From the NCBI RefSeq assembly GCF_014651115.1, contig NZ_BMWG01000007.1, positions 1 to 64,000 on the forward strand: 64,000 bases of DNA, read 5' to 3'. Source of the stretch: Streptomyces inusitatus. GTDB taxonomy: Bacteria; Actinomycetota; Actinomycetes; Streptomycetales; Streptomycetaceae. A program made the position numbers and the translations under genes. This document shows, in pieces, positions 1 through 64,000 of the stretch. The notes under the pieces were generated by a model. It saw nothing but the letters and a program-made list of their open reading frames with translations. It searched no databases and had not been told where the DNA came from. Each line of letters starts with the position of its first letter. The first letter of the stretch is position 1.

Positions 1-96
1 GCGCCGGCCGGGGCCCGCCCCCCCGGCCGGAGCGGCCGCCCCCCGGGGCGGGCCCCCCCGCCCCGGGGGGGCGGGGCCCGGCGGGGGGGGGGGGCG
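1..96. other. Near-pure G/C low-complexity sequence end, probably artefactual
   Basis: Only one A and no T occur in the first 96 bases, which consist of C and G homopolymer blocks, including a run of twelve G at 83-94. The permease frame is formally open through it but encodes only Pro, Gly, Ala and Arg. From about base 97 the sequence becomes ordinary Streptomyces coding DNA. This looks like a degraded contig end rather than biology. Confidence 0.6.
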
Positions 97-2642
97 GACG
101 CCGCGGTGACGGCGGCCGACGCCGCCCCGCCGGGCGCGAGCCAGATCGCGACCGCGGCGGCCGGGACGGCTCCGGTCAGCGAACCGGCCAGCCCCAGCGC
201 CGCGCCCTCAGTCAGCACCAGCCGGGCGATCGTCCGGTCCGTCCAGCCGGTGGCCCGCAGGGTGGCGAACTCACCGGCCCGGTCGCGGATGTTCAGATAC
301 ATGACATCGCCGACGGCGACCGCGGCCAGCAGCGCCATCAGCGTCACGGCCGCGATGTCCGTGCCCCGCACCCGTACCGAGACCGCGTCGCCGAGCAGCG
401 ATCCGGCGAGCACTCCGTCGAAGGTCACGAGGGCCGCCATCAGCAGCGTGACCGAGCCCGCCGCGATCGCCGACGCGGCGATGCCGAGCAGGGCGCGGGC
501 CCGGGAGCGGGCCGTGTTCACCAGCGCCAGCCGCCCGACCCCGCCCACCGGGCGGGCCCGGCGGCCGACCGCGACGGGCGGACGCAGCGCCTCCAGCGGC
601 CTCGCCCGGGACGCCCGCCAGGCCGAGGGCACCCCGCCGAGCACCGCGACGCCGATCGCGCCGGGCACGGAGAGCAGGGCGTACGCGGTGCTCACGGCCG
701 TGTCCAGCATCGCCGACGCGGCCAGCGCGAGGCCTGCCCCCAGCACCCCGGCGAGGGCCCCGAGCACGAGCAGCTCCCCGAGCACGGCGGTGAACAGCCG
801 CCCCCGGCTCCAGCCGACGGCACTGAGCAGCCCCAGCTCCGCGCGCCGGGCGCGCACGGACGCGGCGGTGGCGTTGCCGATGAACAGACAGCACACGGTG
901 AGCATCAGGACGAGCAGCACCACGCTCTTGCGGTCCACCGCCTCAAAGACCGCGGCCACCACGTTCTTCTTGCTCCACCACTCTTGAAGCCGCAGCTCGG
1001 GGCGGCCGAAGTCGCCTGCGGGCAGCTCCACCGCGCGGGCGGCGGGCGAGGAGCCGAGCACGATGTCCACCGCCAGGCCGGTGCGGCTCGCGAGGGCCTC
1101 GGCGGCGACCCGCACCCGTTCCCGGGAGACGGCGTCGGCCCCGGTGACGCCGGCGACCGAGACGCGCACGGCGGAGATCGGGGCCCGCGCCTGCCGGTCG
1201 GTGAGCAGCCCGGCCCGGCCGAGCCAGCCGACGGCGTCGAGGGTGGTGAGCATGAGCGGCGGCTGCTGGGGATAGCCGGTGGGGGAACCGGCGGGCAGCA
1301 GCGGCTTCCCGCCGAGGCGCTCGCGTGAGGCCCGGTCCGCGCCGTGCAGCCCGGGGGCGGTGTACGCGCCCATCGGCACCCGGGCGGCGGCGTCGTACGC
1401 GGGCAGCCGCCCCGGGTCGAAGACGCCGGTGTTCCGGCCGTGCACGGCGGGCGGCGCGGCGGGGGCGGCCGGGCGCGACAGCGGGCGGAACCAGCGGTCG
1501 CGCCCGTCGAGGGCCAGTTCGGCGGAGCGCGGCACGGCCCGGGGCCGCAGCGTGCCGTCCGGGGCCGCCGTGTGGCGCACCGGTCCCGCGACCACGAGTT
1601 CGCCGAGCGGGCTGACGGTGCCCGGCGCGCTGTCGCGCACGGTGTCGGTGGTGGACAGCTCGGCCCGGTGCAGGGGCGCGCCGCCGCCGCTCCGGCGGAC
1701 CTCGGTCCGCAGGGTCAGGCCCGTCGTGGCCCCCCGGGCGCGCAGCAGGGGGAGTTCGGTGGAGTCCGCGTACCCCTCCTCGCCCTCGACCGTCACCGGC
1801 CGGCCGGGGGTGAGATAGCGGCCCGAGGTCAGCGCCCGGTCCAGGCCGAACAGCTCGGCCTCGGCCGCCGGGTCGATTCCGGCGAGGACGTAGGAGGAGG
1901 GGAAGGTGAGGACGGCGACGGTCGGCGCGAGATCGTGCCCGGCGCCGGGCCCCTGGTGGCGGCTGGTGACGCCCGCCCAGGAGAGACAGAGGACGGGTTC
2001 CTCCGAGGTGTGGAGGTTCTTCGCCGAGGGGGCTTCGTGGCGGCCCCGGCAGACCTCCGCCTCCTCGCCGGACGGCAGCCGTTCCCGATAGCGGTTGGTC
2101 ACCCGCCGGCTCCCGCCGGCCAGTGTCACCGTCGGACCCTCCTCGACGGTGATCGGGTTCGGGGTGAGGTAGACGCGCCGGCTGCTCTGCCGGATCGTCG
2201 AGAGCCCCTGGTCGTACGTCCAGTCGCGGGTGATCTCGAAGGAGCCCCGGGTCCCCCTCGGCAGGATCCGGGCGAGGTCGAGGGTGGCGCGTCCGGCCGT
2301 CGGCGCGAAGCCCAGCACGGCGATCGGGGCGGCGACCCGGACGCCGGGGGTCCGCCGGATCCGGGCCAGCTGGGCGGTGGTGATGCCGCCGTGGACGTCC
2401 GACACGGCGTTGGGCCGCACCAGGTTCAGCCGGGTCTCCAGCTCTCCGGCGGCGCTCCGGGGGCGGACGAGGATGTCGTACGCGCCCCGGGTGCGGGACA
2501 GCTCGCCGTGCACATCGAGCCGGGAGGACTCGGTCGTGGAGGAGAGCACCACGAAGGAGGAGACGGCCGTCAGCACCCCCAGCAGCAGGGCGAGCGATCT
2601 CGCGGGCCGCCCCGCCAGCTGTCGCCGGACGAAGAGAAACAC
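1..2642 (-). CDS. FtsX/MacB-type ABC transporter permease (3' end cut by window edge)
   Basis: The minus-strand frame beginning with GTG at 2642 stays open to the left edge (about 850 codons seen). The start follows a purine-rich GGAGGAGAGGAAGAGGA ribosome site. A first membrane segment lies at residues ~13-35, followed by a long extracytoplasmic region. From residue ~570 there are several membrane helices with the FtsX cytoplasmic signature RRAELGLLSAVGW, repeated later as GEFATLRATGWTDRT. FtsX-like permeases of this size export lipoproteins, peptides or lipids, or mediate peptide sensing and resistance, together with a separate ATPase. No ATPase gene is visible here; it may lie beyond the edge. 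Two Cys-rich peptide genes lie just upstream in the same direction. The last ~30 codons fall in the suspect G/C tract and should not be trusted. Confidence 0.85.
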   Translation of the reverse strand, partial: MFLFVRRQLAGRPARSLALLLGVLTAVSSFVVLSSTTESSRLDVHGELSRTRGAYDILVRPRSAAGELETRLNLVRPNAVSDVHGGITTAQLARIRRTPGVRVAAPIAVLGFAPTAGRATLDLARILPRGTRGSFEITRDWTYDQGLSTIRQSSRRVYLTPNPITVEEGPTVTLAGGSRRVTNRYRERLPSGEEAEVCRGRHEAPSAKNLHTSEEPVLCLSWAGVTSRHQGPGAGHDLAPTVAVLTFPSSYVLAGIDPAAEAELFGLDRALTSGRYLTPGRPVTVEGEEGYADSTELPLLRARGATTGLTLRTEVRRSGGGAPLHRAELSTTDTVRDSAPGTVSPLGELVVAGPVRHTAAPDGTLRPRAVPRSAELALDGRDRWFRPLSRPAAPAAPPAVHGRNTGVFDPGRLPAYDAAARVPMGAYTAPGLHGADRASRERLGGKPLLPAGSPTGYPQQPPLMLTTLDAVGWLGRAGLLTDRQARAPISAVRVSVAGVTGADAVSRERVRVAAEALASRTGLAVDIVLGSSPAARAVELPAGDFGRPELRLQEWWSKKNVVAAVFEAVDRKSVVLLVLMLTVCCLFIGNATAASVRARRAELGLLSAVGWSRGRLFTAVLGELLVLGALAGVLGAGLALAASAMLDTAVSTAYALLSVPGAIGVAVLGGVPSAWRASRARPLEALRPPVAVGRRARPVGGVGRLALVNTARSRARALLGIAASAIAAGSVTLLMAALVTFDGVLAGSLLGDAVSVRVRGTDIAAVTLMALLAAVAVGDVMYLNIRDRAGEFATLRATGWTDRTIARLVLTEGAALGLAGSLTGAVPAAAVAIWLAPGGAASAAVTAASAPPPRRAPPPRGGGARPGGRPLRPGGRAPAG

Positions 2643-2692
2643 CCGGTCCTCTTCCTCTCCTCCCGCCTTCGTGCGGGCTCTCGTGGTGGTTC

Positions 2693-2746
2693 GCCGCGTC
2701 CGCCGCGTCCGCCGCGTCCGCCGCGTCCGCCGGGTCCGCCACGTCC
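2693..2746. repeat. Six tandem copies of a 9-bp unit
   Basis: Four exact copies of GCCGCGTCC are followed by two variants (GCCGGGTCC, GCCACGTCC). The array fills the gap between the stop of the Cys-rich peptide gene at 2781 and the permease start at 2642. It may be a simple-sequence expansion or a protein-binding array. Confidence 0.8.
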
Positions 2747-2760
2747 GCCCGGAGCGGACG
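2742..2760 (-). terminator. Short hairpin downstream of the peptide genes
   Basis: CGTCCGC and GCGGACG form a perfect 7-bp stem around a 5-nt loop, about 20 nt past the stop codon of the second Cys-rich peptide. There is no T-tract. It could attenuate read-through from the peptide genes into the permease gene. Confidence 0.35.
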
Positions 2761-2780
2761 GACCCGGCGGCCGGGATCCG

Positions 2781-2996
2781 TCAGCAGGCTCCGACGGTGT
2801 GCCAGGGCTCGCAGTAGGGGCGCGGGCAGGCCGATCCATAGGCCTGGTAACAGCAGCGCTCCTGCTTGAGCCCGCCGTTGCACCTGGTCTCCTTGCGGAC
2901 CGGGCAGGCCCCGCTGGTGCAGGTGAGCGCGCGGGCCTCGGTCTCCGGCACGAGCTTGCTCAGCAGGGTGTCGCCGATCTTTCTGAGAGCTCTCAT
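2781..2996 (-). CDS. Cysteine-rich 71-aa peptide, paralogue B
   Basis: ATG at 2996 follows GAAAGGGATCAC, a good ribosome site that is also found before the neighbouring paralogue, so the longer upstream frame is not used. The first ~25 residues are a charged amphipathic segment with no Cys (MRALRKIGDTLLSKLVPE...). The rest carries eight Cys at 26, 31, 39, 48, 49, 57, 62 and 71, ending in Cys. It pairs with paralogue A (3094-3309): same length, same leader pattern, same CC doublet, same terminal Cys. There is no classical Sec signal; the hydrophobic stretch is too short, although an A-R-A motif precedes the first Cys. I infer a leader plus disulfide-rich or modified core, as in a RiPP precursor or secreted miniprotein. 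No modifying enzyme is in view. Confidence 0.8.
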   Translation of the reverse strand: MRALRKIGDTLLSKLVPETEARALTCTSGACPVRKETRCNGGLKQERCCYQAYGSACPRPYCEPWHTVGAC

Positions 2997-3093
2997 GTGA
3001 TCCCTTTCGCAGGTCCGGTTCCGGTGTCGCGCCGTTCCTCGGGGGAACCGGACCCCCGCCCGGGCGAAGGGCTGGATCCGGTGACAGGTCCGC

Positions 3094-3309
3094 TCAGCAG
3101 AACGACCGGGTGAACTCCCATTCACCGCAGTAGGCGTTCATGCAGGCAGGGGGGCGGGCCATGTAGCAGCACCGCTCATGGAGCCGATTGACGATGCACT
3201 TGTACTCCTTGCGGGACGGGCACGCCGTACCGCAGGTCACCGCTCTGGCCTCGGCCTCGGGGACCAGCTTCCGCAGTAACGCGTCGCCGACTCGCCGCAG
3301 GGCGTTCAT
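3094..3309 (-). CDS. Cysteine-rich 71-aa peptide, paralogue A (TTA codon)
   Basis: ATG at 3309 follows GAAAGGGATCGT. Eight Cys lie at 26, 30, 38, 47, 48, 56, 61 and 71. The leader MNALRRVGDALLRKLVPE and the motifs ACPSRKE and ERCCY closely match paralogue B. The leaders are far more alike than the non-Cys core residues, a pattern typical of a conserved leader with a diversifying core. Leu11 is encoded by TTA (3277-3279), the codon read by the developmental bldA tRNA in Streptomyces. A perfect TGTGA-N6-TCACA palindrome lies ~80 bp upstream. The gene is likely cotranscribed with paralogue B and possibly the permease. I recognise no named family; the function is unknown. Confidence 0.8.
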   Translation of the reverse strand: MNALRRVGDALLRKLVPEAEARAVTCGTACPSRKEYKCIVNRLHERCCYMARPPACMNAYCGEWEFTRSFC

Positions 3310-3386
3310 ACGATCCCTTTCATCGGGGATGAAGCGGCTGAAGTGGATCACTCGTCCGAACCGGGCCGCAACGCTGCGTTCATGAT

Positions 3387-3402
3387 TGTGATCCAGTTCA
3401 CA
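3387..3402. promoter_or_regulatory. Perfect CRP-type palindrome upstream of the Cys-rich peptide genes
   Basis: TGTGA-TCCAGT-TCACA matches the full two-half-site consensus of CRP/FNR-family sites. It sits 78-93 bp upstream of the paralogue A start. In the other direction it is ~210 bp from the ROK kinase start. Streptomyces Crp is known to bind sites of this type and to influence secondary metabolism; binding here is inferred. Confidence 0.5.
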
Positions 3403-3520
3403 TTGACGCTTCGCCGGGCCCCTGCACCGGCGGCCCACCGCCCCCACGCCCCCCAGCAGTAGGGGTGGCAGAATCGCCCATGGCGGACGCCGTCCGCCGC
3501 CGGCCCCTGGTGGGCGACCT

Positions 3521-3532
3521 CATCACGTGATG
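3521..3532. promoter_or_regulatory. 12-bp perfect palindrome upstream of the ROK kinase
   Basis: CATCACGTGATG is a perfect palindrome about 80 bp before the GTG start of the ROK kinase. A GGCGGAC/GTCCGCC inverted repeat lies just before it (3482-3498). It is a plausible operator. The rest of the 3310-3612 gap holds the CRP-like site and no recognisable gene. Confidence 0.35.
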
Positions 3533-3612
3533 GCCGGCCCCACGACACCAGGGACGACGCGACCCGTGCGAGCATCCGCCCCCAACAGCTCCGCCGCTTT
3601 GGACCACGCCCT

Positions 3613-4776
3613 GTGAGCACCTATCGCGACTTCGCCCACCGGGGCTCCGCCCGGGCCACCGTCCTGCGCACCGTCGGCACCCGCGAGCGGCGCTCGCACC
3701 TCACCGCGCCCCGCGTCCCCACCGTCGGGATCGACATCGGCGGCACCAAGGTGATGGCCGGCGTCGTCGACGCCGACGGCGTCATCCTGGAGAAGGTCCG
3801 CACCGAGACCCCGCACAAGTCCAAGAGCCCCAAAGTGGTCGAGGACACCATCTGCGAACTCGTCCTCGACCTCTCCGACCGCCACGACGTCCACGCGGTC
3901 GGCATCGGCGCGGCCGGCTGGGTCGACGCCGACCGCTCCACGGTCCTCTTCGCCCCCCACCTCGCCTGGCGCAACGAACCCCTGCGCGACGCGCTCTCCG
4001 CGCGCCTCGCCGTCCCCGTCCTCGTCGACAACGACGCCAACACCGCCGCCTGGGCGGAGTGGCGCTTCGGCGCCGGACGCGGCGAGGACCATCTGGTCAT
4101 GATCACCCTCGGCACCGGCATCGGCGGCGCGATCCTGGAGGACGGCCGGGTCAAGCGCGGCAAGTTCGGGGTCGCCGGAGAGTTCGGCCATATGCAGGTG
4201 GTGCCCGGCGGACACCGCTGCCCCTGCGGCAACCGGGGCTGCTGGGAGCAGTACAGCTCCGGCAACGCCCTCGTCCGCGAAGCCCGTGAGCTGGCCGCCG
4301 CCGAGTCGCCGGTCGCCCACTCCCTCATCGACCGCGTCGGCGGAAACGTCGCGGACATCACCGGCCCGCTCATCACCGAGCTGGCCCGCGAGGGCGACGC
4401 GATGTGCGTCGAACTCTTCCAGGACATCGGCCAGTGGCTCGGCGTCGGCATCGCCAACCTCGCCGCCGCCCTCGACCCCTCCTGCTTCGTCATCGGCGGC
4501 GGCGTCAGCGCCGCCGACGACCTCCTCATCGGCCCCGCGAGAGACGGCTTCCGCCGCCATCTCACCGGCCGCGGCTACCGGCCCGAGGCCCGCATCGTCA
4601 AGGCCCAGCTCGGCCCCGAGGCCGGCATGGTCGGCGCCGCCGACCTCGCCCGCCTCGTCGCCCGCCGCTTCCGCCGCGCCAACCGCCGCCGCCTCGAACG
4701 CCACGAACGGTACGAGCGCTACGCCCAGGCCCTCCGCAACTCCGCCTCCCCCCGAGGCACCACCCCGGAGTCCTGA
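3613..4776 (+). CDS. ROK-family glucokinase-like sugar kinase
   Basis: 387 residues. The phosphate-binding motif DIGGTK is at 41-46, followed by DNDANTAAWAE and GTGIGGAI. The ROK zinc motif GHRCPCGNRGCWE is at ~200-212. There is no N-terminal winged helix, so this is a kinase rather than a ROK repressor. It would phosphorylate glucose or a related hexose at O6 with ATP in the cytoplasm. The C-terminus carries an unusual Arg-rich tail (RRFRRANRRRLERHERYERY). GTG at 3613 is the first start in frame; homologues differ at the N-terminus, so a later start is possible. It is divergent from the Cys-rich peptides and followed by a small membrane protein. Confidence 0.85.
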   Translation: MSTYRDFAHRGSARATVLRTVGTRERRSHLTAPRVPTVGIDIGGTKVMAGVVDADGVILEKVRTETPHKSKSPKVVEDTICELVLDLSDRHDVHAVGIGAAGWVDADRSTVLFAPHLAWRNEPLRDALSARLAVPVLVDNDANTAAWAEWRFGAGRGEDHLVMITLGTGIGGAILEDGRVKRGKFGVAGEFGHMQVVPGGHRCPCGNRGCWEQYSSGNALVREARELAAAESPVAHSLIDRVGGNVADITGPLITELAREGDAMCVELFQDIGQWLGVGIANLAAALDPSCFVIGGGVSAADDLLIGPARDGFRRHLTGRGYRPEARIVKAQLGPEAGMVGAADLARLVARRFRRANRRRLERHERYERYAQALRNSASPRGTTPES

Positions 4777-4942
4777 GGCCATGTCGGGATTCCGTCCGAC
4801 CGCCGCACCCCGGCGCGCGCCCCGGGGCGGCGCGCCCCGGCGTACCCCCAGGTCCGGGCGGGTCCACCCCGCGGACTCCGGCGAAACCGTACACTTCGGT
4901 TCAGTCCGCCCTCCCCGGAACCGCCCAGGAAACCCCGCAGTC

Positions 4943-5518
4943 ATGACCGTGCCCCGCCAGTCCGCCTCCCCGGACGAGACCTTCCGGCCCCCCGAGGGCC
5001 GCCGAAGGATGATCGTCCGCCGCTGGCTCACGGCGATCATCATCGTTCTCCTCGTCGGCATCCCGGCCGGCTATCTGGTGATCTCCGCCGAGCAGAGCCG
5101 CGAGAGCGGCCGGCACAAGGCGGCCGAGTCCTCCGCGAGCGGACTGCGGGACAACTGGCCGTCCCAGATGAAGCGCCGGGTCTTCGAGATCCCGATCCCG
5201 ATGAAATCCACCGACGTCGCCTACTTCGAAACCAGCAACTGGCAGACCAGCCGACTCTACGTCCAGTTCACCACCACCGCCGCCGGACTCGACCGCTTCC
5301 TCGAAGAGATCGGCACCGGCCGCGAGGCGCTGACCGAGGGCGAGATCGCCATCAGCCAGCGCCACGCCGAGACCGTCGGCTGGGACTTCGGGGGCGACCT
5401 CTCCTGGGCGAGCGTCAGCCAGACCAACCCCCACCCGCGCCCCAGCCAGGACATCACCGTCGACCAGACCGACCCCGACCGCCCCAGGGTGTTCGTCGTC
5501 TCCGCCGCCAACCCCTGA
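4943..5518 (+). CDS. Single-pass membrane protein of unknown function
   Basis: 191 residues from ATG at 4943, preceded by an AGGA-containing stretch. A cytoplasmic, charged N-terminus leads into one membrane helix (residues ~29-50, WLTAIIIVLLVGIPAGYLVI), then an extracytoplasmic domain of ~135 residues with aromatic-rich YFETSNWQTSRLYVQF and GWDFGGDLSW motifs. The frame is also open upstream, but the Pro/Arg-rich 5' part there resembles a shadow of the other frames. It follows the ROK kinase by 166 bp. I recognise no domain; it may be a membrane-tethered sensor or cell-surface protein. Confidence 0.7.
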   Translation: MTVPRQSASPDETFRPPEGRRRMIVRRWLTAIIIVLLVGIPAGYLVISAEQSRESGRHKAAESSASGLRDNWPSQMKRRVFEIPIPMKSTDVAYFETSNWQTSRLYVQFTTTAAGLDRFLEEIGTGREALTEGEIAISQRHAETVGWDFGGDLSWASVSQTNPHPRPSQDITVDQTDPDRPRVFVVSAANP

Positions 5519-5572
5519 GCGGCCCCGGCCGCCACACGGCGACAAGGGGCCGTCCGCTCGGAAAGCGGCTGT

Positions 5573-5611
5573 GTCACCCGGCCACACGGAGGGTCACCCG
5601 GTCACACGGAG
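5573..5611. repeat. Two direct 19-bp repeats, 20-bp period
   Basis: GTCACCCGGCCACACGGAG and GTCACCCGGTCACACGGAG differ at one base. The second copy contains the stop codon of the minus-strand membrane protein at 5602. A small CCGCT/AGCGG hairpin lies just left of it, at the convergent end of the two genes. Confidence 0.6.
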
Positions 5612-5952
5612 GACACCATCGCCACCAGACAGGCGAACAGACCGCAGCCGAGCACGGCTGTGGCGCAGACGGTCCCGATCCTGGACCGGGACAGCCCCTT
5701 GGCCCGCCCCACCGCCAGGACCACCGCTCCCGCGACGAAGGGGAGGGCCGCCGCCCCCAGCAGGGTGAGACCCCACCCGAGCGAGGGTGAGGCGCCTTCG
5801 GCCAGCTCCGCCCTCCCCAGGGCGCCCAGCGTGTGCTGTGCGCCATTGAATGTGAGCGGAAGAGCCGCCAGGAGGGCGGGGACGAACGCCAGGCCGATCC
5901 TGGCCACCGTGCCGAGAGCGCGGCCCGGTCGGTTCACTGTCATCGCCTTCAT
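5602..5952 (-). CDS. Small three-helix membrane protein
   Basis: 116 residues from ATG at 5952, chosen because AGGGGGAAACG precedes it; the frame is open to 5985 but without a ribosome site there. Three hydrophobic segments are seen at roughly 13-32, 52-77 and 90-112. There is no recognised domain. Its Ala/Gly/Leu composition is common among small Streptomyces membrane proteins annotated only as hypothetical. It is convergent with the preceding plus-strand gene and divergent from the PcaL-like gene. Confidence 0.65.
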   Translation of the reverse strand: MKAMTVNRPGRALGTVARIGLAFVPALLAALPLTFNGAQHTLGALGRAELAEGASPSLGWGLTLLGAAALPFVAGAVVLAVGRAKGLSRSRIGTVCATAVLGCGLFACLVAMVSSV

Positions 5953-6161
5953 CGTTTCCCCCTGCTGGCTGTTCGACGAGGACACGGCTTCGCCCTGTCC
6001 TCCAGGTGCCCCTTGACCGACGTGTACTGCCAGTATGTCCTGCCCATACGCGTCACCCCGATCGGGTTGCCGCCCGCAAGGCCGCGGCGCTCACCCTTGG
6101 GGAGGGGGGCCTCGCCCGCCCCCCTTCCGTGAGAGATTGTGAGATATGGGAGCGTGAGCGG

Positions 6162-7430
6162 GTGAGTGAGACGACGACCAAGACCCTGCAATACCGCGTT
6201 GACGGGCCGGACGACGCACCCGTCCTCATCCTGGGCCCCTCCCTCGGCACTACATGGCACATGTGGGACCGGCAGATAGCGGACCTGTCCCGCGAGTGGC
6301 GGGTCTTCCGCTACGACCTGCCGGGCCACGGCGGCGCACCCGCCCACCCCGCCGCCGCCGTCGGCGACCTCACCGACAGACTCCTCGCCACTCTCGACGG
6401 ACTGGGCATCCAGCGCTTCGGCTACGCGGGCTGCTCCGTCGGGGGAGCGGTCGGCATCGATCTGGCGCTGCGCCACCCTCAGCGCGTCGCCTCCCTCGCG
6501 CTGGTCGCCGCCTCCCCCCGGTTCGGGACGGCCGACGAGTTCCGCAGGCGCGGGGTGGTGGTGCGCACCAATGGGCTCGACCCGATCGCCCGGAGCGCCC
6601 CGGAGAGCTGGTTCACCCAGGGCTTCGCCGCGGCCCAGCCCGCGATCGTGGAATGGGCCGTGCAGATGGTCCGCACCACCGACCCCGGCTGCTACATAGC
6701 CGCCTGCGAGGCGCTCGCGGCCTTCGACGTCCGCGAGGAGCTCGGCCGGGTCGGGGTGCCCACCCTCGTGGTGGTCGGCTCGGAGGACCGGGTCACCGGG
6801 CCCGCCGAGGCCCGCACGCTGGTCGCCGGGATAGCCGACGCCCGGCTGGCGCTGGTGCCGGGGGCCTCGCACCTCGCGCCCGTGGAGCAGCCGGCCGCCG
6901 TCACCGACCTCCTGGCCGGTCACTTCGCCGGGGTCGCCCAGGACACCCACTCCGCGATCCCCGCGCCGCCCTCCGCCATGCTCTCCGCGCCCGTCGCCCC
7001 CATCGCCGAGATCGCCCCCGCGATGCCCCAGATGACCGCGTCGGGCCGCCCCGACCCGTACGAGCCGGGCATGAGGATCCGCCGGGAGGTCCTCGGCGAC
7101 GCCCATGTCGACCGGGTGGGCGCCGAGACCGACGGCTTCAACGCCGACTTCCAGGAGCTGGCCACCCGCTACGCCTGGGGCGAGATCTGGGCCCGGGACG
7201 GCCTGGACCGGCGCACCCGCAGCGTGGTCACGCTCACCGCCCTGGTCGCGGGCGGCCACCGGGAGGAGCTGGCCGTCCACACCCGGGCCGCCCTGCGCAA
7301 CGGCCTCACCCCCGACGAGATCCGGGAGATCCTCCTCCACACGGCCGTGTACTGCGGGGTTCCGGCCGCCGCCGCGGCCTTCGCGGTGGCCCGTACGGTC
7401 GTCCAGGAGGAGACCGCCCCCGGTCCGTAG
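6162..7430 (+). CDS. pcaL: PcaL-type fusion: 3-oxoadipate enol-lactonase / 4-carboxymuconolactone decarboxylase
   Basis: 422 residues from GTG at 6162. The first ~260 residues are an alpha/beta hydrolase with nucleophile motif GCSVGG (Ser92), Asp in GSEDRVTGP and His in GASHLAPVEQP. After an Ala/Pro linker, residues ~305-415 are a carboxymuconolactone decarboxylase (AhpD-like) domain with MRIRREVLGDAHVDR, RTRSVVTLTALVAGG and HTRAALRNG motifs. The two domains are successive steps of the protocatechuate branch of the beta-ketoadipate pathway, fused as known in Rhodococcus and Streptomyces. No other pca gene is in the window, so this may be a stand-alone paralogue. Two downstream genes follow closely. 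Confidence 0.85.
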   Translation: MSETTTKTLQYRVDGPDDAPVLILGPSLGTTWHMWDRQIADLSREWRVFRYDLPGHGGAPAHPAAAVGDLTDRLLATLDGLGIQRFGYAGCSVGGAVGIDLALRHPQRVASLALVAASPRFGTADEFRRRGVVVRTNGLDPIARSAPESWFTQGFAAAQPAIVEWAVQMVRTTDPGCYIAACEALAAFDVREELGRVGVPTLVVVGSEDRVTGPAEARTLVAGIADARLALVPGASHLAPVEQPAAVTDLLAGHFAGVAQDTHSAIPAPPSAMLSAPVAPIAEIAPAMPQMTASGRPDPYEPGMRIRREVLGDAHVDRVGAETDGFNADFQELATRYAWGEIWARDGLDRRTRSVVTLTALVAGGHREELAVHTRAALRNGLTPDEIREILLHTAVYCGVPAAAAAFAVARTVVQEETAPGP

Positions 7431-7442
7431 CAGGATGGGCCC

Positions 7443-8069
7443 ATGAGGCTCACCAAGAAGAGGCACTCCTGCGTCCGGCTGGAGAAGGACGGGGCGACCC
7501 TCGTCATCGACCCCGGCGGCTTCAGCGAGGAGGACGCCGCGGCCGGCGCCGACGCCGTGCTGATCACCCATGAGCATCCCGACCACTTCGACGAGGGTCG
7601 CGTCCGCGCGGCCCTCGCCGCCGGGGCCGAGGTGTGGACGCTCCGGAGCGTCGCCGAGCGGCTCTCGGCGGCGTACCCGGGGCGGGTGCGGACCGTCGGG
7701 CACGGCGACGCCTTCACCGCGGCCGGCTTCGGCGTCCAGGTCCACGGCGAACTCCACGCCGTGATCCACCCCGACCTCCCCAGGATCACCAATATCGGCT
7801 TCCTGGTCGACGGTTCGCTCTTCCACCCCGGCGACGCGCTCACCGTGCCGGACCACCCCGTCGACACGCTGCTGCTCCCCGTACAAGCCCCATGGAGCAA
7901 GATCTCCGAGGTCGTCGACTATCTCCGCGAGGTCGCGCCGGGGCGCGCCATCGACGTCCACGACGCGCTGATCACCGATCTCGCCCGGCCGATCTACGAC
8001 ACCCACCTCGGCAATCTCGGCCGCGCGGAGCACGGCCGGCTGGCCCCGGGGGAGAGCGCCGATCTGTGA
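7443..8069 (+). CDS. MBL-fold metal-dependent hydrolase
   Basis: 208 residues, 12 bp after the pcaL-like stop. The metallo-beta-lactamase motif THEHPDHFD is at ~41-49. Downstream are His in VHGELHAVIHPD, Asp in FHPGDALTVPD and DVHDALITD. This matches the UlaG-like/YcbL-like short MBL group of small-molecule hydrolases. The substrate cannot be named from sequence. Confidence 0.85.
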   Translation: MRLTKKRHSCVRLEKDGATLVIDPGGFSEEDAAAGADAVLITHEHPDHFDEGRVRAALAAGAEVWTLRSVAERLSAAYPGRVRTVGHGDAFTAAGFGVQVHGELHAVIHPDLPRITNIGFLVDGSLFHPGDALTVPDHPVDTLLLPVQAPWSKISEVVDYLREVAPGRAIDVHDALITDLARPIYDTHLGNLGRAEHGRLAPGESADL

Positions 8070-8099
8070 CTGTCGTACCCCGGCGCTAGGCTTCCTCCC

Positions 8100-8879
8100 A
8101 TGCGCATCGCCACCTGGAACGTCAACTCGATCACCGCCCGTCTGCCCCGGCTGCTGGCCTGGCTCCAGAGCAGTGGTACGGACGTCCTGTGCGTCCAGGA
8201 GACCAAGTGCACCGAGGCCCAGTTCCCCGCCGAGGCGCTGCGGGAGATCGGCTACGAGTCCGCCGTCCTCGCCGACGGCCGGTGGAACGGCGTCGCGCTC
8301 ATCTCCCGGGTCGGCCTGGCCGACGTGGTCAAGGGCCTCCCCGGCGGCCCGGAGTACGACGGGGTGCAGGAGCCGAGGGCGATCTCCGCGACCTGCGGCC
8401 CGGTCCGCCTCTGGTCGGTCTATGTGCCCAACGGCCGGGAGATCACCCACGCCCACTACGGCTACAAGCTGGAGTGGCTCGGCGCGCTCAAGGACGCGGT
8501 CGCGGCCGACGCGGCGGGGACGCGCCCCTTCGCGGTCCTCGGCGACTTCAACATCGCGCCCGCCGACGAGGATGTGTGGGACCGCGCCGCCTTCGAGGGC
8601 GCGACGCATGTGACCGAGCCCGAGCGGGCGGCGCTGACCGCGCTGCGCGGCACCGGCCTCACCGATGTGGTGCCCCGCCCGCTGAAGTACGCCCACCCCT
8701 TCACCTACTGGGACTACCGCCAGCTCGCCTTCCCGAAGAACCGGGGCATGCGCATCGACCTCGTCTACGGCAATGAGCCCTTCGCCGCCGCCGTCAAGGA
8801 CGGCTATGTCGACCGCGAGGAGCGCAAGGGCAAGGGCGCGTCCGACCACGCGCCGGTCGTGGTCGACCTCGACGTCTGA
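8100..8879 (+). CDS. xthA: Exodeoxyribonuclease III (AP endonuclease)
   Basis: 259 residues, normal for the XthA/ExoA family. It shows MRIATWNVNSI at the start, QETK (metal Glu), the GDFN active-site segment, FTYWDYR, and the terminal SDHAPVVVD with catalytic Asp and His. It cleaves DNA 5' of abasic sites and removes 3' blocks during base excision repair. TAGGCT seven bases before the ATG suggests its own promoter and a leaderless transcript. Confidence 0.95.
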   Translation: MRIATWNVNSITARLPRLLAWLQSSGTDVLCVQETKCTEAQFPAEALREIGYESAVLADGRWNGVALISRVGLADVVKGLPGGPEYDGVQEPRAISATCGPVRLWSVYVPNGREITHAHYGYKLEWLGALKDAVAADAAGTRPFAVLGDFNIAPADEDVWDRAAFEGATHVTEPERAALTALRGTGLTDVVPRPLKYAHPFTYWDYRQLAFPKNRGMRIDLVYGNEPFAAAVKDGYVDREERKGKGASDHAPVVVDLDV

Positions 8880-9004
8880 GGGACGTCTGAGGGCCTTGAC
8901 GGACCCGCCGTCCCGGTCCGGGGCCCCGCCGTCCCGGAACTCCCGGCGGGACGGCGGCGCGCGCCTGTGGTGTGCGCGGGTGCCGGGGTGCGAGGGTGGG
9001 CGGT

Positions 9005-9451
9005 ATGAACATCCCTTTCCTGGGCAACTGGCGCAGGAGGCACCCGGCCGCCCCGCCGCCCGGGGACCCCGTCGCCGAGGAGGACCCCGAGCGCGCGGCG
9101 GCCATCGCCGAACTGCTCTCGGAGTGCGAGCTGCTGAGAGTCCGCGCCGAGGGCCTCGGGCTCGCACTCGACGACACCCCGGCCTCCCTCGCCGCCCTCG
9201 ACCAGCTTCCGCCGCGCTGGCGCGAGGACCCCGAGGAGCTGCCCTGGGTGGGCAATGACGCGGGCCTCTACCTCGGCACCGTGATCGTCCGCACGGTGCC
9301 CGGGGCGCACTGGCACATCTGGCCGAGTGGTCACCCAGTGGTGAGACTCGCCTCCGGGCGAGAGATCGCCGTGGTGGAGGCCGGTCTCGACTGGGCGGTC
9401 AATGGAGCGCCCCAGTTGTCCCAGGTTTACGCGGAGGCCGCCGAAGTCTGA
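9005..9451 (+). CDS. Uncharacterised 148-aa protein
   Basis: ATG at 9005 lies after a GAGGGTGGGCGGT purine-rich stretch. The protein is soluble, with an acidic middle and a compact C-terminal half: GNDAGLYLGTVIVRTVPGAHWHIWPSG then a VVRLASGREI segment. The GTVIVR...WHIWPSGHPVVRL pattern recurs in conserved Streptomyces hypothetical proteins. No enzyme motif is seen. It lies between xthA and the glutamate uptake operon. Confidence 0.7.
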   Translation: MNIPFLGNWRRRHPAAPPPGDPVAEEDPERAAAIAELLSECELLRVRAEGLGLALDDTPASLAALDQLPPRWREDPEELPWVGNDAGLYLGTVIVRTVPGAHWHIWPSGHPVVRLASGREIAVVEAGLDWAVNGAPQLSQVYAEAAEV

Positions 9452-9488
9452 GCCGGCCGGGACCGGGCCCCGTGGGCCCCGGCCGGCC

Positions 9489-9520
9489 AAGCCGATAAAT
9501 ACGGCTTATGCCCTATTTAT
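9489..9520. promoter_or_regulatory. Two overlapping inverted repeats before gluA
   Basis: AAGCCG (9489-9494) pairs with CGGCTT (9502-9507), and ATAAATA (9495-9501) pairs with TATTTAT (9514-9520). The two stems are mutually exclusive or form adjacent operator halves in an unusually A/T-rich patch. It sits 80-110 bp before gluA, so it could be an operator or attenuator of the glutamate uptake operon, or the terminator of the preceding gene. Confidence 0.4.
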
Positions 9521-9600
9521 GCGTGTCGTGCGCGAAGTCCCTTATCGGGATGGATAGTTTGCGCTGACCTCGACACAGCGATGAGTGGGTAGGGCAGCGT

Positions 9601-10347
9601 ATGGCCGTCGTCGATCCGTTGATCGAGCTGCGGGACGTCAATAAGTTCTACGGACAGTTGCACGTACTCCAGGACATCAATCTCACCATCGGGCGCGGGG
9701 AGGTGGTGGTGGTCATCGGGCCGTCCGGCTCCGGGAAATCGACCCTCTGCCGGACCGTGAACCGGCTGGAGTCGATCGAGTCGGGCACGATCACCATCGA
9801 CGGACAGCCCCTGCCGGAGGAGGGCAAAGGGCTCGCCGCGCTCCGCGCGGACGTCGGCATGGTCTTCCAGTCCTTCAATCTCTTCGCCCACAAGACCGTG
9901 CTCGCCAATGTCTCGCTCGCCCAGATCAAGGTCCGGCGCAGAAAGAAGGACGAGGCCGACCGGCGCTCCCGGGAGCTGCTGGAACGGGTGGGCCTCGCCT
10001 CCCAGGCCGACAAGTACCCCGCCCAGCTCTCCGGCGGCCAGCAGCAGCGGGTGGCCATCGCCCGGGCGCTCGCCATGGACCCCAAGGTCATGCTCTTCGA
10101 TGAGCCCACCTCGGCCCTCGACCCCGAGATGATCAACGAGGTGCTCGAAGTGATGCAGCAGCTCGCCCGGGACGGCATGACCATGGTCGTGGTCACCCAC
10201 GAGATGGGCTTCGCCCGCTCCGCCGCCAACCGTGTGGTGTTCATGGCCGACGGCCGCTGCATCGAGGACCGCGCCCCGGAGGACTTCTTCAACCATCCGG
10301 AGAGCGATCGCGCCAAGGACTTCCTCTCCAAGATCCTCAAGCACTGA
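9601..10347 (+). CDS. gluA: Glutamate ABC transporter, ATP-binding protein
   Basis: 248 residues. Walker [10 protein letters not shown] is at 40-48, a Q-loop in MVFQSFNLF, signature [14 protein letters not shown], Walker [15 protein letters not shown] and the H-switch VVVTHEMGF. This is the polar amino acid (PAAT) family ATPase. It heads a four-gene operon (gluABCD order) and would power import of glutamate or a related amino acid through GluC/GluD. The next gene begins 15 bp after its stop. Confidence 0.93.
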
Positions 10348-10361
10348 CGGGGGCACGGCAG

Positions 10362-11273
10362 ATGCCACGTACACGACGCGCCCTCGCGGCGCTGGCGCTC
10401 GCCCTCCTGGCGGTCACCGCGGCCTGCGGCAAGGAGGGCAGCCCGCCGGTCAAGGGCCCGCAGCCCGACCAGCTCCCGCACTACCGGGTGAACACCGGCT
10501 TCCAGCTGGACGCCTCGCCCACCTGGCGAAAGGCGAGCAAACGCGGCCACTTCGTCGTCGGGGCCAAGGAGGACCAGCCCTATCTCGGCGAGAAGGACCC
10601 CGCCACCGGCCTGTACTCCGGCTTCGACATCGAGATCGCCAAAATGGTCTCCGCCTCGCTCGGGCTCGACCCCGCGCGGATCGTCTTCCGGACCATCGCC
10701 TCCGCCAACCGCGAGACCGCCCTCCAGAACGGCCAGATCGACTACTACGTCGGCACCTACACCATCAACGACAACCGCAAGAAACTCGTCGGCTTCGCGG
10801 GCCCCTACTACCTCGCCGGCCAGTCCCTGCTGGTACGGGCCGACGAGAAGGACATCAAGGGCCCCCAGGACCTCGCGGGCAAACGGGTCTGCTCCGCCGC
10901 CGGATCCACCCCGTACCAGCGCATCCAGCAGGACTACCCCCGGGCCGACCTCGTCGCGTACGACACCTACTCCGTCTGCGTCGACAACCTGCTGACCTAT
11001 CAGGTCGACGCCGTCACCACCGACGACGCCATCCTCATCGGCTACGCGGCCAAGGCCCCCGACGAACTCAAGGTCGTCGGCAAGCCCTTCTCCGAGGAGC
11101 CCTACGGCATCGGCGTCCCGCGCGACGACAACGCCCTGCGCTTCGCCATCGACGACGCGCTGGAGGCCGACGAGAAGAATGGCTACTGGAAGGAGGCGTA
11201 CGACGCCACCCTCGGCCTCTCCGGGGTCCCGGCGCCACAGCCGCCCCCGATCGACCGCTACCCGGCGAGCTGA
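10362..11273 (+). CDS. gluB: Glutamate-binding lipoprotein of the ABC transporter
   Basis: 303 residues with a lipoprotein signal peptide; the lipobox VTAAC puts the lipidated Cys at 22. The body is a family 3 solute-binding protein, with the motifs LYSGFDIEIAKMVSASLG, NRETALQNGQIDYYVGTYTIN and DNLLTYQVDAVTTDDAIL. It is anchored outside the membrane and delivers the amino acid to GluC/GluD. Confidence 0.92.
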   Translation: MPRTRRALAALALALLAVTAACGKEGSPPVKGPQPDQLPHYRVNTGFQLDASPTWRKASKRGHFVVGAKEDQPYLGEKDPATGLYSGFDIEIAKMVSASLGLDPARIVFRTIASANRETALQNGQIDYYVGTYTINDNRKKLVGFAGPYYLAGQSLLVRADEKDIKGPQDLAGKRVCSAAGSTPYQRIQQDYPRADLVAYDTYSVCVDNLLTYQVDAVTTDDAILIGYAAKAPDELKVVGKPFSEEPYGIGVPRDDNALRFAIDDALEADEKNGYWKEAYDATLGLSGVPAPQPPPIDRYPAS

Positions 11274-11292
11274 GGCAAGGAAGAGGACGGAC

Positions 11293-11937
11293 ATGGACGT
11301 ACTGACCGACAACTTCTCCCTGTACGCCGAGGGCTTCCTCGGCACCGTCCGGCTGACGGTCTACTCCTCGCTGCTCGCCCTCGTCCTCGGCTTTCTGATG
11401 GCCTCCTTCCGGGTCGCCCCCGTCGGCTCCCTGAGGGCCATCGGCACCGTCTGGGTGACCGTGCTCCGCAACACCCCGCTGACCCTGCTCTTCTTCGCCG
11501 TGCTGCTGGGGCTGCCGCGCTTCGGCCTGGTCCTGCCGTTCACGGTCTTCGCGGTCATCGCCCTGGGCTGCTACACCTCCGCCTTCATCTGCGAGGCGCT
11601 GCGCTCCGGCATCAACACCGTGCCCACCGGCCAGGGCGAGGCCGCCCGCAGCCTGGGCATGAGCTTCGGCCAGACACTCACCAGCGTGGTGCTGCCCCAG
11701 GCGTTCCGCACCGTCATCCCCCCGGTCGGCTCCACGCTCATCGCCCTCGCCAAGAACTCCGCGATCGCCGGGGCGTTCAGCGTCACCGAACTCCTCGGCA
11801 CCTACAAGACCCTCAGCGAGCTGGGCTACAACATCATCTGGACCTTCGTCTGGATCGCCGTCGGCTATCTGATCATCACCCTCACCATCAGTGCGCTGTT
11901 CAACGTGCTGGAGAAGCGCTATGGAGTCGCCCGATGA
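11293..11937 (+). CDS. gluC: Glutamate ABC transporter permease, first subunit
   Basis: 214 residues from ATG at 11293, just after AAGGAAGAGGACGG. It is a HisM/GlnP-type permease with about five membrane segments and the EAA loop EAARSLGMSFGQTLTSVVLPQAFR that docks on GluA. The conserved LRNTPLTLLFF motif is present. Its stop overlaps the start of gluD (ATGA), implying translational coupling. Confidence 0.92.
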   Translation: MDVLTDNFSLYAEGFLGTVRLTVYSSLLALVLGFLMASFRVAPVGSLRAIGTVWVTVLRNTPLTLLFFAVLLGLPRFGLVLPFTVFAVIALGCYTSAFICEALRSGINTVPTGQGEAARSLGMSFGQTLTSVVLPQAFRTVIPPVGSTLIALAKNSAIAGAFSVTELLGTYKTLSELGYNIIWTFVWIAVGYLIITLTISALFNVLEKRYGVAR

Positions 11938-12809
11938 CCGATTCCACCGCCCTCTACGACATCCCGGGGCCCAGAACCCGCCGCCGCCACCGGCTCTACG
12001 GGATCATCTCGACCGCCGCCATCGCGGCGCTGCTGGGCTGGATCGTGTATCTGCTCTTCGACACCGAGCAGTTCACCGCCGAGAAGTGGACGCCGTTCGA
12101 GTACAAGGGCATCCAGGAACTGCTGCTGCGCGGGCTCGGCAACACCCTCAAGGCCTTCGCCTACGCCGCCGTCCTCTCCCTGGTGCTCGGCGGGATCCTG
12201 GCCTGCGGCCGGCTCTCCGACCACCGGCCGGTGCGCTGGGTCGCGACCCTGCTGGTGGAGTTCTTCCGCGCCATGCCCGTACTGGTGATGATCTTCTTCA
12301 TCTTCGTGGCGCTGAAGGTCCAGCCACTGCCCGCGCTGGTCGCCGGGCTGACGCTCTACAACGGCTCGGTGCTCGCCGAGGTCTTCCGGGCGGGCGTCAA
12401 CTCCGTCGACCGGGGCCAGCGGGAGGCCGCTTACGCGCTGGGCCTGCGCAAGACCCAGGTCATGACCCATGTCCTGGGCCCGCAGGCACTGCGCGCCATG
12501 CTGCCCGCCATCATCAGCCAACTGGTGGTCGCGCTGAAGGACACCTCGCTCGGCTATCTGATCACCTACGAGGAATTCCTCCACGCGGGCAAGCTCATCG
12601 CCTCCAACCTCGACTACGATCTGCCGTTCATCCCCGTGGTGATGGTGATCGCGCCGATCTACATCGGGCTGTGCATGCTGCTCTCCTGGTTCGCCAACTG
12701 GGTGGCCAGAAGACAGCGGCGCAATCCGAAGACGAAGGCCGCGGACATCGCCCCGGCCGAACCAGGGACGCTGCTGACCCAAGGCCCCAAGGCGCCCGGA
12801 AGGACGTAG
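11934..12809 (+). CDS. gluD: Glutamate ABC transporter permease, second subunit
   Basis: 291 residues starting in the ATGA overlap with gluC. It carries a HisM-type permease with an EAA loop (QREAAYALGLRKTQVMTHVLGPQALR) and FFRAMPVLVMIFFIF. The N-terminal ~65 residues and a basic C-terminal tail extend beyond the core, as usual for GluD. It ends the operon, convergent with the secreted hydrolase at 12880. Confidence 0.92.
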   Translation: MTDSTALYDIPGPRTRRRHRLYGIISTAAIAALLGWIVYLLFDTEQFTAEKWTPFEYKGIQELLLRGLGNTLKAFAYAAVLSLVLGGILACGRLSDHRPVRWVATLLVEFFRAMPVLVMIFFIFVALKVQPLPALVAGLTLYNGSVLAEVFRAGVNSVDRGQREAAYALGLRKTQVMTHVLGPQALRAMLPAIISQLVVALKDTSLGYLITYEEFLHAGKLIASNLDYDLPFIPVVMVIAPIYIGLCMLLSWFANWVARRQRRNPKTKAADIAPAEPGTLLTQGPKAPGRT

Positions 12810-12879
12810 GGGCCCGGACAGCAGCTCATGGGGCATGAACCGGCCTCCCCGGGAAGGGGGCCACGGCGGCAGCCGGTGA

Positions 12880-14478
12880 TCACTTCTCGCGCAGCGGGAC
12901 CGACAGATACGACGGGTCGGACGCGGGCGAGGAGAAGGTCAGCTGCGCGCCGGCCGGATTGTGCTCGATGTAGAGCGGGTCGACAGTGTCGACGACCACG
13001 GCGAGACGGTGGCCGGCCGGAACGTCGTAGGCGGTGGAGAACAGCTCCAGGTCGACGGCGAACGGCTTGCCGGGCGTCTTGCCGTGGAAGGTGTACGGGG
13101 CATTGCCGACCAGCTTGCCGAGGCCGAGCGGGCCCACGTCGTAGAGATGGGCGACGAGGGTGCCGCTCTCCTTGGTGCTGGTGACCGTGGTGTGCAGTTC
13201 GGCGGCGCCGCGGATCCGCCGGGGGGACGCGTACCGCTCCGACTCCCACACGGCCGCGAAGGCGCGCGGGAGCAGTGGGACCGAGACCGCCGGGGGCAGC
13301 TTCGCGAACTGGTCCAGCGCGCCGGAGAGGAAGACGAGCCCGCCGTTGGCCCCCGAGTCGATGTTCGTGTGGATCCGCCGGCTCTCCGGCAGCGGGATCC
13401 GCTCCCGGTCCGGACCGGCCGACGGCCAGTCCGGATAGCTCTCGTACGCCTCTGAGGTGCGGGGCTTCAGCCGGACCGGGCGCTCGCGGTCGACCCCGTT
13501 GTCGACACCCCTCAGATGGTGGTCGAGCCAGCGGTGCGCGCTGGTCCAGGTGTCGTTGGGGAGCCCGAGCAACCCGGTCGCCTCGGCCGTGACATGGTCG
13601 CCGGGCCGCAGCTCCAGCCGTTTGGGTACGGTCAGCCGCTCGAAGAAGTCGGTGTACTGGTTGGGCGGGAAGAGCGAGTCGCCCCAGGCGTTGCCGAGCA
13701 TCACGGCGGTGCCGTTGGCGTTGATCCGGTCCACCCGGGCGGCGGGGGAGCGCAGCGCGCCCCACTTGAGCATCTTCTCCTCCTCGGCCAGGTTCGAGCC
13801 GAGGAAGTCCTTGAGGATCTCGCGCAGTTCGGGCCCGGGCCGGCCGGTCGCCAGGCCCGCGACGCCGAGCGCCAGCGCGGCCTGGGAGTGCTGGGTCCGG
13901 CCGCTGTAGACGGAGTCGATCAGATCGGCCCAGCCGCTCAGCGCCACCACCGCCCTGACGCGCGGGTCGTGAGAGGCCGTCAGCAGGCTGATGCCCGCGC
14001 CGTACGACACTCCGGCCATGCCCACCCGCTCCGGGTCGGCCGGAGTGTTGGCGAGCGCCCAGTCGATCACCCGGGAGGCGTCGGCGACATCCCGGGGTCC
14101 CGCGACCTCGATCTCCCCGCCCGACTGCCAGAAGCCGCGCGCGTTGTAGCTGACCACCACATAGCCCGAGGCGGCGAGCTTCTTCGCCTGGGCGAGGTAC
14201 TCGATCTGCGGCATCGCCCAGCTGGTGGGCAGGACGACGACGGGGTGGAGCCGTCCGGAGCCGGTCGCCGGGGTGACGACATTGGCCTTCAGTACGGTGC
14301 CGCCGTCGCCCGCGATGTCCGTGAACCGGACCTGGGGCGTCATGGCGGTGCCGACCGGCAGCGGCCGCGCGGTCGCGGCCGGCGCGCCGGCCACCGCCGG
14401 TCCGGCCAGCAGCGCGGCCAGCGCGACACCGGTCAAGGCGGTGCGCAGAGCCCTGTGCGACAGTCCCGCGGATCCCAT
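12880..14478 (-). CDS. Secreted alpha/beta hydrolase, X-Pro dipeptidyl-peptidase (S15)/CocE-like
   Basis: 532 residues from ATG at 14478, seven bases after GAGGAG. A Sec signal peptide (AALLAGPAVAGAPAATARP) comes first. An alpha/beta hydrolase core follows, with nucleophile motif GVSYGAG and acyl-pocket DVADASRVIDWALAN. The C-terminal ~170 residues form the jelly-roll domain of CocE/S15 proteins (ELHTTVTSTKESGTLVAHLYDVGP, GHRLAVVVDTVDPLYIEH). It probably hydrolyses peptides or esters outside the cell. It is monocistronic, convergent with gluD and divergent from ggt. Confidence 0.85.
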   Translation of the reverse strand: MGSAGLSHRALRTALTGVALAALLAGPAVAGAPAATARPLPVGTAMTPQVRFTDIAGDGGTVLKANVVTPATGSGRLHPVVVLPTSWAMPQIEYLAQAKKLAASGYVVVSYNARGFWQSGGEIEVAGPRDVADASRVIDWALANTPADPERVGMAGVSYGAGISLLTASHDPRVRAVVALSGWADLIDSVYSGRTQHSQAALALGVAGLATGRPGPELREILKDFLGSNLAEEEKMLKWGALRSPAARVDRINANGTAVMLGNAWGDSLFPPNQYTDFFERLTVPKRLELRPGDHVTAEATGLLGLPNDTWTSAHRWLDHHLRGVDNGVDRERPVRLKPRTSEAYESYPDWPSAGPDRERIPLPESRRIHTNIDSGANGGLVFLSGALDQFAKLPPAVSVPLLPRAFAAVWESERYASPRRIRGAAELHTTVTSTKESGTLVAHLYDVGPLGLGKLVGNAPYTFHGKTPGKPFAVDLELFSTAYDVPAGHRLAVVVDTVDPLYIEHNPAGAQLTFSSPASDPSYLSVPLREK

Positions 14479-14723
14479 GGGCAACTCCTCACTTGTGTGC
14501 CTCAGTTGTGCGCCACTCAGAAGTGACCCGACGGTAACCTCAAGGACTTACTGTCAGTAACTCCCCGGTCGGTCACGCACGGATAACGATTGCCGGTGCG
14601 CCGCCGGTGCGTTGGCGCGACCTGTGTCCGCCCGGTGGGGGCGCGGCCCTGTTCCGGGGAGTCCTGACGCCGGGCGGCCGGTGACGTTACAGTGCGCGGA
14701 CATCCGCTGATCCGGAGGTTTGG

Positions 14724-16529
14724 ATGAGTCGCTCAGCCGCACGGAATCTGTCCGTTCTGGCCGTCGCCGTGGCCCTGGTCTCGTCGGTCGGCGCCGCCGC
14801 CCCGTTAACCGCCGCCCCCGCCCCACCGGTGAAGACACCTGTCGCGGTCGGCCACGGCGGGGCGGTCGCGAGCGTCGACGCCGATGCCTCGGCGGTCGGG
14901 ATCGAAGTGCTGCGGCGCGGCGGGAACGCCGTCGACGCGGCCGTGGCGACCGCCGCCGCGCTCGGCGTCACCGAGCCGTACTCGGCGGGGATCGGCGGCG
15001 GCGGGTACTTCGTCCACTACGACGCCCGCACCCGTTCCGTCCAGACCATCGACGGCCGGGAGACCGCGCCGCGCTCCGCCGACTCCGCCCTGTTCCTGGA
15101 GAACGGCCGCCCCATCCCGTTCGACGAGGGGCAGACCAGCGGACTGGGCGTCGGCACCCCCGGCACCCCCGCGACCTGGGACGCGGCCCTGGAGGCCTGG
15201 GGCACCCGATCGCTGGGGCAACTGCTGAAACCGGCCGAGCGGCTGGCGAAGAACGGATTCACCGTCGACTCCACCTTCCGCTCCCAGACCGCCGCCAACC
15301 AGGCCCGGTTCGCCGACTTCCCCGCCACCGCCGAACTCTTCCTGCCCGGCGGCGAACTGCCGAAGGTCGGCTCCGTCTTCAAGAACCCGGACCTGGCGCG
15401 CACCTACCGCGAACTGGGCCGCGAGGGCGGCCGCGCCCTGTACCGGGGCGACATCGCCCGGGACATCGTCCGCACCGTACGCACCCCGCCGGTCGGCGAA
15501 GGCGTCACCCGCGAGGTCCGGCCCGGCGATCTGACCACCCGTGACCTGCGGTCGTACGACACCGTCCGCCAGGCCCCCAGCAAACTCTCCTACCGGGGCC
15601 TGGACGTCTACGGCATGGCCCCCTCCTCCTCCGGCGGCACCAGCGTGGGCCAGGCGCTCAACATGCTGGAGCGCACCGATCTGTCGAAGGCCACCGACGC
15701 CGGGTATCTGCACCGTCTCATCGAGGCGAGCCGGATCGCCTTCGCGGACCGGGGCCGCTGGGTCGGCGACCCGGCCTTCGAATCCGTGCCGACCAAGCAG
15801 CTCCTCTCCCAGCGCTTCGCCGACGCGCGCGGCTGCCTCATCAAGGACGACGCGGTGCTCACCAGCCCGCTCGCCCCGGGCGACCCCCGCTCGCCGGTGG
15901 CCTGCGGCAGCGCGGGACCGGCGGTTCCCACCGTGTACGAGGGAGAGAGCACCACCCATCTGACGGTCGCCGACAAATGGGGCAATGTCGTCGCCTACAC
16001 CCTGACGATCGAGTCCACCGGCGGCAGCGGCATCACCGTGCCCGGCCGGGGCTTCCTGCTCAACAACGAGCTGACCGACTTCTCCTTCGCCCCGGCGAAC
16101 CCGGCGGTCCACGACCCCAACCTCCCCGGCCCCGGCAAGCGCCCGCGCTCCTCCATGGCCCCGACGATCGTCCTCCGGGACGGCCGTCCGGTGCTCGCGG
16201 TGGGCTCCCCGGGCGGTGCCACGATCATCACCACCGTGCTCCAGTCCCTGACCGGCCGTCTGGACCGAGGCCTTCCGCTGGTGGAGGCGATCGCCGCGCC
16301 CCGCGCCAGCCAGCGCAACCAGACCACCACCGAGCTGGAGCCCGGACTCTGGAACAGCCCGCTCAGGGCCGAGCTGGAGGCCATCGGCCACGCCTTCCGG
16401 CAGAACCCGGAGATCGGCGCGGCGACCGGCGTCGAGCGACTGCCCGACGGCCGCTGGCTCGCGGCCGCCGAGAAGGTCCGCCGGGGCGGCGGCTCGGCGA
16501 TGGTCGTCCACCCCGCCGGTCGGGGTTAG
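14724..16529 (+). CDS. ggt: Secreted gamma-glutamyltransferase (gamma-glutamyltranspeptidase)
   Basis: 601 residues. GGAGG lies five bases before the ATG, and there is a signal peptide of ~31 residues. The proenzyme cleaves itself before the nucleophile Thr410 in the EGESTTHLTVAD motif. Other signatures are GGNAVDAAVATAAALGV, GIGGGGYFVHYD, SSMAPTIVL and GSPGGATIITTV. It hydrolyses glutathione and gamma-glutamyl compounds outside the cell, which fits the nearby glutamate importer. Codon 28, in the signal peptide, is TTA (14805-14807), so translation may depend on bldA. A strong terminator follows. Confidence 0.95.
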   Translation: MSRSAARNLSVLAVAVALVSSVGAAAPLTAAPAPPVKTPVAVGHGGAVASVDADASAVGIEVLRRGGNAVDAAVATAAALGVTEPYSAGIGGGGYFVHYDARTRSVQTIDGRETAPRSADSALFLENGRPIPFDEGQTSGLGVGTPGTPATWDAALEAWGTRSLGQLLKPAERLAKNGFTVDSTFRSQTAANQARFADFPATAELFLPGGELPKVGSVFKNPDLARTYRELGREGGRALYRGDIARDIVRTVRTPPVGEGVTREVRPGDLTTRDLRSYDTVRQAPSKLSYRGLDVYGMAPSSSGGTSVGQALNMLERTDLSKATDAGYLHRLIEASRIAFADRGRWVGDPAFESVPTKQLLSQRFADARGCLIKDDAVLTSPLAPGDPRSPVACGSAGPAVPTVYEGESTTHLTVADKWGNVVAYTLTIESTGGSGITVPGRGFLLNNELTDFSFAPANPAVHDPNLPGPGKRPRSSMAPTIVLRDGRPVLAVGSPGGATIITTVLQSLTGRLDRGLPLVEAIAAPRASQRNQTTTELEPGLWNSPLRAELEAIGHAFRQNPEIGAATGVERLPDGRWLAAAEKVRRGGGSAMVVHPAGRG

Positions 16530-16567
16530 CCCTGGCCGGGGTTAGCCCGTCCGGCCCCAGAGGTCTC

Positions 16568-16609
16568 GCGGCCCGTCCGGCGTCAACCGCCGGGCGGGCC
16601 GCCCGTTTT
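16568..16609 (+). terminator. Rho-independent terminator after ggt
   Basis: The 15-base arms GCGGCCCGTCCGGCG and CGCCGGGCGGGCCGC pair with one T-G wobble around a 5-nt loop and are followed by CCGTTTTG. They lie 39 nt past the ggt stop. Confidence 0.8.
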
Positions 16610-16668
16610 GCCGCCGGGCGCGGGCCCGGCCCCGGACGTGGGGGGATCGGTTCCGGCCGGGAGCGGGT

Positions 16669-17451
16669 ATGGACGCTTCTCCCCACCGAAAGGCGAGCCT
16701 CTCCATGCACTCTCGTACTCTCGCGCTCTCCGCGGCCCTCGGCGTGGCCGTCGTCCCCGGAGCGGCCCCGCCCGCCGGGGCCGAAGGCGTCCAGCAGGTC
16801 CTGGTGCCGAGGGCGCACGGCGTGTCGGGGTCGTACGGCGTACTCGGGTCCTACGGCGTACGGGGGGACACGGCCGGGGCGGCCGAGCTGCTGGACAGGG
16901 TGAAGGAGTGCGCCCAGATCTCCCGGGGCGCGTACCACGAGGACGCGAACGCCCCGGCGGACGTGCCGGTCTGCGAGAAGAAGGGCGCGGTCTTCTGGAA
17001 GGCCGACATGGACATCGACTGCGACGGGCAGCGCACCGAGCGGTGCAACGCCACGACCGATCCCCACTTCCTCGCGCAGACCGCCTTCCGGCAGTCCGAC
17101 GGGCGACCGCTCAACGCGGAGAAGCTGCCCTTCGTGGTGGTGCCGGGGGCCGGTGATCTCTGGAAGCCCTCCGCGTCGGGCATCGGGGGCGGGGGAGTGG
17201 TCGCCGTCATCCACGGGGGCCGGGTCCGGTACGGAGTCGTCGGGGACACCGGGCCCACGCGGATCATCGGCGAGGCGTCCTACGCCATGGCGCGGTCGCT
17301 CGGTGTCGACCCGGACCCCCGGACGGGCGGCGTCGACTCAGGGGTCACCTACATTCTCTTCAAGGACTCCCGGGTGGACCCGATCGAGGACCACGGCGCG
17401 GCGGTGACCCTCGGGGAGTCGCTGGCCAGGAAATTCCTCAAGGAGAACTGA
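16669..17451 (+). CDS. Secreted chitosanase, glycoside hydrolase family 75
   Basis: 260 residues. A signal peptide ends near PPAGAEG. A Gly/Ser/Tyr-rich short repeat (GSYGVLGSYGVRG) precedes the catalytic domain. GH75 signatures are clear: DMDIDCDGQRT, LPFVVVPG, VVAVIHGGRVRYGVVGDTGP and IIGEASYAMARSLG. Asp193 and Glu202, nine residues apart, match the catalytic pair known in fungal GH75 enzymes. It would cleave chitosan outside the cell. The start is uncertain: ATG 16669 has GGAG five bases upstream, and ATG 16705 gives a more usual signal peptide. Confidence 0.88.
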   Translation: MDASPHRKASLSMHSRTLALSAALGVAVVPGAAPPAGAEGVQQVLVPRAHGVSGSYGVLGSYGVRGDTAGAAELLDRVKECAQISRGAYHEDANAPADVPVCEKKGAVFWKADMDIDCDGQRTERCNATTDPHFLAQTAFRQSDGRPLNAEKLPFVVVPGAGDLWKPSASGIGGGGVVAVIHGGRVRYGVVGDTGPTRIIGEASYAMARSLGVDPDPRTGGVDSGVTYILFKDSRVDPIEDHGAAVTLGESLARKFLKEN

Positions 17452-17516
17452 GGCGCCCCGCCCGGGGCCGGGCCGGTCCCGGCGGGGGGACCCGAGCGCG
17501 GTCCTGTGCGTCCCGG

Positions 17517-18284
17517 TCAGAGCGCGGTCAGCACACGCGGCCCCTCGTCGGTGATCGCCACGGTGTGCTCGGAGTGGGAGGCGCGGCTGCCGTCGATCGT
17601 GCGCATGGTCCAGCCGTCCCGGGCCGTGTAGTGGTCGTCCGAGCCGCCGGCGATCACCATCGGCTCGATGGCCAGCACCATGCCGCGCCGCAGGGGCATG
17701 CCCCGGCCGGCCCGGCCCTCATTGGGCACGCCCGGGTCCTCGTGCATCTGCCGGCCCACGCCATGGCCCCCGAAGCCGTCCGGTATGCCGACGCCCGCGG
17801 TGCGGCACACCCGGCCGATCGCATGGGCGATGTCGCCGATGCGATTGCCGACCCTGGCGGCCGCGATGCCCGCCGCCAGGGCCTCCTCGCCCACCTCGAT
17901 CAGCCGGCTGTCCTCGGGGCGGGCCCGGCCGACCGTGAAGCTGACGGCGGCGTCGCCCGCCCAGCCGTCCAGGATCGCGCCGCAGTCGACGCTGACCAGA
18001 TCGCCGTCGCGCAGCGGCCGGGCGTCCGGGATGCCGTGCACGATCGCGTCATTGACCGAGACGCACAGGACCGCGGGGAAGGGCACCGGGGCCCACTCGG
18101 GGTGATAGCCGAGGAAGGGCGAGCGGGCCCCGGCCTCCCGCAGCACCTCGCGAGCCACCCGGTCCAGCTCCAGCGGGCTGACGCCGACCGCCGCCGCCTC
18201 GCGCGCGGCCGTCAGCGCCTGGGCCACCACGCGGCCGGACGCACGCATCGCCTCGATCGAGGCGTCTGTCTTGATCTCCACCAT
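17517..18284 (-). CDS. map: Methionine aminopeptidase, type I (probable second copy)
   Basis: 255 residues with all MetAP metal-site motifs: VSVDCGAILDGWAGDAAVSF (two Asp), FGGHGVGRQMHEDP (His), MVLAIEPMV (Glu) and SEHTVAI (Glu). It removes the initiator Met from nascent proteins. The Streptomyces housekeeping map is normally in the ribosomal secY-adk operon, so this is likely an extra copy. TATAGT seven bases before the ATG and no ribosome site suggest a leaderless mRNA. It is divergent from a small XRE regulator with nested inverted repeats between them. Confidence 0.92.
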   Translation of the reverse strand: MVEIKTDASIEAMRASGRVVAQALTAAREAAAVGVSPLELDRVAREVLREAGARSPFLGYHPEWAPVPFPAVLCVSVNDAIVHGIPDARPLRDGDLVSVDCGAILDGWAGDAAVSFTVGRARPEDSRLIEVGEEALAAGIAAARVGNRIGDIAHAIGRVCRTAGVGIPDGFGGHGVGRQMHEDPGVPNEGRAGRGMPLRRGMVLAIEPMVIAGGSDDHYTARDGWTMRTIDGSRASHSEHTVAITDEGPRVLTAL

Positions 18285-18291
18285 GCCAATT

Positions 18292-18346
18292 ACTATACCG
18301 GTCGAGGCGTTATTCTCATACCGGCTCGACCGGCATTAGAATAACG
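18292..18346. promoter_or_regulatory. Divergent promoters and nested inverted repeats between map and the XRE regulator
   Basis: CCGGTCGAG (18298-18306) pairs with CTCGACCGG (18325-18333), and CGTTATTCT (18308-18316) pairs with AGAATAACG (18338-18346). Both are perfect 9-bp arms and they interleave. Putative -10 boxes are TATAGT on the minus strand (18292-18297, for map) and TAGAAT (18337-18342, for the regulator). Both starts sit 6-7 bases past the -10, so both mRNAs look leaderless. The repeat arms overlap both promoters, as expected of an operator. Confidence 0.65.
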
Positions 18347-18348
18347 GC

Positions 18349-18603
18349 ATGGTCCGTACCCCCCTCACCCCGGAAGAGCGCGAACGCGGCGAGCGGCTCG
18401 GCCGCCTCCTGCGTACCGCGCGCGGCGAACGCAGCATGGTGGAGGTCGCGGCGGCGGCCGGACTCTCCGCCGAGACCCTGCGCAAGATCGAGACCGGCCG
18501 CGCCCCGACGCCCGCCTTCTTCACCGTCGCCGCCCTCGCCACCGCCCTCGAACTGTCCATGGACGACCTCATGACCCGCTGCGCGCCCACACCCGCTATC
18601 TGA
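18349..18603 (+). CDS. Small XRE-family helix-turn-helix regulator
   Basis: 84 residues, nearly all HTH. LGRLLRTARGERSMVEVAAAAGLSAETLRKIETGRAPTPAFFTVAALATALELSMDDL is the standard five-helix XRE/Cro fold. It is divergent from map and likely represses both promoters through the inverted repeats between them. It lacks any ligand domain, so control could be by stability or by a partner protein. Confidence 0.88.
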   Translation: MVRTPLTPEERERGERLGRLLRTARGERSMVEVAAAAGLSAETLRKIETGRAPTPAFFTVAALATALELSMDDLMTRCAPTPAI

Positions 18604-18661
18604 CCCGACCGGAGTGGGCGTTCACTCTCCCCGCACCGGCCCGACGGCGTACCCTCGCACC

Positions 18662-19060
18662 GTGACCGCCGAGGGATTCGCCGCCGCCAGGTACATCAGC
18701 CTGACCACCTTCCGCAAGAACGGGACGGGAGTCGCCACCCCCGTCTGGTTCGTCCAGGACGGCGGCAAGCTCCACGTCCTGACCAACCGCGAGTCCTGGA
18801 AGGTGAAGCGGCTGCGCAACGACGCCCGCGTCACCGTGACCGTGTGCGACGCACGCGGCAGGATCGCCGACGGCGCGCTGAGCGCGGGCGGCACCGCCGA
18901 GCTGTTCGACGACCTCGGCGACACGCGCAAGCTGCTGGCCCGCAAATACAGCTGGCAGTTCTGGCTGATGGACCGGCCGGCCGCGCTCGTCCGCCGGGGA
19001 AAACGGCCCCAGACCGGCATCGCGGTGACTCTCTCCCCGAACAATGAGAACGGCTTGTAA
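18662..19060 (+). CDS. PPOX-class F420/flavin-dependent oxidoreductase
   Basis: 132 residues from GTG at 18662; TACCCT six bases upstream indicates a leaderless start. The split-barrel FMN/F420-binding fold of the pyridoxamine-phosphate-oxidase-like family is seen in RYISLTTFRKNGTGVATPVWFVQDGGKLHVLTNRESWKVKRLRND. The substrate is unknown. Confidence 0.85.
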   Translation: MTAEGFAAARYISLTTFRKNGTGVATPVWFVQDGGKLHVLTNRESWKVKRLRNDARVTVTVCDARGRIADGALSAGGTAELFDDLGDTRKLLARKYSWQFWLMDRPAALVRRGKRPQTGIAVTLSPNNENGL

Positions 19061-19141
19061 CAGCGCGCACCCACGGCCGTCACACGGCCGGGGTTCGATG
19101 CCAGCGGATTCCCCGGACATCTCCGGACAGGAGCGGCGGCG

Positions 19142-20611
19142 ATGGCGGTCAACCAACTCCCCTCGGAACGCGATGCCCTCGCACAGTACCTGCGAGGACT
19201 GACCGCGCTCCTCGACCAGGACACCGGCTGGTACGCCGTCTTCCGGCAGCGCGACCCCGAAGGGGTGCGGGAGTGCCTGGAAGGCGTCGAAGTCCCCCCG
19301 TGGGACGTGGTCGAGGCCCTGCTGCACGACCTCGCGGCGGCCCGCGGCGCGGGGATCGCGGCACGCGAGGAGCCCCGGGCGCGCCGGCTGCACACATCCG
19401 CCGCCGCCGCGTACGACCGCCGCCCCGGCGGCCGGGAGGCCCTGGCCGAACGCGTGGAGCTGATGCGCCAGGAGCTGATCCGCTCCACGCTCCGCGCCGA
19501 GGAACTGGTCCGCAGACGGACCGCCGAACCGGCGGGCCCGGCCGCCGCCCGGCTCGACCACGAGCTGGAGTGGACCCGGGACGACCAGGCCAGGGCCACC
19601 GCCAGACTGGCCGAACTCCGCTCCCGGCTCACCTCCCTGACCACCGTGCCGCCACCGCGCCCCGGGGAGAGCGACAGCGCCCCCGGCGAGGGCTGGTTCG
19701 GCCCCGGCCGCGAACGGGAGAGCGGCGAGCCCGCCCCCCGCGCCCCCCGCCCCGCCGACCCCCACCCGGCCGACCCTCGCGCCCCCCGCCCCGACCTGCC
19801 CCACCCGCGCCCCTTCGGCCCGCCCCCCGAGCCCGGGCCCACCGCGCCCGCCGAGGCCGCGCCCGCCGAGGCCGCGTCCGGCCGGGCCCACCGCCGCGGC
19901 CTGCTGAGAGGCGCGCGGTTCGCGGGCGCGGCCCACTCCGGAGACACCCCCGACACCGCGACCGGCGGCGGACCCCTCCCGCAGCCGCAGGCCCCCGCCC
20001 CGCCCCCGCGCGGCGCGCGCCACGGCACCGCCGCCGCCGAAACCGCCGTACCGGCCGCCGAGGCCCCCGCCGGCCCCGGCCACGCCGCCGACACCGCGCG
20101 CGAGGTCGTGCGCACCCTCTCCCGGCTGCGCACCGCCGAGCGCGGCGGGGAGGCGCACGCCGTGCTCTGCGAGGCCGCGGTGCTCCCCGCCGCCTGGCTG
20201 CCGGTCCTCGCCGGGGAACTCCACCGCGCCGGGCTCGACGCCGACTGGACCACCCTGCTGTGGGAGGCCGCCTCCCAGCCCCTGCCCCGGGTCGCGGCCA
20301 TCGCCGGAGCGCTCGCCGCCGAAGGACGCGAGAGCGACGGCGAACGGCTGCTCCGACAGGGCGTCGCCCGTCCCGTCGAGGAGATCGCCCGGGCCGCCCT
20401 CGAACTCGCCGACCAGGGACGCCTCCCCGAGGCCCACGCCCTCCTCACCGCCTGCGTACAGCTGCACCCCGCCGCCGAAGCGGCCCGAATCGCCGCCGAC
20501 GCCCCCCAGCGCCTCGTACCCCTGCTGCTCAAGGCGGCCCGCGCCCAGTCCCGCTCCCACGAACACCGGCTCGTCCACGCCCTGCGCGTCGCGGGCCATC
20601 TCGCCACCTGA
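19142..20611 (+). CDS. Large uncharacterised Streptomyces protein with Pro/Ala-rich middle
   Basis: 489 residues; GGAGCGGCG precedes the ATG. Residues 1-165 are helical with a conserved-looking opening (QLPSERDALAQYLRGL, DTGWYAVFRQRDPEGVRECLEG) and a coiled-coil-like stretch. Residues ~166-320 are low-complexity Pro/Ala/Arg. Residues ~325-489 are a helical-repeat domain (AREVVRTLSRLRTAERGGEAHAVLCEAA, then HEAT/TPR-like Ala/Leu helices). There is no catalytic motif and no membrane segment. It may be a scaffold. Confidence 0.75.
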   Translation: MAVNQLPSERDALAQYLRGLTALLDQDTGWYAVFRQRDPEGVRECLEGVEVPPWDVVEALLHDLAAARGAGIAAREEPRARRLHTSAAAAYDRRPGGREALAERVELMRQELIRSTLRAEELVRRRTAEPAGPAAARLDHELEWTRDDQARATARLAELRSRLTSLTTVPPPRPGESDSAPGEGWFGPGRERESGEPAPRAPRPADPHPADPRAPRPDLPHPRPFGPPPEPGPTAPAEAAPAEAASGRAHRRGLLRGARFAGAAHSGDTPDTATGGGPLPQPQAPAPPPRGARHGTAAAETAVPAAEAPAGPGHAADTAREVVRTLSRLRTAERGGEAHAVLCEAAVLPAAWLPVLAGELHRAGLDADWTTLLWEAASQPLPRVAAIAGALAAEGRESDGERLLRQGVARPVEEIARAALELADQGRLPEAHALLTACVQLHPAAEAARIAADAPQRLVPLLLKAARAQSRSHEHRLVHALRVAGHLAT

Positions 20612-20776
20612 ACCGCACGGCACCGCACCGTGCCCGCCGGCCGGGTGAATCGAGATCGACCGCGCCGGTTCACGGCGATGGCCTTGCCCCTGTGTGTGAC
20701 GGGGCTTACGTTCTCCCTCTACGCACCGCGTCCACCCGCGTAGAGGCTCGCTGACGCCCGGCCGAAGGAGCAGCTC

Positions 20777-21619
20777 ATGGCCCAAGTCGTACGCGCCGCC
20801 CTCGTCCAGGCGACCTGGACCGGCGACACCGAATCCATGATCGCCAAGCATGAGGCACACGCTCGTGAGGCCGCCCGCCGGGGCGCCGGGATCATCGGAT
20901 TCCAGGAGGTCTTCAACGCGCCCTACTTCTGCCAGGTCCAGGACCCCGAGCACTACCGCTGGGCCGAGGCCGTCCCGGACGGCCCCACCGTCCGCCGGAT
21001 GAGTGAACTCGCCAGGGAGACGGGGATGGTGGTCGTGGTCCCGGTCTTCGAGATCGAGGCCCCGGGCCACTACTACAACACCGCCGCCGTGATCGACGCC
21101 GACGGCTCGTATCTCGGCAAGTACCGCAAGCACCACATTCCCCAGGTCAAGGGCTTCTGGGAGAAGTTCTACTTCAGGCCGGGAAACGCCGGCTGGCCCG
21201 TCTTCGACACCGCCGCCGGCAAGGTCGGCGTCTACATCTGCTACGACCGCCACTTCCCGGAGGGCTGGCGTCAGCTGGGTCTGGAGGGCGCCCAGCTGGT
21301 CTACAACCCGTCCGCCACCTCACGCGGCCTCTCCGCCCATCTCTGGCAGCTCGAACAGCCGGCCGCCGCCGTCGCCAACGAGTACTTCGTCGCCGCCATC
21401 AACCGCGTCGGCCGGGAGGAGTACGGCGACAACGACTTCTACGGCACCAGCTACTTCGTCGACCCCCGGGGCCGGTTCGTCGGCGACGTCGCGAGCGACA
21501 AGGACGAGGAGCTGCTCGTACGCGATCTGGACTTCGGCCTCATCGACACCGTGCGGCAGCAGTGGGCGTTCTACCGGGACCGACGGCCCGACGCCTATCA
21601 GGGGCTGGTGCGGCCATGA
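20777..21619 (+). CDS. Beta-ureidopropionase (nitrilase superfamily)
   Basis: 280 residues; AAGGAG precedes the ATG. The Glu-Lys-Cys triad is Glu44 (GFQEVF), Lys118 (GKYRKHHIP) and Cys155 (YICYDRHFPE). The HHIPQVKGFWEKFYFRPGN motif is typical of N-carbamoyl-beta-alanine amidohydrolases. It would release beta-alanine, CO2 and ammonia from N-carbamoyl-beta-alanine, the last step of reductive pyrimidine breakdown. The aminotransferase start overlaps its stop (ATGA) and dihydropyrimidinase follows, which supports this substrate. Confidence 0.9.
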   Translation: MAQVVRAALVQATWTGDTESMIAKHEAHAREAARRGAGIIGFQEVFNAPYFCQVQDPEHYRWAEAVPDGPTVRRMSELARETGMVVVVPVFEIEAPGHYYNTAAVIDADGSYLGKYRKHHIPQVKGFWEKFYFRPGNAGWPVFDTAAGKVGVYICYDRHFPEGWRQLGLEGAQLVYNPSATSRGLSAHLWQLEQPAAAVANEYFVAAINRVGREEYGDNDFYGTSYFVDPRGRFVGDVASDKDEELLVRDLDFGLIDTVRQQWAFYRDRRPDAYQGLVRP

Positions 21620-22893
21620 GCCTCTTCGAGCGGCACCGGGCCGTCATCCCCGACTGGGTGGCGCTCTACTACCGCAGCCCCATCGAGATCACCCACGGCG
21701 AGGGCCGCCGGGTGTGGGACGCGGACGGCAACCGCTACCTCGACTTCTTCGGCGGGATCCTCACCACCATGACCGCCCACGCCCTCCCCGAGGTCACCAG
21801 GGCGGTCACCGAGCAGGCGGGCCGGATCCTGCACTCCTCCACGCTCTACCTCAACCGCCCGATGGTGGAACTCGCCGAACGGATCGCCGCCCTCTCCGGC
21901 ATCCCCGACGCCCGGGTCTTCTTCACTGCCTCCGGCACCGAGGCCAATGACACCGCCCTCCTCCTCGCCACCGCCCACCGCCGCTCCCCCCAGGTGCTGG
22001 CGATGCGCAACAGCTACCACGGCCGTTCCTTCTCCGCCGTCGGCATCACCGGCAACCGCGCCTGGTCGCCCACCGGCCTCTCCCCGCTCCAGACGCTGTA
22101 TGTGCACGGCGGCGTCCGCACCCGGGGTCCCTTCGCCGGGCTCTCCGACGCCGAATTCATCGCGGCGTGCGTCGCCGACCTGGAGGATCTCCTCGGCCAC
22201 ACCCGCGAGGTCGCGGCCCTGATCGCCGAACCGGTCCAGGGCGTGGGCGGGTTCACCTCACCGCCCGACGGCCTCTACGCCGCCTTCCGCGAAGTCCTGG
22301 ACCGGCACGGCGTCCTGTGGATCTCCGACGAGGTGCAGACCGGCTGGGGGCGCACCGGCGACCACTTCTGGGGCTGGCAGGCCCATGCCGGAAACGGCCC
22401 GCCGGACATCCTCACCTTCGCCAAAGGCATCGGCAACGGCATGTCCGTCGGCGGTGTGGTCGCCCGCGCCGAGATCATGAACGGCCTCGACGCCAACTCC
22501 ATCTCCACCTTCGGCGGCTCGCCCATCACCATGGCCGCCGGCCTCGCCAACCTCTCCCATCTGCTGGAGAACGACCTCCAGGGCAATGCCCGCCGGGTCG
22601 GCGGACTGCTCATCGAGCGGCTGAGGGCGATCGCCGCGACCGTGCCCGCCGTACGGGAGGTCCGCGGCCGAGGACTGATGATCGGCGTCGAGCTGGTCCG
22701 CCCCGGCACCGACGAGGCCCACCCCGAGGCCGCGGCGGCCGTCCTGGAAGCCGCCCGCGAGGGCGGCCTCCTCATCGGCAAGGGCGGCGGCCACGACACC
22801 AGCGTCCTGCGCATCGCGCCCCCGCTCAGCCTCACCGTCGCCGAGGCCGAGGAGGGCGCCGAGATCCTGGCCGGGGCGCTGCGCCGGGCCTGA
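21616..22893 (+). CDS. Class III aminotransferase, probably beta-alanine/GABA-type
   Basis: 425 residues, translationally coupled to the ureidopropionase. It is a fold-type I PLP enzyme: GTEAND, SYHGRSF, EPVQGVGGF, WISDEVQTGWGRTG and the PLP lysine Lys270 in TFAKGIGNG. It resembles mammalian AGT2-like and bacterial beta-alanine transaminases. In this operon it probably turns beta-alanine or 3-aminoisobutyrate into the semialdehyde. Confidence 0.88.
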   Translation: MSLFERHRAVIPDWVALYYRSPIEITHGEGRRVWDADGNRYLDFFGGILTTMTAHALPEVTRAVTEQAGRILHSSTLYLNRPMVELAERIAALSGIPDARVFFTASGTEANDTALLLATAHRRSPQVLAMRNSYHGRSFSAVGITGNRAWSPTGLSPLQTLYVHGGVRTRGPFAGLSDAEFIAACVADLEDLLGHTREVAALIAEPVQGVGGFTSPPDGLYAAFREVLDRHGVLWISDEVQTGWGRTGDHFWGWQAHAGNGPPDILTFAKGIGNGMSVGGVVARAEIMNGLDANSISTFGGSPITMAAGLANLSHLLENDLQGNARRVGGLLIERLRAIAATVPAVREVRGRGLMIGVELVRPGTDEAHPEAAAAVLEAAREGGLLIGKGGGHDTSVLRIAPPLSLTVAEAEEGAEILAGALRRA

Positions 22894-22910
22894 GCCGCAC
22901 TCAGACAATC

Positions 22911-22966
22911 CCGTACCCGTACCCGTACCCGCCTCCGTACCCCTGTACCTCCGTACCCCCGTACCC
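22911..22966. repeat. CCGTAC simple-sequence repeat
   Basis: Three exact tandem CCGTAC units are followed by interrupted copies (CCTCCGTAC, CTGTAC, CTCCGTAC, CCCCGTAC) in the 90-bp gap between the aminotransferase and dihydropyrimidinase genes. It is probably slipped-strand expansion. Confidence 0.7.
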
Positions 22967-22983
22967 GAGGGAGCGCACCGCCC

Positions 22984-24390
22984 ATGAGCAGCATCCGCAC
23001 CCTGGTCCGCGGTGGTCTGGTGATCACGGCGACGGACGAGATCCACGCCGATGTGCTGATCGAGAACGGCAGGGTCGCCGCGCTCGCCGCACACGGCTCG
23101 GAGGTCGCGAACGCCTGGACCGCCGAACATGTCATCGACGCCTCGCGGAAGTATGTGATCCCCGGCGGGGTCGACGCCCACACCCATATGGAGATGCCCT
23201 TCGGCGGCACCTTCTCCTCCGACACCTTCGAGACCGGGACCAGGGCGGCGGCCTGGGGCGGCACCACGACCATCATCGATTTCGCCATTCAGCCCAAGGG
23301 GGGCACTCTCGGCGAAGGGCTCGAAGCGTGGCACGGGAAGGCGGACGGGAAGTGCTCGGTCGACTACGCGTTCCACATGATCATGTCCGATGTGAACGCG
23401 TCCTCGCTCAGGGAAATGGACCGACTGGTCTCGGGCGGAGTCAGCTCTTTCAAGCTCTTCACCGCGTATCCGGGGGTATTCCTCTCCGACGACGGCCAGA
23501 TCCTCCGGGCCATGCAGCGCGCCGGATCGAACGGCGGTCTGGTGATGACGCACGCGGAGAACGGCCTCGCCATCGATGTGCTGGTGGAGCAGGCGCTGGC
23601 CCGAGGTGAGACGGATCCCCGCTACCACGGGGAAGTCCGCAGGGCGCTCCTGGAGGCGGAGGCGACGCATCGGGTCATCACCTTGAGCCGGGTCGCGGGC
23701 GCCCCTCTCTATGTGGTGCATGTGTCGGCGCGGGAAGCCCTCGCCGAATTGACGCGGGCCCGGGACGAGGGTCTCCCCGTTTTCGGCGAGACCTGTCCGC
23801 AGTATCTGTTTCTGTCGACCGAGAATCTGGCGGAACCCGGCTTCGAGGGCGCCAAGTATGTGTGCAGCACTCCGGTGCGCCCGAAGGAGCACCAGGCGGC
23901 CTTGTGGCGAGGGCTGAGGACGGACGACCTCCAGGTGGTCTCCACGGACCACTGCCCCTTCTGCTTCACGGGCCAGAAGGAGATGGGTCTCGGCGACTTC
24001 TCCCGGATCCCGAACGGCATGCCGGGGGTGGAGAACCGTATGGATCTGCTCCACCAGGCCGTGGTGGACGGGCACATCGGCCGCCGCCGCTGGATCGAGA
24101 TCGCCTGCGCGTCACCGGCCCGGATGTTCGGCCTGTACCCGCAGAAGGGGACGATCGCCCCGGGGTCCGACGCCGACATCGTCGTCTACGACCCCCACGC
24201 GGAGCAGATCATGTCCGCCGGTACGCATCATATGAATGTCGACTACTCCGCCTACGAGGGCAGGCGGGTGACCGGGCGGGTGGATACGGTGCTCTCGCGC
24301 GGCGTCCCGGTGATCCGGGACCGGGAGTACGTGGGACACCCGGGCCACGGCGGCTATCTGCCGCGCGGACTCTGCCAGTACGCGAGCTGA
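22984..24390 (+). CDS. Dihydropyrimidinase (D-hydantoinase)
   Basis: 468 residues. Metal-binding HxH is His66/His68 (DAHTHMEM), and the probable carboxylated lysine is Lys157 in SSFKLF. Further sites are MTHAENG, VVHVSAREAL and STDHCPF. It opens dihydrouracil or dihydrothymine to the N-carbamoyl acid, the step before the ureidopropionase encoded two genes upstream. GAGGGAG lies upstream of the ATG. A dihydropyrimidine dehydrogenase gene is not in this cluster. Confidence 0.93.
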   Translation: MSSIRTLVRGGLVITATDEIHADVLIENGRVAALAAHGSEVANAWTAEHVIDASRKYVIPGGVDAHTHMEMPFGGTFSSDTFETGTRAAAWGGTTTIIDFAIQPKGGTLGEGLEAWHGKADGKCSVDYAFHMIMSDVNASSLREMDRLVSGGVSSFKLFTAYPGVFLSDDGQILRAMQRAGSNGGLVMTHAENGLAIDVLVEQALARGETDPRYHGEVRRALLEAEATHRVITLSRVAGAPLYVVHVSAREALAELTRARDEGLPVFGETCPQYLFLSTENLAEPGFEGAKYVCSTPVRPKEHQAALWRGLRTDDLQVVSTDHCPFCFTGQKEMGLGDFSRIPNGMPGVENRMDLLHQAVVDGHIGRRRWIEIACASPARMFGLYPQKGTIAPGSDADIVVYDPHAEQIMSAGTHHMNVDYSAYEGRRVTGRVDTVLSRGVPVIRDREYVGHPGHGGYLPRGLCQYAS

Positions 24391-24404
24391 GATCCCCGGC
24401 GGCC

Positions 24405-24626
24405 TCACCCGGGCGGTCGGGCCGGGTCGGAGCGTGCGAGCAGGCCGCGCGCGGCGGCCAGGGCCTTCGACTCCTCGTGGGTCCCGGTCAGTACGCAGAG
24501 GGTGTAGACGATGCCCTCCATCCGGGGGTGGATCGAGGAACTCGTGTGGCGCACGCCGTGGCTTCTCAGCGTGTCGTAGCGGTTCACCAGCTCGCGCACG
24601 ACCCCGGGGTCGGCCTTCGGCGCCAT
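24405..24626 (-). CDS. Small DUF5133-like protein
   Basis: 73 residues from ATG at 24626 with GGAGGG six bases upstream. VVRELVNRYDTLRS...RRMEGIVYTLCVLTGT.... AALAAARGLL is the pattern I recall for DUF5133, a small helical protein family of streptomycetes of unknown role. Residues 43-54 (MEGIVYTLCVLTG) are the best-conserved part. It is convergent with dihydropyrimidinase. Confidence 0.75.
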   Translation of the reverse strand: MAPKADPGVVRELVNRYDTLRSHGVRHTSSSIHPRMEGIVYTLCVLTGTHEESKALAAARGLLARSDPARPPG

Positions 24627-25080
24627 CGGCCCTCCTTCGGCCCGGTCCGTCCGAGGCCGTCTCTCCCGATGGTGCCGCGCCGGACCGGGACCCGCCACCG
24701 CGGGCGGGCTCATTTCTTTCACGGAAAACCGGGAATGGGATCGCGACGGGGTGGGGAACATTCGACGGATGGACGCCTCGCCATGGCACACTTCTGCTAA
24801 ATCGGGCCCGTGGGCCGCCCGGGCCGGCCGCATATCCTTTCTTTTCGAATCCATTTTCGCGATGTAAATAAATTCCGCAAAATGGATTCTTTTATTTTAT
24901 TCTCATTTTACTTATGGTCCACCTCTTTTCTTCCGCCCTCTCCGTGAATATCGTGCCCTGGAAGATTTGACGTGGCAGCGACAAGAATTCTCCTGACGGG
25001 AGACCATCCGCAGCCGGGGGCCCCTGTGCCGCCCTGTGTGCGGATTGTCGTGCTGCGCGGATCCGTGAAAGGAGATGGAA
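24627..25080. other. AT-rich intergenic island with a long inverted repeat
   Basis: No credible gene lies in these 454 bp. From about 24830 to 24975 the sequence is strikingly A/T-rich for this genome. GAATCCATTTT (24847-24857) and AAAATGGATTC (24879-24889) form a perfect 11-bp inverted repeat around a 21-nt loop, followed by TTTTATTTTAT. It may be a terminator, or an operator/promoter region for the HAD phosphatase at 25081. Confidence 0.6.
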
Positions 25081-25779
25081 GTGCTGGAATCCAGAGGAAG
25101 AGATTGGTCCCCCAGGGCGGTCGTGTTCGACTGTGACGGGACCCTGATGGACAGCGAGAGGCACTGGGTGGATGCCCGCAGACAGGTACTCGGTGAATAC
25201 GGGGCAGTCCCGGACGGGGAGTTCTGGGAACTGTCGAAGGGAGTCCACTACACCGAGTGCGGGGACCTCATGGCGAAGGTGGCCGGACGGAAGGAACTGG
25301 CCGGACGGATGACGGATCAGCTCCTGGACGCGTTCCGGACGCTGGCCTCCGGGGATCCGGTCGTCTGCCCCGGAGCGTCCACCGTGGTGGAGGCCGCGGC
25401 CGGGAGACTCCCGCTCGCGGTGGCCAGCAACTGCCCCGGTGACGTGGTGGAGGCGTGCCTGGGGTCGGCGGGGCTCCTCGGCCACTTCCGCGAGGTCGTG
25501 GTACCGGTCGGCCGGATGAGGCCCAAACCCCACCCCGATGTGTACGCCCACGCGGCGGACCTGCTGGGGGTGGATCCCGCCCGGTGCCTGGCCGTCGAGG
25601 ACTCGCTGTGCGGGATCCGCTCCGCCGTGGACGCCGGGATGCCCGTCATCGGCGTCGGCGCGGACCCCTCCGCCGAGAGCACCGCCCTCGCCGACGCCTG
25701 GGTCGAGTCCCTGGAGGACGAGGAGCTGGCCGCCTGGATCGCGCGCTGGGGCGATCAGGACCACCCGCCCGGAGGCTGA
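25081..25779 (+). CDS. HAD-superfamily phosphatase (beta-phosphoglucomutase-like)
   Basis: 232 residues from GTG at 25081, because GGAG lies six bases before it; the ATG at 25075 is too close to that site. HAD motif I is VVFDCDGTLMDSE, motif II is the Ser in LAVASNC, the Lys is in RMRPKPHPDVYAHAA, and motif IV is VEDSLCGIRSAVDAGM. A helical cap lies after motif I. It probably dephosphorylates a small sugar phosphate. Its upstream region is unusually A/T-rich. Confidence 0.88.
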   Translation: MLESRGRDWSPRAVVFDCDGTLMDSERHWVDARRQVLGEYGAVPDGEFWELSKGVHYTECGDLMAKVAGRKELAGRMTDQLLDAFRTLASGDPVVCPGASTVVEAAAGRLPLAVASNCPGDVVEACLGSAGLLGHFREVVVPVGRMRPKPHPDVYAHAADLLGVDPARCLAVEDSLCGIRSAVDAGMPVIGVGADPSAESTALADAWVESLEDEELAAWIARWGDQDHPPGG

Positions 25780-25788
25780 GCACACCTC

Positions 25789-25844
25789 CGTACGCCCGTC
25801 CCCGGACCGCGGTGCGACACGCCGTCCCCGGGGGCGGGGGTACG
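25789..25844. terminator. Convergent hairpin between HAD phosphatase and DHA kinase genes
   Basis: CGTACGCCCGTCCCCGG (25789-25805) and CCGGGGGCGGGGGTACG (25828-25844) pair almost fully around a 22-nt loop. It sits between convergent stop codons and could end transcription from both sides. Confidence 0.5.
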
Positions 25845-25849
25845 CGGGT

Positions 25850-27631
25850 TCAGCCGAGCACCCCGGCGTGGGTGATCCGGGCGGGGTCGGGCAGCCGGGC
25901 GGCCGGGCCCGGTTCGTGGACGCGTGCCAGTGCGATGAGGACGAGGGCGACCGCGACCGCGCCGGGATCGGGCCGGCCGGTGCCGTGGGCGCCCGTGTAA
26001 CTGGCCCTGCCGAGGCGGGCCGGGAGCGCGGCGGTGGCGAGCGCCCCGTCGATGGCGGCCCGCGCGGCGGCGGTCACCGCACGGTGACGGTCCTCCGGCG
26101 GCGCGGCCGTGAGGGACCGGGCCGCGGGGGCGAGGGCGTCGAGCAGGGTGCGGTCACCCGGCACGGCGCCGCCGACGGCGCTGATACGGGTGAGCGCCTG
26201 CTGAAGGGCGGCGGCGAGCCGGCGGACATCGGCCGGGACGCGGTCGGCCACCGGCGCCATCGCGGTGAACAGCAGGCCGAACAGCGGGCCGCTGGAGCCC
26301 CCGACCCGGTCACGGAAGGTGTCGGCGAGGGCGGCCGTGCCCGCGAGGCCGCTCTCGCGGGCATGCCGCGCCGCCTCGGCGACCCCGCCGCGGAAGTTGT
26401 CGCCGAAATCCCCGTCCCCGGCCGCCTGGTCGAGCGCGGTGAGATCCGCGTGCGCCGCCAGGACCAGCCGGTGCAGTTCCCTCAGGAACGCGCCCTCGGC
26501 CCGGGGCGCGTTCCTGAGGGAAGCGCGGCGGGGGACGCCGTCCGACAGCCGCGGGGGAGTGAGCGCCGTACCGCCGCCGGCCGGTCCGGGGAGGCGCAGG
26601 GGCGTGTCCGTCGGCGATGTCCACAGCTCCAGCCAGCCGGGGGCCGTACGGGTGAGCGTGATGCTGAACCCCGCCATGTCCAGAGCGGTGGCGTAGACCC
26701 CCGCGGCCAGGGAGCGCACCGGTGTCCCGCGCGCGGTCAGCTCCCGGTGGACCAGCGCGCTGATCGCTCTCAGTTCCAGCTCCCCGGTCCCTCCCAGCCC
26801 CGAGATCACCGCGATCACCCCGTCGTCGGCCCGGGGCCGGGAGGGACCGTCGGGGAGGCCGGTGGGGAGAGTGGTGGGGAGGCCGTCGGGGAGGGCGGCC
26901 AGCAGCTCGTCGAGCATGCGGCCGACGGTGTGCTCGACGGGCCCGGAGGCGGCGACCGTACGGGCCGCGCGCTCGCCGTGGATCCCGACGCCGTAGTCCA
27001 GCGCTCCCGGCGGCAGGGGGAACGCGGGCAGACCGAGCGAGGGGGAGGTGTGGGCGCGGGCGCAGACCGCGAGGCTCCGGGTGGCGGCAGCCACGCGCGA
27101 ACCCAGCTCGGCCAGGGCCGCGAGGCCGGCGCCCCGGTCGGCCATCGCCCCCAGCATCTTCTCCACGACCAGGACACCCGCCGTCCCGCGCCGCCCCGCA
27201 GCCGTGCCCGCGGTGGCGAGATCGTCGTCCACCACCACCTCGGCCACCTCGATCCCGGCGGCCCGGACCCGCTCCGCCGCCAGGGCGAAGTTGATCCGGT
27301 CCCCGGTGTAGTTCTTCACGATCAGCAGCACACCGTCCCGCGCGCCGAGCGCGGCGGCGGCCCGGGCCCCCGCCTCCACCTGGGCGCCGGTCGGAGAGGT
27401 GAACACCGGGCCCGGCACCACGGCGTCCAGCCCCCCGCGCCCCAGCAGCCCCGCGTCGAGCGGCTCGTGCCCCGCGCCGCCCCCGGCCACCAGCGCCACC
27501 CTCCGCCCCGGGGAGGGACGGGTCGCCAGCAGATACAGCGGGTCCGGACAGACCCCGATGCCCGGATGAGACAGCGCCAGTCCCCGGCACCCCAGCAGAA
27601 CCGCCTCATGACCGGGAAGGAAGAAGCTCAT
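25850..27631 (-). CDS. Dihydroxyacetone kinase, fused DhaK-DhaL form
   Basis: 593 residues from ATG at 27631 with GGAGGT upstream. Residues ~1-330 are the DhaK domain: GGGAGHEPLDAG, VKNYTGDRINF, and DYGVGIHGE with the His that binds the substrate carbonyl. Residues ~390-590 are the DhaL domain: DQAAGDGDFGDNF (Mg-ADP Asp cluster; the usual GDGDTG is GDGDFG here) and GGSSGPLFGLLF. As in ATP-dependent eukaryote-like kinases, both domains are in one chain, so no PTS partner is needed. It phosphorylates dihydroxyacetone, or a related triose, for glycolysis. Confidence 0.88.
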   Translation of the reverse strand: MSFFLPGHEAVLLGCRGLALSHPGIGVCPDPLYLLATRPSPGRRVALVAGGGAGHEPLDAGLLGRGGLDAVVPGPVFTSPTGAQVEAGARAAAALGARDGVLLIVKNYTGDRINFALAAERVRAAGIEVAEVVVDDDLATAGTAAGRRGTAGVLVVEKMLGAMADRGAGLAALAELGSRVAAATRSLAVCARAHTSPSLGLPAFPLPPGALDYGVGIHGERAARTVAASGPVEHTVGRMLDELLAALPDGLPTTLPTGLPDGPSRPRADDGVIAVISGLGGTGELELRAISALVHRELTARGTPVRSLAAGVYATALDMAGFSITLTRTAPGWLELWTSPTDTPLRLPGPAGGGTALTPPRLSDGVPRRASLRNAPRAEGAFLRELHRLVLAAHADLTALDQAAGDGDFGDNFRGGVAEAARHARESGLAGTAALADTFRDRVGGSSGPLFGLLFTAMAPVADRVPADVRRLAAALQQALTRISAVGGAVPGDRTLLDALAPAARSLTAAPPEDRHRAVTAAARAAIDGALATAALPARLGRASYTGAHGTGRPDPGAVAVALVLIALARVHEPGPAARLPDPARITHAGVLG

Positions 27632-27997
27632 CGGGACCTCCAGAGGAGAGGGCCTCAGCACAGGAGCGCCCCGCGGGCCGCGGTTCGGCCCGCGCGGCCG
27701 GGCCCGCGAAACCGTCCGCCCGGGGGAACATCGCGCGGAACCCCATTGTCGCCCCCGTCGCGCCGCCCGCAACGCGAGCGGCTCCCTGAGCTGCCCCCGG
27801 GCGCCGTCGGCGCGGGGCGGGAGACCCTCTTCCCAAAGCGCGGGAGGCGGACCAGGATTGTCCCTCCGCGACGCGCGCCCGTGGCGTCGTCGTACCGGGC
27901 CCGGCACGGCCCGATGTGGAAGGATCTTTTCGAGGAGGCCGCACGGGGGCAGTGCGCCCCGCGCGGCATCCGTCGGCACCCGAACGAAAGGCCGGCC
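27632..27997. other. Intergenic region between divergent DHA kinase and LLM oxidoreductase genes
   Basis: This 366-bp region holds the promoters of both divergent genes, but I see no clear -10/-35 pair, operator or RNA. Several GC-rich self-complementary patches (around 27675-27705) are not distinctive in this genome. Confidence 0.4.
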
Positions 27998-28999
27998 ATG
28001 GACTTCGGACTCGTTCTCCAGACGGACCCGCCGTCCTCCACCGTCGTCGAGCTGATGCGGCGCGCGGAGAACCAGGGCTTCCGCTACGGCTGGACCTTCG
28101 ACTCGGCGGTGCTCTGGCAGGAGCCCTTCGTCGTGCACAGCCGGATCCTGGAGCACACCGAGAGCCTGATCGTCGGCCCCATGGTCACCAACCCGTCCAC
28201 CAGGACCTGGGAGGTCACCGCCTCCACCTTCGCCACCCTCAATGAGATGTACGGGAATCGCACGGTCTGCGGCATCGGGCGCGGCGACTCGGCGATGCGC
28301 GTCGTGGGACGCCCGCCCAACACCCTCGCCACGCTCGGCGAGGCGATCGGCGTCATCCGCGATCTCGCCGAGGGCCGCGAGACGGCGGTGAACGGCCGCC
28401 CGCTGCGGCTGCCCTGGGTGCGGGACGGCAGGCTGCCGGTGTGGATGGCCGCGTACGGGCCCCGGGCGCTGGCCCTCGCCGGGCAGCGGGCCGACGGATT
28501 CATCCTCCAGCTCGCCGACCCCTTTCTCGCCGAGTCGATGATCACCGCCGTGCGCACGGCCGCGTCCGACGCGGGCCGCGACCCCGCCGCCGTCACCGTC
28601 TGCGTCGCCGCGCCCGCCTATGTCGGGGACGATCTCGCCCACGCCCGGGACCAGTGCCGCTGGTTCGGCGGCATGGTCGGCAACCATGTCGCCGACCTGG
28701 TCGCCCGCTACGGAGAGCACTCCGCGCTGGTGCCCGAGGCGCTCACCTCGTACATCAAGTCCCGGCACGGATACGACTACAGCCACCACGGCCGCGCCGG
28801 GAACCCCTCGGCGGACTTCGTGCCGGACGAGATCGTCGACCGCTTCTGTCTGCTGGGCCCGGCCGAGGCCCACATCGAGAAACTCCGCGCCCTGCGCGCC
28901 CTCGGTGTCGACCAGTTCGCCGTCTACGCCATGCACGACGCCAGGGAGACCGTCATCGACGCCTACGGGGAACGGATCATTCCGGCGGTCGGCGGCTGA
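27998..28999 (+). CDS. LLM-class (TIGR03842-like) F420-dependent oxidoreductase
   Basis: 333 residues from ATG at 27998; GAAAGG precedes it. It is a luciferase-like TIM barrel: FGLVLQTDPP, EPFVVHSRILEHTESLIVGPMVTNPSTR, GIGRGDSAMRVVG and MAAYGPRALALAGQRADGFILQ. Such proteins use coenzyme F420 or FMN. I recall the TIGR03842 group occurring beside hydantoinase genes, as here; a link to pyrimidine breakdown is an inference from this position. Confidence 0.85.
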   Translation: MDFGLVLQTDPPSSTVVELMRRAENQGFRYGWTFDSAVLWQEPFVVHSRILEHTESLIVGPMVTNPSTRTWEVTASTFATLNEMYGNRTVCGIGRGDSAMRVVGRPPNTLATLGEAIGVIRDLAEGRETAVNGRPLRLPWVRDGRLPVWMAAYGPRALALAGQRADGFILQLADPFLAESMITAVRTAASDAGRDPAAVTVCVAAPAYVGDDLAHARDQCRWFGGMVGNHVADLVARYGEHSALVPEALTSYIKSRHGYDYSHHGRAGNPSADFVPDEIVDRFCLLGPAEAHIEKLRALRALGVDQFAVYAMHDARETVIDAYGERIIPAVGG

Positions 29000-29072
29000 C
29001 ACCGGCGCACGGCGGCTGACACCGGGCCGCCGGACGGACGGGTCCGGCGGCGGGCGGTGCGAAAGCGCCGGT

Positions 29073-30224
29073 TCAACGGTTGGAGCTCGCCCCGTCCGCA
29101 GGGCTCAGGGGAGCGCTCGGGGGCGCCTTCGGACGGCTCCAGCGGCGCATGACGGGCATTTCCACGGCGTGGTAGAGCACCCAGCTGATCAGGAGGGTGA
29201 GCGCGAACCAGCCGCCCGTGCGCACGATCGCCTCGAACACCCCCCACTGCCGCCCGGTCCCGAGGGCCACCGGCCCGTGGTACGCCACGGCCAGATGCAC
29301 CATGTAGAAGGCGAAGGACAGCTCCCCGAGGCGTACCGCCTTTCTGCCGCTCAGCAAGGAGGGCCGACCGGCCGCGTCGGCATGGGCTCCGCTGGCCACC
29401 ACGAGGGCGAGCGGAATGACCGCGGGAGCCACCAGTCCGTACGAGCCCGGCAGCCAGACCGTCAGAAGATAGCCGGGCACCACCGAAAGCATCGCCATGG
29501 TGCGGCTGATCGGAATCCACCGGCCGGTCATCACGATACGGGCCAGGAGAATTCCGATGACGAATTCGAAGAGCCGGCTGGCCGGCAGGAAGTAGACGGC
29601 CCAGAACTGCAACCATCCGAATTTTGCGCCGGCTGCGGGTTCATTGGGCAGCAGTGTTTCCGCCAGTATCGGGACGGCGAGCACGCACAGCATCATGATG
29701 CCGGCCCATTTCCATAGGCTGCCCGGGCGGATCTTGTTCACGAGCAGAAGCAGGGCCGGGAAAAGCAGATAGAATATTAATTCCACGGAGAGGGACCACG
29801 CCACCCCGTTCATTCCGTAGAGGACCTCGTACTTCGGCACCCAGGCATGGACGAGGAACAGGCCGGGGGCGAACTCGGTCATGGACACCGCCCGGCCGGT
29901 CAACAGGATCAGCAGCAGCCCGCCGATCCAGGTGACGAAGTGGGTCGGGTAGATCTTCGCCAGCCGGCGGCGCCAGAACAGCAGCGGCCGGTCGTCGGCG
30001 CGCGCCGACCAGGTGAGCACGAAGCCGCTGAGGATGAAGAAGAACGAGACTCCGATGCTGGCCAGCATGCCGAAGTATTTATCGATTTCCTTGTTCAGCT
30101 GCTGATCGGTGAACATCCGGGCCAAAGACATGTGGGCGAGGAAGACCAGCAGTGCGGCGATGAATCTCATACCGGTGAGGGACGGCAGTGCCGTTGGGCG
30201 CGGAGAGGGGCTCTTCTCTGACAT
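29073..30224 (-). CDS. Membrane acyltransferase, OafA/YrhL family (acyltransferase 3)
   Basis: 383 residues from ATG at 30224 (GAGGAAAG upstream). About ten membrane segments are seen, with the family motif SLTGMRFIAALLVFLAHMS (catalytic-type His), FFILSGFVLTWS and the late HxxxE-like MVHLAVAYHG. It transfers acyl groups to cell-surface sugars or to lipid or antibiotic products. Codon 149 is TTA (29778-29780), followed by the rare ATA, so expression may be bldA-dependent. It is monocistronic. Confidence 0.88.
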   Translation of the reverse strand: MSEKSPSPRPTALPSLTGMRFIAALLVFLAHMSLARMFTDQQLNKEIDKYFGMLASIGVSFFFILSGFVLTWSARADDRPLLFWRRRLAKIYPTHFVTWIGGLLLILLTGRAVSMTEFAPGLFLVHAWVPKYEVLYGMNGVAWSLSVELIFYLLFPALLLLVNKIRPGSLWKWAGIMMLCVLAVPILAETLLPNEPAAGAKFGWLQFWAVYFLPASRLFEFVIGILLARIVMTGRWIPISRTMAMLSVVPGYLLTVWLPGSYGLVAPAVIPLALVVASGAHADAAGRPSLLSGRKAVRLGELSFAFYMVHLAVAYHGPVALGTGRQWGVFEAIVRTGGWFALTLLISWVLYHAVEMPVMRRWSRPKAPPSAPLSPADGASSNR

Positions 30225-30400
30225 GCGCTTTCCTCGCCTTTTCGGTATTCGCTTGACCGGAACGGTGCGGCGGTAAATCCGACTGGGCCCGTGCAGGCAT
30301 TTACCGAGGGGGACTGTACAGAGCTGTCTCCCTGTTCCGTCAATCAAAAGTCAACCGGCGAGTAATGGGTGGTAAACCTTCTGCTTCCGCCGATGCCGAA

Positions 30401-30443
30401 AAGGGGATGGTCCCGATGCCCGCGGCTTCGGGACCATCCCCTT
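30401..30443 (-). terminator. Strong 16-bp hairpin downstream of the lipoate ligase gene
   Basis: AAGGGGATGGTCCCGA and TCGGGACCATCCCCTT are perfectly complementary around an 11-nt loop. It lies 38 bases past the lipoate ligase stop on the minus strand and 180 bp upstream of the acyltransferase start. Confidence 0.8.
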
Positions 30444-30467
30444 GACCGCGCGGCCGAGCCCCTCACC

Positions 30468-30480
30468 GGGGGGGGGGGGG
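30468..30480. repeat. Run of thirteen G
   Basis: A 13-base G homopolymer directly abuts the stop codon of the lipoate ligase gene. It could be hypermutable, or a mis-called length. Confidence 0.85.
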
Positions 30481-31545
30481 TCAGGGCACGCGCGCGGTCC
30501 ACTCGTCGTTCTGGAACTTGGTCCTGACCAGATCCCGGGCGCGCGCCATCTCCTCGTCGGTGACCTCGCCGTCCGTGAGGCCGTAACGCCCCCGGAAGGA
30601 TTCGATCATGCGCTCGATGACGGCCTCACGGGGCAGCCCGGTCTGCCGGCGCAGCGGATCGACGCGCTTCTTGGCGCTCTTGGTGCCCTTGTCGGAGAGC
30701 TTCTCCCGGCCGATGCGCAGGATGTCGAGCATCTTGTCGGCGTCGATGTCGTACGCCATGGTCACATGGTGCAGCACCGCGCCGGGGCCGCCGTCCGGGC
30801 CTACCACGCGCTTCTGGGCGGCTCCGGCGACCTTGCCCATATCGGTGGCGATGTCGTTGAGCGGCTGGTACCAGGCCTTGATGCCCATGTCGCCGAGCGC
30901 GCCGAGGACCCAGTCGTCGAGATACGCGTACGAGTCCGCGAAGGAGAGACCCGAGACGAGGGACTCGGGGACGGCGAGGGAGTACGTGATGGTGCTCCGC
31001 GGCTCCGCGAACATCGCGCCGCCGCCGGAGATCCGGCGGACCACCGTGGCCCCGTGGCGGGCCGCGCCCTCGGGGTCGACCTCATTGCGGAGCGACTGGA
31101 AGCTGCCGATGATGACGGCCGGCGAGTCCCACTGCCAGACCCGGAGCGTCGGGGGCCGCCGGCCGGCCGCCACCTCGCCGGTGATGACCTCGTCGAGCGC
31201 CATGTGCAGGGCGGGGGACTGGGGAGCGTCATGGATGAGCTGCCAGTCGTAGTCGCGCCAGTCGGTGGCCTGCGCGAGCGCGCGGCGCACCGCGACGGCC
31301 ACGCTCTCGGCGGTGAAACCGAAGAGGACCGCCGACTCGGGCAGCGCGGCGACGATGCGCGAGGTCAGGCCCTCGGTGCCGGTGTCGGCGGGCGCGCCCT
31401 CCAGCGCCGCGTCGATCAGCAGGATGGCGTCGTCGGGCTCCAGGAAGAAGTCTCCGGCCACCCGGACGTTCTTCAGGAGGCCGTCGTCGACCTCCAGGTC
31501 GACGACCACCAGCTTGCCGCCGGGGACTTTGTACTCGCCGTGCAT
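30481..31545 (-). CDS. Lipoate-protein ligase family protein
   Basis: 354 residues from ATG at 31545 with GGAGGAACC upstream. Residues ~1-85 resemble the accessory domain of LplA (MHGEYKVPGGKLVVVDLEVDDGLLKNVRVAGDFFLEPDDAI), here at the N-terminus instead of the C-terminus as in E. coli. The catalytic BPL/LplA domain follows: RVWQWDSPAVIIGSFQS, VVRRISGGGAMF (RRxSGGGA lipoyl-AMP motif) and the Lys of KVAGAAQKR. It attaches lipoate or octanoate to E2/GcvH domains. Confidence 0.88.
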   Translation of the reverse strand: MHGEYKVPGGKLVVVDLEVDDGLLKNVRVAGDFFLEPDDAILLIDAALEGAPADTGTEGLTSRIVAALPESAVLFGFTAESVAVAVRRALAQATDWRDYDWQLIHDAPQSPALHMALDEVITGEVAAGRRPPTLRVWQWDSPAVIIGSFQSLRNEVDPEGAARHGATVVRRISGGGAMFAEPRSTITYSLAVPESLVSGLSFADSYAYLDDWVLGALGDMGIKAWYQPLNDIATDMGKVAGAAQKRVVGPDGGPGAVLHHVTMAYDIDADKMLDILRIGREKLSDKGTKSAKKRVDPLRRQTGLPREAVIERMIESFRGRYGLTDGEVTDEEMARARDLVRTKFQNDEWTARVP

Positions 31546-31693
31546 GGTTCCTCCGCGGCCGTGGGCGCTCAACGGCCTCAAGCCGTTCTTGAAGTCGTTC
31601 CTGCCGACTCCAACGCGACCGGGCCCCGGAGTGTTCCTGCGGCGGGCCCCGACCCGACACCGCGATGTCACAGGGCCGTGCTTAGCTGGTCAT

Positions 31694-32527
31694 ATGATCG
31701 ATGACTATCTGGCCGGTGACCTGTCCGCCGTCGAAGAGGCGATCCGGAAGGCGGCCGCCGCCGAGATCATGCCGCGGCACCGGCAGCTCGCCGCGCACGA
31801 GATCGTGCAGAAGAGCGGCCCGCACGATTTGGTGACCACGGCCGACCGTCTCGCCGAGGAACACCTCACCGCCTCCCTGACCGCCCTGCTGCCCGGCTCG
31901 GTCGTGGTCGGCGAGGAGGCGGTCCACGCCGATCCGTCGGTCTACGGCGCGCTCGGCGGGGACGCGCCCGTGTGGATCGTCGACCCGGTCGACGGGACCC
32001 GGCAGTTCGTCCGCGGCGAGGCCGGTTTCTGCACCCTGGTGGCCCTCGCGGTCCGCGGCGAGGTGCTGGCGTCCTGGACCTACGCGCCGGTGCTCGACTG
32101 GATGGCCACGGCCGTCAAGGGCCGGGGCGCCTGGCTCAACGGCGAGCGGCTGCTCCCGGGCCCGCCCGAGCCCGGCGCGGATCTGAGAGTGGCGATGTCC
32201 CACCCCGACTACACCACCGAGGACCAGAAGCGCGCCCTGCTCGTCCTCGACACACCGGGGGTGCGGGCGCGCCCCTGCGGTTCGGCCGGTCTCGAATACC
32301 TCGGGGTGGCCCGGGGCGATCAGGAGGCAATCGCCTTCTCCTGGGAGAACGCCTGGGACCACGCGGCCGGACTGCTGCTGGTGACCGAGGCGGGGGGCGC
32401 GCATCTGACGCTCTCCGGCGAGGAGTTCCGCATAGCCGGGGACAACGCCATGCCGTTCACCGCCGCCCGCACACCCGAGACGGCCGAGCGGATCCGCGCG
32501 CTGCTCGCCTCCGCCTCCTCCGGCTGA
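31694..32527 (+). CDS. Inositol-monophosphatase family phosphatase
   Basis: 277 residues. The metal motifs are GEEAV, WIVDPVDGTRQFVRG and WENAWDHAAGLLLVTEAGG. The family covers inositol-1-phosphatase, PAP phosphatase and histidinol-phosphatase; the substrate cannot be fixed from sequence. TTAGCT six bases before the ATG suggests a leaderless mRNA. It is divergent from the lipoate ligase. Confidence 0.9.
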   Translation: MIDDYLAGDLSAVEEAIRKAAAAEIMPRHRQLAAHEIVQKSGPHDLVTTADRLAEEHLTASLTALLPGSVVVGEEAVHADPSVYGALGGDAPVWIVDPVDGTRQFVRGEAGFCTLVALAVRGEVLASWTYAPVLDWMATAVKGRGAWLNGERLLPGPPEPGADLRVAMSHPDYTTEDQKRALLVLDTPGVRARPCGSAGLEYLGVARGDQEAIAFSWENAWDHAAGLLLVTEAGGAHLTLSGEEFRIAGDNAMPFTAARTPETAERIRALLASASSG

Positions 32528-32725
32528 CCGCGCCGCCCCCGCGCAGGGGTACGGGGGTGGCGCGCGGCGTATTTCAGTGCGCCCCTCGCCCGCCCCCCGG
32601 CACCCCGTGAGCGGCCGGAGTGCTCCTCCCGCGCCCCGCGTCGGGGCGCACCCGCCGACGTGCCGCCCCCGCGCCGGAATATCCTGGGTCCTCCGGGCCA
32701 CCGGCCTACCGAAGGAGTCGTTGGA

Positions 32726-34150
32726 GTGAGGGCGATGCTCGACGCCGTCGTCGTGGGGGCGGGTCCCAACGGACTGACGGCCGCGGTCGAACTGGCGCGC
32801 AGAGGCCGTACCGTCGAGGTCTTCGAGGCCAAGGAGACGGTCGGGGGCGGTGCGCGCACCGAGGAGCTGACCCTCCCCGGCTTCCGCCACGACCCGTGCT
32901 CCGCCGTGCATCCGCTCGGCATCGGCTCCCCGGCCTTCGCCGGGATGCCGCTCGACCGGTACGGGCTTGAGTGGCTGCACCCCGAGCTGCCGATGGCGCA
33001 CCCCTTCGACGACGGCACGGCCGCCGTCCTCTCCCGCTCGGTCGCCGAGACCGCCGCCTCCCTCGGGCCGCGCGACGCGGGCGCCTACCGACGGCTGCTC
33101 TCCCCCTATCTCGGCACATGGGACGTACTGGTCCGCGACTTCATGTCGCTGCCGCTGACCGCGCTGCCCCGGGACCCGGTGGGGCTGGCCCGGTTCGCCG
33201 CCGCCGGACTCCCCCCGTACAGCTGGCTGATGCGCCGCTTCCGGGACGACCGGGCCCGCGCCATGATGGCGGGGCTCGTGGCCCATGTGATCGCCCCGCT
33301 CACCGGCATCGCGACCAGCGGCGTCGGACTGCTCTTCGCGCTCGCCGCGCACGAGAAGGGCTGGCCGCTGCCGCGCGGCGGCTCCCAGTCCATCGCGGAC
33401 GCCCTCGCCCGCCATCTGGCCGACCTCGGCGGCACGGTCCACACCGGTTTCGAGGTCAAGCGGCTGGACGATCTGCCCCCGGCGCGCGCCTATCTCTTCG
33501 ACACCTCGCCCACCGCGCTCGCCCGGATCGCCGGTCTGGGCCGGAGCTACGAGAACTACCGCTACGGCGCCGCCGCGTTCAAAATCGACTACGCGCTGGA
33601 CGGGCCGGTCCCCTGGACGGCCGAGGAGCCCCGCCGGGCGGGCACCGTCCAGATCGGCCCCTCCAGCCGGGAGATCGCCACCGCCCTCGGCGCGGCGACC
33701 GGGGGATCGGCCCCCGCCACCCCGTTCCTGATCACCGCCCAGCCCAGTCTGGTCGACCCCTCCCGGGCCCCCGAGGGCAAGCATGTCTTCTGGGCGTACG
33801 GCCATGTGCCCAACGGATGGGACGGCGATCTCACCGACGCGATCGAGCGGCAGATCGAGCGCTTCGCCCCCGGCTTCCGGGACCGGGTCCTCGCCCGGGC
33901 CACCGCGGGCCCCCCGGAGCTGGAGGCGCGCAACGCCAACTACGTCGGCGGAGACATCGCCTGCGGGGCCGCCAGCGGACTGCAACTGCTGCTCCGCCCC
34001 ACCGTCTCGCTCTTCCCCCACCGCACCCGGCACCCCTCCGTCTTCCTCTGCTCGGCGGCCTCCTGGCCCGGCCCCGGAGTGCACGGCATGTCCGGGCACA
34101 ACGCGGCCAAGGCGGTCTGGCGGGCGCTGCGCGCGGCCGACGCGCGATGA
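32726..34150 (+). CDS. FAD-dependent oxidoreductase, phytoene-desaturase-like
   Basis: 474 residues from GTG at 32726, eight bases after GGAG. The N-terminal dinucleotide fold is [39 protein letters not shown]. The middle has [12 protein letters not shown] and [16 protein letters not shown], and the C-terminal FAD segment is [19 protein letters not shown]. This group is annotated as NAD(P)/FAD oxidoreductase or phytoene dehydrogenase-related. No carotenoid genes are nearby, so the substrate is open. Confidence 0.87.
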
Positions 34151-34187
34151 GCGCGCGGGGGCCGCGCGAGCGGAGGTCCGGGGAGTG

Positions 34188-35036
34188 TCAGGACCAGGCC
34201 CCGGCCGCCGCCGCCCCGGCCGCGTACTCCTCGAAGGACCGGGCCGGCCTGCCGAGCAGCTTCGGCACGCCGTCCGCGGGCGCGGAGGTGTGCCCCGCCC
34301 GGAACAGGGTGAACATCGAGTCCAGCGCGGTCACGAAGGACTCCGGCACACCGGCGGCCCGCAGTTCGGCGACGTACGCGTCCGGGGTCAGCTCCTCGAA
34401 GACGACGGGCCGCCCGGCGGCCCGCGCCATGGTCTCGACCGCCTCGCCGAAGGTGAGGGCGCGCGGTCCCGACAGTTCGTAGATCCGGCCGTGGTGCTCG
34501 TCGCCGGTCGCCGTGAGGAGTACGGCCGAGACCTCGGCGACGTCCGAGACATCCACGAACGGCTCGGGCACCGACCCGGCGGGCAGCGCCAGCCGGCCGG
34601 ACCGCACGGGCGGCCCCCACAGGTCCTCGTCGAAGTTCTGGTTGAAGTTGTTGGGGCGGATCACCGTCCACTCCACCCCCGACTCGCGCACCGCCCGCTC
34701 CGCCTCGGCCATCCCCGCGCCGAAGTCGCTGGAGTCGCCGGAGTGCTCGATGCCCCGGCCGGACAGCACCACGAAGCGCGTCACCCCGCCGGCGACGGCC
34801 TGACGCACCAGGGCGCCGACGGGCTCCGGGTCCTCCGGGGCCACCAGTTGGACGGTGTTCGCGCCGTCCAGCGCGGGGGCCCAGGTGTCCGGGCGGTCCC
34901 AGTCGAACGTCACTTCGCCGGAGCGGGAGGCGGCACGCACCCGGTGCCCGGCGGCTCGCAGCAGCGGCACCAGCCGGCGTCCGGTCTTGCCGGTCGCCCC
35001 GAGCACCAGGATTTCCTTTGTCACATGATCGGTCAT
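34188..35036 (-). CDS. NmrA-like NAD(P)-binding oxidoreductase
   Basis: 282 residues. The Rossmann motif GATGKTGRRL is at the N-terminus. VVLSGRGIEHSG, WTVIRPNNFNQNF and VDVSDVAEVSAVLL are typical of the atypical SDR NmrA/QOR2 group. It may reduce quinones or act as a redox sensor. It is divergent from the AraC regulator 78 bp away, its likely controller. Confidence 0.88.
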   Translation of the reverse strand: MTDHVTKEILVLGATGKTGRRLVPLLRAAGHRVRAASRSGEVTFDWDRPDTWAPALDGANTVQLVAPEDPEPVGALVRQAVAGGVTRFVVLSGRGIEHSGDSSDFGAGMAEAERAVRESGVEWTVIRPNNFNQNFDEDLWGPPVRSGRLALPAGSVPEPFVDVSDVAEVSAVLLTATGDEHHGRIYELSGPRALTFGEAVETMARAAGRPVVFEELTPDAYVAELRAAGVPESFVTALDSMFTLFRAGHTSAPADGVPKLLGRPARSFEEYAAGAAAAGAWS

Positions 35037-35114
35037 ACGGTCAGCCTGCCGTCGGCGACCGCCCCTGACCATGGCCGACGGTCCGCGCCCCATGTGTGTG
35101 CGTACGGTGGGCGG

Positions 35115-36092
35115 ATGGATCCCTTGGACGACCTGTTACGGGGTGTGCGGGCGGACGGCGCGCTGTTCGACCGCTCCGTGCTCACCCCGCCGAAGACTCT
35201 CCGGCTGGGCGGGGGAGCGTCGCTGACGCTCTGTGTGCCGCTGCGCGGGGAGGTGACCGTCCGGCAGGGACGGGAACGGCGGACGCTGCGGCCGGGCGAT
35301 GTGGCGGTGCTCCACGGCCCGGAGCCGTTCGCCGCCTCCGCCGCCGCGGGGTCCGCCGAGGACACCGCGCTGCTGGCCGGGGTCTACCGGGTGCGCTCGG
35401 CGGTGCCGGGCCGGCTGCTGCGGATGCTGCCGGGCTTTCTGCTGCTGCGCGAGGAGTACGACTGGACCGTGACCCGTGACCATCTGGAGGCCGCGGTGGC
35501 TGTCACCGGTCCCGCGCACCAGGTGGTGCTGGACCGGCTGCTCGACTGGCTGCTGGTCTGCACCCTGCGGCAGTGGTTCGACCGGCCGGACGCGGACCCG
35601 CCGGCCTGGTACCGCGCGCTGGGCGACCCGGTGGTGGGCCCCGCGCTGCGGGCGATGCACGAGCGGCCCGGCCAGGCCTGGACCCTGGCCGCCCTCGCGG
35701 CCGAGGCCGGGGTCTCGCGCACCACGCTGGCCAAGCGTTTCCCCGAGGCGGTGGGGGAGTCGCCGATGAGCTATCTGACGGGGTGGCGGATGGCGCTCGC
35801 CGCCGATCTGCTGGCCGAGTCGCGGGCGACGGTCGCCTCCGTCGCCCGCCGGGTCGGCTACGCGGACGCCTTTGGCTTCAGCGCCGCGTTCAAACGCACC
35901 AGGGGCGTCAGCCCCACCGCCTTCCGGGCCGACGCCAACGCCGCGGCCGACACCGAGACCGCCGAGGCCGTCGAGGTCGCCGGGGCCGTCGAGGTCGTCG
36001 GCCCCGGCCCGACGGCGGCGATCGTGAGACGGCCGCCGTCGGGCCCGAAGCGGGATCCGCTCAGCTCCAGGGGTTCGACGGCTGGTCGTTGA
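35115..36092 (+). CDS. AraC-family regulator with cupin sensor (TTA codon)
   Basis: 325 residues. The N-terminal cupin-type domain (residues ~10-180) has SLTLCVPLRGEVTVRQGRERRTLRPGDVAVLHGPEPF. The C-terminal double HTH is TLAALAAEAGVSRTTLAKRF and VASVARRVGYADAFGFSAAFKRTRGVSPTAFR. Codon 8 is TTA (35136-35138), implying bldA control. TACGGT six bases before the ATG suggests a leaderless mRNA. The 3' end overlaps the convergent secreted-protein gene by 32 bp, and the tail past residue 270 is low-complexity. Confidence 0.9.
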   Translation: MDPLDDLLRGVRADGALFDRSVLTPPKTLRLGGGASLTLCVPLRGEVTVRQGRERRTLRPGDVAVLHGPEPFAASAAAGSAEDTALLAGVYRVRSAVPGRLLRMLPGFLLLREEYDWTVTRDHLEAAVAVTGPAHQVVLDRLLDWLLVCTLRQWFDRPDADPPAWYRALGDPVVGPALRAMHERPGQAWTLAALAAEAGVSRTTLAKRFPEAVGESPMSYLTGWRMALAADLLAESRATVASVARRVGYADAFGFSAAFKRTRGVSPTAFRADANAAADTETAEAVEVAGAVEVVGPGPTAAIVRRPPSGPKRDPLSSRGSTAGR

Positions 36093-36597
36093 TCGCCGTC
36101 CAGAAGCGGGTGCCCAGCGGAACATCACCGTGGGCGTAGTAGCTCCAGCCGCCCGAGTACGCCAGATTGGGCCCGTACCGGCCGTCGTGGAACTCGGCCA
36201 TCCGCCAGCCCGCGCCCAGGCTGTTCGCGCACACCTGGTCCGCGATGGCCCGGCTGGTCAGCCGCGTCCCGCGAATGGGGCTGGTCGCGGCGACCGTGCC
36301 GCGCGCCCAGCCCGCGTAGAAGTCGGGGGTGATGCCCGCGGGGACCGGGCTGCCGTCGATTCTCAGACACAGCAGCGGGAGCGAGGCGGTGGTGGCGGTG
36401 TCCCCCGTGTACGGGTTGCTCAGGGGGCCGCCGCCGACCCGGACCGTGCCGCTCGGTCCGTCCCCGAGCAGGGTCCATGTCATCGCGGACGCGGCGGCCG
36501 GGGCGGGCGGGGCGGCGGCGGACACGGGGGACACGGCCGTCGCCAGGGCCGCCGCGACGGCGGCGACGACAGCGAAACCTGATGTGATCCTGCGCAA
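36061..36597 (-). CDS. Secreted protein of unknown function
   Basis: 178 residues from TTG at 36597 with GAGGAG eight bases upstream. A Sec signal peptide ends near VSAAAPP. The mature part has two Cys (LLCLRID, QVCANSL) that could pair, and ends in an aromatic module (WRMAEFHDGRYG, GGWSYYAHGDV, TRFWTAINDQPSNPW). I recognise no enzyme family. It is convergent with, and overlaps, the AraC gene. Confidence 0.75.
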   Translation of the reverse strand: MRRITSGFAVVAAVAAALATAVSPVSAAAPPAPAAASAMTWTLLGDGPSGTVRVGGGPLSNPYTGDTATTASLPLLCLRIDGSPVPAGITPDFYAGWARGTVAATSPIRGTRLTSRAIADQVCANSLGAGWRMAEFHDGRYGPNLAYSGGWSYYAHGDVPLGTRFWTAINDQPSNPWS

Positions 36598-37047
36598 GGG
36601 GGTCTCCTCACTCGCGTGAACACAGAATGTGCTTCACCGCTGGTGGATTCTTCACGTTCTCCATGTCTTCGCCATAGGAGAGAACCGGTCAGCATCCCCA
36701 CCCGACCGACCGCCCCGGGCGCAGCACCAGCCCCACCCGAGCCGCTCCCACCTCCGCCCCCGACCGCCCGATTCCCGCCGGGGGCCGCTCCCGCGCGCCG
36801 CCCCGCCGCACACGGAAAGGGCGACCCGGCCGTATCCGCCGCCCCGGGGGCCCGGACCGCCGACAGCCTCGCCGATGAACTTCAGCCGCCGCCCGCCACC
36901 CGTCGTTCCAGCAGCTCAGAGCGATCGACGGCCCCTTCCCCACTCCTTCGGCCGGTCCGCGCGAGCGGCCCCGAGCAGCCCCGGCGGCGAAAGGCTGATG
37001 TCGTTTTCTCGCCAGCATCACCCGATGCGATGCCCGATGCTTGACCT
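36598..37047. other. Intergenic region before ada-alkA
   Basis: In 450 bp I see no supportable gene; the open frames are Pro/Arg-rich shadows. The left part (36600-36690) is relatively A/T-rich and likely holds the secreted-protein promoter. The right end has the GATGC repeats described separately. Confidence 0.5.
37015..37040. promoter_or_regulatory. GATGC repeat cluster just upstream of ada-alkA
   Basis: GCATC-ACCC-GATGC forms an inverted repeat (37015-37028), and GATGC then recurs at 37029-37033 and 37036-37040, ending 7 bp before the ATG. The placement suits an operator bound by the Ada protein itself. The motif does not resemble the E. coli Ada box. Confidence 0.45.
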
Positions 37048-38523
37048 ATGCACGCCGACACCGAGCGCTGTGTACGCGCCGTCCAGTCCAAGGACGCCCG
37101 ATTCGACGGCTGGTTCTTCACCGCCGTACTGACCACGGGCATCTACTGCCGCCCCAGCTGCCCGGTCGTTCCCCCCAAACCCCAGAACATGACCTTCTAC
37201 CCGAGCGCCGCCGCCTGCCAGCAGGCCGGCTTCCGGGCCTGCAAGCGCTGCCGCCCCGACACCAGCCCCGGATCGCCCGAGTGGAACGCCCGGGCGGACG
37301 CCGTGGCCCGCGCCATGCGGCTGATCGGCGACGGAGTCGTGGACCGCGAGGGCGTGCCGGGACTCGCCGCCCGCCTCGGCTACTCCACCCGGCAGATCGA
37401 GCGCCAGCTCCGCGCCGAACTGGGCGCGGGCCCGCTCGCCCTGGCCCGCGCCCAGCGCGCGCAGACCGCGCGGCTGCTCATCGAGACCACCGCCCTCCCC
37501 ATGGCGGAGATCGCCTTCGCCGCCGGTTTCTCCTCCGTGCGCACCTTCAACGACACCGTCCGCGAGGTCTTCGCGCTCTCCCCGGTGGAGCTGCGCGCCC
37601 GCGCCGCGCGCGGCGGCGTCCGGCCCTCGCCGACCCCGGGGGTGATCGCGCTGAGACTCCCGTACCGCGAGCCGCTCAACCCGAGCAATCTCTTCGGCCA
37701 TCTCGCCGCCACCGGAGTCCCCGGCGTCGAGGAGTGGCGCGACGGCTCCTACCGGCGCACCCTGCGGCTGCCGTACGGACACGGCGTCGTCTCCCTCGCC
37801 CCGGCCACCGGGCACATCGCCTGCCGGCTCGCCCTCACCGACCCGCGCGATCTCACCATCGCGATCAGCCGGTGCCGCCGCCTCCTCGACCTGGACGCCG
37901 ACCCCGTCGCCATCGACGACCGGCTCCGCGGCGACCCGCTCCTGCGCCCGCTGGTGGACGCCGCGCCCGGCCGCAGAGTGCCGCGCACCGTGGACGCGGC
38001 CGAGTTCGCCGTACGCGCGGTGCTCGGCCAGCAGGTCTCCACCGCCGCCGCCCGCACCCACGCGGCCCGGCTGGTCCGGGCCCACGGCGAACCGGTCGAG
38101 GACCCCGAGGGCGGTCTCACCCATCTCTTCCCCTCGGCCGAGGCGCTCGCCGGGCTGGACCCCGACTCCCTCGCCCTGCCCCGCACCCGGCGCACCACCC
38201 TCACCACCCTGGTGACGGCGCTCGCCGACGGCGCGCTGAAGCTCGGCACCGACAGCGACTGGGAGGAGTCCCGCGCCCGGCTCGCCGCGCTGCCCGGCTT
38301 CGGACCCTGGACCGTCGAGGTGATCGCGATGCGCGCCCTCGGCGACCCCGACGCCTTCCTCCCCACCGACCTCGGCATCCGCCGCGCGGCGGCCGGCCTC
38401 GGACTGCCGCCCACCCCGGCCGCCCTCACCGCGCACGCGGCGGCCTGGCGGCCCTGGCGGGCCTACGCGGTCCAGTACCTCTGGGCCACCGACACCCACC
38501 CGATCAACCATCTCCCGGACTGA
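37048..38523 (+). CDS. Ada-AlkA fusion: methyl-phosphotriester acceptor, regulator and 3-methyladenine DNA glycosylase
   Basis: 491 residues in three parts. Residues 1-80 are the Ada zinc domain with Cys34, Cys38, Cys65 and Cys68 (Cys34 aligns with the methyl-accepting Cys38 of E. coli Ada). Residues ~85-195 are an AraC-type HTH. Residues ~200-491 are AlkA: AVLGQQVSTAAART and the HhH-GPD motif LAALPGFGPWTVEVIAMRALGDPDAF with catalytic Asp. Methylation of Cys34 should turn the protein into an activator of the adaptive response. The ogt gene follows 10 bp downstream, forming an operon. Confidence 0.93.
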   Translation: MHADTERCVRAVQSKDARFDGWFFTAVLTTGIYCRPSCPVVPPKPQNMTFYPSAAACQQAGFRACKRCRPDTSPGSPEWNARADAVARAMRLIGDGVVDREGVPGLAARLGYSTRQIERQLRAELGAGPLALARAQRAQTARLLIETTALPMAEIAFAAGFSSVRTFNDTVREVFALSPVELRARAARGGVRPSPTPGVIALRLPYREPLNPSNLFGHLAATGVPGVEEWRDGSYRRTLRLPYGHGVVSLAPATGHIACRLALTDPRDLTIAISRCRRLLDLDADPVAIDDRLRGDPLLRPLVDAAPGRRVPRTVDAAEFAVRAVLGQQVSTAAARTHAARLVRAHGEPVEDPEGGLTHLFPSAEALAGLDPDSLALPRTRRTTLTTLVTALADGALKLGTDSDWEESRARLAALPGFGPWTVEVIAMRALGDPDAFLPTDLGIRRAAAGLGLPPTPAALTAHAAAWRPWRAYAVQYLWATDTHPINHLPD

Positions 38524-38533
38524 GGAAACAACC

Positions 38534-39037
38534 ATGATCAGGCAGCACACGGTCCTCGACAGCCCCTACGGCCCGCTCACCCTCGTGGCCACCGACGGGG
38601 TCCTCAGCGGGCTGTACATGACCGACCAGCGCCACCGCCCGGACGAGGAGACCTTCGGCGAGCGGGACACCGCCCCCTTCGGCGAGACGATCCGCCAGCT
38701 CGACGCGTACTTCGCCCGCGAGCTGACCGAGTTCGACCTCCCCATGTCACTGGCGGGCACTCCCTTCCAGCGCGGCGTCTGGGAGCGGCTCCTCGCCATC
38801 CCGTACGGGGAGACCCGCACCTACGGAGAGCTGGCCGAGGAACTCGGCAACCCCAACGCCTCCCGCGCGGTGGGCCTGGCCAACGGCAAGAACCCCGTCT
38901 CGATCATCGTCCCCTGCCACCGGGTGATCGGTTCCACGGGAAGCCTCATCGGGTACGGGGGAGGCCTCACCCGCAAGCAGCGCCTGCTCACCTTCGAATC
39001 CGGCGCCTCCGCCGAACCGGAGGCCGCCCTCTTCTGA
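38534..39037 (+). CDS. ogt: Methylated-DNA--protein-cysteine methyltransferase
   Basis: 167 residues with active-site PCHRVIG (Cys128), RAVGLANGKNPV and the HTH segment RTYGELAEELGNPNASRAVG. It takes methyl groups from O6-methylguanine in a suicide reaction. It is cotranscribed with ada-alkA. A GAGGAAACAACC stretch precedes the ATG. Confidence 0.95.
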   Translation: MIRQHTVLDSPYGPLTLVATDGVLSGLYMTDQRHRPDEETFGERDTAPFGETIRQLDAYFARELTEFDLPMSLAGTPFQRGVWERLLAIPYGETRTYGELAEELGNPNASRAVGLANGKNPVSIIVPCHRVIGSTGSLIGYGGGLTRKQRLLTFESGASAEPEAALF

Positions 39038-39051
39038 ACCACGCGGGGGCG

Positions 39052-39573
39052 TCAGCCCCGGAGGCCCGGAGCCTTCGCCGCCCCCGAGCCCACCGGCCGC
39101 CCGTCCACCAGCTCCACCGGCCCCGCCCCGGCGGCCAGCGCCTCCAGCGCCGCGTTGAGCCGGTCGCCGAAGCGCCCCGGGAGCAGCTCGTACAGCTCGT
39201 CACGGGCGACCAGCCGCCAGGACAGCAGCTCCTCCTCCTGGAGCCGGATCGCCCCCAGCTGCTCGTCGCTCAGCACCCCGCCGTCGTACAGATGGAGCGT
39301 GATCGGCGGCCTGAGGTCGCTGCGCGTCCAGTCCACCGCCAGCAGCGCCCCCGGCTCCACATCCAGCCCGATCTCCTCCAGCGTCTCCCGCCGGGCCGCC
39401 TCCCGGGGCGTCTCCCCGGCGTCCGACTCGACGGTCCCGCCGGGCAGCGTCCATCCGTCCCGGTAGTTCGGCTCGACCAGCAGAATCCGGCCGTCCCGGT
39501 CCCGCAGGACGGTCGAGGCACTCGCGAGGATCTTGGGCAGGGAGGCGATGTACGCCGTGTAGTCCATGGTCAC
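39052..39573 (-). CDS. NUDIX hydrolase
   Basis: 173 residues from GTG at 39573; TAGTCT six bases upstream suggests a leaderless start (ATG at 39567 is the alternative). The Nudix box is GGTVESDAGETPREAARRETLEEIGL, with two extra residues before the first Glu. It hydrolyses a nucleoside-diphosphate-linked substrate. It is convergent with ogt, so a nucleotide-pool cleaning role is possible. Confidence 0.9.
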   Translation of the reverse strand: MTMDYTAYIASLPKILASASTVLRDRDGRILLVEPNYRDGWTLPGGTVESDAGETPREAARRETLEEIGLDVEPGALLAVDWTRSDLRPPITLHLYDGGVLSDEQLGAIRLQEEELLSWRLVARDELYELLPGRFGDRLNAALEALAAGAGPVELVDGRPVGSGAAKAPGLRG

Positions 39574-39601
39574 ACCGGCAGACTAGGGCCTGTCGTTCGG
39601 A

Positions 39602-41629
39602 TCAGGAGGACATCGAGGCCAGGCGGACCGTGCGGGCGGCGAGTTCGCTGATGCGCGCGCCGTCGAAGCCGAAGACCGCGCTGCGGACCCGGTCGTGGAG
39701 CGGATCGGTCCAGACGGCGGGGATGGCGCGCGCGCCGTACAGCACCCCGGCGACCGAGCCGGCGGTCGCGCCGTTGGAGTCGGTGTCCAGGCCGCCGCGG
39801 ACGGTCAGGGCGATGGTGCGGGTGAAGTCGCCCGCGCCGTAGAGCAGCCCCGCGGTGATCACGGCGGCGTTGGGCACGGTGTGGATCCAGTGGAGCGAGC
39901 CGGTGCGGGACTCCAGCTCGTCCAGCGTCCCCGACCAGTCCGTCCCCGACTCGTGCAGCGCCGTCGTGTGGCGGACGGTACGGGCGAGCCGGCCGCCCGC
40001 GGGGATGTGTTCCAGGGCGGCGTCGATCGCCTGCCGGGGGCCGTCGGCGGTGAACGCGGCGGCGATCAGCGCGGCCGCCCACATCGCGCCGTGGACGCCG
40101 CTGCCCTGGTGGGAGAGGACGGCGTCCCGGCGGGCCAGCCGCGCGGCGCGGTGCGGATCGCCGGGCGAGGTCCAGCCGAAGACATCGGCGCGGATCAGCG
40201 CGCCGATCCACTCCTGGTAGGGGTTGTCGTACGTCGCGGTGCGCGGCGGCTTCAGCCCGTTCGCGAGATTGCGGTAGGCCGCCCGCTCGGCGGTGAACGT
40301 CTGGAGGTACGGCAGCCGCCGCAGCCACATCTCGCCCACCTGCTCGGTGGTGAACGAGAAGCCGTGGGCCTCCAGCAGATGCAGCCCCAGGATCGCGTAG
40401 TCGACGTCGTCGTCGCGGCAGCTGCCGTTGATCCTGCCGCGTACGCACTGGGGCCACTCCGGGCGCAGCTCGAATTCGCCGGGCTGGGCGTCGGGCGGGG
40501 GAGCGGGCAGATAGTCGGTGAGCGGGAGCGCTCCCGTACGGCGCAGATAGCGGTCGATGCGCTCCCGTGTCCAGTACCCGCCGCGCTCCACGGGTTTGCC
40601 GAGCATATTGCCCGCGACCCTGCCCTGCCAGCCGCCGAGGATCCGGTCGGTCAGCTCCGAGTGATGTAGACCCATGTCTCTGGTGTACCCCGGAGGGAGC
40701 GCCCCTCCTCCGGGAACACGACGAGGGCCCGGGCGCCAGATGCGGCCCGGCCCCCGAAGGGGGGGAAACCAGGGGAACTGTGGCGCCCCCGCCCCACCGG
40801 GGGTGGCAACGAAGGGGGTGGCGGCGCGTGCGGTGGCGAAGAGCGGGATCACCGCGCCCAGCACCACCTGGAGCGCACAGCCGGTCTGGAGCAGGAGCTG
40901 CCCGTTGGGGGCGTCGAAGGCCCAGGCCGCCAGCAGCCCCATCGCGGAGACGATCCAGCCGAGCATCGCGACCGCGAGGATGCCCCGCGGCTTCGGGTAC
41001 TCGACCCGGCTCACCATCAGCCATGCCGTGCCGATGATCGCCAGGAGGGTCGGTACGAAGGGCAGCTCCAGCAGCACGATCGAGACGATCGTGAGCGCTC
41101 CGAAGGGGCTCGGCATGCCCTGGAACATGCCGTCCTTCATCGTCACACAGGAGAATCTCGCGAGCCGCAGTACCACCGCCAGCAGCACCACGATGGCGGC
41201 CAGGGCCGACACCTGTTCCACCGCGTCCGCCGTGACCATGCCGTACACGAGCACGAAGTACGCCGGCGCGAGTCCGAAGCTGATCAGATCGGAGAGATTG
41301 TCCAGCTCCGCGCCCATCGGCGAGCTGCGGAGCTTGCGCGCCACCAGCCCGTCGAAGAGGTCGAAGATCGCCGCGAGCAGCATCAGGATGACGGCGGTCG
41401 CGGCGCTGTGCCGCGCCATGCCGGACTCCTGGCTGCCCTCCAGATGCGGAATGAGGATTCCGGTGGTGGTGAAGTACACCGCCATGAATCCGCAGGTCGC
41501 GTTGCCGAGGGTGAGCGTGTCCGCTATCGACAGCCGCAGAGAGAGAGGCATCTCCTCCGCTTCTTCCTCGGCCTCCGCGGTGGCCTCGGCGACCCAGCCC
41601 GCCTGTGTCTCAGGATCAATCACGGTCAA
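39602..41629 (-). CDS. pssA: CDP-diacylglycerol-serine O-phosphatidyltransferase (PssA) in frame with ADP-ribosylglycohydrolase
   Basis: One open frame of 675 codons joins two proteins. Residues ~1-265 are PssA: a CDP-alcohol phosphotransferase motif DLFDGLVARKLRSSPMGAELDNLSD and about eight membrane segments; it makes phosphatidylserine. After a ~45-residue Pro/Gly/Arg-rich linker, residues ~315-675 are a DraG-like ADP-ribosylglycohydrolase: SCRDDDVDYAI, GSGVHGAMWAAALIAAAF and GGLDTDSNGATAGSVAGVLYG metal-site motifs. The second part has a possible start of its own, ATG at 40677. The frame starts at TTG/GTG 41629/41623 and overlaps the psd stop. Fusion or a lost stop by sequence error are both possible. 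Confidence 0.7.
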   Translation of the reverse strand: MTVIDPETQAGWVAEATAEAEEEAEEMPLSLRLSIADTLTLGNATCGFMAVYFTTTGILIPHLEGSQESGMARHSAATAVILMLLAAIFDLFDGLVARKLRSSPMGAELDNLSDLISFGLAPAYFVLVYGMVTADAVEQVSALAAIVVLLAVVLRLARFSCVTMKDGMFQGMPSPFGALTIVSIVLLELPFVPTLLAIIGTAWLMVSRVEYPKPRGILAVAMLGWIVSAMGLLAAWAFDAPNGQLLLQTGCALQVVLGAVIPLFATARAATPFVATPGGAGAPQFPWFPPLRGPGRIWRPGPRRVPGGGALPPGYTRDMGLHHSELTDRILGGWQGRVAGNMLGKPVERGGYWTRERIDRYLRRTGALPLTDYLPAPPPDAQPGEFELRPEWPQCVRGRINGSCRDDDVDYAILGLHLLEAHGFSFTTEQVGEMWLRRLPYLQTFTAERAAYRNLANGLKPPRTATYDNPYQEWIGALIRADVFGWTSPGDPHRAARLARRDAVLSHQGSGVHGAMWAAALIAAAFTADGPRQAIDAALEHIPAGGRLARTVRHTTALHESGTDWSGTLDELESRTGSLHWIHTVPNAAVITAGLLYGAGDFTRTIALTVRGGLDTDSNGATAGSVAGVLYGARAIPAVWTDPLHDRVRSAVFGFDGARISELAARTVRLASMSS

Positions 41630-42263
41630 TGCGAGTCACCCCCGCGGTCGTGGTCTGACCGACCTCGACCGCGACCTCGACACCTTCCGGCAGATAGATG
41701 TCGACGCGCGAACCGAAGCGGATCAGACCGATCCGATCCCCCTGCTCGACCTTCGTGCCCTGGGGCACGTACGGGACGATGCGCCGGGCGACGGCGCCCG
41801 CGATCTGCACCATCTCGATGTCACCGAGCTCGGTGTCGAAGTGCCAGACAACGCGCTCGTTGTTCTCGCTCTCCTTGTTGAACGCCGGCACGAAGCCGCC
41901 GGGGACGTGCTCGACCGATGTCACGGTGCCCGCCAGCGGGGCGCGGTTGACATGGACGTTCAGCGGGCTCATGAAGATCGCGACGCGGGTGCGCCCGTCC
42001 TTCCACGGCATGATGCTCTGCACCACTCCGTCGGCGGGCGAGATGACCCTTCCCTGGGTGATCTCGCGCTCGGGGTCGCGGAAGAACCACAGCATGCCCG
42101 CCGCGAGCGCGGTGGTGGGCACGGCGATGACCGCGGCCGCCCGGGAGCTGCGCGCCCGGGCCAGGCTGAGGGCGGCGGTGGCGACGGTCGGCAGGAGCCA
42201 CGGCGATGCTCCGCGCGCGAGGCGGACACGGCCGCGAGGTGCAGAGGTTTGGCTGTGGGGCAT
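41616..42263 (-). CDS. psd: Phosphatidylserine decarboxylase
   Basis: 215 residues from ATG at 42263 (GAAGGTC upstream). It is the short Psd-B type with an N-terminal hydrophobic segment, FFRDPER, SPADGVVQ and FMSPLNVHVNRAP. The self-cleavage site is within RFGSRVDIYLPEG, where Ser becomes the pyruvoyl group. It converts phosphatidylserine from PssA to phosphatidylethanolamine. Overlap with pssA implies coupling. Confidence 0.92.
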   Translation of the reverse strand: MPHSQTSAPRGRVRLARGASPWLLPTVATAALSLARARSSRAAAVIAVPTTALAAGMLWFFRDPEREITQGRVISPADGVVQSIMPWKDGRTRVAIFMSPLNVHVNRAPLAGTVTSVEHVPGGFVPAFNKESENNERVVWHFDTELGDIEMVQIAGAVARRIVPYVPQGTKVEQGDRIGLIRFGSRVDIYLPEGVEVAVEVGQTTTAGVTRIDRD

Positions 42264-42432
42264 GGATGACCTTCGTGGCGGACGATGCCGCACTGGTTGA
42301 CGGGTACTGCGGCTTTCCGTCGATGCTATCGGGTGGGAGCCGCAACTGGGAAAGCCAGGAACCGAGTCGGCGGCCGGAAGCGAATGACGAGATGTGATCT
42401 TCTTCGCGGAGAAAGCACCCCAAACAAGACAA

Positions 42433-43644
42433 TCAACCCTCGATTCGGTACTCCTCCAGCAAACGCCGGCCGATGATCATTTTCTGGATCTCGGCGGTAC
42501 CTTCACCGATCAACAGCATCGGGGCCTCCCGGTAGAGGCGCTCGATCTCGTACTCCTTGGAGAAGCCGTAGCCGCCGTGGATGCGGAAGGCGTCCTCGAC
42601 GACTTCCTTGCAGTACTCGGAGGCGAGGTACTTCGCCATCCCTGCCTCCAGGTCGTTTCGTTCCCCGGAGTCCTTTTTGCGTGCAGCCTTCACCATCATC
42701 GCATGGGCGGCCTCGACCTTGGTGGCCATTTCGGCCAGCTTGAACTGAATGGCCTGGTGGTGGGCGATGGCGCGGCCGAAAGTGTGCCGCTGCTGGGCAT
42801 AGGAGATCCCCAGCTCGAAAGCACGCTGCGCGACGCCGCAGCCACGCGCGGCCACATTGACCCGGCCCACCTCGACGCCGTCCATCATTTGGTAAAAACC
42901 TCGGCCGGTGACCCCGCCGAGCACCCGATTCTCCGGAATGCGCACCCCATCCATGATCATTTCGGTGGTGTCGACACCCTTGTAACCCATCTTGTCGATC
43001 TTCCCCGGGATGGTCAGCCCCGGACGGACCTCGCCGAATCCCGGCTCCTTCTCGATCAGGAAGGTCGTCATCGACTTGTGGGGAGCCGTTCCCTCGGGGT
43101 GTCCTTCGTCACTTCGCACCAGAACGGCCACCAGATTCGAGGTCCCGCCGTTGGTGAGCCACATCTTCTGGCCGTGCAGCAGATGGCCGTCGCCGTCGCG
43201 CACCGCCCTGGACGTGATCGCGGACACGTCCGAGCCGAGCCCCGGCTCCGACATCGAGAACGCGCCCCGCACCTCGCCCAGCGCCATCCTCGGCAGAAAG
43301 GTCTCCCGCTGCTCCGGGGTGCCGTGCTGCTTGATCATGTACGCGACGATGAAATGGGTGTTGACGATGCCCGAGACCGACATCCATCCCCGGGCGATCT
43401 CCTCGACGCACAGGGCGTAGGTCAGCAGCGACTCGCCGAGCCCCCCGTACTCCTCCGGAATCATCAGCCCGAATACGCCGAGTTCCCTCAGCCCCTCCAC
43501 TATCCGGGTCGGATACTCGTCCCGGTGCTCCAGCTCGGTCGCGACCGGGATGATCTCCTTGTCGACGAATTCCCGGACCGTGGCCAGGATCTCCCGCTGG
43601 ACGTCGGTCAGCCCCTCGGTCTGGGCGAGTCGCGCCACCGTCAC
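42433..43644 (-). CDS. mcd: Acyl-CoA dehydrogenase, probable methylsuccinyl-CoA dehydrogenase
   Basis: 403 residues starting in a GTGA overlap with the preceding gene. ACAD signatures are FSMSEPGLGSDVSAI, QKMWLTNGG, RIHGGYGFSKEYEIERLYRE and the catalytic Glu in GEGTAEIQ. As the last gene of an ethylmalonyl-CoA cluster it should oxidise (2S)-methylsuccinyl-CoA to mesaconyl-CoA. It lacks the long N-terminal extension of the Rhodobacter enzyme, as expected for actinobacterial forms. The specificity is inferred from context. Confidence 0.85.
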   Translation of the reverse strand: MTVARLAQTEGLTDVQREILATVREFVDKEIIPVATELEHRDEYPTRIVEGLRELGVFGLMIPEEYGGLGESLLTYALCVEEIARGWMSVSGIVNTHFIVAYMIKQHGTPEQRETFLPRMALGEVRGAFSMSEPGLGSDVSAITSRAVRDGDGHLLHGQKMWLTNGGTSNLVAVLVRSDEGHPEGTAPHKSMTTFLIEKEPGFGEVRPGLTIPGKIDKMGYKGVDTTEMIMDGVRIPENRVLGGVTGRGFYQMMDGVEVGRVNVAARGCGVAQRAFELGISYAQQRHTFGRAIAHHQAIQFKLAEMATKVEAAHAMMVKAARKKDSGERNDLEAGMAKYLASEYCKEVVEDAFRIHGGYGFSKEYEIERLYREAPMLLIGEGTAEIQKMIIGRRLLEEYRIEG

Positions 43645-44174
43645 CCCTCCCTCTTCGCTTCCCCGGCCGAGGGGGTCCCCGGCTCCGGGCGGCCGGGCTG
43701 CTCCCCGCCGCGCTCCTCGATGTACGCCTCGGTCGGCACCATCACCTTGCGCCGGAAGACGCAGACCAGCGTCCCGTCCTGCTTGTGACCCCGGGTCTCG
43801 ACCGTCACGATCCCCCGGTCGGACCTGGACCGTGAGGGGGTCTTGTCCAGTACGGTGCTCTCGCCGTAGACGGTGTCGCCGTGGAAGGTCGGCGCGAGGT
43901 GCCGCAGCGACTCGACCTCCAGATTGGCGATCGCCTTCCCGGAGACGTCGGGCACCGACATCCCCAGCAGCAGCGAGTACACATAGTTTCCGACCACGAC
44001 GTTCCGCCCGAAATCGGTGCTGGTCCCGGCGTAGTGGGCGTCGAGATGGAGCGGATGGTGGTTCATCGTCAGCAGACAGAAGAGATGGTCGTCGTACTCG
44101 GTGACCGTCTTCCCCGGCCAGTGCTTGTAGACGTCCCCGACGGCGAACTCCTCGTAGGTACGGCCGAACCGCAT
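43641..44174 (-). CDS. mch: MaoC-family mesaconyl-CoA hydratase
   Basis: 177 residues from ATG at 44174, nine bases after GGAGGT; the GTG at 44183 is too close to that site. Hot-dog fold hydratase with YDDHLFCLLTMNHHPLHLD (Asp/His dyad region) and NYVYSLLLGMSV. It hydrates mesaconyl-CoA to beta-methylmalyl-CoA in this pathway. Six bases separate it from the upstream lyase stop. Confidence 0.88.
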   Translation of the reverse strand: MRFGRTYEEFAVGDVYKHWPGKTVTEYDDHLFCLLTMNHHPLHLDAHYAGTSTDFGRNVVVGNYVYSLLLGMSVPDVSGKAIANLEVESLRHLAPTFHGDTVYGESTVLDKTPSRSRSDRGIVTVETRGHKQDGTLVCVFRRKVMVPTEAYIEERGGEQPGRPEPGTPSAGEAKREG

Positions 44175-44179
44175 GGCGC

Positions 44180-45145
44180 TCACACCTCCGGGGCCGTGAA
44201 GGAGGAGGTGCGGACCATCCCGGCCGCGCGGCCCTTGCCCGAGACGACCAGCGCCATCTTCCGGCTCGCCTCGTCGATCATCTCGTCGCCGAGCATCGCC
44301 GAGCCCTTCCGGCCGCCCGCCTCCGAGGTGTGGTGGTCGTACGCGTCGAGAATCAGCTCGGCGTGGTCGAAGTCCTCCTGCGAGGGCGAGAACACCTCAT
44401 TGGCCGCCTCCACCTGACCCGGGTGCAGCACCCACTTGCCGTCGTAGCCCAGCGCGGCCGCCCGCCCGGCGACCTCCCGGAAGCCGTCGACATTCCTGAT
44501 CTGGAGATAGGGGCCGTCGATCGCCTGGAGGTCGTGCATCCGGGCGGCCATCAGAATCCGCATCAGGATGTAGTGGTAGGCGTCCGCCGGATAGCCGGGC
44601 GGCTGCTCGCCCACCACCAGCGACTTCATATTGATGGACGCCATGAAGTCGGCGGGGCCGAAGACGATCGTCTCCAGCCGGGGGGAGGCCCCGGCGATGG
44701 CGTCGACGTTCACCAGCCCCCGCGCGTTCTCGATCTGCGCCTCGATGCCGATGCGGCCCACCTCGAAGCCCATCGCCTTCTCGATCTGGGTCAGCAGCAG
44801 ATCCAGCGCCACGATCTGCTGGGCGTCCTGGACCTTCGGCAGCATCACACAGTCCAGATTCTGGCCGGCCCCCTCCACCACGGTCACCACATCGCGGTAG
44901 GTCCACTCGGTGGTCCAGTCGTTCACCCGGACGACCCGGGTCTTGCCGGTCCAGTCGCCCTCGTTGAGGAACTTCACGACGGTGTGCCGGGCGTCCGGCT
45001 TGGCGAGCGGGGCGCAGGCGTCCTCCAGATCCAGGAAGACCTGGTCGGCGGCGAGCCCCTGGGCCTTCTCCAGGAAGCGGGGGTTGGAGCCGGGGACCGC
45101 CAGGCAGGAGCGGCGCGGGCGCGGACGGTTCACGGGCCGGGTCAT
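44180..45145 (-). CDS. mcl: HpcH/HpaI-family (beta-methyl)malyl-CoA lyase
   Basis: 321 residues starting in an ATGA overlap with meaA. CitE-like TIM barrel: SCLAVPGSNPRFLEKA, QVFLDLEDACAP, VRVNDW, GIEAQIENARGLVN and WVLHPGQVEAANEVFSPS. It would split beta-methylmalyl-CoA to propionyl-CoA and glyoxylate and/or malyl-CoA to acetyl-CoA and glyoxylate. Confidence 0.9.
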   Translation of the reverse strand: MTRPVNRPRPRRSCLAVPGSNPRFLEKAQGLAADQVFLDLEDACAPLAKPDARHTVVKFLNEGDWTGKTRVVRVNDWTTEWTYRDVVTVVEGAGQNLDCVMLPKVQDAQQIVALDLLLTQIEKAMGFEVGRIGIEAQIENARGLVNVDAIAGASPRLETIVFGPADFMASINMKSLVVGEQPPGYPADAYHYILMRILMAARMHDLQAIDGPYLQIRNVDGFREVAGRAAALGYDGKWVLHPGQVEAANEVFSPSQEDFDHAELILDAYDHHTSEAGGRKGSAMLGDEMIDEASRKMALVVSGKGRAAGMVRTSSFTAPEV

Positions 45146-47253
45146 ACGGAGACCTCCAGAGGGTCGAGGTTGTTGGCTTTCCGGATCTCGTCGACGATAC
45201 GGCCGATGATCTCCGTGATGCCGAAGTCCTTCGGGGTGAAGACGGCGGCCACCCCGGCCGCCCGCAGCGCGGCCCCGTCCGCCGGGGGGATGATCCCGCC
45301 GACGATCACCGGAATGGGGGTGTCCCCGGTGTCGCTGGTACCGCCGGTGTCGCTGGTACTGCCGGTGCCGGTGCCGGTGCCGGTGCCGTCGCCTGTGCCT
45401 CCGCCGGGCGCGGAGTGGCTCGCGCCCGCCGCGCGCAGCCGCTCCAGCACCTCGGGCACCAGCGCGGTGTGCGAGCCGGAGAGGATCGAGAGCCCCACAC
45501 AGTGCACGTCCTCCGCGAGCGCGGCGGACACGATCTGCTCGGGGGTGAGCCGGATGCCCTGGTAGACCACTTCAAAACCGGCGTCCCTGGCGCGCACCGC
45601 TATCTGCTCCGCGCCGTTGGAGTGCCCGTCGAGCCCCGGCTTGCCCACCAGCAGCCGCAGCCGCCCGCAGCCCAGCTCGGCGGCGGTCCTGGCCGCCATC
45701 GACCGGACCCGGGCCAGCGGGGTGCCGGGCTCGGCGGCGACGGTGAGCGGCGCGCCCGAGACCCCGGTGGGGGCCCGGAACTCGCCGAACACCTCGCGCA
45801 GCGCCCAGGACCACTCCCCGGTGGTCACCCCGGCCCGCGCGCACTCCACGGTGGCGGCCATCAGATTCCCGCTGCCCTCGGCCGCCTTCCGCAGCGCGGT
45901 GAGCGCCTCGGCCGCCCGGAGTCCGTCGCGCCGCTCCCGCCACTCGTGGAGCGCGGCCACCACCGTGGCCTCGTTCGCCGGGTCGACCGTCATGACCGCC
46001 GAGCCGAGGTCCGCCGTGAGCGGGCTCCGCTCGGTCGCCTCGAAGACATTGACGCCGACGATCTTCTCCTCGCCGCTCTCGATCCTGGCCCGCCGCTCGG
46101 CGTGCGAGGAGACCAGCCGCGACTTGAGATAGCCGGACTCGACGGCCGCCATCGCCCCGCCCATCGCGTCGATCCGTTCGATCTCCGCGAGGCACTCGGT
46201 CACCAGCGAGGCCACCTTGGCCTCGACGACATGGGAGCCCGCGAAGATGTCCTCGTACTCCAGCAGATCCGACTCATGGGCCAGCACCTGCTGGATCCGC
46301 AGCGACCACTGCTGGTCCCAGGGGCGCGGCAGCCCCAGCGCCTCGTTCCAGGCGGGCAGCTGCACGGCGCGGGCCCGGGCGTCCTTGGAGAGGGTGACCG
46401 CCAGCATCTCCAGCACGATCCGCTGGACGTTGTTCTCCGGCTGCGCCTCGGTCAGCCCGAGGGAGTTGACCTGGACGCCGTAGCGGAAGCGGCGCTGCCG
46501 GGCGTCCTCGACCCCGTACCGCTCACGGGTGACACGGTCCCAGATCCGGGAGAACGCCCGCATCTTGCACATCTCCTCGATGAAGCGGACGCCGGCGTTC
46601 ACGAAGAACGAGATCCGGCCGACCACCTCGCCCCGGCGCTCCCGAGGCACCTGGCCCGAGGCGAACACCGCGTCGAGCACGGCGATCGCGGTGGACATCG
46701 CGTACGAGATCTCCTGGACCGGGGTGGCCCCGGCCTCCTGGAGGTGGTAGCTACAGATGTTGATCGGGTTCCAGCGGGGGATCCGCTCGACCGTGTAGGC
46801 GATCATGTCGGTGGTCAGCCGCAGGGAGGGGCCGGGCGGGAAGACATGCGTCCCGCGCGACAGATACTCCTTGACGATGTCGTTCTGGGTGGTGCCCTGG
46901 AGCGCGGCGGGGTCCGCGCCCTGCTCCTCGGCGACGACCTGGTAGAGCGCCAGCAGCCACATCGCGGTGGCGTTGATCGTCATCGAGGTGTTCATCCGCT
47001 CCAGCGGGATGTCCCGGAAGAGCCGCCGCATGTCGCCGAGATGGGCGACGGGGACGCCGACCCGGCCGACCTCGCCCCGGGCGAGGAGGTGATCGGGGTC
47101 GTACCCCGTCTGGGTGGGCAGGTCGAAGGCGACCGAGAGCCCGGTCTGCCCCTTGGCGAGATTGCGGCGGTACAGCTCGTTGGAGGCGTCGGCGGTCGAG
47201 TGGCCGGCATAGGTCCGCATCAGCCACGGCCGGTCCTTCTGGCGCTCTGTCAT
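45142..47253 (-). CDS. meaA: Ethylmalonyl-CoA mutase (MeaA), B12-dependent
   Basis: 703 residues. The N-terminal methylmalonyl-CoA-mutase-type barrel (1-~550) has RTYAGHSTADASNELYRRN and FDLPTQTGYDPDH. The C-terminal cobalamin domain has GKPGLDGHSNGAEQ (DxHxxG) and GLSILSGSHTALVPEVLERL. It isomerises ethylmalonyl-CoA to methylsuccinyl-CoA. A ~30-residue Gly/Thr/Ser/Asp-rich insertion (DNA repeat at 45326-45387) sits in a B12-domain loop before IPVIVGGIIPP. It is 15 bp downstream of ccr. Confidence 0.94.
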   Translation of the reverse strand: MTERQKDRPWLMRTYAGHSTADASNELYRRNLAKGQTGLSVAFDLPTQTGYDPDHLLARGEVGRVGVPVAHLGDMRRLFRDIPLERMNTSMTINATAMWLLALYQVVAEEQGADPAALQGTTQNDIVKEYLSRGTHVFPPGPSLRLTTDMIAYTVERIPRWNPINICSYHLQEAGATPVQEISYAMSTAIAVLDAVFASGQVPRERRGEVVGRISFFVNAGVRFIEEMCKMRAFSRIWDRVTRERYGVEDARQRRFRYGVQVNSLGLTEAQPENNVQRIVLEMLAVTLSKDARARAVQLPAWNEALGLPRPWDQQWSLRIQQVLAHESDLLEYEDIFAGSHVVEAKVASLVTECLAEIERIDAMGGAMAAVESGYLKSRLVSSHAERRARIESGEEKIVGVNVFEATERSPLTADLGSAVMTVDPANEATVVAALHEWRERRDGLRAAEALTALRKAAEGSGNLMAATVECARAGVTTGEWSWALREVFGEFRAPTGVSGAPLTVAAEPGTPLARVRSMAARTAAELGCGRLRLLVGKPGLDGHSNGAEQIAVRARDAGFEVVYQGIRLTPEQIVSAALAEDVHCVGLSILSGSHTALVPEVLERLRAAGASHSAPGGGTGDGTGTGTGTGSTSDTGGTSDTGDTPIPVIVGGIIPPADGAALRAAGVAAVFTPKDFGITEIIGRIVDEIRKANNLDPLEVSV
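45326..45387. repeat. Tandem repeats inside the meaA B12 domain
   Basis: Two adjacent 18-bp units (45326-45343, 45344-45361; one mismatch) are followed by four CCGGTG hexamers (45362-45385). On the minus strand they encode a low-complexity stretch of Gly, Thr, Ser and Asp. Confidence 0.85.
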
Positions 47254-47268
47254 GGTCGGTGCGGCCCC

Positions 47269-48615
47269 TCAGGCGTCATGGTCGGCGCGGAAGAGATTGA
47301 TGGAGTCGAGATGCCGCGCGCGGGTCTCGGGATCGCGGACCCCGAGGCCCTCGCGGGGGGCCAGCGCGAGCACGCCGACCTTGCCCTGGTGGACATTGCG
47401 GTGGACGTCGTACGCGGCCTGGCCGGTCCGCTCCAGCGGATAGACCCGGGAGAGGGTGGGGTGGATCTTTCCCTTGGCGACCAGCCGGTTGGCCTCCCAC
47501 GCCTCGCGGTAGTTGGCGAAGTGGGAGCCGATGATCCGCTTCAGTGACATCCAGAGGTAGCGGTTGTCGTACTCATGGGTGTAGCCCGAGGTGGAGGCGC
47601 AGGTGACGACGGTGCCGCCCTTGCGGGTGACATAGACGGACGCGCCGAAGGTCTCCCGGCCGGGGTGCTCGAAGACGATGTCGACGTCCTCCCCGCCGGT
47701 CAGCTCGCGGATGTGCTCGCCGAACCGCTTCCACTCGCGCGGGTCCTGGGTCCGCTCGTCCTTCCAGAACCGGTATCCCTCCGCGCCCCGGTCGATGACC
47801 GCCTCGGCCCCCATCGCCCGGCAGACCGACGCCTTGCGCTCGCTGGAGACGACACAGATCGGATTGGCCCCGCCGGCCAGCGCGAACTGGGTGGCGTACG
47901 AGCCGAGTCCGCCGCTCGCGCCCCAGATGAGCACATTGTCGCCCTGCTTCATCCCCGCGCCGTTGCGCGAGACGAGCTGGCGGTAGGCGGTGGAGTTCAC
48001 CAGGCCCGGGGCCGCCGCCTCCTCCCAGCTCAGATGGTCGGGTTTGGGCATCAGCTGATTGGATTTGACCAGGGCGAGTTCGGCGAGCCCGCCGAAGTTG
48101 GTCTCGAAGCCCCAGATCCGCTGCTCGGGGTCGAGCATGGTGTCGTTGTGCCCGTCGGAGGACTCCAGCTCGACCGAGAGACAGTGGGCGACGACCTCGT
48201 CGCCGGGCCGCCAGGCGTTGACCCCGGGGCCGGTGCGCAGCACCACGCCCGCCAGGTCGGAGCCGATGACGTGGTACGGGAGATCGTGCCGCCGGGCCAG
48301 CTCGGAGAGCCTGCCGTAGCGCTCCAGGAAGCCGAAGGTGGGCAGCGGCTCGAAGATCGAGGTCCAGACCGAGTTGTAGTTGACGGAGCTGGCCATGACG
48401 GCCACCAGCGCCTCGCCGGGGCCGAGTTCGGGCACGGCGACGTCCTCGATGTGCAGGGACTCGCGCGGGTCCTTCTCTCTGCTCTCCAGCCCTTCGAACA
48501 TCGCGGCCTCGTCCTTGTGGACGGTGACGGCGCGATAGGACTCGGGGACCGGCAGCGCGGCGAAGTCGGCGGCGGTGCTGTCCGCCGATTGGATCGCGTC
48601 CAGGATTTCCTTCAC
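47269..48615 (-). CDS. ccrA: Crotonyl-CoA carboxylase/reductase
   Basis: 448 residues from GTG at 48615 with GGAGGC eight bases upstream; the normal length of Ccr. It is a zinc-less MDR reductase with FLERYGRLSELARRHDLPYHVIGSDLAGVV, the NADPH fold IWGASGGLGSYATQFALAGG, EHPGRETFGASVYV and WMSLKRIIGSHFANYREAWEANRL. It reductively carboxylates crotonyl-CoA to ethylmalonyl-CoA, feeding MeaA and polyketide extender pools. Confidence 0.95.
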   Translation of the reverse strand: MKEILDAIQSADSTAADFAALPVPESYRAVTVHKDEAAMFEGLESREKDPRESLHIEDVAVPELGPGEALVAVMASSVNYNSVWTSIFEPLPTFGFLERYGRLSELARRHDLPYHVIGSDLAGVVLRTGPGVNAWRPGDEVVAHCLSVELESSDGHNDTMLDPEQRIWGFETNFGGLAELALVKSNQLMPKPDHLSWEEAAAPGLVNSTAYRQLVSRNGAGMKQGDNVLIWGASGGLGSYATQFALAGGANPICVVSSERKASVCRAMGAEAVIDRGAEGYRFWKDERTQDPREWKRFGEHIRELTGGEDVDIVFEHPGRETFGASVYVTRKGGTVVTCASTSGYTHEYDNRYLWMSLKRIIGSHFANYREAWEANRLVAKGKIHPTLSRVYPLERTGQAAYDVHRNVHQGKVGVLALAPREGLGVRDPETRARHLDSINLFRADHDA

Positions 48616-49002
48616 GGTGTTGCCTCCGGCGAAGCGCGTCGGGGCGCAGAGGGACGCCCCGTGCTGAGTGAGGGTCGGGCTTGCTGCTGTGGAGGTGTGC
48701 CGTCGGTTCGGCGAGTGGTGACACAGGTGACACAGGTGACGCGGGTGAGCGGCGCCGGGTGGGCGCGGTGGGGAGCCTGTGACGCAGGCGTCCGGGCGCG
48801 GGGGCGCGATGGCCCCCGGGGACAGCCGGTGTACGAGAGTTCTCCGTACCGGCCGCCCGGACGGTTTCAACGTATGGCACTGCGTGTCGGCTGACAAGGC
48901 ACTGCGTGCCATTACTTGTCTCAGATGCCATCGACGCGGCACGCATGAGCGAGAACGGCCGCCCCCGGGACTCACCGGGGACGGCCGTGACAGGGCAGGG
49001 GT
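48616..49002. promoter_or_regulatory. ccr upstream region with repeated palindromic motif
   Basis: This 387-bp gap holds no gene. GGCACTGCGTGTC (48876-48888) and the palindrome GGCACTGCGTGCC (48898-48910) are 22 bp apart, two helical turns, and GACAAG (48893-48898) is mirrored by CTTGTC (48915-48920). Nearer ccr is a GTGACACAG tandem (around 48718-48745). The spacing suits dimers of the TetR regulator encoded next door, controlling the ccr operon. Confidence 0.5.
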
Positions 49003-49854
49003 CTAGTTCCGGCGGTCCTTGAGCGCCCGCTCGATCGTGCGCATCACCTCGTCCAGCGGCGCGTCCGTACGGGCCACCGCCACCAGTACCTCGTCCGCGC
49101 CGTCCACGGAGGCCGAGACCGGGGCCGGGGGCAGAGCCGGCTCACGGCTCTCGGCCGTCTGCTCCGGCGGCCGGGGGCCGCTCGCGCCGATGCCGGTGCC
49201 GAAGGTGTCCCGGACGATCGCGAAGGCGTGGTCCAACTGGGCCTCCACATCGCCCTCGCCGCCCGCCCGCAGCCAGCGGCGCAGCACATGGTTGTGCGCG
49301 GTGACCACGGCGGACGCGGCCACCTCCGCCAGCAGCGGATCGTCATTGCCGTCGTGGTGGTCGCGCTCGTCGAAATGGCCCAGCAGATAGCGGGTGAACA
49401 GCCGCTCGTAACGCGCCACCGAGGCGATCTCCCGCTCCCGCAGCGTCGGCACCTCACGGGTCAGCCGGTAGCGCTCCACCGAGACCGAGGGGGAGGCCGC
49501 GTACATCCGCATGACCTCCTTGATGCCCCGGCACACGGTGTCCAGCGGCGGTTCGTGCGCCGGGGCCGCGTTGAGCACCGCCTCGGCGCGCACCAGCGTG
49601 TCGTCGTGGTCCGGGAAGATCGCCTCTTCCTTGGAGCGGAAGTGACGGAAGAAGGTGCGCCGCGCGACCCCGGCGGTGGCCGCGATCTCGTCCACGGTCG
49701 TCGCTTCGTACCCCTTGGTCGCGAACAGCTCCATGGCCGCCGCCGCGAGTTCGCGGCGCATCTTGAGCCGCTGCGCGGCGGCGCGGACGCCCGCGGCGCT
49801 CCCGGGGGCGCCGGCGGTGATCTTCGGGCGGATGGCCTTGGCGGGCTGGGGCAT
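49003..49854 (-). CDS. TetR-family regulator, probable controller of the ethylmalonyl-CoA genes
   Basis: 283 residues from ATG at 49854 (ATG at 49872 is possible). The N-terminal HTH is LAAAAMELFATKGYEATTVDEIAATAGVARRTFFRHFRSKEEAI. The C-terminal helical ligand domain is followed by an unusual Pro-rich linker and ~50-residue tail (DEVLVAVARTDAPLDEVMRTIERALKD). It lies between hbdA and ccr in the same direction. Confidence 0.9.
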   Translation of the reverse strand: MPQPAKAIRPKITAGAPGSAAGVRAAAQRLKMRRELAAAAMELFATKGYEATTVDEIAATAGVARRTFFRHFRSKEEAIFPDHDDTLVRAEAVLNAAPAHEPPLDTVCRGIKEVMRMYAASPSVSVERYRLTREVPTLREREIASVARYERLFTRYLLGHFDERDHHDGNDDPLLAEVAASAVVTAHNHVLRRWLRAGGEGDVEAQLDHAFAIVRDTFGTGIGASGPRPPEQTAESREPALPPAPVSASVDGADEVLVAVARTDAPLDEVMRTIERALKDRRN

Positions 49855-49985
49855 GACCTGAACGTACTGCATTCGCGCAGGAGAGCGCGCTCGCGGGTGG
49901 TCCGCGCCGGACCGGAAGCGCCCCCTCCGCAGGGGTGCTCCCGGTGCTCTCCGGTGCGCCGGGCGCACCCTGCCGGGGCGGGCCG

Positions 49986-51767
49986 TCAGCGCCCGCGGTG
50001 CGCGCGGAAGCCCCGCCCGGTCTTCCGGCCGAGACAGCCCGCCGCCACCAGCCGCTCCAGCAGCGGCGCGGGTGCGAGCCCCGGATCGCGGAACTCCCGG
50101 TGCAGCGCCCGCTCGATCGCCAGCGAGACATCGAGCCCGACGGCGTCGAGGAGCTCGAACGGCCCCATCGGATAGCCGCCGCCCAGCCGCATCGCCGTGT
50201 CCACGTCGTCGAGCGAGGCGTAGTGCTCGCCGACCATCCTGACCGCGCTGTTCAGATAGGGGAAGAGCAGCGCGTTGACGATGAAGCCGGCCCGGTCCCC
50301 GCACTCCACCGGATGCTTCTTCAGCGACGAGACCACCGAGCGCACGGTGTCGTGGACCTCGTCCCCGGTCAGCACCGTACGGACGACCTCCACCAGCCGC
50401 ATCGCCGGGGCGGGATTGAAGAAGTGCATCCCGACGACGTCCTGCGGCCGCCCGGTGGCGCGGGCGCACGCCACCACCGGCAGCGAGGAGGTGGTGGTCG
50501 CGAGCACCGCGCCCCTCTTGCAGACCTTGTCCAGCGCGGCGAACAGCTCCCGCTTGACCGCCAGATCCTCCGCGACCGCCTCCAGCGCGAGATCCACCTC
50601 GAAGAAGGCGTCGAGCGAACCCGCCGGAGTGATCCGGTCCAGCGTCAGCCGTCTCGCCTCCGCCGTCGTGCGCCCCTTGCCCACCGAGCGGGCGAGCGAG
50701 GCCGCGATCCGGTCCCTGGCGGCCCCGGCCTTCTCCGCCGAACGGGCCGCGATCACCACCTCGTACCCGGAGGCGGCGAAGACCTCGGCGATGCCGCTCG
50801 CCATCGTCCCGGAACCGGCCACTCCCACGGACCGCACCTCACGGCCCGAACCCCCGCGCCGGGTGGGGCGCGGGGTGAGGGAGTCGCCGACCACGGCCGG
50901 GGCGCCGGCCGCCGCGTAGGAGTAGAAGCCGCGCCCCGCCTTGCGGCCGGTCAGACCCGCTTCGCTCAGCTGGCCCAGGATCGGGGCCGGTGCGTGCAGC
51001 CGGTCCCCGGACTCGGTGTGCATCGCCTCCAGCACGGTCCGCGCGGTGTCGATCCCGATCAGATCCAGCAGGGCGAGCGGCCCCATCGGCAGCCCGCAGC
51101 CCAGCCGCATCGCCGCGTCGATGTCCTCGCGGGAGGCGTACTTGGACTCGTACATCGCGGCGGCCCGGTTGAGATAGCCGAACAGCAGCCCGTCGGCGAC
51201 GAACCCCGGCCGGTCGCCCACCGCCACCGGTTCCTTCCCCAGCTCGCGGGCGAGCGCGGTGACGGCGGCCACGGCGGCCGGATCGGTCAGCACCGAGGAC
51301 GCCACCTCCACCAGCCGCATCACCGGGGCCGGGTTGAAGAAGTGCATCCCGAGCACCCGCTCCGGATGGGCCGAACCGGCGGCCAGCCGGGTCACGGACA
51401 GCGCGTTGGTCCCGGTGGCGAGGATCGCGTCGGGCCGCACGACGGCGTCCAGCCCGGCCAGGACCCGCTGTTTGACCTCGTACGACTCGGGGACCGTCTC
51501 CACCACCAGATCGGCGGCCCGGGCGGTTCCCAGATCGCCGGAGGCACGGAACCGGGCGAGGGCGGCGCGCCGCTCCTCCTCGCTGATCCGCCCGCGCTCG
51601 ACGGCGCGCGCGGTGGAGACCTCCAGCGAACGGACGGCCCGCCGGGCCGCCGACTCGCTGATGTCGACGCCGACGACCTCGCGCCCGGCGAGGGCGAGGA
51701 CTTCGGCGACGCCCGTGCCCATGGTGCCGAGGCCGACGACGGCGATGGTGTGCAGAGGAGTTTCCAT
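49986..51767 (-). CDS. 3-hydroxyacyl-CoA dehydrogenase with two tandem complete units
   Basis: 593 residues from ATG at 51767 (GGAG seven bases upstream). Unit 1 (~1-290) has GLGTMGTGVAEVL, MHFFNPAPVMRLVEV and GLPMGPLALLDLIGID. Unit 2 (~315-593) repeats these as GSGTMASGIAEVF, MHFFNPAPAMRLVEV and GYPMGPFELLDAVGLD. Each has an NAD-binding and a C-terminal domain. It would make or oxidise 3-hydroxybutyryl-CoA, the feeder to crotonyl-CoA and Ccr. In unit 2 a Ser-Ser replaces the usual Asn before LPV (ATTTSSLPV versus ATGTNALSV). Confidence 0.92.
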   Translation of the reverse strand: METPLHTIAVVGLGTMGTGVAEVLALAGREVVGVDISESAARRAVRSLEVSTARAVERGRISEEERRAALARFRASGDLGTARAADLVVETVPESYEVKQRVLAGLDAVVRPDAILATGTNALSVTRLAAGSAHPERVLGMHFFNPAPVMRLVEVASSVLTDPAAVAAVTALARELGKEPVAVGDRPGFVADGLLFGYLNRAAAMYESKYASREDIDAAMRLGCGLPMGPLALLDLIGIDTARTVLEAMHTESGDRLHAPAPILGQLSEAGLTGRKAGRGFYSYAAAGAPAVVGDSLTPRPTRRGGSGREVRSVGVAGSGTMASGIAEVFAASGYEVVIAARSAEKAGAARDRIAASLARSVGKGRTTAEARRLTLDRITPAGSLDAFFEVDLALEAVAEDLAVKRELFAALDKVCKRGAVLATTTSSLPVVACARATGRPQDVVGMHFFNPAPAMRLVEVVRTVLTGDEVHDTVRSVVSSLKKHPVECGDRAGFIVNALLFPYLNSAVRMVGEHYASLDDVDTAMRLGGGYPMGPFELLDAVGLDVSLAIERALHREFRDPGLAPAPLLERLVAAGCLGRKTGRGFRAHRGR

Positions 51768-51953
51768 CGGGGGACTCCAAGGTGAGTGACGACTGAGAGG
51801 GGAAGGCCCGCACACGAGGCGAAGCCCTGTCCCGGGCCGCCCTGAGCGGTACGCGGCACGCGACCGACTCACGCGCCGAACTGTTCGCCGAACCGACCGC
51901 GCTCACGGCGGCTGCGTCACCAGGCCGCCGTGAGGTGGTACGAGAAATACGGG

Positions 51954-51990
51954 GGTAACCCGCTCATGTGAGGTTAACCGGCGGGTAACG
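51954..51990. promoter_or_regulatory. Three GGTAAC-type repeats upstream of the HEAT-protein and hydroxyacyl-CoA dehydrogenase genes
   Basis: GGTAACC (51954-51960), GGTTAACC (51972-51979, palindromic) and GGGTAACG (51983-51990) cluster in the divergent gap of 299 bp between the dehydrogenase and HEAT genes. Possible operator; no other feature is seen in this gap. Confidence 0.3.
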
Positions 51991-52066
51991 AGCGCGCCAG
52001 ACCCGTGCGGGTGTGATCTGAATCGCCGCCCGCCCGGCCCCCGTCCGCCTCGTTACGCTGAAGGAC

Positions 52067-52651
52067 ATGAAGGATATGAAGGACATGGACGCCGAGTTAC
52101 GGTCACTGGCCCGGCGGCTGCGGCACGAGTCCGGGGGCTCCCCAACGTACGAACGACTGCTGGCGACGGCGGACCGGGAGGAGCTCGCCGACGTCCTCAT
52201 CGCCCCCCTGTGCCCGCTCTGGGCGCGGGAGCTGGCCGCCTTCCGGCTCGGCCGCGCGGGCGACCGACGGGCCTTCGAAGCCCTGGTCCTGCTGCTCAAC
52301 CACCGCGACCCGCAGCGCTGCGGCTCCGCCGCCCACGCCCTGTTCGAACTGGCCGACCCCCGCACCGCCCGGGCCGCCGCCGCCCTCGCCACCAATGAAC
52401 TGCGCGTCGCCTACGCCCTGGTGCCCGTCCGGCTGCTCACCCGGCTGCGCGCCCCCGAGTCCGCCCCCGCGCTGATCACCGTGCTGCGCCGCCGGCTCGT
52501 CCCGGGGGACCCGCACTGGCGGGTGGCGCTGGCGTGCGTGGAGGGGCTGGGGGCGCTCGGCGACGGCCGGGCCGAGGGCGTGCTCTCGGCGGCCCGCGAC
52601 CACCCCCGGCTCACGGCGGCGGCGGAGGCGGCCCGCGCCCGGCTCGGCTGA
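52067..52651 (+). CDS. HEAT-repeat protein (TTA codon)
   Basis: 194 residues. Alternating helices (ADVLIAPLCPLWARELAAFRLGRAGDRRAFEALVLLLNHRDPQRCGSAAHALFELADP and later copies) are the HEAT/PBS-lyase-like repeat, a protein-binding scaffold. Three in-frame ATG codons (52067, 52076, 52085) lie in an ATGAAGGA repeat; TACGCT seven bases before the first suggests a leaderless mRNA. Codon 11 is TTA (52097-52099), so bldA control is possible. Confidence 0.8.
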   Translation: MKDMKDMDAELRSLARRLRHESGGSPTYERLLATADREELADVLIAPLCPLWARELAAFRLGRAGDRRAFEALVLLLNHRDPQRCGSAAHALFELADPRTARAAAALATNELRVAYALVPVRLLTRLRAPESAPALITVLRRRLVPGDPHWRVALACVEGLGALGDGRAEGVLSAARDHPRLTAAAEAARARLG

Positions 52652-52671
52652 GCGGGCCGCCGTCGGCCGGC

Positions 52672-53292
52672 TCAGTACAGCTTGGCCACCGAGGTGCGGG
52701 CCGTCTTCTGGAAGCCCTTCAGATGCGACTTCTTGAGGTCGCCCAGCTGCCCCCAGCTCACGACGGTCACCGTCCTGCCGTCCCGGCCGACCGAGTACAG
52801 CGCGACATCGTCCGCGCCGGTCCTCGGGTCGGCGGTGTCGATGCTGTAGACGTGGGCGCCCTCCTCGACGGCGATTTTCCCCTCGTACTCGCTCTTCCCC
52901 TTGAGCCCCGGGTACTCCTTCTTGAGCTCCGCCAGACAGCCGTCCAGCGCCTTACGGACCTTGGCGACCAGCGCCCCGGCCTTGGCGTCCGAAGCGGCGA
53001 CGGTGATCGTCTGCCTGGCCGAGGTGTCCATCTCGGTGTGGAAGGCGCGGTGCCCGCTGGACGACTTCGGCAGGATCGTGCCGACACAGAAGTCCTCGGC
53101 CCGGCCCGGCTTCACCTTCTCCGCCGTCCACGGGGTGCGCGCGGTGGGCAGCTCCTTCGCCGCGAGGAACTTCGCCTTCGGCCTCGGCTCCGCGGCGGCC
53201 TCGGCCGGAGCGGCGGTCGCGGCGGAGAGCGGGGTCAGGATCAGCGCCGCGGTCGCGGCCGTCACGGCGGCGGCGGTGTGGAATCGGTTCAT
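52672..53292 (-). CDS. Secreted protein, PknH-sensor-like
   Basis: 206 residues from ATG at 53292. The signal peptide ends near ATAAPAEA. The mature region has two Cys (EDFCVGTI and DGCLAELKKEYPG) spaced as in PknH-type extracellular domains, with a central VYSIDTADPRTGADDVALYSVGRDGRTVTVVSWGQ strand region. No enzyme motif is seen. It is divergent from the membrane-anchored HTH gene across 195 bp, so the two may form a unit. The PknH link is tentative. Confidence 0.75.
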   Translation of the reverse strand: MNRFHTAAAVTAATAALILTPLSAATAAPAEAAAEPRPKAKFLAAKELPTARTPWTAEKVKPGRAEDFCVGTILPKSSSGHRAFHTEMDTSARQTITVAASDAKAGALVAKVRKALDGCLAELKKEYPGLKGKSEYEGKIAVEEGAHVYSIDTADPRTGADDVALYSVGRDGRTVTVVSWGQLGDLKKSHLKGFQKTARTSVAKLY

Positions 53293-53402
53293 GGTGGTGC
53301 TTCCCCCTGCTGGTTCGTTCTGCTCGGTCGTGGTCCTGCCAACGCCCAACAGCTTCGGGAGTCCGCCCGTCCCAGGACAAGGGAAACGGCCACAGGTGGC
53401 AC

Positions 53403-53454
53403 GGTGGAACCATTCCACCCCCGCTGACGTGGGGTTCTTCGGGAGGGGTGGAAC
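53403..53454. promoter_or_regulatory. GGTGGAA palindrome and extra half-site in a divergent promoter region
   Basis: GGTGGAA-CCA-TTCCACC (53403-53419) is a perfect palindrome, and GGTGGAAC recurs at 53447-53454. They lie between the divergent secreted-protein and membrane-HTH genes, close to the latter, and could be its binding sites. The GGAAC element also resembles -35 boxes of some ECF sigma factors. Confidence 0.5.
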
Positions 53455-53487
53455 GCCGCCCCGGAACGGGCGGGGAGCTGGGGACGG

Positions 53488-54633
53488 TTGAGCACGAGGG
53501 AGTCCGACACCGAGGCGTTCGCGCGGAGGCTGAGCGGGATACGGGAGGCCTCCGGCCGCAGCTACGGCGCGCTGGCCCGCCGCGCCGGGATCGGCGCGTC
53601 GACGCTGCACCGCTACTGCTCGGGCCACTCGGTGCCCATGGAGTTCGCCCCCGTCGAACGCCTCGCCCGGCTCTGCGGCTGCCGGGGCGAGGACCTCATC
53701 GCCCTGCACCGCCTGTGGGTGCTCGCCGACGCCGAACGCGGCCGCCGCGCTCCGGCCGCACCGGAACCGGAACCCGCACCGGAACCGGCACCCGCACCGG
53801 CGCCCTCGCGTGAACCTGCCGTCCCGCGGACGGCACGCCGACGGCGGCGGCGGTGGTACGGGGCCGTCGCCGTCGCCCTGGTCACCGCGCTGGCCGCCCT
53901 GTTCACACTGCTCGCGTACGAGCCGCTGCCGTCCGACCCGGACCCGGAGGGGCGGCGGACCGCCGCCGGGCGGCCCGCCGGGGATGCCGTCCCGTCGGCC
54001 GGCGCGGCGACCCCGTTCACCGTGAAGACCGATTCGCACCTGTGGCGGTACGGCTGCGACCACACCTATCTCGTCGGCCGGGCCCCCGCCGCCGTGCCGC
54101 CCCCGCCCGCCGAGTCCGAGGCCCGGCCGTGGGCGGGCGCCCTCGGCGCGGTGCACGGCGGCGACACCCTCGTACGCCTCACCGTGCAGGGCACGGCCGA
54201 GAAGGCGGTCGTGCTCCAGGCGCTGCGGGTCCGGGTGGTCGCCCGGCGGGCCCCGGTCCAGCACAACGCCTACCGGATGAGCATGGGCTGCGGCGGATCC
54301 CTCACCCCCCGGATGTTCGAGGCCGACCTCGACCGGCCCCGCCCGATCGCCCGCCCGGTCGCGGGCGACGACTCCGGCACGGAGATCCCCGCCGTCTCCT
54401 TCCCCTACCGGGTCTCCGCCAAGGACCCGGAGATCCTGACGGTCTCCGCCCGCGCGGCCCGCTGCGACTGCGACTGGTACCTGGAGCTGGAGTGGAGCAG
54501 CGGCGACCGCTCGGGCACCACCCGGATCGACGACGGCGGCCGCCCCTTCCGCACCAGCGGCGCGGCCGGGACGGCCCACGACTACGACATCGCCGCCCGC
54601 CGCTGGGTCGAGGTCACCCCGGAGAGCCCCTGA
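53488..54633 (+). CDS. Membrane-anchored HTH protein with extracytoplasmic domain
   Basis: 381 residues from TTG at 53488 after GGGGAC. Residues ~8-75 are an XRE-like HTH (FARRLSGIREASGRSYGALARRAGIGASTLHRYCSGHSVP). A Pro/Glu/Ala linker and an Arg cluster precede one membrane helix (~121-143). The outer domain (~170-381) has several Cys (RYGCDHTYLVG, MSMGCGGSL, ARCDCDWYLEL). This architecture is a one-component transmembrane sensor-regulator. The outer Cys-rich region may bind a ligand; the neighbouring secreted protein is a candidate partner. Confidence 0.8.
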   Translation: MSTRESDTEAFARRLSGIREASGRSYGALARRAGIGASTLHRYCSGHSVPMEFAPVERLARLCGCRGEDLIALHRLWVLADAERGRRAPAAPEPEPAPEPAPAPAPSREPAVPRTARRRRRRWYGAVAVALVTALAALFTLLAYEPLPSDPDPEGRRTAAGRPAGDAVPSAGAATPFTVKTDSHLWRYGCDHTYLVGRAPAAVPPPPAESEARPWAGALGAVHGGDTLVRLTVQGTAEKAVVLQALRVRVVARRAPVQHNAYRMSMGCGGSLTPRMFEADLDRPRPIARPVAGDDSGTEIPAVSFPYRVSAKDPEILTVSARAARCDCDWYLELEWSSGDRSGTTRIDDGGRPFRTSGAAGTAHDYDIAARRWVEVTPESP

Positions 54634-54661
54634 GCCCCTGAGCCCCTGCCCTGCCCCGGTC

Positions 54662-55072
54662 TCAGCCGCGGTCCTCCGGGACGATCGCGTACGCCTCGAT
54701 CTCGACCAGCAGCTCCGGCAGGATCAGCGCGGAGACCTGAACCGCCGAGCTGGCGGGCAGCCGCGCGGGGTCGAAGACCTCGTCCCGCGCGGTCCGCACC
54801 GGGCCCAGGTGGGCTATGTCCGTGACGAAGTACGTCAGCTTCACCACGTCCTCGAAGGTCGCCCCCGCGCTCTCCAGGCACCGCCGTATGTTCTCGAAGA
54901 CACGCCGCGCCTGCGCCCCGGGGTCGCCCACCCCCACCACACGCCGCTCCTCGTCGAAGGCGCACTGCCCCGAGACGGCGACGAACCGGCCGGAGCCCCA
55001 GACGACATGGCTGTAACCGGTACCGGGGGCGAGGCCCTCGGGGGCCTGGACACGAGTGAGATGAGTGCTCAT
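54662..55072 (-). CDS. RidA-family (Rid/YER057c/UK114) protein
   Basis: 136 residues from ATG at 55072. Rid fold motifs are SHVVWGSGRFVAVSGQCAFDEE, ARRVFENIRRCLESAGATFEDVVKLTYFVTD and SSAVQVSALILPELLVEIEAYAIVP. The usual RidA active-site Arg before P-AR.. is not clearly present, so it may be a Rid subgroup without imine deaminase activity. The ribosome site is weak. Confidence 0.85.
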   Translation of the reverse strand: MSTHLTRVQAPEGLAPGTGYSHVVWGSGRFVAVSGQCAFDEERRVVGVGDPGAQARRVFENIRRCLESAGATFEDVVKLTYFVTDIAHLGPVRTARDEVFDPARLPASSAVQVSALILPELLVEIEAYAIVPEDRG

Positions 55073-55190
55073 GGGCTCATGATCGCTCACATCGCGGAAG
55101 GCCCCGGATTTGGGCCCCCGCACCCGAGGTGGTTGGCTAAGCCGGGCCCACGCGGCACCCCTGAACACACCGAGTGCTGGAGGAACAGCT

Positions 55191-55655
55191 ATGGCGCAGG
55201 TCGAGGCCACGACTGAACGGATCATCGCGGCGGACGCGGAGACCGTGATCGACACACTGGCCGACTACGCGAACACGCGCGCGTCGATCCTTCCCGGTCA
55301 GTTCAGCGAGTATGAGGTGCGCGAGGGCGGCGACGGCGAGGGCACCCTCGTCCACTGGAAGCTCCAGGCCACCAGCAAGCGGGTCCGCGACTGCCTGCTG
55401 GATGTCACCGAGCCCGTCGACGGCCAGCTTGTGGAGAAGGACCGCAACTCCTCCATGGTCACCACCTGGACCGTCACCCCGGCCGGCGAGGGCAGGTCGA
55501 AGGCGGTCGTCACCTCCGTCTGGAAGGGCGCGGGCGGTATCGGCGGCTTCTTCGAGCGGACCTTCGCCCCGAAGGGACTCGCCCGGATCTACGACGCCGT
55601 GCTCGCCAACCTCGCCGCCGAGATCGAGAAGTCGGCGGGCAAGTCCGGCTCCTAG
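55191..55655 (+). CDS. SRPBCC-family (START-like) protein
   Basis: 154 residues; GGAGGAACAGCT precedes ATG 55191. It is a polyketide-cyclase/CoxG-like ligand-binding fold: VEATTERIIAADAETVIDTLADYANTRASILPGQFSEYEV and a C-terminal helix (GLARIYDAVLANLAAEIEK). No catalytic motif is seen; it probably binds a hydrophobic molecule. A strong hairpin follows. Confidence 0.85.
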   Translation: MAQVEATTERIIAADAETVIDTLADYANTRASILPGQFSEYEVREGGDGEGTLVHWKLQATSKRVRDCLLDVTEPVDGQLVEKDRNSSMVTTWTVTPAGEGRSKAVVTSVWKGAGGIGGFFERTFAPKGLARIYDAVLANLAAEIEKSAGKSGS

Positions 55656-55678
55656 GGAGTGTCTTCGAGCGGAGGGCC

Positions 55679-55706
55679 ATGGGTTGTGCGCGGGCGCACA
55701 ACCCAT
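55679..55706 (+). terminator. Perfect 13-bp hairpin after the SRPBCC gene
   Basis: ATGGGTTGTGCGC and GCGCACAACCCAT pair fully around a GG loop and are followed by TTCG. The position, 23 bases past a stop and 115 bases before the next start, fits a terminator, though the T-tract is short. Confidence 0.65.
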
Positions 55707-55820
55707 TTCGCCGTTGCCCGGCGCGCGGCCTCCGCAGCGCCGTACCGTGGTCGCCAGGCCGCTCCCCCGCGGCCTCCGGCGCGGGGGGACCCCAGGCGGC
55801 GGGGAAGGAGCCTCCCACCC

Positions 55821-58253
55821 ATGCACCGTGGTGTTCCGCCGAGAAGACCACAGCGGTACCCCGTGCCGGGCCGGATCCCCCTCGCCGTGGTCGTGGTGGA
55901 CGGCGACGGCCTGGTCTCGCACTGGTCGACGGGTGCGCGCAGGCTGTTCGGGCCCGCCCGTGAGGAAGCGGTGGGCAGGCCCGCGCTCGATCTGCTCCCG
56001 GTCTGCGGAGCGCTGGCGGCGGACGGCGAGTACGCGGCGTACGACGGCGGCCCGGGCCTCGACGCGCCGCTGACCGGCCGTACCCCCTACGCGACGGCGG
56101 GCAGGGCCCGGCTCTCCGGGCCGGGGCGGGAGCGGGTCGACGTCCTCTGGTGGGCGTACCCCATGGTCGGCCCCGGGCCCGAACGGCTGATCGTGCTGGC
56201 GGCGGACGCCGCACGGTTCACGGGCACCGGCCCGAGCGGCGACGGCGACGAGAGCACTGAGAGCACCGAGAACGGCGGCGGGGTACGGCGGATCGCGCCC
56301 GGGTTCGCGCTGCACACCGACTTCCCCGGCTCGGACGATCTCGCGGGCGGACTGCCGGAGATCCTCCCCAGCATGAGCGTCCAGGAGGCCACCCGTACCG
56401 TCTCCCAGATCCTCGAACTCGGCTATCCGGTGGTGGAGCTGAGCCGCCACGAACGGGTCCCGGTCACCCCCGACTGGGGAGTCGCCCGGCGCACCGAGCG
56501 CGCCGAGCGCCGACGCGCGGCCCGCGCCGCGGCGGCGTCCGGGGAGCCCGTCGACTCCGCCGATCTGGAGCGGGACCTGGAGTACACGGCGGTGCGCGAG
56601 CGCCTGGAGTTCCTGAACGAGGTGAGCGGGCGCATCGGCTCCTCGCTCGACCTCGCCCGGACGATCCAGGAGGTCAGCGCCGCCGTCGTGCCGCGCTTCA
56701 CCGATGTCGCGGGCACCTATCTGCGGGAGCAGGTCGTCGCGGGCGAGGGCTTCCCCGACGGGCCGCCGGACGCCACCACGCTGTGGCACCGTGTCGCCGT
56801 CGAGCATGTGGACGAGCCGGGGCGCTGGGACGATGTGGTGCCGGTCGGCGAGTCCATGCCCTTCCCCGAGCACACACCCTTCTTCCAGTGCATGACCACC
56901 GGCGATCCGGTGCTGGTGCCCCGGATCAGCGAGCGGATGGGCACCGCCATCGCCTCGCAGTTCGAGAAGCGCGACATCCGCCCGCTGATCAGCGGACGCT
57001 CAATGCTGGTGGTCCCGCTGAAGGCGCGCAATGTCGTCCTGGGCTTCATGATCCTGCTGCGCCACGCCGAGCGCGCCGTCTTCAACGACATGGACCGGGT
57101 CACCGGCGCGGAACTCGCCGCCCGCGCCGGGCTGGTGATCGACAACGCCCGGATGTACACGTACCAGGAGAATGTCGCCGAGACCCTCCAGGACTCGATG
57201 CTTCCGCAGATCACCCCGAAGACCGCCGCCTGCGACACCGCCACCCGCTATCTCCCCGGCACCCTGCTGGGCAGGGTCGGCGGCGACTGGTTCGACTCCG
57301 TCAAACTCCCCGGCTCCCGGGTGGCGCTGGTGGTCGGCGATGTGATGGGCCACGGCCTCAACGCGGCCGCGATGATGGGCCAGCTCCGGACCGCCGTGCA
57401 GACCATGGCCGCCCTCGACCTCCCGCCGGTCGAGCTGCTGCGCGGTCTGGACGATCTCGCCCAGCGGCTCGGCGAGAACTACCTCGCCACCTGTCTGTAC
57501 GCCGTCTACGACCCCATCCGCCACGAGCTGGCGCTCGCCAACGCCGGTCATGTGCCGCCGGTCCTGGTCCGCGCCGCCGACGGCCGCAGCGAGCTGCTCC
57601 GGCTGCCGACCGGGGCCCCGATCGGCGTCGGCGGCGTCCCCTTCGAGGCCGTGACCGTGCCGGTGGCCCCGGGGGACCGGCTGGTGATGTTCACCGACGG
57701 GCTGGTGGAGGTGCGCGGCGAGGACATCGGGGTGGGCCTGGCGAAGCTCTGCGAGTCCGCCGCGCACCCCGCCGCCTCCATGGACGACGCCTGCGACACC
57801 ATCATCCGCGCGCTCAACACCCGGGGCGGACGCAAGGACGATGTCGCGCTGCTGATGGCCCGCCTCAACGGCGTCCCCGGCGGTTCGGTCGCCGCCTGGG
57901 AGCTGTCGCTCACGCCGGACGAGGCGGCCAGGGCGCGCAGGCTCGCCCGTGAGCAGCTTCGCGCCTGGGGGCTCGGCGCGCTGGCCGAGACGGTGGAACA
58001 GCTGGTGGGCGAGGTCGTCGCCAATGCCGTGCGCCATGCCCGGGGCCGCCGCGCCGAGCTGCGGATGGTGCTGGCCGGCTCGCTCCAGTGCGAGGTCCGG
58101 GACGAGGACCCCACGCTCCCGGCCCTGCGCGCCGCCGTCTCCTCGGCCGAGGAGGGCCGGGGGCTCCGGGTGGTCGCCGCCCTGGCCCGGGAGTGGGGCG
58201 CGAACCGTACGGCCGACGGCAAGACCGTCTGGTTCGAGGTGCCGCTGCCCTAG
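55821..58253 (+). CDS. PAS-GAF-PP2C (SpoIIE) phosphatase with C-terminal RsbW-like ATPase domain
   Basis: 810 residues. A PAS domain is at ~18-130 and a GAF domain at ~265-445 (LEFLNEVSGRIGSSLDLARTIQEV ... SMLVVPLKARNVVLGFMILL). SpoIIE PP2C lies at ~475-690, with metal Asp motifs VGGDWFDSVKL, VVGDVMGHGLNAAAMMGQLR, VMFTDGLVE and RGGRKDDVALLM. A HATPase_c domain (~715-810) has the N-box EQLVGEVVANAVRHA and late GRGLRVVAALA. The set matches anti-anti-sigma switch proteins of streptomycetes: the phosphatase activates an anti-anti-sigma factor and the ATPase part may act as an anti-sigma kinase. No sigma factor gene is adjacent. Confidence 0.92.
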   Translation: MHRGVPPRRPQRYPVPGRIPLAVVVVDGDGLVSHWSTGARRLFGPAREEAVGRPALDLLPVCGALAADGEYAAYDGGPGLDAPLTGRTPYATAGRARLSGPGRERVDVLWWAYPMVGPGPERLIVLAADAARFTGTGPSGDGDESTESTENGGGVRRIAPGFALHTDFPGSDDLAGGLPEILPSMSVQEATRTVSQILELGYPVVELSRHERVPVTPDWGVARRTERAERRRAARAAAASGEPVDSADLERDLEYTAVRERLEFLNEVSGRIGSSLDLARTIQEVSAAVVPRFTDVAGTYLREQVVAGEGFPDGPPDATTLWHRVAVEHVDEPGRWDDVVPVGESMPFPEHTPFFQCMTTGDPVLVPRISERMGTAIASQFEKRDIRPLISGRSMLVVPLKARNVVLGFMILLRHAERAVFNDMDRVTGAELAARAGLVIDNARMYTYQENVAETLQDSMLPQITPKTAACDTATRYLPGTLLGRVGGDWFDSVKLPGSRVALVVGDVMGHGLNAAAMMGQLRTAVQTMAALDLPPVELLRGLDDLAQRLGENYLATCLYAVYDPIRHELALANAGHVPPVLVRAADGRSELLRLPTGAPIGVGGVPFEAVTVPVAPGDRLVMFTDGLVEVRGEDIGVGLAKLCESAAHPAASMDDACDTIIRALNTRGGRKDDVALLMARLNGVPGGSVAAWELSLTPDEAARARRLAREQLRAWGLGALAETVEQLVGEVVANAVRHARGRRAELRMVLAGSLQCEVRDEDPTLPALRAAVSSAEEGRGLRVVAALAREWGANRTADGKTVWFEVPLP

Positions 58254-58377
58254 TAATCCGACCCGTCCGGCAGGCCGTGTCGTCTGATCCAAAGACAGGC
58301 CCCGGATCCGGTTGCCGAGCCGACGGTCACGGGGTAAACCGCTCATGACGTTGTGTCATATCATATGGGAGCTGGTC

Positions 58378-59130
58378 ATGAGCGTGACAAAAAGATACGC
58401 GGACGCCTGGGACGGTTTCTGGGGCGAGATCTCCGGCGAGCCCGGCGAGGTCATCTGGGACGCCGAGCCCGAACTGACCGCCGGGCTCCATCTGGCGCTG
58501 TACGAACCCCATGTGGACCACCCCGGACTGCCCCTGGTGGACCTGGGGTGCGGCAACGGCACCCAGACCTGGTTTCTCGCCGACCGCTTCCCCCGGGTGG
58601 TGGGAGTCGATCTGTCGGCCGCCGCGATCGAGCTGGCCCGCAGCCAGGAGAGGCCCCGGCGGTACGGGGACGCCTCGTCGGGCCGCCCCGGATTCCGCCG
58701 GCTGGACGCGGTCGACGCCCCGATGGTGGCCGCGCTCCGGGAGGATCTCGGCGGCGACTGCAATGTCTATGTGCGCGGAGTGCTCCACCAGACCGATCCG
58801 CAGGACCGCCGCGCCCTCGCCGACTCGGTGGCCGCGCTGGTCGGCGTCCGGGGCCGGGCCTTCGTCGTCGAACCGGCCGAGGCCGCGGGCCGCCGGCTCG
58901 CGGAACTGGCGTCCCGGCCCTCGGGGCCGCCGCCCAAGCTCCTGCCCGTACTCCGGCACGGGATCGCCCCGGCCGCGGTCCCCGACGCCGACATCCCCGG
59001 ATACTTCACCGCCGCCGGACTCACCGTGCTGGCCGCCGGGGAACTGCCCCTGACGACGACGGAGTACGAGCCCGACGGCTCCCGGGTCGAGCTGCCGTCG
59101 AAGTGGCTGGTCGTCGGCCGGGACGACTGA
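58378..59130 (+). CDS. Class I SAM-dependent methyltransferase
   Basis: 250 residues from ATG at 58378 with GGGAG six bases upstream. SAM motif I is LVDLGCGNGTQTWFLADRFPRVVGVDLS, with VYVRGVLHQTDPQDR as motif IV. The acceptor is unknown. The upstream stretch 58330-58370 is A/T-rich and probably holds its promoter. Confidence 0.87.
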   Translation: MSVTKRYADAWDGFWGEISGEPGEVIWDAEPELTAGLHLALYEPHVDHPGLPLVDLGCGNGTQTWFLADRFPRVVGVDLSAAAIELARSQERPRRYGDASSGRPGFRRLDAVDAPMVAALREDLGGDCNVYVRGVLHQTDPQDRRALADSVAALVGVRGRAFVVEPAEAAGRRLAELASRPSGPPPKLLPVLRHGIAPAAVPDADIPGYFTAAGLTVLAAGELPLTTTEYEPDGSRVELPSKWLVVGRDD

Positions 59131-59223
59131 CCGGCCGACCGGTCGGCCGTCCCGGCCGGAGCGGTCCGTCCGCACAGGACGGACCCCCCGCCGACGGCTG
59201 AACCGGGAGGGTTAGGGTGAATC

Positions 59224-60060
59224 ATGAAGATCCTGATCAGCGCCGACATGGAAGGCGCGACCGGAGTCACCTGGCCGGCCGATGTGCTGCCCGGCCATCC
59301 GCAGTGGGAACGCTGCCGGGCCATGTTCACCTCGGACGTGAACGCCGCGGCGCTCGGCTTCTTCGACGGCGGCGCGGACGAGGTCCTCGTCAACGAGGCC
59401 CACTGGAGCATGCGCAATCTGCTGCTGGAGCGGCTCGACGAGCGGGTCCAGATGCTCACCGGCCGTCACAAGTCGCTCTCCATGGTGGAAGGCGTCCAGC
59501 ACGGCGACGTCGACGGCATCGCCTTCATCGGCTACCACACCGGCGCGGGAGCCGAGGGCGTCCTCGCCCACACCTATCTCGCCAACCAGCTCACCGGCGT
59601 CTGGCTCAACGGGGTCCGCGCCTCCGAGGGGCTGCTCAACGCCCATGTGGTCGCCGAGTACGGCGTCCCCGTCGTCCTCGTCACCGGCGATGACCTGACC
59701 TGCGTGGACGCCCAGGGGTACGCCCCGGACTCCCGCAAGGTCGCCGTCAAGGACCATGTCTCCCGGTACGCGGCCGTCTGCCGCACCCCCACCCGTACCG
59801 CCGCCGACATCCGCGCCGCCGCCAAGGAGGCCGCCGCGCTCGCGGTCCGGCACGAGCCGGTGCGCGGCGGACCGTTCGCGATGGAGCTGGAGTTCGACGC
59901 GGAGCATCTCGCGGCCGCGGCCACCGTCGTACCCGGGGTGACCCGCGGCGGCGGCGAGCGCCGGGTCGGCTACACCAGCGAGACCATGTACGAAGCCATT
60001 CGTACCTTCAAGGCGGTCACCACGATCGTCTCGGCAGCAGTGGAGGAGCAGTATGGCTGA
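59224..60060 (+). CDS. dppA: M55-family D-aminopeptidase (DppA-like)
   Basis: 278 residues. Zinc-site motifs are MKILISADMEGATGV (D-x-E-G), NEAHWSMRN and FIGYHTGAGAEGVLAHTY. It releases N-terminal D-amino acids such as D-Ala from peptides. It is the first gene of an operon; the next gene overlaps it by 8 bp. TAGGGT five bases before the ATG may be a -10 element. Confidence 0.9.
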   Translation: MKILISADMEGATGVTWPADVLPGHPQWERCRAMFTSDVNAAALGFFDGGADEVLVNEAHWSMRNLLLERLDERVQMLTGRHKSLSMVEGVQHGDVDGIAFIGYHTGAGAEGVLAHTYLANQLTGVWLNGVRASEGLLNAHVVAEYGVPVVLVTGDDLTCVDAQGYAPDSRKVAVKDHVSRYAAVCRTPTRTAADIRAAAKEAAALAVRHEPVRGGPFAMELEFDAEHLAAAATVVPGVTRGGGERRVGYTSETMYEAIRTFKAVTTIVSAAVEEQYG

Positions 60061-61405
60061 TGTGAGAACCCCCGCCGACGGCACGAGCCCGGTCGACGGG
60101 CGCGCGCTGGACGAGGTGGTCGACTTCACCTCCGAGCTGATCCGCATCGACACCACCAACCGGGGCGGCGGCGACTGCCGGGAGCGGCCCGCCGCCGAGT
60201 ACGCGGCCGAGCGCCTGGCCGGGGCCGGGCTCGAACCCGTGATGCTGGAGCGCACCCCCGGGCGGACCAATGTGGTCGCCCGGATCGCGGGCACCGACCC
60301 CTCGGCCGACGCCCTGCTGGTCCACGGCCATCTGGACGTGGTGCCCGCCGAACCCGCCGACTGGAGCGTCCACCCCTTCTCCGGGGAGGTCCGCGACGGA
60401 GTCGTCTGGGGCCGGGGCGCGGTCGACATGAAGAACATGGACGCGATGATCCTCGCCGTGGTGCGGGCCTGGGCGCGCGCCGGGGTACGGCCGCGCCGGG
60501 ACATCGTCATCGCCTTCACCGCCGACGAGGAGGCCAGCGCCGAGGACGGCTCCGGCTTCCTCGCCGATCAGCACCCGGACCTCTTCGAGGGGTGCACCGA
60601 GGGCATCAGCGAGTCCGGGGCCTTCTCCTTCCACGCCGGCGGGGGCATGACGCTCTACCCCGTCGCCGCCGGGGAGCGCGGCACCGGCTGGCTCAAGCTC
60701 ACCGCCCACGGCAGGGCGGGCCACGGCTCCAAGGTCAACCGGGCCAACGCGGTGAGCAGACTCGCCGCCGCCGTCGCCCGGATCGGCGACCACCAGTGGC
60801 CGATCCGGCTCACCGCCACCACCCGCGCCGCCCTCGCCGAACTGGCCGCCCTGCACGGCATCGACGTCGACGTCCACTCCGAGGACTTCGACGCCGACGC
60901 GCTCGTCGCCAAGCTCGGCCCGGCCGCCGCCCTGGTGGAGTCCACCCTGCGCAACAGCGCCAACCCGACGATGCTGGACGCCGGATACAAGATCAATGTG
61001 ATCCCAGGCCATGCCACGGCCCATGTCGACGGACGGATGGTGCCCGGCGGCGAGGACGAGTTCCACACCACCATGGACCTGCTCACCGGGCCCGATGTGG
61101 AGTGGGAGTTCCAGCACCGCGAGGTGCCGCTCCAGGCCCCCGTCGACTCGCCCACCTACGCCAAGCTGCGCGCCGCGATCGAGCACTTCGACCCGGCCGG
61201 GCATGTCGTGCCGTACTGCATGTCGGGCGGCACCGACGCCAAGCAGTTCTCCCGCCTCGGCATCACCGGCTACGGCTTCACCCCGCTGAAGCTGCCCGTC
61301 GGCTACGACTACGCCGCGATGTTCCACGGCGTGGACGAGCGGGTTCCGGTGGAGGCGCTGCACTTCGGCGTCGAGGTGCTCGACCACTACCTCCGCTCGG
61401 CATGA
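60053..61405 (+). CDS. M20-family metallopeptidase
   Basis: 450 residues. Zinc ligands and catalytic residues are in LLVHGHLDVVPAE (His, Asp), GAVDMKN (Asp), TADEEASAEDGS (catalytic Glu plus Glu) and the late FHGVDERVPV (His). The dimerisation domain is around HGRAGHGSKVNRANAV. It is a carboxypeptidase or dipeptidase of the ArgE/DapE/CPG2 type. The 8-bp overlap with dppA implies joint action on the same peptides. Confidence 0.9.
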   Translation: MADVRTPADGTSPVDGRALDEVVDFTSELIRIDTTNRGGGDCRERPAAEYAAERLAGAGLEPVMLERTPGRTNVVARIAGTDPSADALLVHGHLDVVPAEPADWSVHPFSGEVRDGVVWGRGAVDMKNMDAMILAVVRAWARAGVRPRRDIVIAFTADEEASAEDGSGFLADQHPDLFEGCTEGISESGAFSFHAGGGMTLYPVAAGERGTGWLKLTAHGRAGHGSKVNRANAVSRLAAAVARIGDHQWPIRLTATTRAALAELAALHGIDVDVHSEDFDADALVAKLGPAAALVESTLRNSANPTMLDAGYKINVIPGHATAHVDGRMVPGGEDEFHTTMDLLTGPDVEWEFQHREVPLQAPVDSPTYAKLRAAIEHFDPAGHVVPYCMSGGTDAKQFSRLGITGYGFTPLKLPVGYDYAAMFHGVDERVPVEALHFGVEVLDHYLRSA

Positions 61406-61455
61406 CGGCGACGAGGGCGACCCGGGCGCCCCGGGCGATCCAAGGGAGTAAGGAC

Positions 61456-63477
61456 ATGGCCTCCACAGGCCCCTACGGCAGCTGGCCCTCGCCGATCGAC
61501 GCGGCGCTCGCCGCCTCGCACGACGGCCGGCCCGAATATCTCGGCACGGTCGGCGCGGAGGTCTGGTGGACCGCGCCCCGCCCCGCCGAGGGCGGCAGAA
61601 GGGCGCTGATCCGCCGCCGCGCCGACGGCACGGAGGAGTCCGTCCTCCCCGAGCCGTGGAACGCGCGCAGCCGCGTCATCGAGTACGGGGGACACCCCTG
61701 GGCGGCCGTGGCACGCGACGGCGGCCCGCTCGTCGTCTTCGTCCACTTCCCCGACCAGCGGCTGTACGCGTACGAACCGGACGCGCCCGGCTCCGAACCC
61801 CGCCCGCTCACCCCCCTCTCGGCCGTCGGCGACGGACTGCGCTGGGCCGATCTGCGGATCGAGGAGGACCGGGGCGAGGTGTGGGGCGTGCTGGAGGAGT
61901 TCACCGGCCCCGCGCCCACCGATGTACGCCGGGTGATCGCCGCCGTCCCGCTGGACGGCTCGGCCGCCGACGACCGGGCGGCGATACGGGAACTCTGCGA
62001 GGACCGGCACCGCTTCGTCACCGGCCCCCGGCTCTCCCCGGACGGCAGGCGCGCCGCCTGGATCGCCTGGGACCACCCCGCGATGCCCTGGGACGCCACC
62101 ACCGTGGTCCTCGCCGATGTCACCGGGGACGGGGAGTTCACCGGGGTCCGGGACGTGCCCACGGGGACGGCGTCGATCTGCCAGGTCGACTGGGCCCCCG
62201 ACGGCGGCCTCCTCTTCCTCACCGACGCCGACGGCTGGTGGCAGCCGCACCGGGCCGAACCCGGCGCGCTCTCCGCGGCCGGTGCGACGGCCGGGCCCGC
62301 GCGCCCGGCCTTCGGCGCACCGGTCCTCCCCGGCCGTGAGGAGGAGTTCGGCGGCCCGCTGTGGAAGATCGGCCTCCAGTGGTTCCACCCCCTGGAGAAC
62401 GGTCTGATCGCCGTCATCCACGGCACCGACACCACCGCGCTCGGCATCCTCGACCCGACCACCGGGGAGCTGGCCGACGCCGTCGGCCCCTGGACGGAGT
62501 GGGCGCCCTCCCTCGCCGTCCAGGGCGACCGGGTGACCGGCGTCGCGGCGGGAGTGCGCGGCGGCTACGAGATCGTGGAGCTGGACACCCGTACCGGCCA
62601 CACCCGGGTGATCGGCGCGGCGCACACCGACACGGTGGACCCCGCCCACTACCCCGAACCCCGGATCCGTACCTTCACCGGGCCCGGCGGCCGGGAGATC
62701 CACGCCCATGTGTATCCGCCGCACCACCCCGGGTGGACCGCGCCCGAGGGCGAACTCCCGCCCTTCGTGGTGTGGGCGCACGGCGGACCCACCGGCCGCT
62801 CCCCGCTCGTCCTCGATCTGGAGATCGCCTACTTCACCTCGCGCGGCATCGGCGTCGCCGAGGTCAACTACGGCGGATCCACCGGATACGGCCGGGCCTA
62901 CCGCGAGCGGCTGCGCGAGGAGTGGGGCGTGGTGGACGTCGAGGACTGCGCCGCCGTCGCCCAAGGCCTCGCCGCCGAGGGGGCCGCCGACCCCGGCCGG
63001 ATCGCCGTCCGGGGCGGCAGCGCCGGGGGCTGGACCGCCGCCGCCTCGCTGGCCGGCACTGACGTCTACGCCTGCGGCACCATCCTCTATCCGGTGCTCG
63101 ACCCGCTGGGCTGGGCGACCGACGGGACCCACGACTTCGAGTCGCACTATCTGGAATCGCTGCTCGGCCCCCTCGCGGAGTTCCCCGACCGCTATCGCAG
63201 CCGCTCGCCGCTGGAGCGCGCCGACCGGATCACCGCGCCGTTCCTGCTGCTCCAGGGGCTGGACGATGTGATCTGCCCGCCCGCGCAGAGCGAACGCCTC
63301 CTCGCCCGGCTGGCCGGACGCGGGGTCCCGCACGCGTACCTCGCCTTCGAGGGCGAGAGCCACGGCTTCCGCAGGGCGGAGACCATGATCCGCGCACTGG
63401 AGGCGGAACTCGGCCTCTACAACCGGACCTTCGGCCTCACCCGTACCGACGTCCCCGATCCGGAGCTGATCGCATGA
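61456..63477 (+). CDS. S9-family peptidase (acylaminoacyl-peptidase/POP type)
   Basis: 673 residues from ATG at 61456 (GGGAG eight bases upstream). Residues ~15-410 are a beta-propeller. The C-terminal hydrolase has Ser522 in GGSAGGW, Asp in LQGLDDVICPPAQ and His in EGESHGF. There is no signal peptide, so it cleaves short peptides in the cytoplasm. The stop overlaps the next start (ATGA). Confidence 0.92.
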   Translation: MASTGPYGSWPSPIDAALAASHDGRPEYLGTVGAEVWWTAPRPAEGGRRALIRRRADGTEESVLPEPWNARSRVIEYGGHPWAAVARDGGPLVVFVHFPDQRLYAYEPDAPGSEPRPLTPLSAVGDGLRWADLRIEEDRGEVWGVLEEFTGPAPTDVRRVIAAVPLDGSAADDRAAIRELCEDRHRFVTGPRLSPDGRRAAWIAWDHPAMPWDATTVVLADVTGDGEFTGVRDVPTGTASICQVDWAPDGGLLFLTDADGWWQPHRAEPGALSAAGATAGPARPAFGAPVLPGREEEFGGPLWKIGLQWFHPLENGLIAVIHGTDTTALGILDPTTGELADAVGPWTEWAPSLAVQGDRVTGVAAGVRGGYEIVELDTRTGHTRVIGAAHTDTVDPAHYPEPRIRTFTGPGGREIHAHVYPPHHPGWTAPEGELPPFVVWAHGGPTGRSPLVLDLEIAYFTSRGIGVAEVNYGGSTGYGRAYRERLREEWGVVDVEDCAAVAQGLAAEGAADPGRIAVRGGSAGGWTAAASLAGTDVYACGTILYPVLDPLGWATDGTHDFESHYLESLLGPLAEFPDRYRSRSPLERADRITAPFLLLQGLDDVICPPAQSERLLARLAGRGVPHAYLAFEGESHGFRRAETMIRALEAELGLYNRTFGLTRTDVPDPELIA

Positions 63478-64000
63478 CTCTCACCGAGCTGACCCGGCCC
63501 CGCGGGCTCAGGTCCGGCGACCGGGTCGCCGTCGTCGCCACCAGCGGGCCGGTGCCCGACGAGCGGCTCGACGAGGGCCTGGACATCCTCCGCTCCTGGG
63601 GCCTGGAACCCGTCGTCATGCCCCATGTCCGGGGGCGGCACACCCGGTTCCGCTATCTCTCCTCGGACGACGCCGACCGCGCCCGCGATCTCACCGAGGC
63701 CTGGTGCGATCCCTCGGTCGCCGCCGTGATCTGCGCCCGGGGCGGCTACGGGGCCCAGCGGATGGCCGACCTCCTCGACTGGACGGCGATCCGGGCCGCC
63801 GGTCCCAAGGTCTTCGTCGGATACAGCGACGTCACCGTCCTCCACGAGGCGTTCGCGGCCCGGACGGGCCTCGCCACCCTGCACGGCCCGATGATCGGCG
63901 CGCTCACCTTCCTCAAGGACGAGACCACCCGCGAGTCGCTGCGGGCCACCCTCTTCGAGCCCGAGTCCGTCCGGGTCCTCGGGCTGCCGACGGCGCGCGC
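63474..64000 (+). CDS. ldcA: LD-carboxypeptidase, S66 family (cut by right edge)
   Basis: The first 175 codons are seen. GDRVAVVATSGPV, VICARGGYGAQRM, nucleophile Ser118 in FVGYSDVT and LATLHGPM are S66 signatures. The Glu and His of the triad would lie beyond the edge. LdcA enzymes remove the terminal D-Ala from murein tetrapeptides, which fits a D-amino-acid/peptide-processing operon with dppA. Confidence 0.9.
   Translation, partial: MTLTELTRPRGLRSGDRVAVVATSGPVPDERLDEGLDILRSWGLEPVVMPHVRGRHTRFRYLSSDDADRARDLTEAWCDPSVAAVICARGGYGAQRMADLLDWTAIRAAGPKVFVGYSDVTVLHEAFAARTGLATLHGPMIGALTFLKDETTRESLRATLFEPESVRVLGLPTAR

Follow-up and report, generated by a model that had tools for sequence, protein, structure and literature searches.

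On balance, our analysis favours an operon that would make two ABC-exported, S26-cleaved and disulfide-rich peptides, most likely bacteriocin-like antimicrobials, with an FtsX-LolD pair for self-protection. One end of it lies at the edge of the window (the whole analysed stretch of 64,000 nucleotides, G000:C7:1-64000), whose first base is also base 1 of contig C7. The features concerned are the following:

1..114, no strand: contig end, almost GC-only, where the assembly is probably poor
3..2642, minus strand: FtsX-type ABC permease, N-terminal part (Pfam FtsX), cut by the contig's left end
2781..2996, minus strand: precursor peptide 2 (71 aa, 8 Cys), with leader residues 1-23 at 2928-2996 and the core at 2784-2927
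3094..3309, minus strand: precursor peptide 1 (71 aa, 8 Cys), with leader residues 1-23 at 3241-3309 and the core at 3097-3240
3613..4776, plus strand: ROK sugar-kinase-like gene (presumed), right border of the cassette; a neighbour, outside the system

A probable split operon

The preliminary description had reported adjacent twin 71-residue, 8-Cys peptides ahead of an FtsX permease in the same direction. This arrangement, which lies on the minus strand, the Cys spacings (3/4-7-8-0-7-4-9/8 in peptides 1 and 2) and the sequence AAAGGGATC upstream of both starts are confirmed here. It had also taken the permease to be alone and seen no modification enzyme, two impressions that are artefacts of the contig ending at this point. 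The end of C32, another contig of the same genome, encodes residues like an FtsX C-terminus, followed in order by a TlpA/MauD-like thioredoxin, an ABC exporter, a LolD-like ATPase and an S26 peptidase, and the shared genes of S. jumonjinensis are arranged in the same order as in the C7/C32 operon. Synteny therefore suggests that the peptide operon is split by an assembly gap and continues from C7 onto C32. The first 100 bases of the window are 98% GC, and the FtsX frame, unreliable there, is trustworthy over about 115-2642.

MauE, a frequent member of related loci, is absent from the C7/C32 operon as assembled, where the gap between the contigs could hide a copy, and also from the near relatives L008, L009 and L013. 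Elsewhere in the genome there is an unlinked MauE homologue on C14, beside which no peptide gene was seen, and a weak match on C34.

On the right side, the cassette borders the gene that we take to be ROK sugar-kinase-like. In 9 of 15 congeneric relatives, the distance from the ROK-like gene to the sugar-ABC ATPase gene is 52-613 bases, and the peptide, the thioredoxin and S26 are all unmatched. By gene order, the peptide cassette is evidently an insert at a site that is empty in these nine relatives.

Constant leaders and variable cores

The leaders of peptides 1 and 2 are identical at 17 of 23 positions, while their cores have all eight Cys in common and agree at 14 of the 41 other aligned positions. 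A search of the genome with peptide 1 recovered peptide 2 (E 7e-18) and no third copy at E up to 0.001. The third-codon GC of the peptide genes is 0.87-0.90, and the comparison of peptide 1 with its S. jumonjinensis homologue gives a dN/dS of ~0.24 (0.275/1.14), indicating that peptide 1 is under purifying selection. In the predicted structure, residues 31-71 of the core are folded (block mean pLDDT 80-89) and residues 15-23 are disordered.

A Sec-type signal peptide was ruled out for both peptides by hydropathy, as the leaders have no hydrophobic core: their longest run free of charged or polar residues and Pro is 3-4. Membership of a known peptide family was likewise rejected, since none of the Pfam, NCBIfam, PDB and Foldseek searches pointed to one. 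Foldseek with the predicted model retrieved no known fold (nothing below E 1.4), the PDB sequence search gave no match at E up to 1, and neither window peptide matched Pfam or NCBIfam at E up to 1; two other precursors compared with Pfam and five others with NCBIfam also matched no family.

Homologues with a common Cys framework, whose absence had been set beforehand as grounds for rejecting the idea, do exist. Across the loci, a leader model scores peptide 1 at E 4.9e-7 and peptide 2 at E 2.7e-7; as it was built from the examined loci themselves, the leader conservation that it reports is partly a selection effect. The model picks 65 of 15,455 small ORFs and none of 20,780 in reversed DNA, and at least six Cys in the last 75 residues are found in 63 of its 65 matches versus 5.8% of small ORFs. 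By this model 56 of the 82 loci contain a precursor, seven of them giving two or three matches each, and 26 are without a match. Some of these 26 carry a more divergent Cys-rich ORF; in others none was seen. Of 66 precursors, 65 have an AxA ahead of their first core Cys and one has GEA instead, and a hydrophobic stretch of 8 or more residues is missing from 59 of 63 family leaders. The cores have a median length of 43 residues and mostly 6, 8 or 10 Cys, the number being even in 64 of 67 precursors. GTDB contigs searched with peptide 1 alone yielded only two relatives, one identical to a locus already in the set, and the exporter proved a better probe for finding loci.

The cores thus diversify behind a constant leader, as first noticed in the two window peptides, and this diversification may reflect an arms race. 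Alternatively, the peptides could be extracellular signals or developmental surface peptides acting on kin, exported, cleaved and oxidised in the way proposed below, with FtsX-LolD as a sensor or an uptake/clearance transporter. Secreted peptides do serve development in Streptomyces, BTAD (SARP-type) regulator genes lie near six loci (L094, L101, L137, L138, L145 and L147), and the seven loci with multiple precursors would suit such a role. However, core likeness is barely above that of shuffled cores (0.30 vs 0.27), which is unexpected with a conserved receptor, a close exporter homologue is missing from 328 of 392 congeneric genomes, and the cassette site is empty in the nine relatives mentioned above; we therefore regard signalling as unlikely. 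The high Cys content would also fit proteins that bind metal or buffer redox state and have no part in warfare, but this is hardly credible given the AxA leader, the linked exporter and signal peptidase, and the variable number and spacing of the Cys.

Gene set and distribution of the loci

A close homologue of the exporter is present in 64 of the 392 Streptomyces genomes. The search, in which three candidates were scored per genome, gave 79 matches, of which 76 entered the analysis, the other three being an apparent duplicate in G166 and the loci in G076 and G238. In a class-wide sample with a laxer cut-off, 11 of 137 genera had an exporter match; from the 51 class-level matches, four new ones, all outside the genus, joined the locus set. 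Plasmid carriage was considered and rejected, 72,556 records giving one insignificant match (E 0.5).

The ABC exporter is found in 81 of the 82 loci, and, counted in stretches of at most ~20 kb, some ended by contig ends, the thioredoxin is found in 78, S26 in 78 and MauE in 73. The set of MauE, thioredoxin and S26 genes was identified by Pfam in representative loci. In 67 loci, 59 of the 65 matched S26 regions contain the S-M-x-P motif (64 of 65 when whole ORFs are taken), the S26 KR is found in 59 of 65, and CxxC in 65 of 65 thioredoxins. No C39 peptidase domain appears among the Pfam matches of the ABC exporter. The thioredoxin of the operon matches the MauD model TIGR02661 (E 4.7e-5, 22.9 bits) far below its cut-off of 188.6 and scores slightly higher with the reductants ResA and DsbE; therefore, it could reduce rather than oxidise.

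From these elements a pathway can be proposed. As read directly from the two genes, each precursor joins an amphipathic, non-Sec leader of ~23 residues, closed by Ala-x-Ala, to an 8-Cys core of ~48 residues. The dedicated ABC exporter (without a C39 domain) may recognise the leader and export the precursor, as its linkage suggests, and the dedicated S26 peptidase would cut after A-x-A, a role to which both the motif and the linkage point. A membrane-anchored CxxC thioredoxin, together with MauE in most relatives, would then form or correct four disulfides outside the cell. In the weakest step, FtsX and the LolD-like ATPase might act as an accessory ABC machine, most likely for self-protection from the operon's own peptide.

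More tentatively, the loci may represent a largely uncharacterised actinobacterial class of disulfide-only ribosomal peptides with a constant amphipathic leader, their own ABC exporter, S26 peptidase (AxA) and MauE/thioredoxin, near-limitless cores, and an FtsX-LolD immunity sub-branch that includes the window; such a class would parallel, in bacteria, the conotoxin-like peptide libraries. Similar operons with very different peptides in many actinobacteria might yield antimicrobial peptides and have been little studied. If our reading is correct, this common operon would be a natural display system that keeps its leader fixed while the disulfide-rich cargo changes rapidly. In laboratory Streptomyces, the same leader might then be joined to other disulfide-rich cargo, and the FtsX-LolD branch would offer a handle on the tolerance of such peptides.

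The redox genes admit another interpretation, namely that MauE and the thioredoxin serve a further oxidation (a Trp-Trp or Cys-Trp cross-link resembling the quinone cofactors of amine dehydrogenases), the product then being a redox-active peptide or a RiPP with such a cross-link. The light chain of methylamine dehydrogenase is a small multi-disulfide protein with a Trp-derived cofactor, and in our family all members of the close group have W64 and Trp is frequent in other cores. MauE (Pfam PF07291) with a TlpA/MauD-like thioredoxin for multi-disulfide cargo is common to both systems. MauE and MauD act in the maturation of that enzyme (PMC7794033). Nevertheless, we consider such cross-linking improbable: the gene tables of window-type loci, inspected by eye, showed neither a di-haem MauG nor a radical SAM or FAD enzyme, the even Cys numbers fit disulfides alone, and the window peptides have no Pfam match to the light chain family at E up to 1. 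Moreover, no dehydrogenase genes were noticed in the loci inspected, and the cargo is instead a short hypervariable peptide accompanied by an ABC exporter.

The FtsX permease and LolD-like ATPase

The FtsX ORF (2642 to <3, minus strand) matches Pfam PF02687 in two stretches (E 1.8e-19). The features of an FtsX/MacB-type (type VII) ABC transporter are present, with FtsX domains, a large extracytoplasmic part and a LolD-type ATPase gene, and the window FtsX would accordingly pair with the LolD-like ATPase of C32. A LolD-like ATPase gene directly adjoins FtsX in L138, L145 and L147, stands apart from it within the C32 operon, and is present as a fragment in L012.

The FtsX subtype adjoins a peptide gene in 6 of the 82 loci, one of the six being degraded, and has no match in the other 76, these counts applying to the stretches defined above. 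The co-occurrence of FtsX with the peptides, whose absence would have counted against the idea, is thus found as a recurrent linkage. In the FtsX ectodomain search (12 candidates scored per genome; ten matches), three of the nine foreign matches fall inside ~0.044% of the sequence (P 7e-9), and at least five of the nine lie outside any such operon, as judged from all the matches but that in G193. In the FtsX tree, the window FtsX is a long branch with an uncertain position relative to the PadR-linked permeases, and two changes are required for the label 'operon'; therefore, we claim a recurrent linkage and not a single origin.

As FtsX directly follows the peptide gene in five of the six loci carrying the subtype, FtsX-LolD could itself export the two peptides, the MsbA-like ABC protein handling something else. 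This is very doubtful, however, because FtsX is unmatched in 76 of the 82 loci while the ABC exporter is kept in all but one, and L010 (G094) contains a precursor, MauE, thioredoxin, ABC and S26 with no FtsX found and, by eye, an apparent ATPase remnant. Judging from this distribution, FtsX is an accessory component and not the core exporter, the MsbA-like ABC exporter being the common one. The initial proposal of a RiPP-like system is supported in part, for the constant leader, the Cys-rich core that varies strongly, the dedicated export machinery and an FtsX gene that recurs beside the peptides. With FtsX in so few loci, immunity elsewhere, if needed, would be achieved by other means.

Comparison with known systems

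Lactococcin 972 clusters consist of the bacteriocin, a large permease and a LolD-type ATPase in order, and in the window operon, too, a large permease and an ATPase come after the gene for a small secreted peptide. In contrast, the window precursors are Cys-rich, without a Sec signal and without a match to the lactococcin 972 family, and lactococcin 972 contains no Cys (PMC8538875). The LolD-like ATPase scores 165.4 bits with the lactococcin 972-associated model TIGR03608 (cut-off 254.85) and more with LolD (208.7 bits, cut-off 307.75), below both cut-offs. Compared with class II bacteriocins exported by a C39 peptidase-exporter, the leader ends in AxA, not in a double glycine, and the ABC protein lacks C39.

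TMcin, a bacteriocin from a staphylococcal plasmid with one disulfide and a transmembrane helix, also has a thiol-redox gene (DsbA-family) in its cluster, and the text consulted on it mentions no gene of the window operon type there (PMC12328743). Bacterial cis-defensins, similarly small secreted multi-disulfide peptides, were selected by a predicted signal peptide and a C-x(3)-C...C-x-C pattern, according to the relevant section of PMC11561630; the CSalphabeta regular expression matches neither of the two window peptides and 5 of 63 distinct precursors.

The only direct precedent that we found in the open-access literature, which yielded no experimental study, is the 2020 decRiPPter analysis. 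In its part on MauE, this analysis predicted three candidate RiPP families from Streptomyces that contain MauE and whose precursors have 8 Cys or more, one of them also with a MauD homologue; other mau orthologues were not found in the three genomes named there (PMC7794033). The designation of the window as a candidate new system must be qualified because these MauE-linked Cys-rich families had already been predicted. The window peptides, with 8 Cys each, resemble them, but by that description the window operon differs in having no MauE and in adding FtsX-LolD and twin precursors, and the leader/AxA/S26 anatomy described here is not given in the same part of the account. The general RiPP layout is recognisable in the window operon, with leader and core in one small gene and export and processing genes adjacent, and the genes seen to bear on core modification are those of thiol redox only.

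Probable continuation of the operon on a second contig

The first base of the window is base 1 of its contig (C7), the first 100 bases of which are 98% GC, and the window boundary falls inside an operon. The two 71-residue peptides and the FtsX reading frame of the preliminary description were confirmed at their positions, all three on the minus strand. When the genome was searched with the MsbA-like ABC exporter found beside the peptide of S. jumonjinensis (locus L013), a single 78% match was obtained, the second-best match being 35%. It lies at the right-hand end of contig C32. The list below gives the genes of the window and then those of this end stretch (L018), the latter from the contig end inwards along the minus strand.

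Features of the operon and its neighbours
C7:3613..4776, plus strand: ROK gene (sugar-kinase-like)
C7:3094..3309, minus strand: peptide 1
C7:2781..2996, minus strand: peptide 2
C7:3..2642, minus strand: FtsX, cut by the contig end
C32, outermost, minus strand: residues like an FtsX C-terminus (compare locus L145)
C32:67053-67559 (start may be upstream), minus strand: thioredoxin-like protein (Pfam Redoxin/AhpC-TSA)
C32:65161-67032, minus strand: ABC exporter (Pfam ABC_membrane and ABC_tran)
C32:64508-65167, minus strand: LolD-like ATPase (Pfam ABC_tran)
C32:63991-64416, minus strand: S26 peptidase (Pfam Peptidase_S26)
C32:63178-63984 (L018:5179-5985), strand opposite to the operon: sugar-ABC ATPase gene

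From synteny, C32 and C7 are probably adjacent: S. jumonjinensis has, flanked by its ROK and sugar-ABC genes, peptide, thioredoxin, ABC and S26 genes arranged in the same order, in an operon without ftsX and LolD-like ATPase. The gene content of C32 therefore revises two earlier statements, since the permease described as lone has a candidate ATPase partner in the LolD-like gene, and where no modification enzyme had been visible there are genes for a thiol-redox protein and a peptidase.

Twin precursors

The near-identical leaders, more variable cores and common Cys framework proposed for the two peptides were recovered, with 17 of 23 leader positions identical, all eight Cys common to both cores and agreement at only 14 of the 41 other aligned core positions. 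No third such gene was found in this genome at E up to 0.001. Codon-position GC, together with a dN/dS of ~0.24 between peptide 1 and its S. jumonjinensis homologue, points to real genes. Searches of Pfam and NCBIfam gave no match for either peptide at E up to 1. AlphaFold2, given peptide 1 and six homologues (mean pLDDT 72.4, pTM 0.48), predicted a leader helix (residues 3-20), low confidence over residues 15-23, which include the Ala-x-Ala (AxA), and a core modelled with confidence (block means 80-89 over residues 31-71) that has a hairpin (32-39/42-49); no PDB relative was found by sequence or by fold.

Distribution and anatomy of the operon class

Of 199 congeneric genomes, 4 contained relatives retrieved with peptide 1 as sole query. 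The exporter was matched in 64 of the 392 genomes searched within the genus (E up to 1e-110), own genome counted in both, and in 30 of 394 genomes and 11 of 137 genera of a class-wide sample (E up to 1e-90). The genus is assigned to Streptomyces on the identity between a contig of the congeneric genome G147 and a named Streptomyces contig. We assembled 82 loci, some cut by contig ends and with the window and C32 counted as one: 76 of the 79 within-genus exporter matches, L013, L011 (described below) and four loci outside the genus. HMMs matched MauE in 73, thioredoxin in 78, S26 in 78 and the exporter in 81, all four together in 70. Of 15,455 small ORFs, a leader HMM matched 65 (E below 0.01), which are spread over 56 loci, and it matched none of 20,780 ORFs on reversed sequence; 63 of the 65 have at least six Cys in their last 75 residues, versus 5.8% of all small ORFs. 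In an earlier pass (67 matches with E up to 1, including 58 below 0.01), 65 of 66 precursors with at least four Cys had AxA ahead of the first core Cys, and 64 of 67 had an even Cys count. The 18-residue leaders had a median pairwise identity of 0.44, a figure favoured because matches were selected by leader; for cores it was 0.30, compared with 0.27 once the cores were shuffled (61 precursors, 1,817 pairs, pairs with cores >80% identical removed). Among the 67 loci first examined, SMxP was present in 59 of 65 matched S26 regions (64 of 65 whole ORFs), CxxC in 65 of 65 thioredoxins and C-x-C-F-G in 52 of 60 MauE.

Seven loci hold two or three precursor matches; L155 (G551:C1, 9998-10815), from outside the genus, carries three precursor genes in tandem, their leaders almost identical. 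In all six loci checked by Pfam (L094, L101, L137, L138, L145, L147), the operon has a gene for a BTAD-domain (SARP-type) regulator nearby. L104 (G331:C696) has a related exporter beside a Cys-rich ORF whose leader is acidic and unrelated; HMMs matched no MauE, thioredoxin or S26 there, and this is perhaps another RiPP class.

The FtsX subtype

The co-occurrence of FtsX and peptide genes, which the preliminary description proposed to check, was observed in 6 of 82 loci by a profile of the window subtype (window/C32, L012, L137, L138, L145 and L147). A seventh match, in L094, was weak and is of a different kind. The peptide gene directly precedes ftsX on the same strand in five of the six, the order in L138 being ftsX, ATPase, peptide. 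The LolD-like ATPase adjoins ftsX in L138, L145 and L147 and lies two genes beyond it on C32; L012 has a degraded ftsX and only an ATPase fragment, and the L137 sequence stops inside ftsX.

Independently, 199 genomes were searched with the ectodomain, which yielded 10 matches. Nine remain when the own genome is excluded, and three of these are no more than 7 kb from an operon exporter, such stretches making up ~0.044% of sequence (P 7e-9, on 47 exporter loci counted and a genome size taken as 8.5 Mb). Five of the six others (all but the one in G193) were placed: in L139-L141 and L143 the match sits outside any peptide operon, with an ATPase gene and next to a gene for a PadR-family regulator, the usual setting of drug-resistance transporters, and L142 adjoins apparent transposase genes. 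In L010, FtsX was not found, though precursor, MauE, thioredoxin, exporter and S26 are present. Given this distribution, an optional self-protection module fits FtsX better than the role of main exporter.

Proposed mechanism and relation to predicted families

Beyond the observed gene content, leader/core anatomy, AxA, even Cys counts, thioredoxin and peptidase motifs and linkage, we propose that the ABC exporter would export the precursor, the S26 peptidase would cleave it and disulfides would form in the core; the predicted functions are antimicrobial for the peptides and immunity for FtsX. Against this mechanism count the absence of MauE from the window/C32 operon and its nearest relatives, an operon thioredoxin slightly closer to reductants than to MauD, and the 26 of 82 loci without a leader-model match. 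A MauE homologue lies elsewhere in the genome (G000:C14:11528-11920, L175), with no peptide gene seen beside it, and could serve the operon in trans.

The 2020 decRiPPter study described three candidate RiPP families with mauE in Streptomyces, all having a precursor with eight or more Cys; one of the families has mauD as well (PMC7794033). In contrast to these, the window operon is MauE-less, FtsX-bearing and twin-precursor. Given this prediction, and since no experimental study of such peptides was found in the open-access literature searched, the operon is a variant of the kind predicted.

Insertion site

The sugar-ABC (C32:63178-63984) and ROK (window 3613-4776) genes, split here by the peptide cassette, are near neighbours in 9 of 15 congeneric relatives: 52-613 bases separate them, and peptide, thioredoxin and S26 were all unmatched; in the remaining six, sugar-ABC was unmatched within the short stretch examined. 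On this pattern the cassette appears to be an accessory insertion. At the same site, L011 (G094:C1:6947500-6967400) is a decaying operon copy in which the exporter was not found, thioredoxin and S26 are kept and the peptide ORF is without most of the Cys pattern; its genome holds a fuller copy elsewhere, L010.
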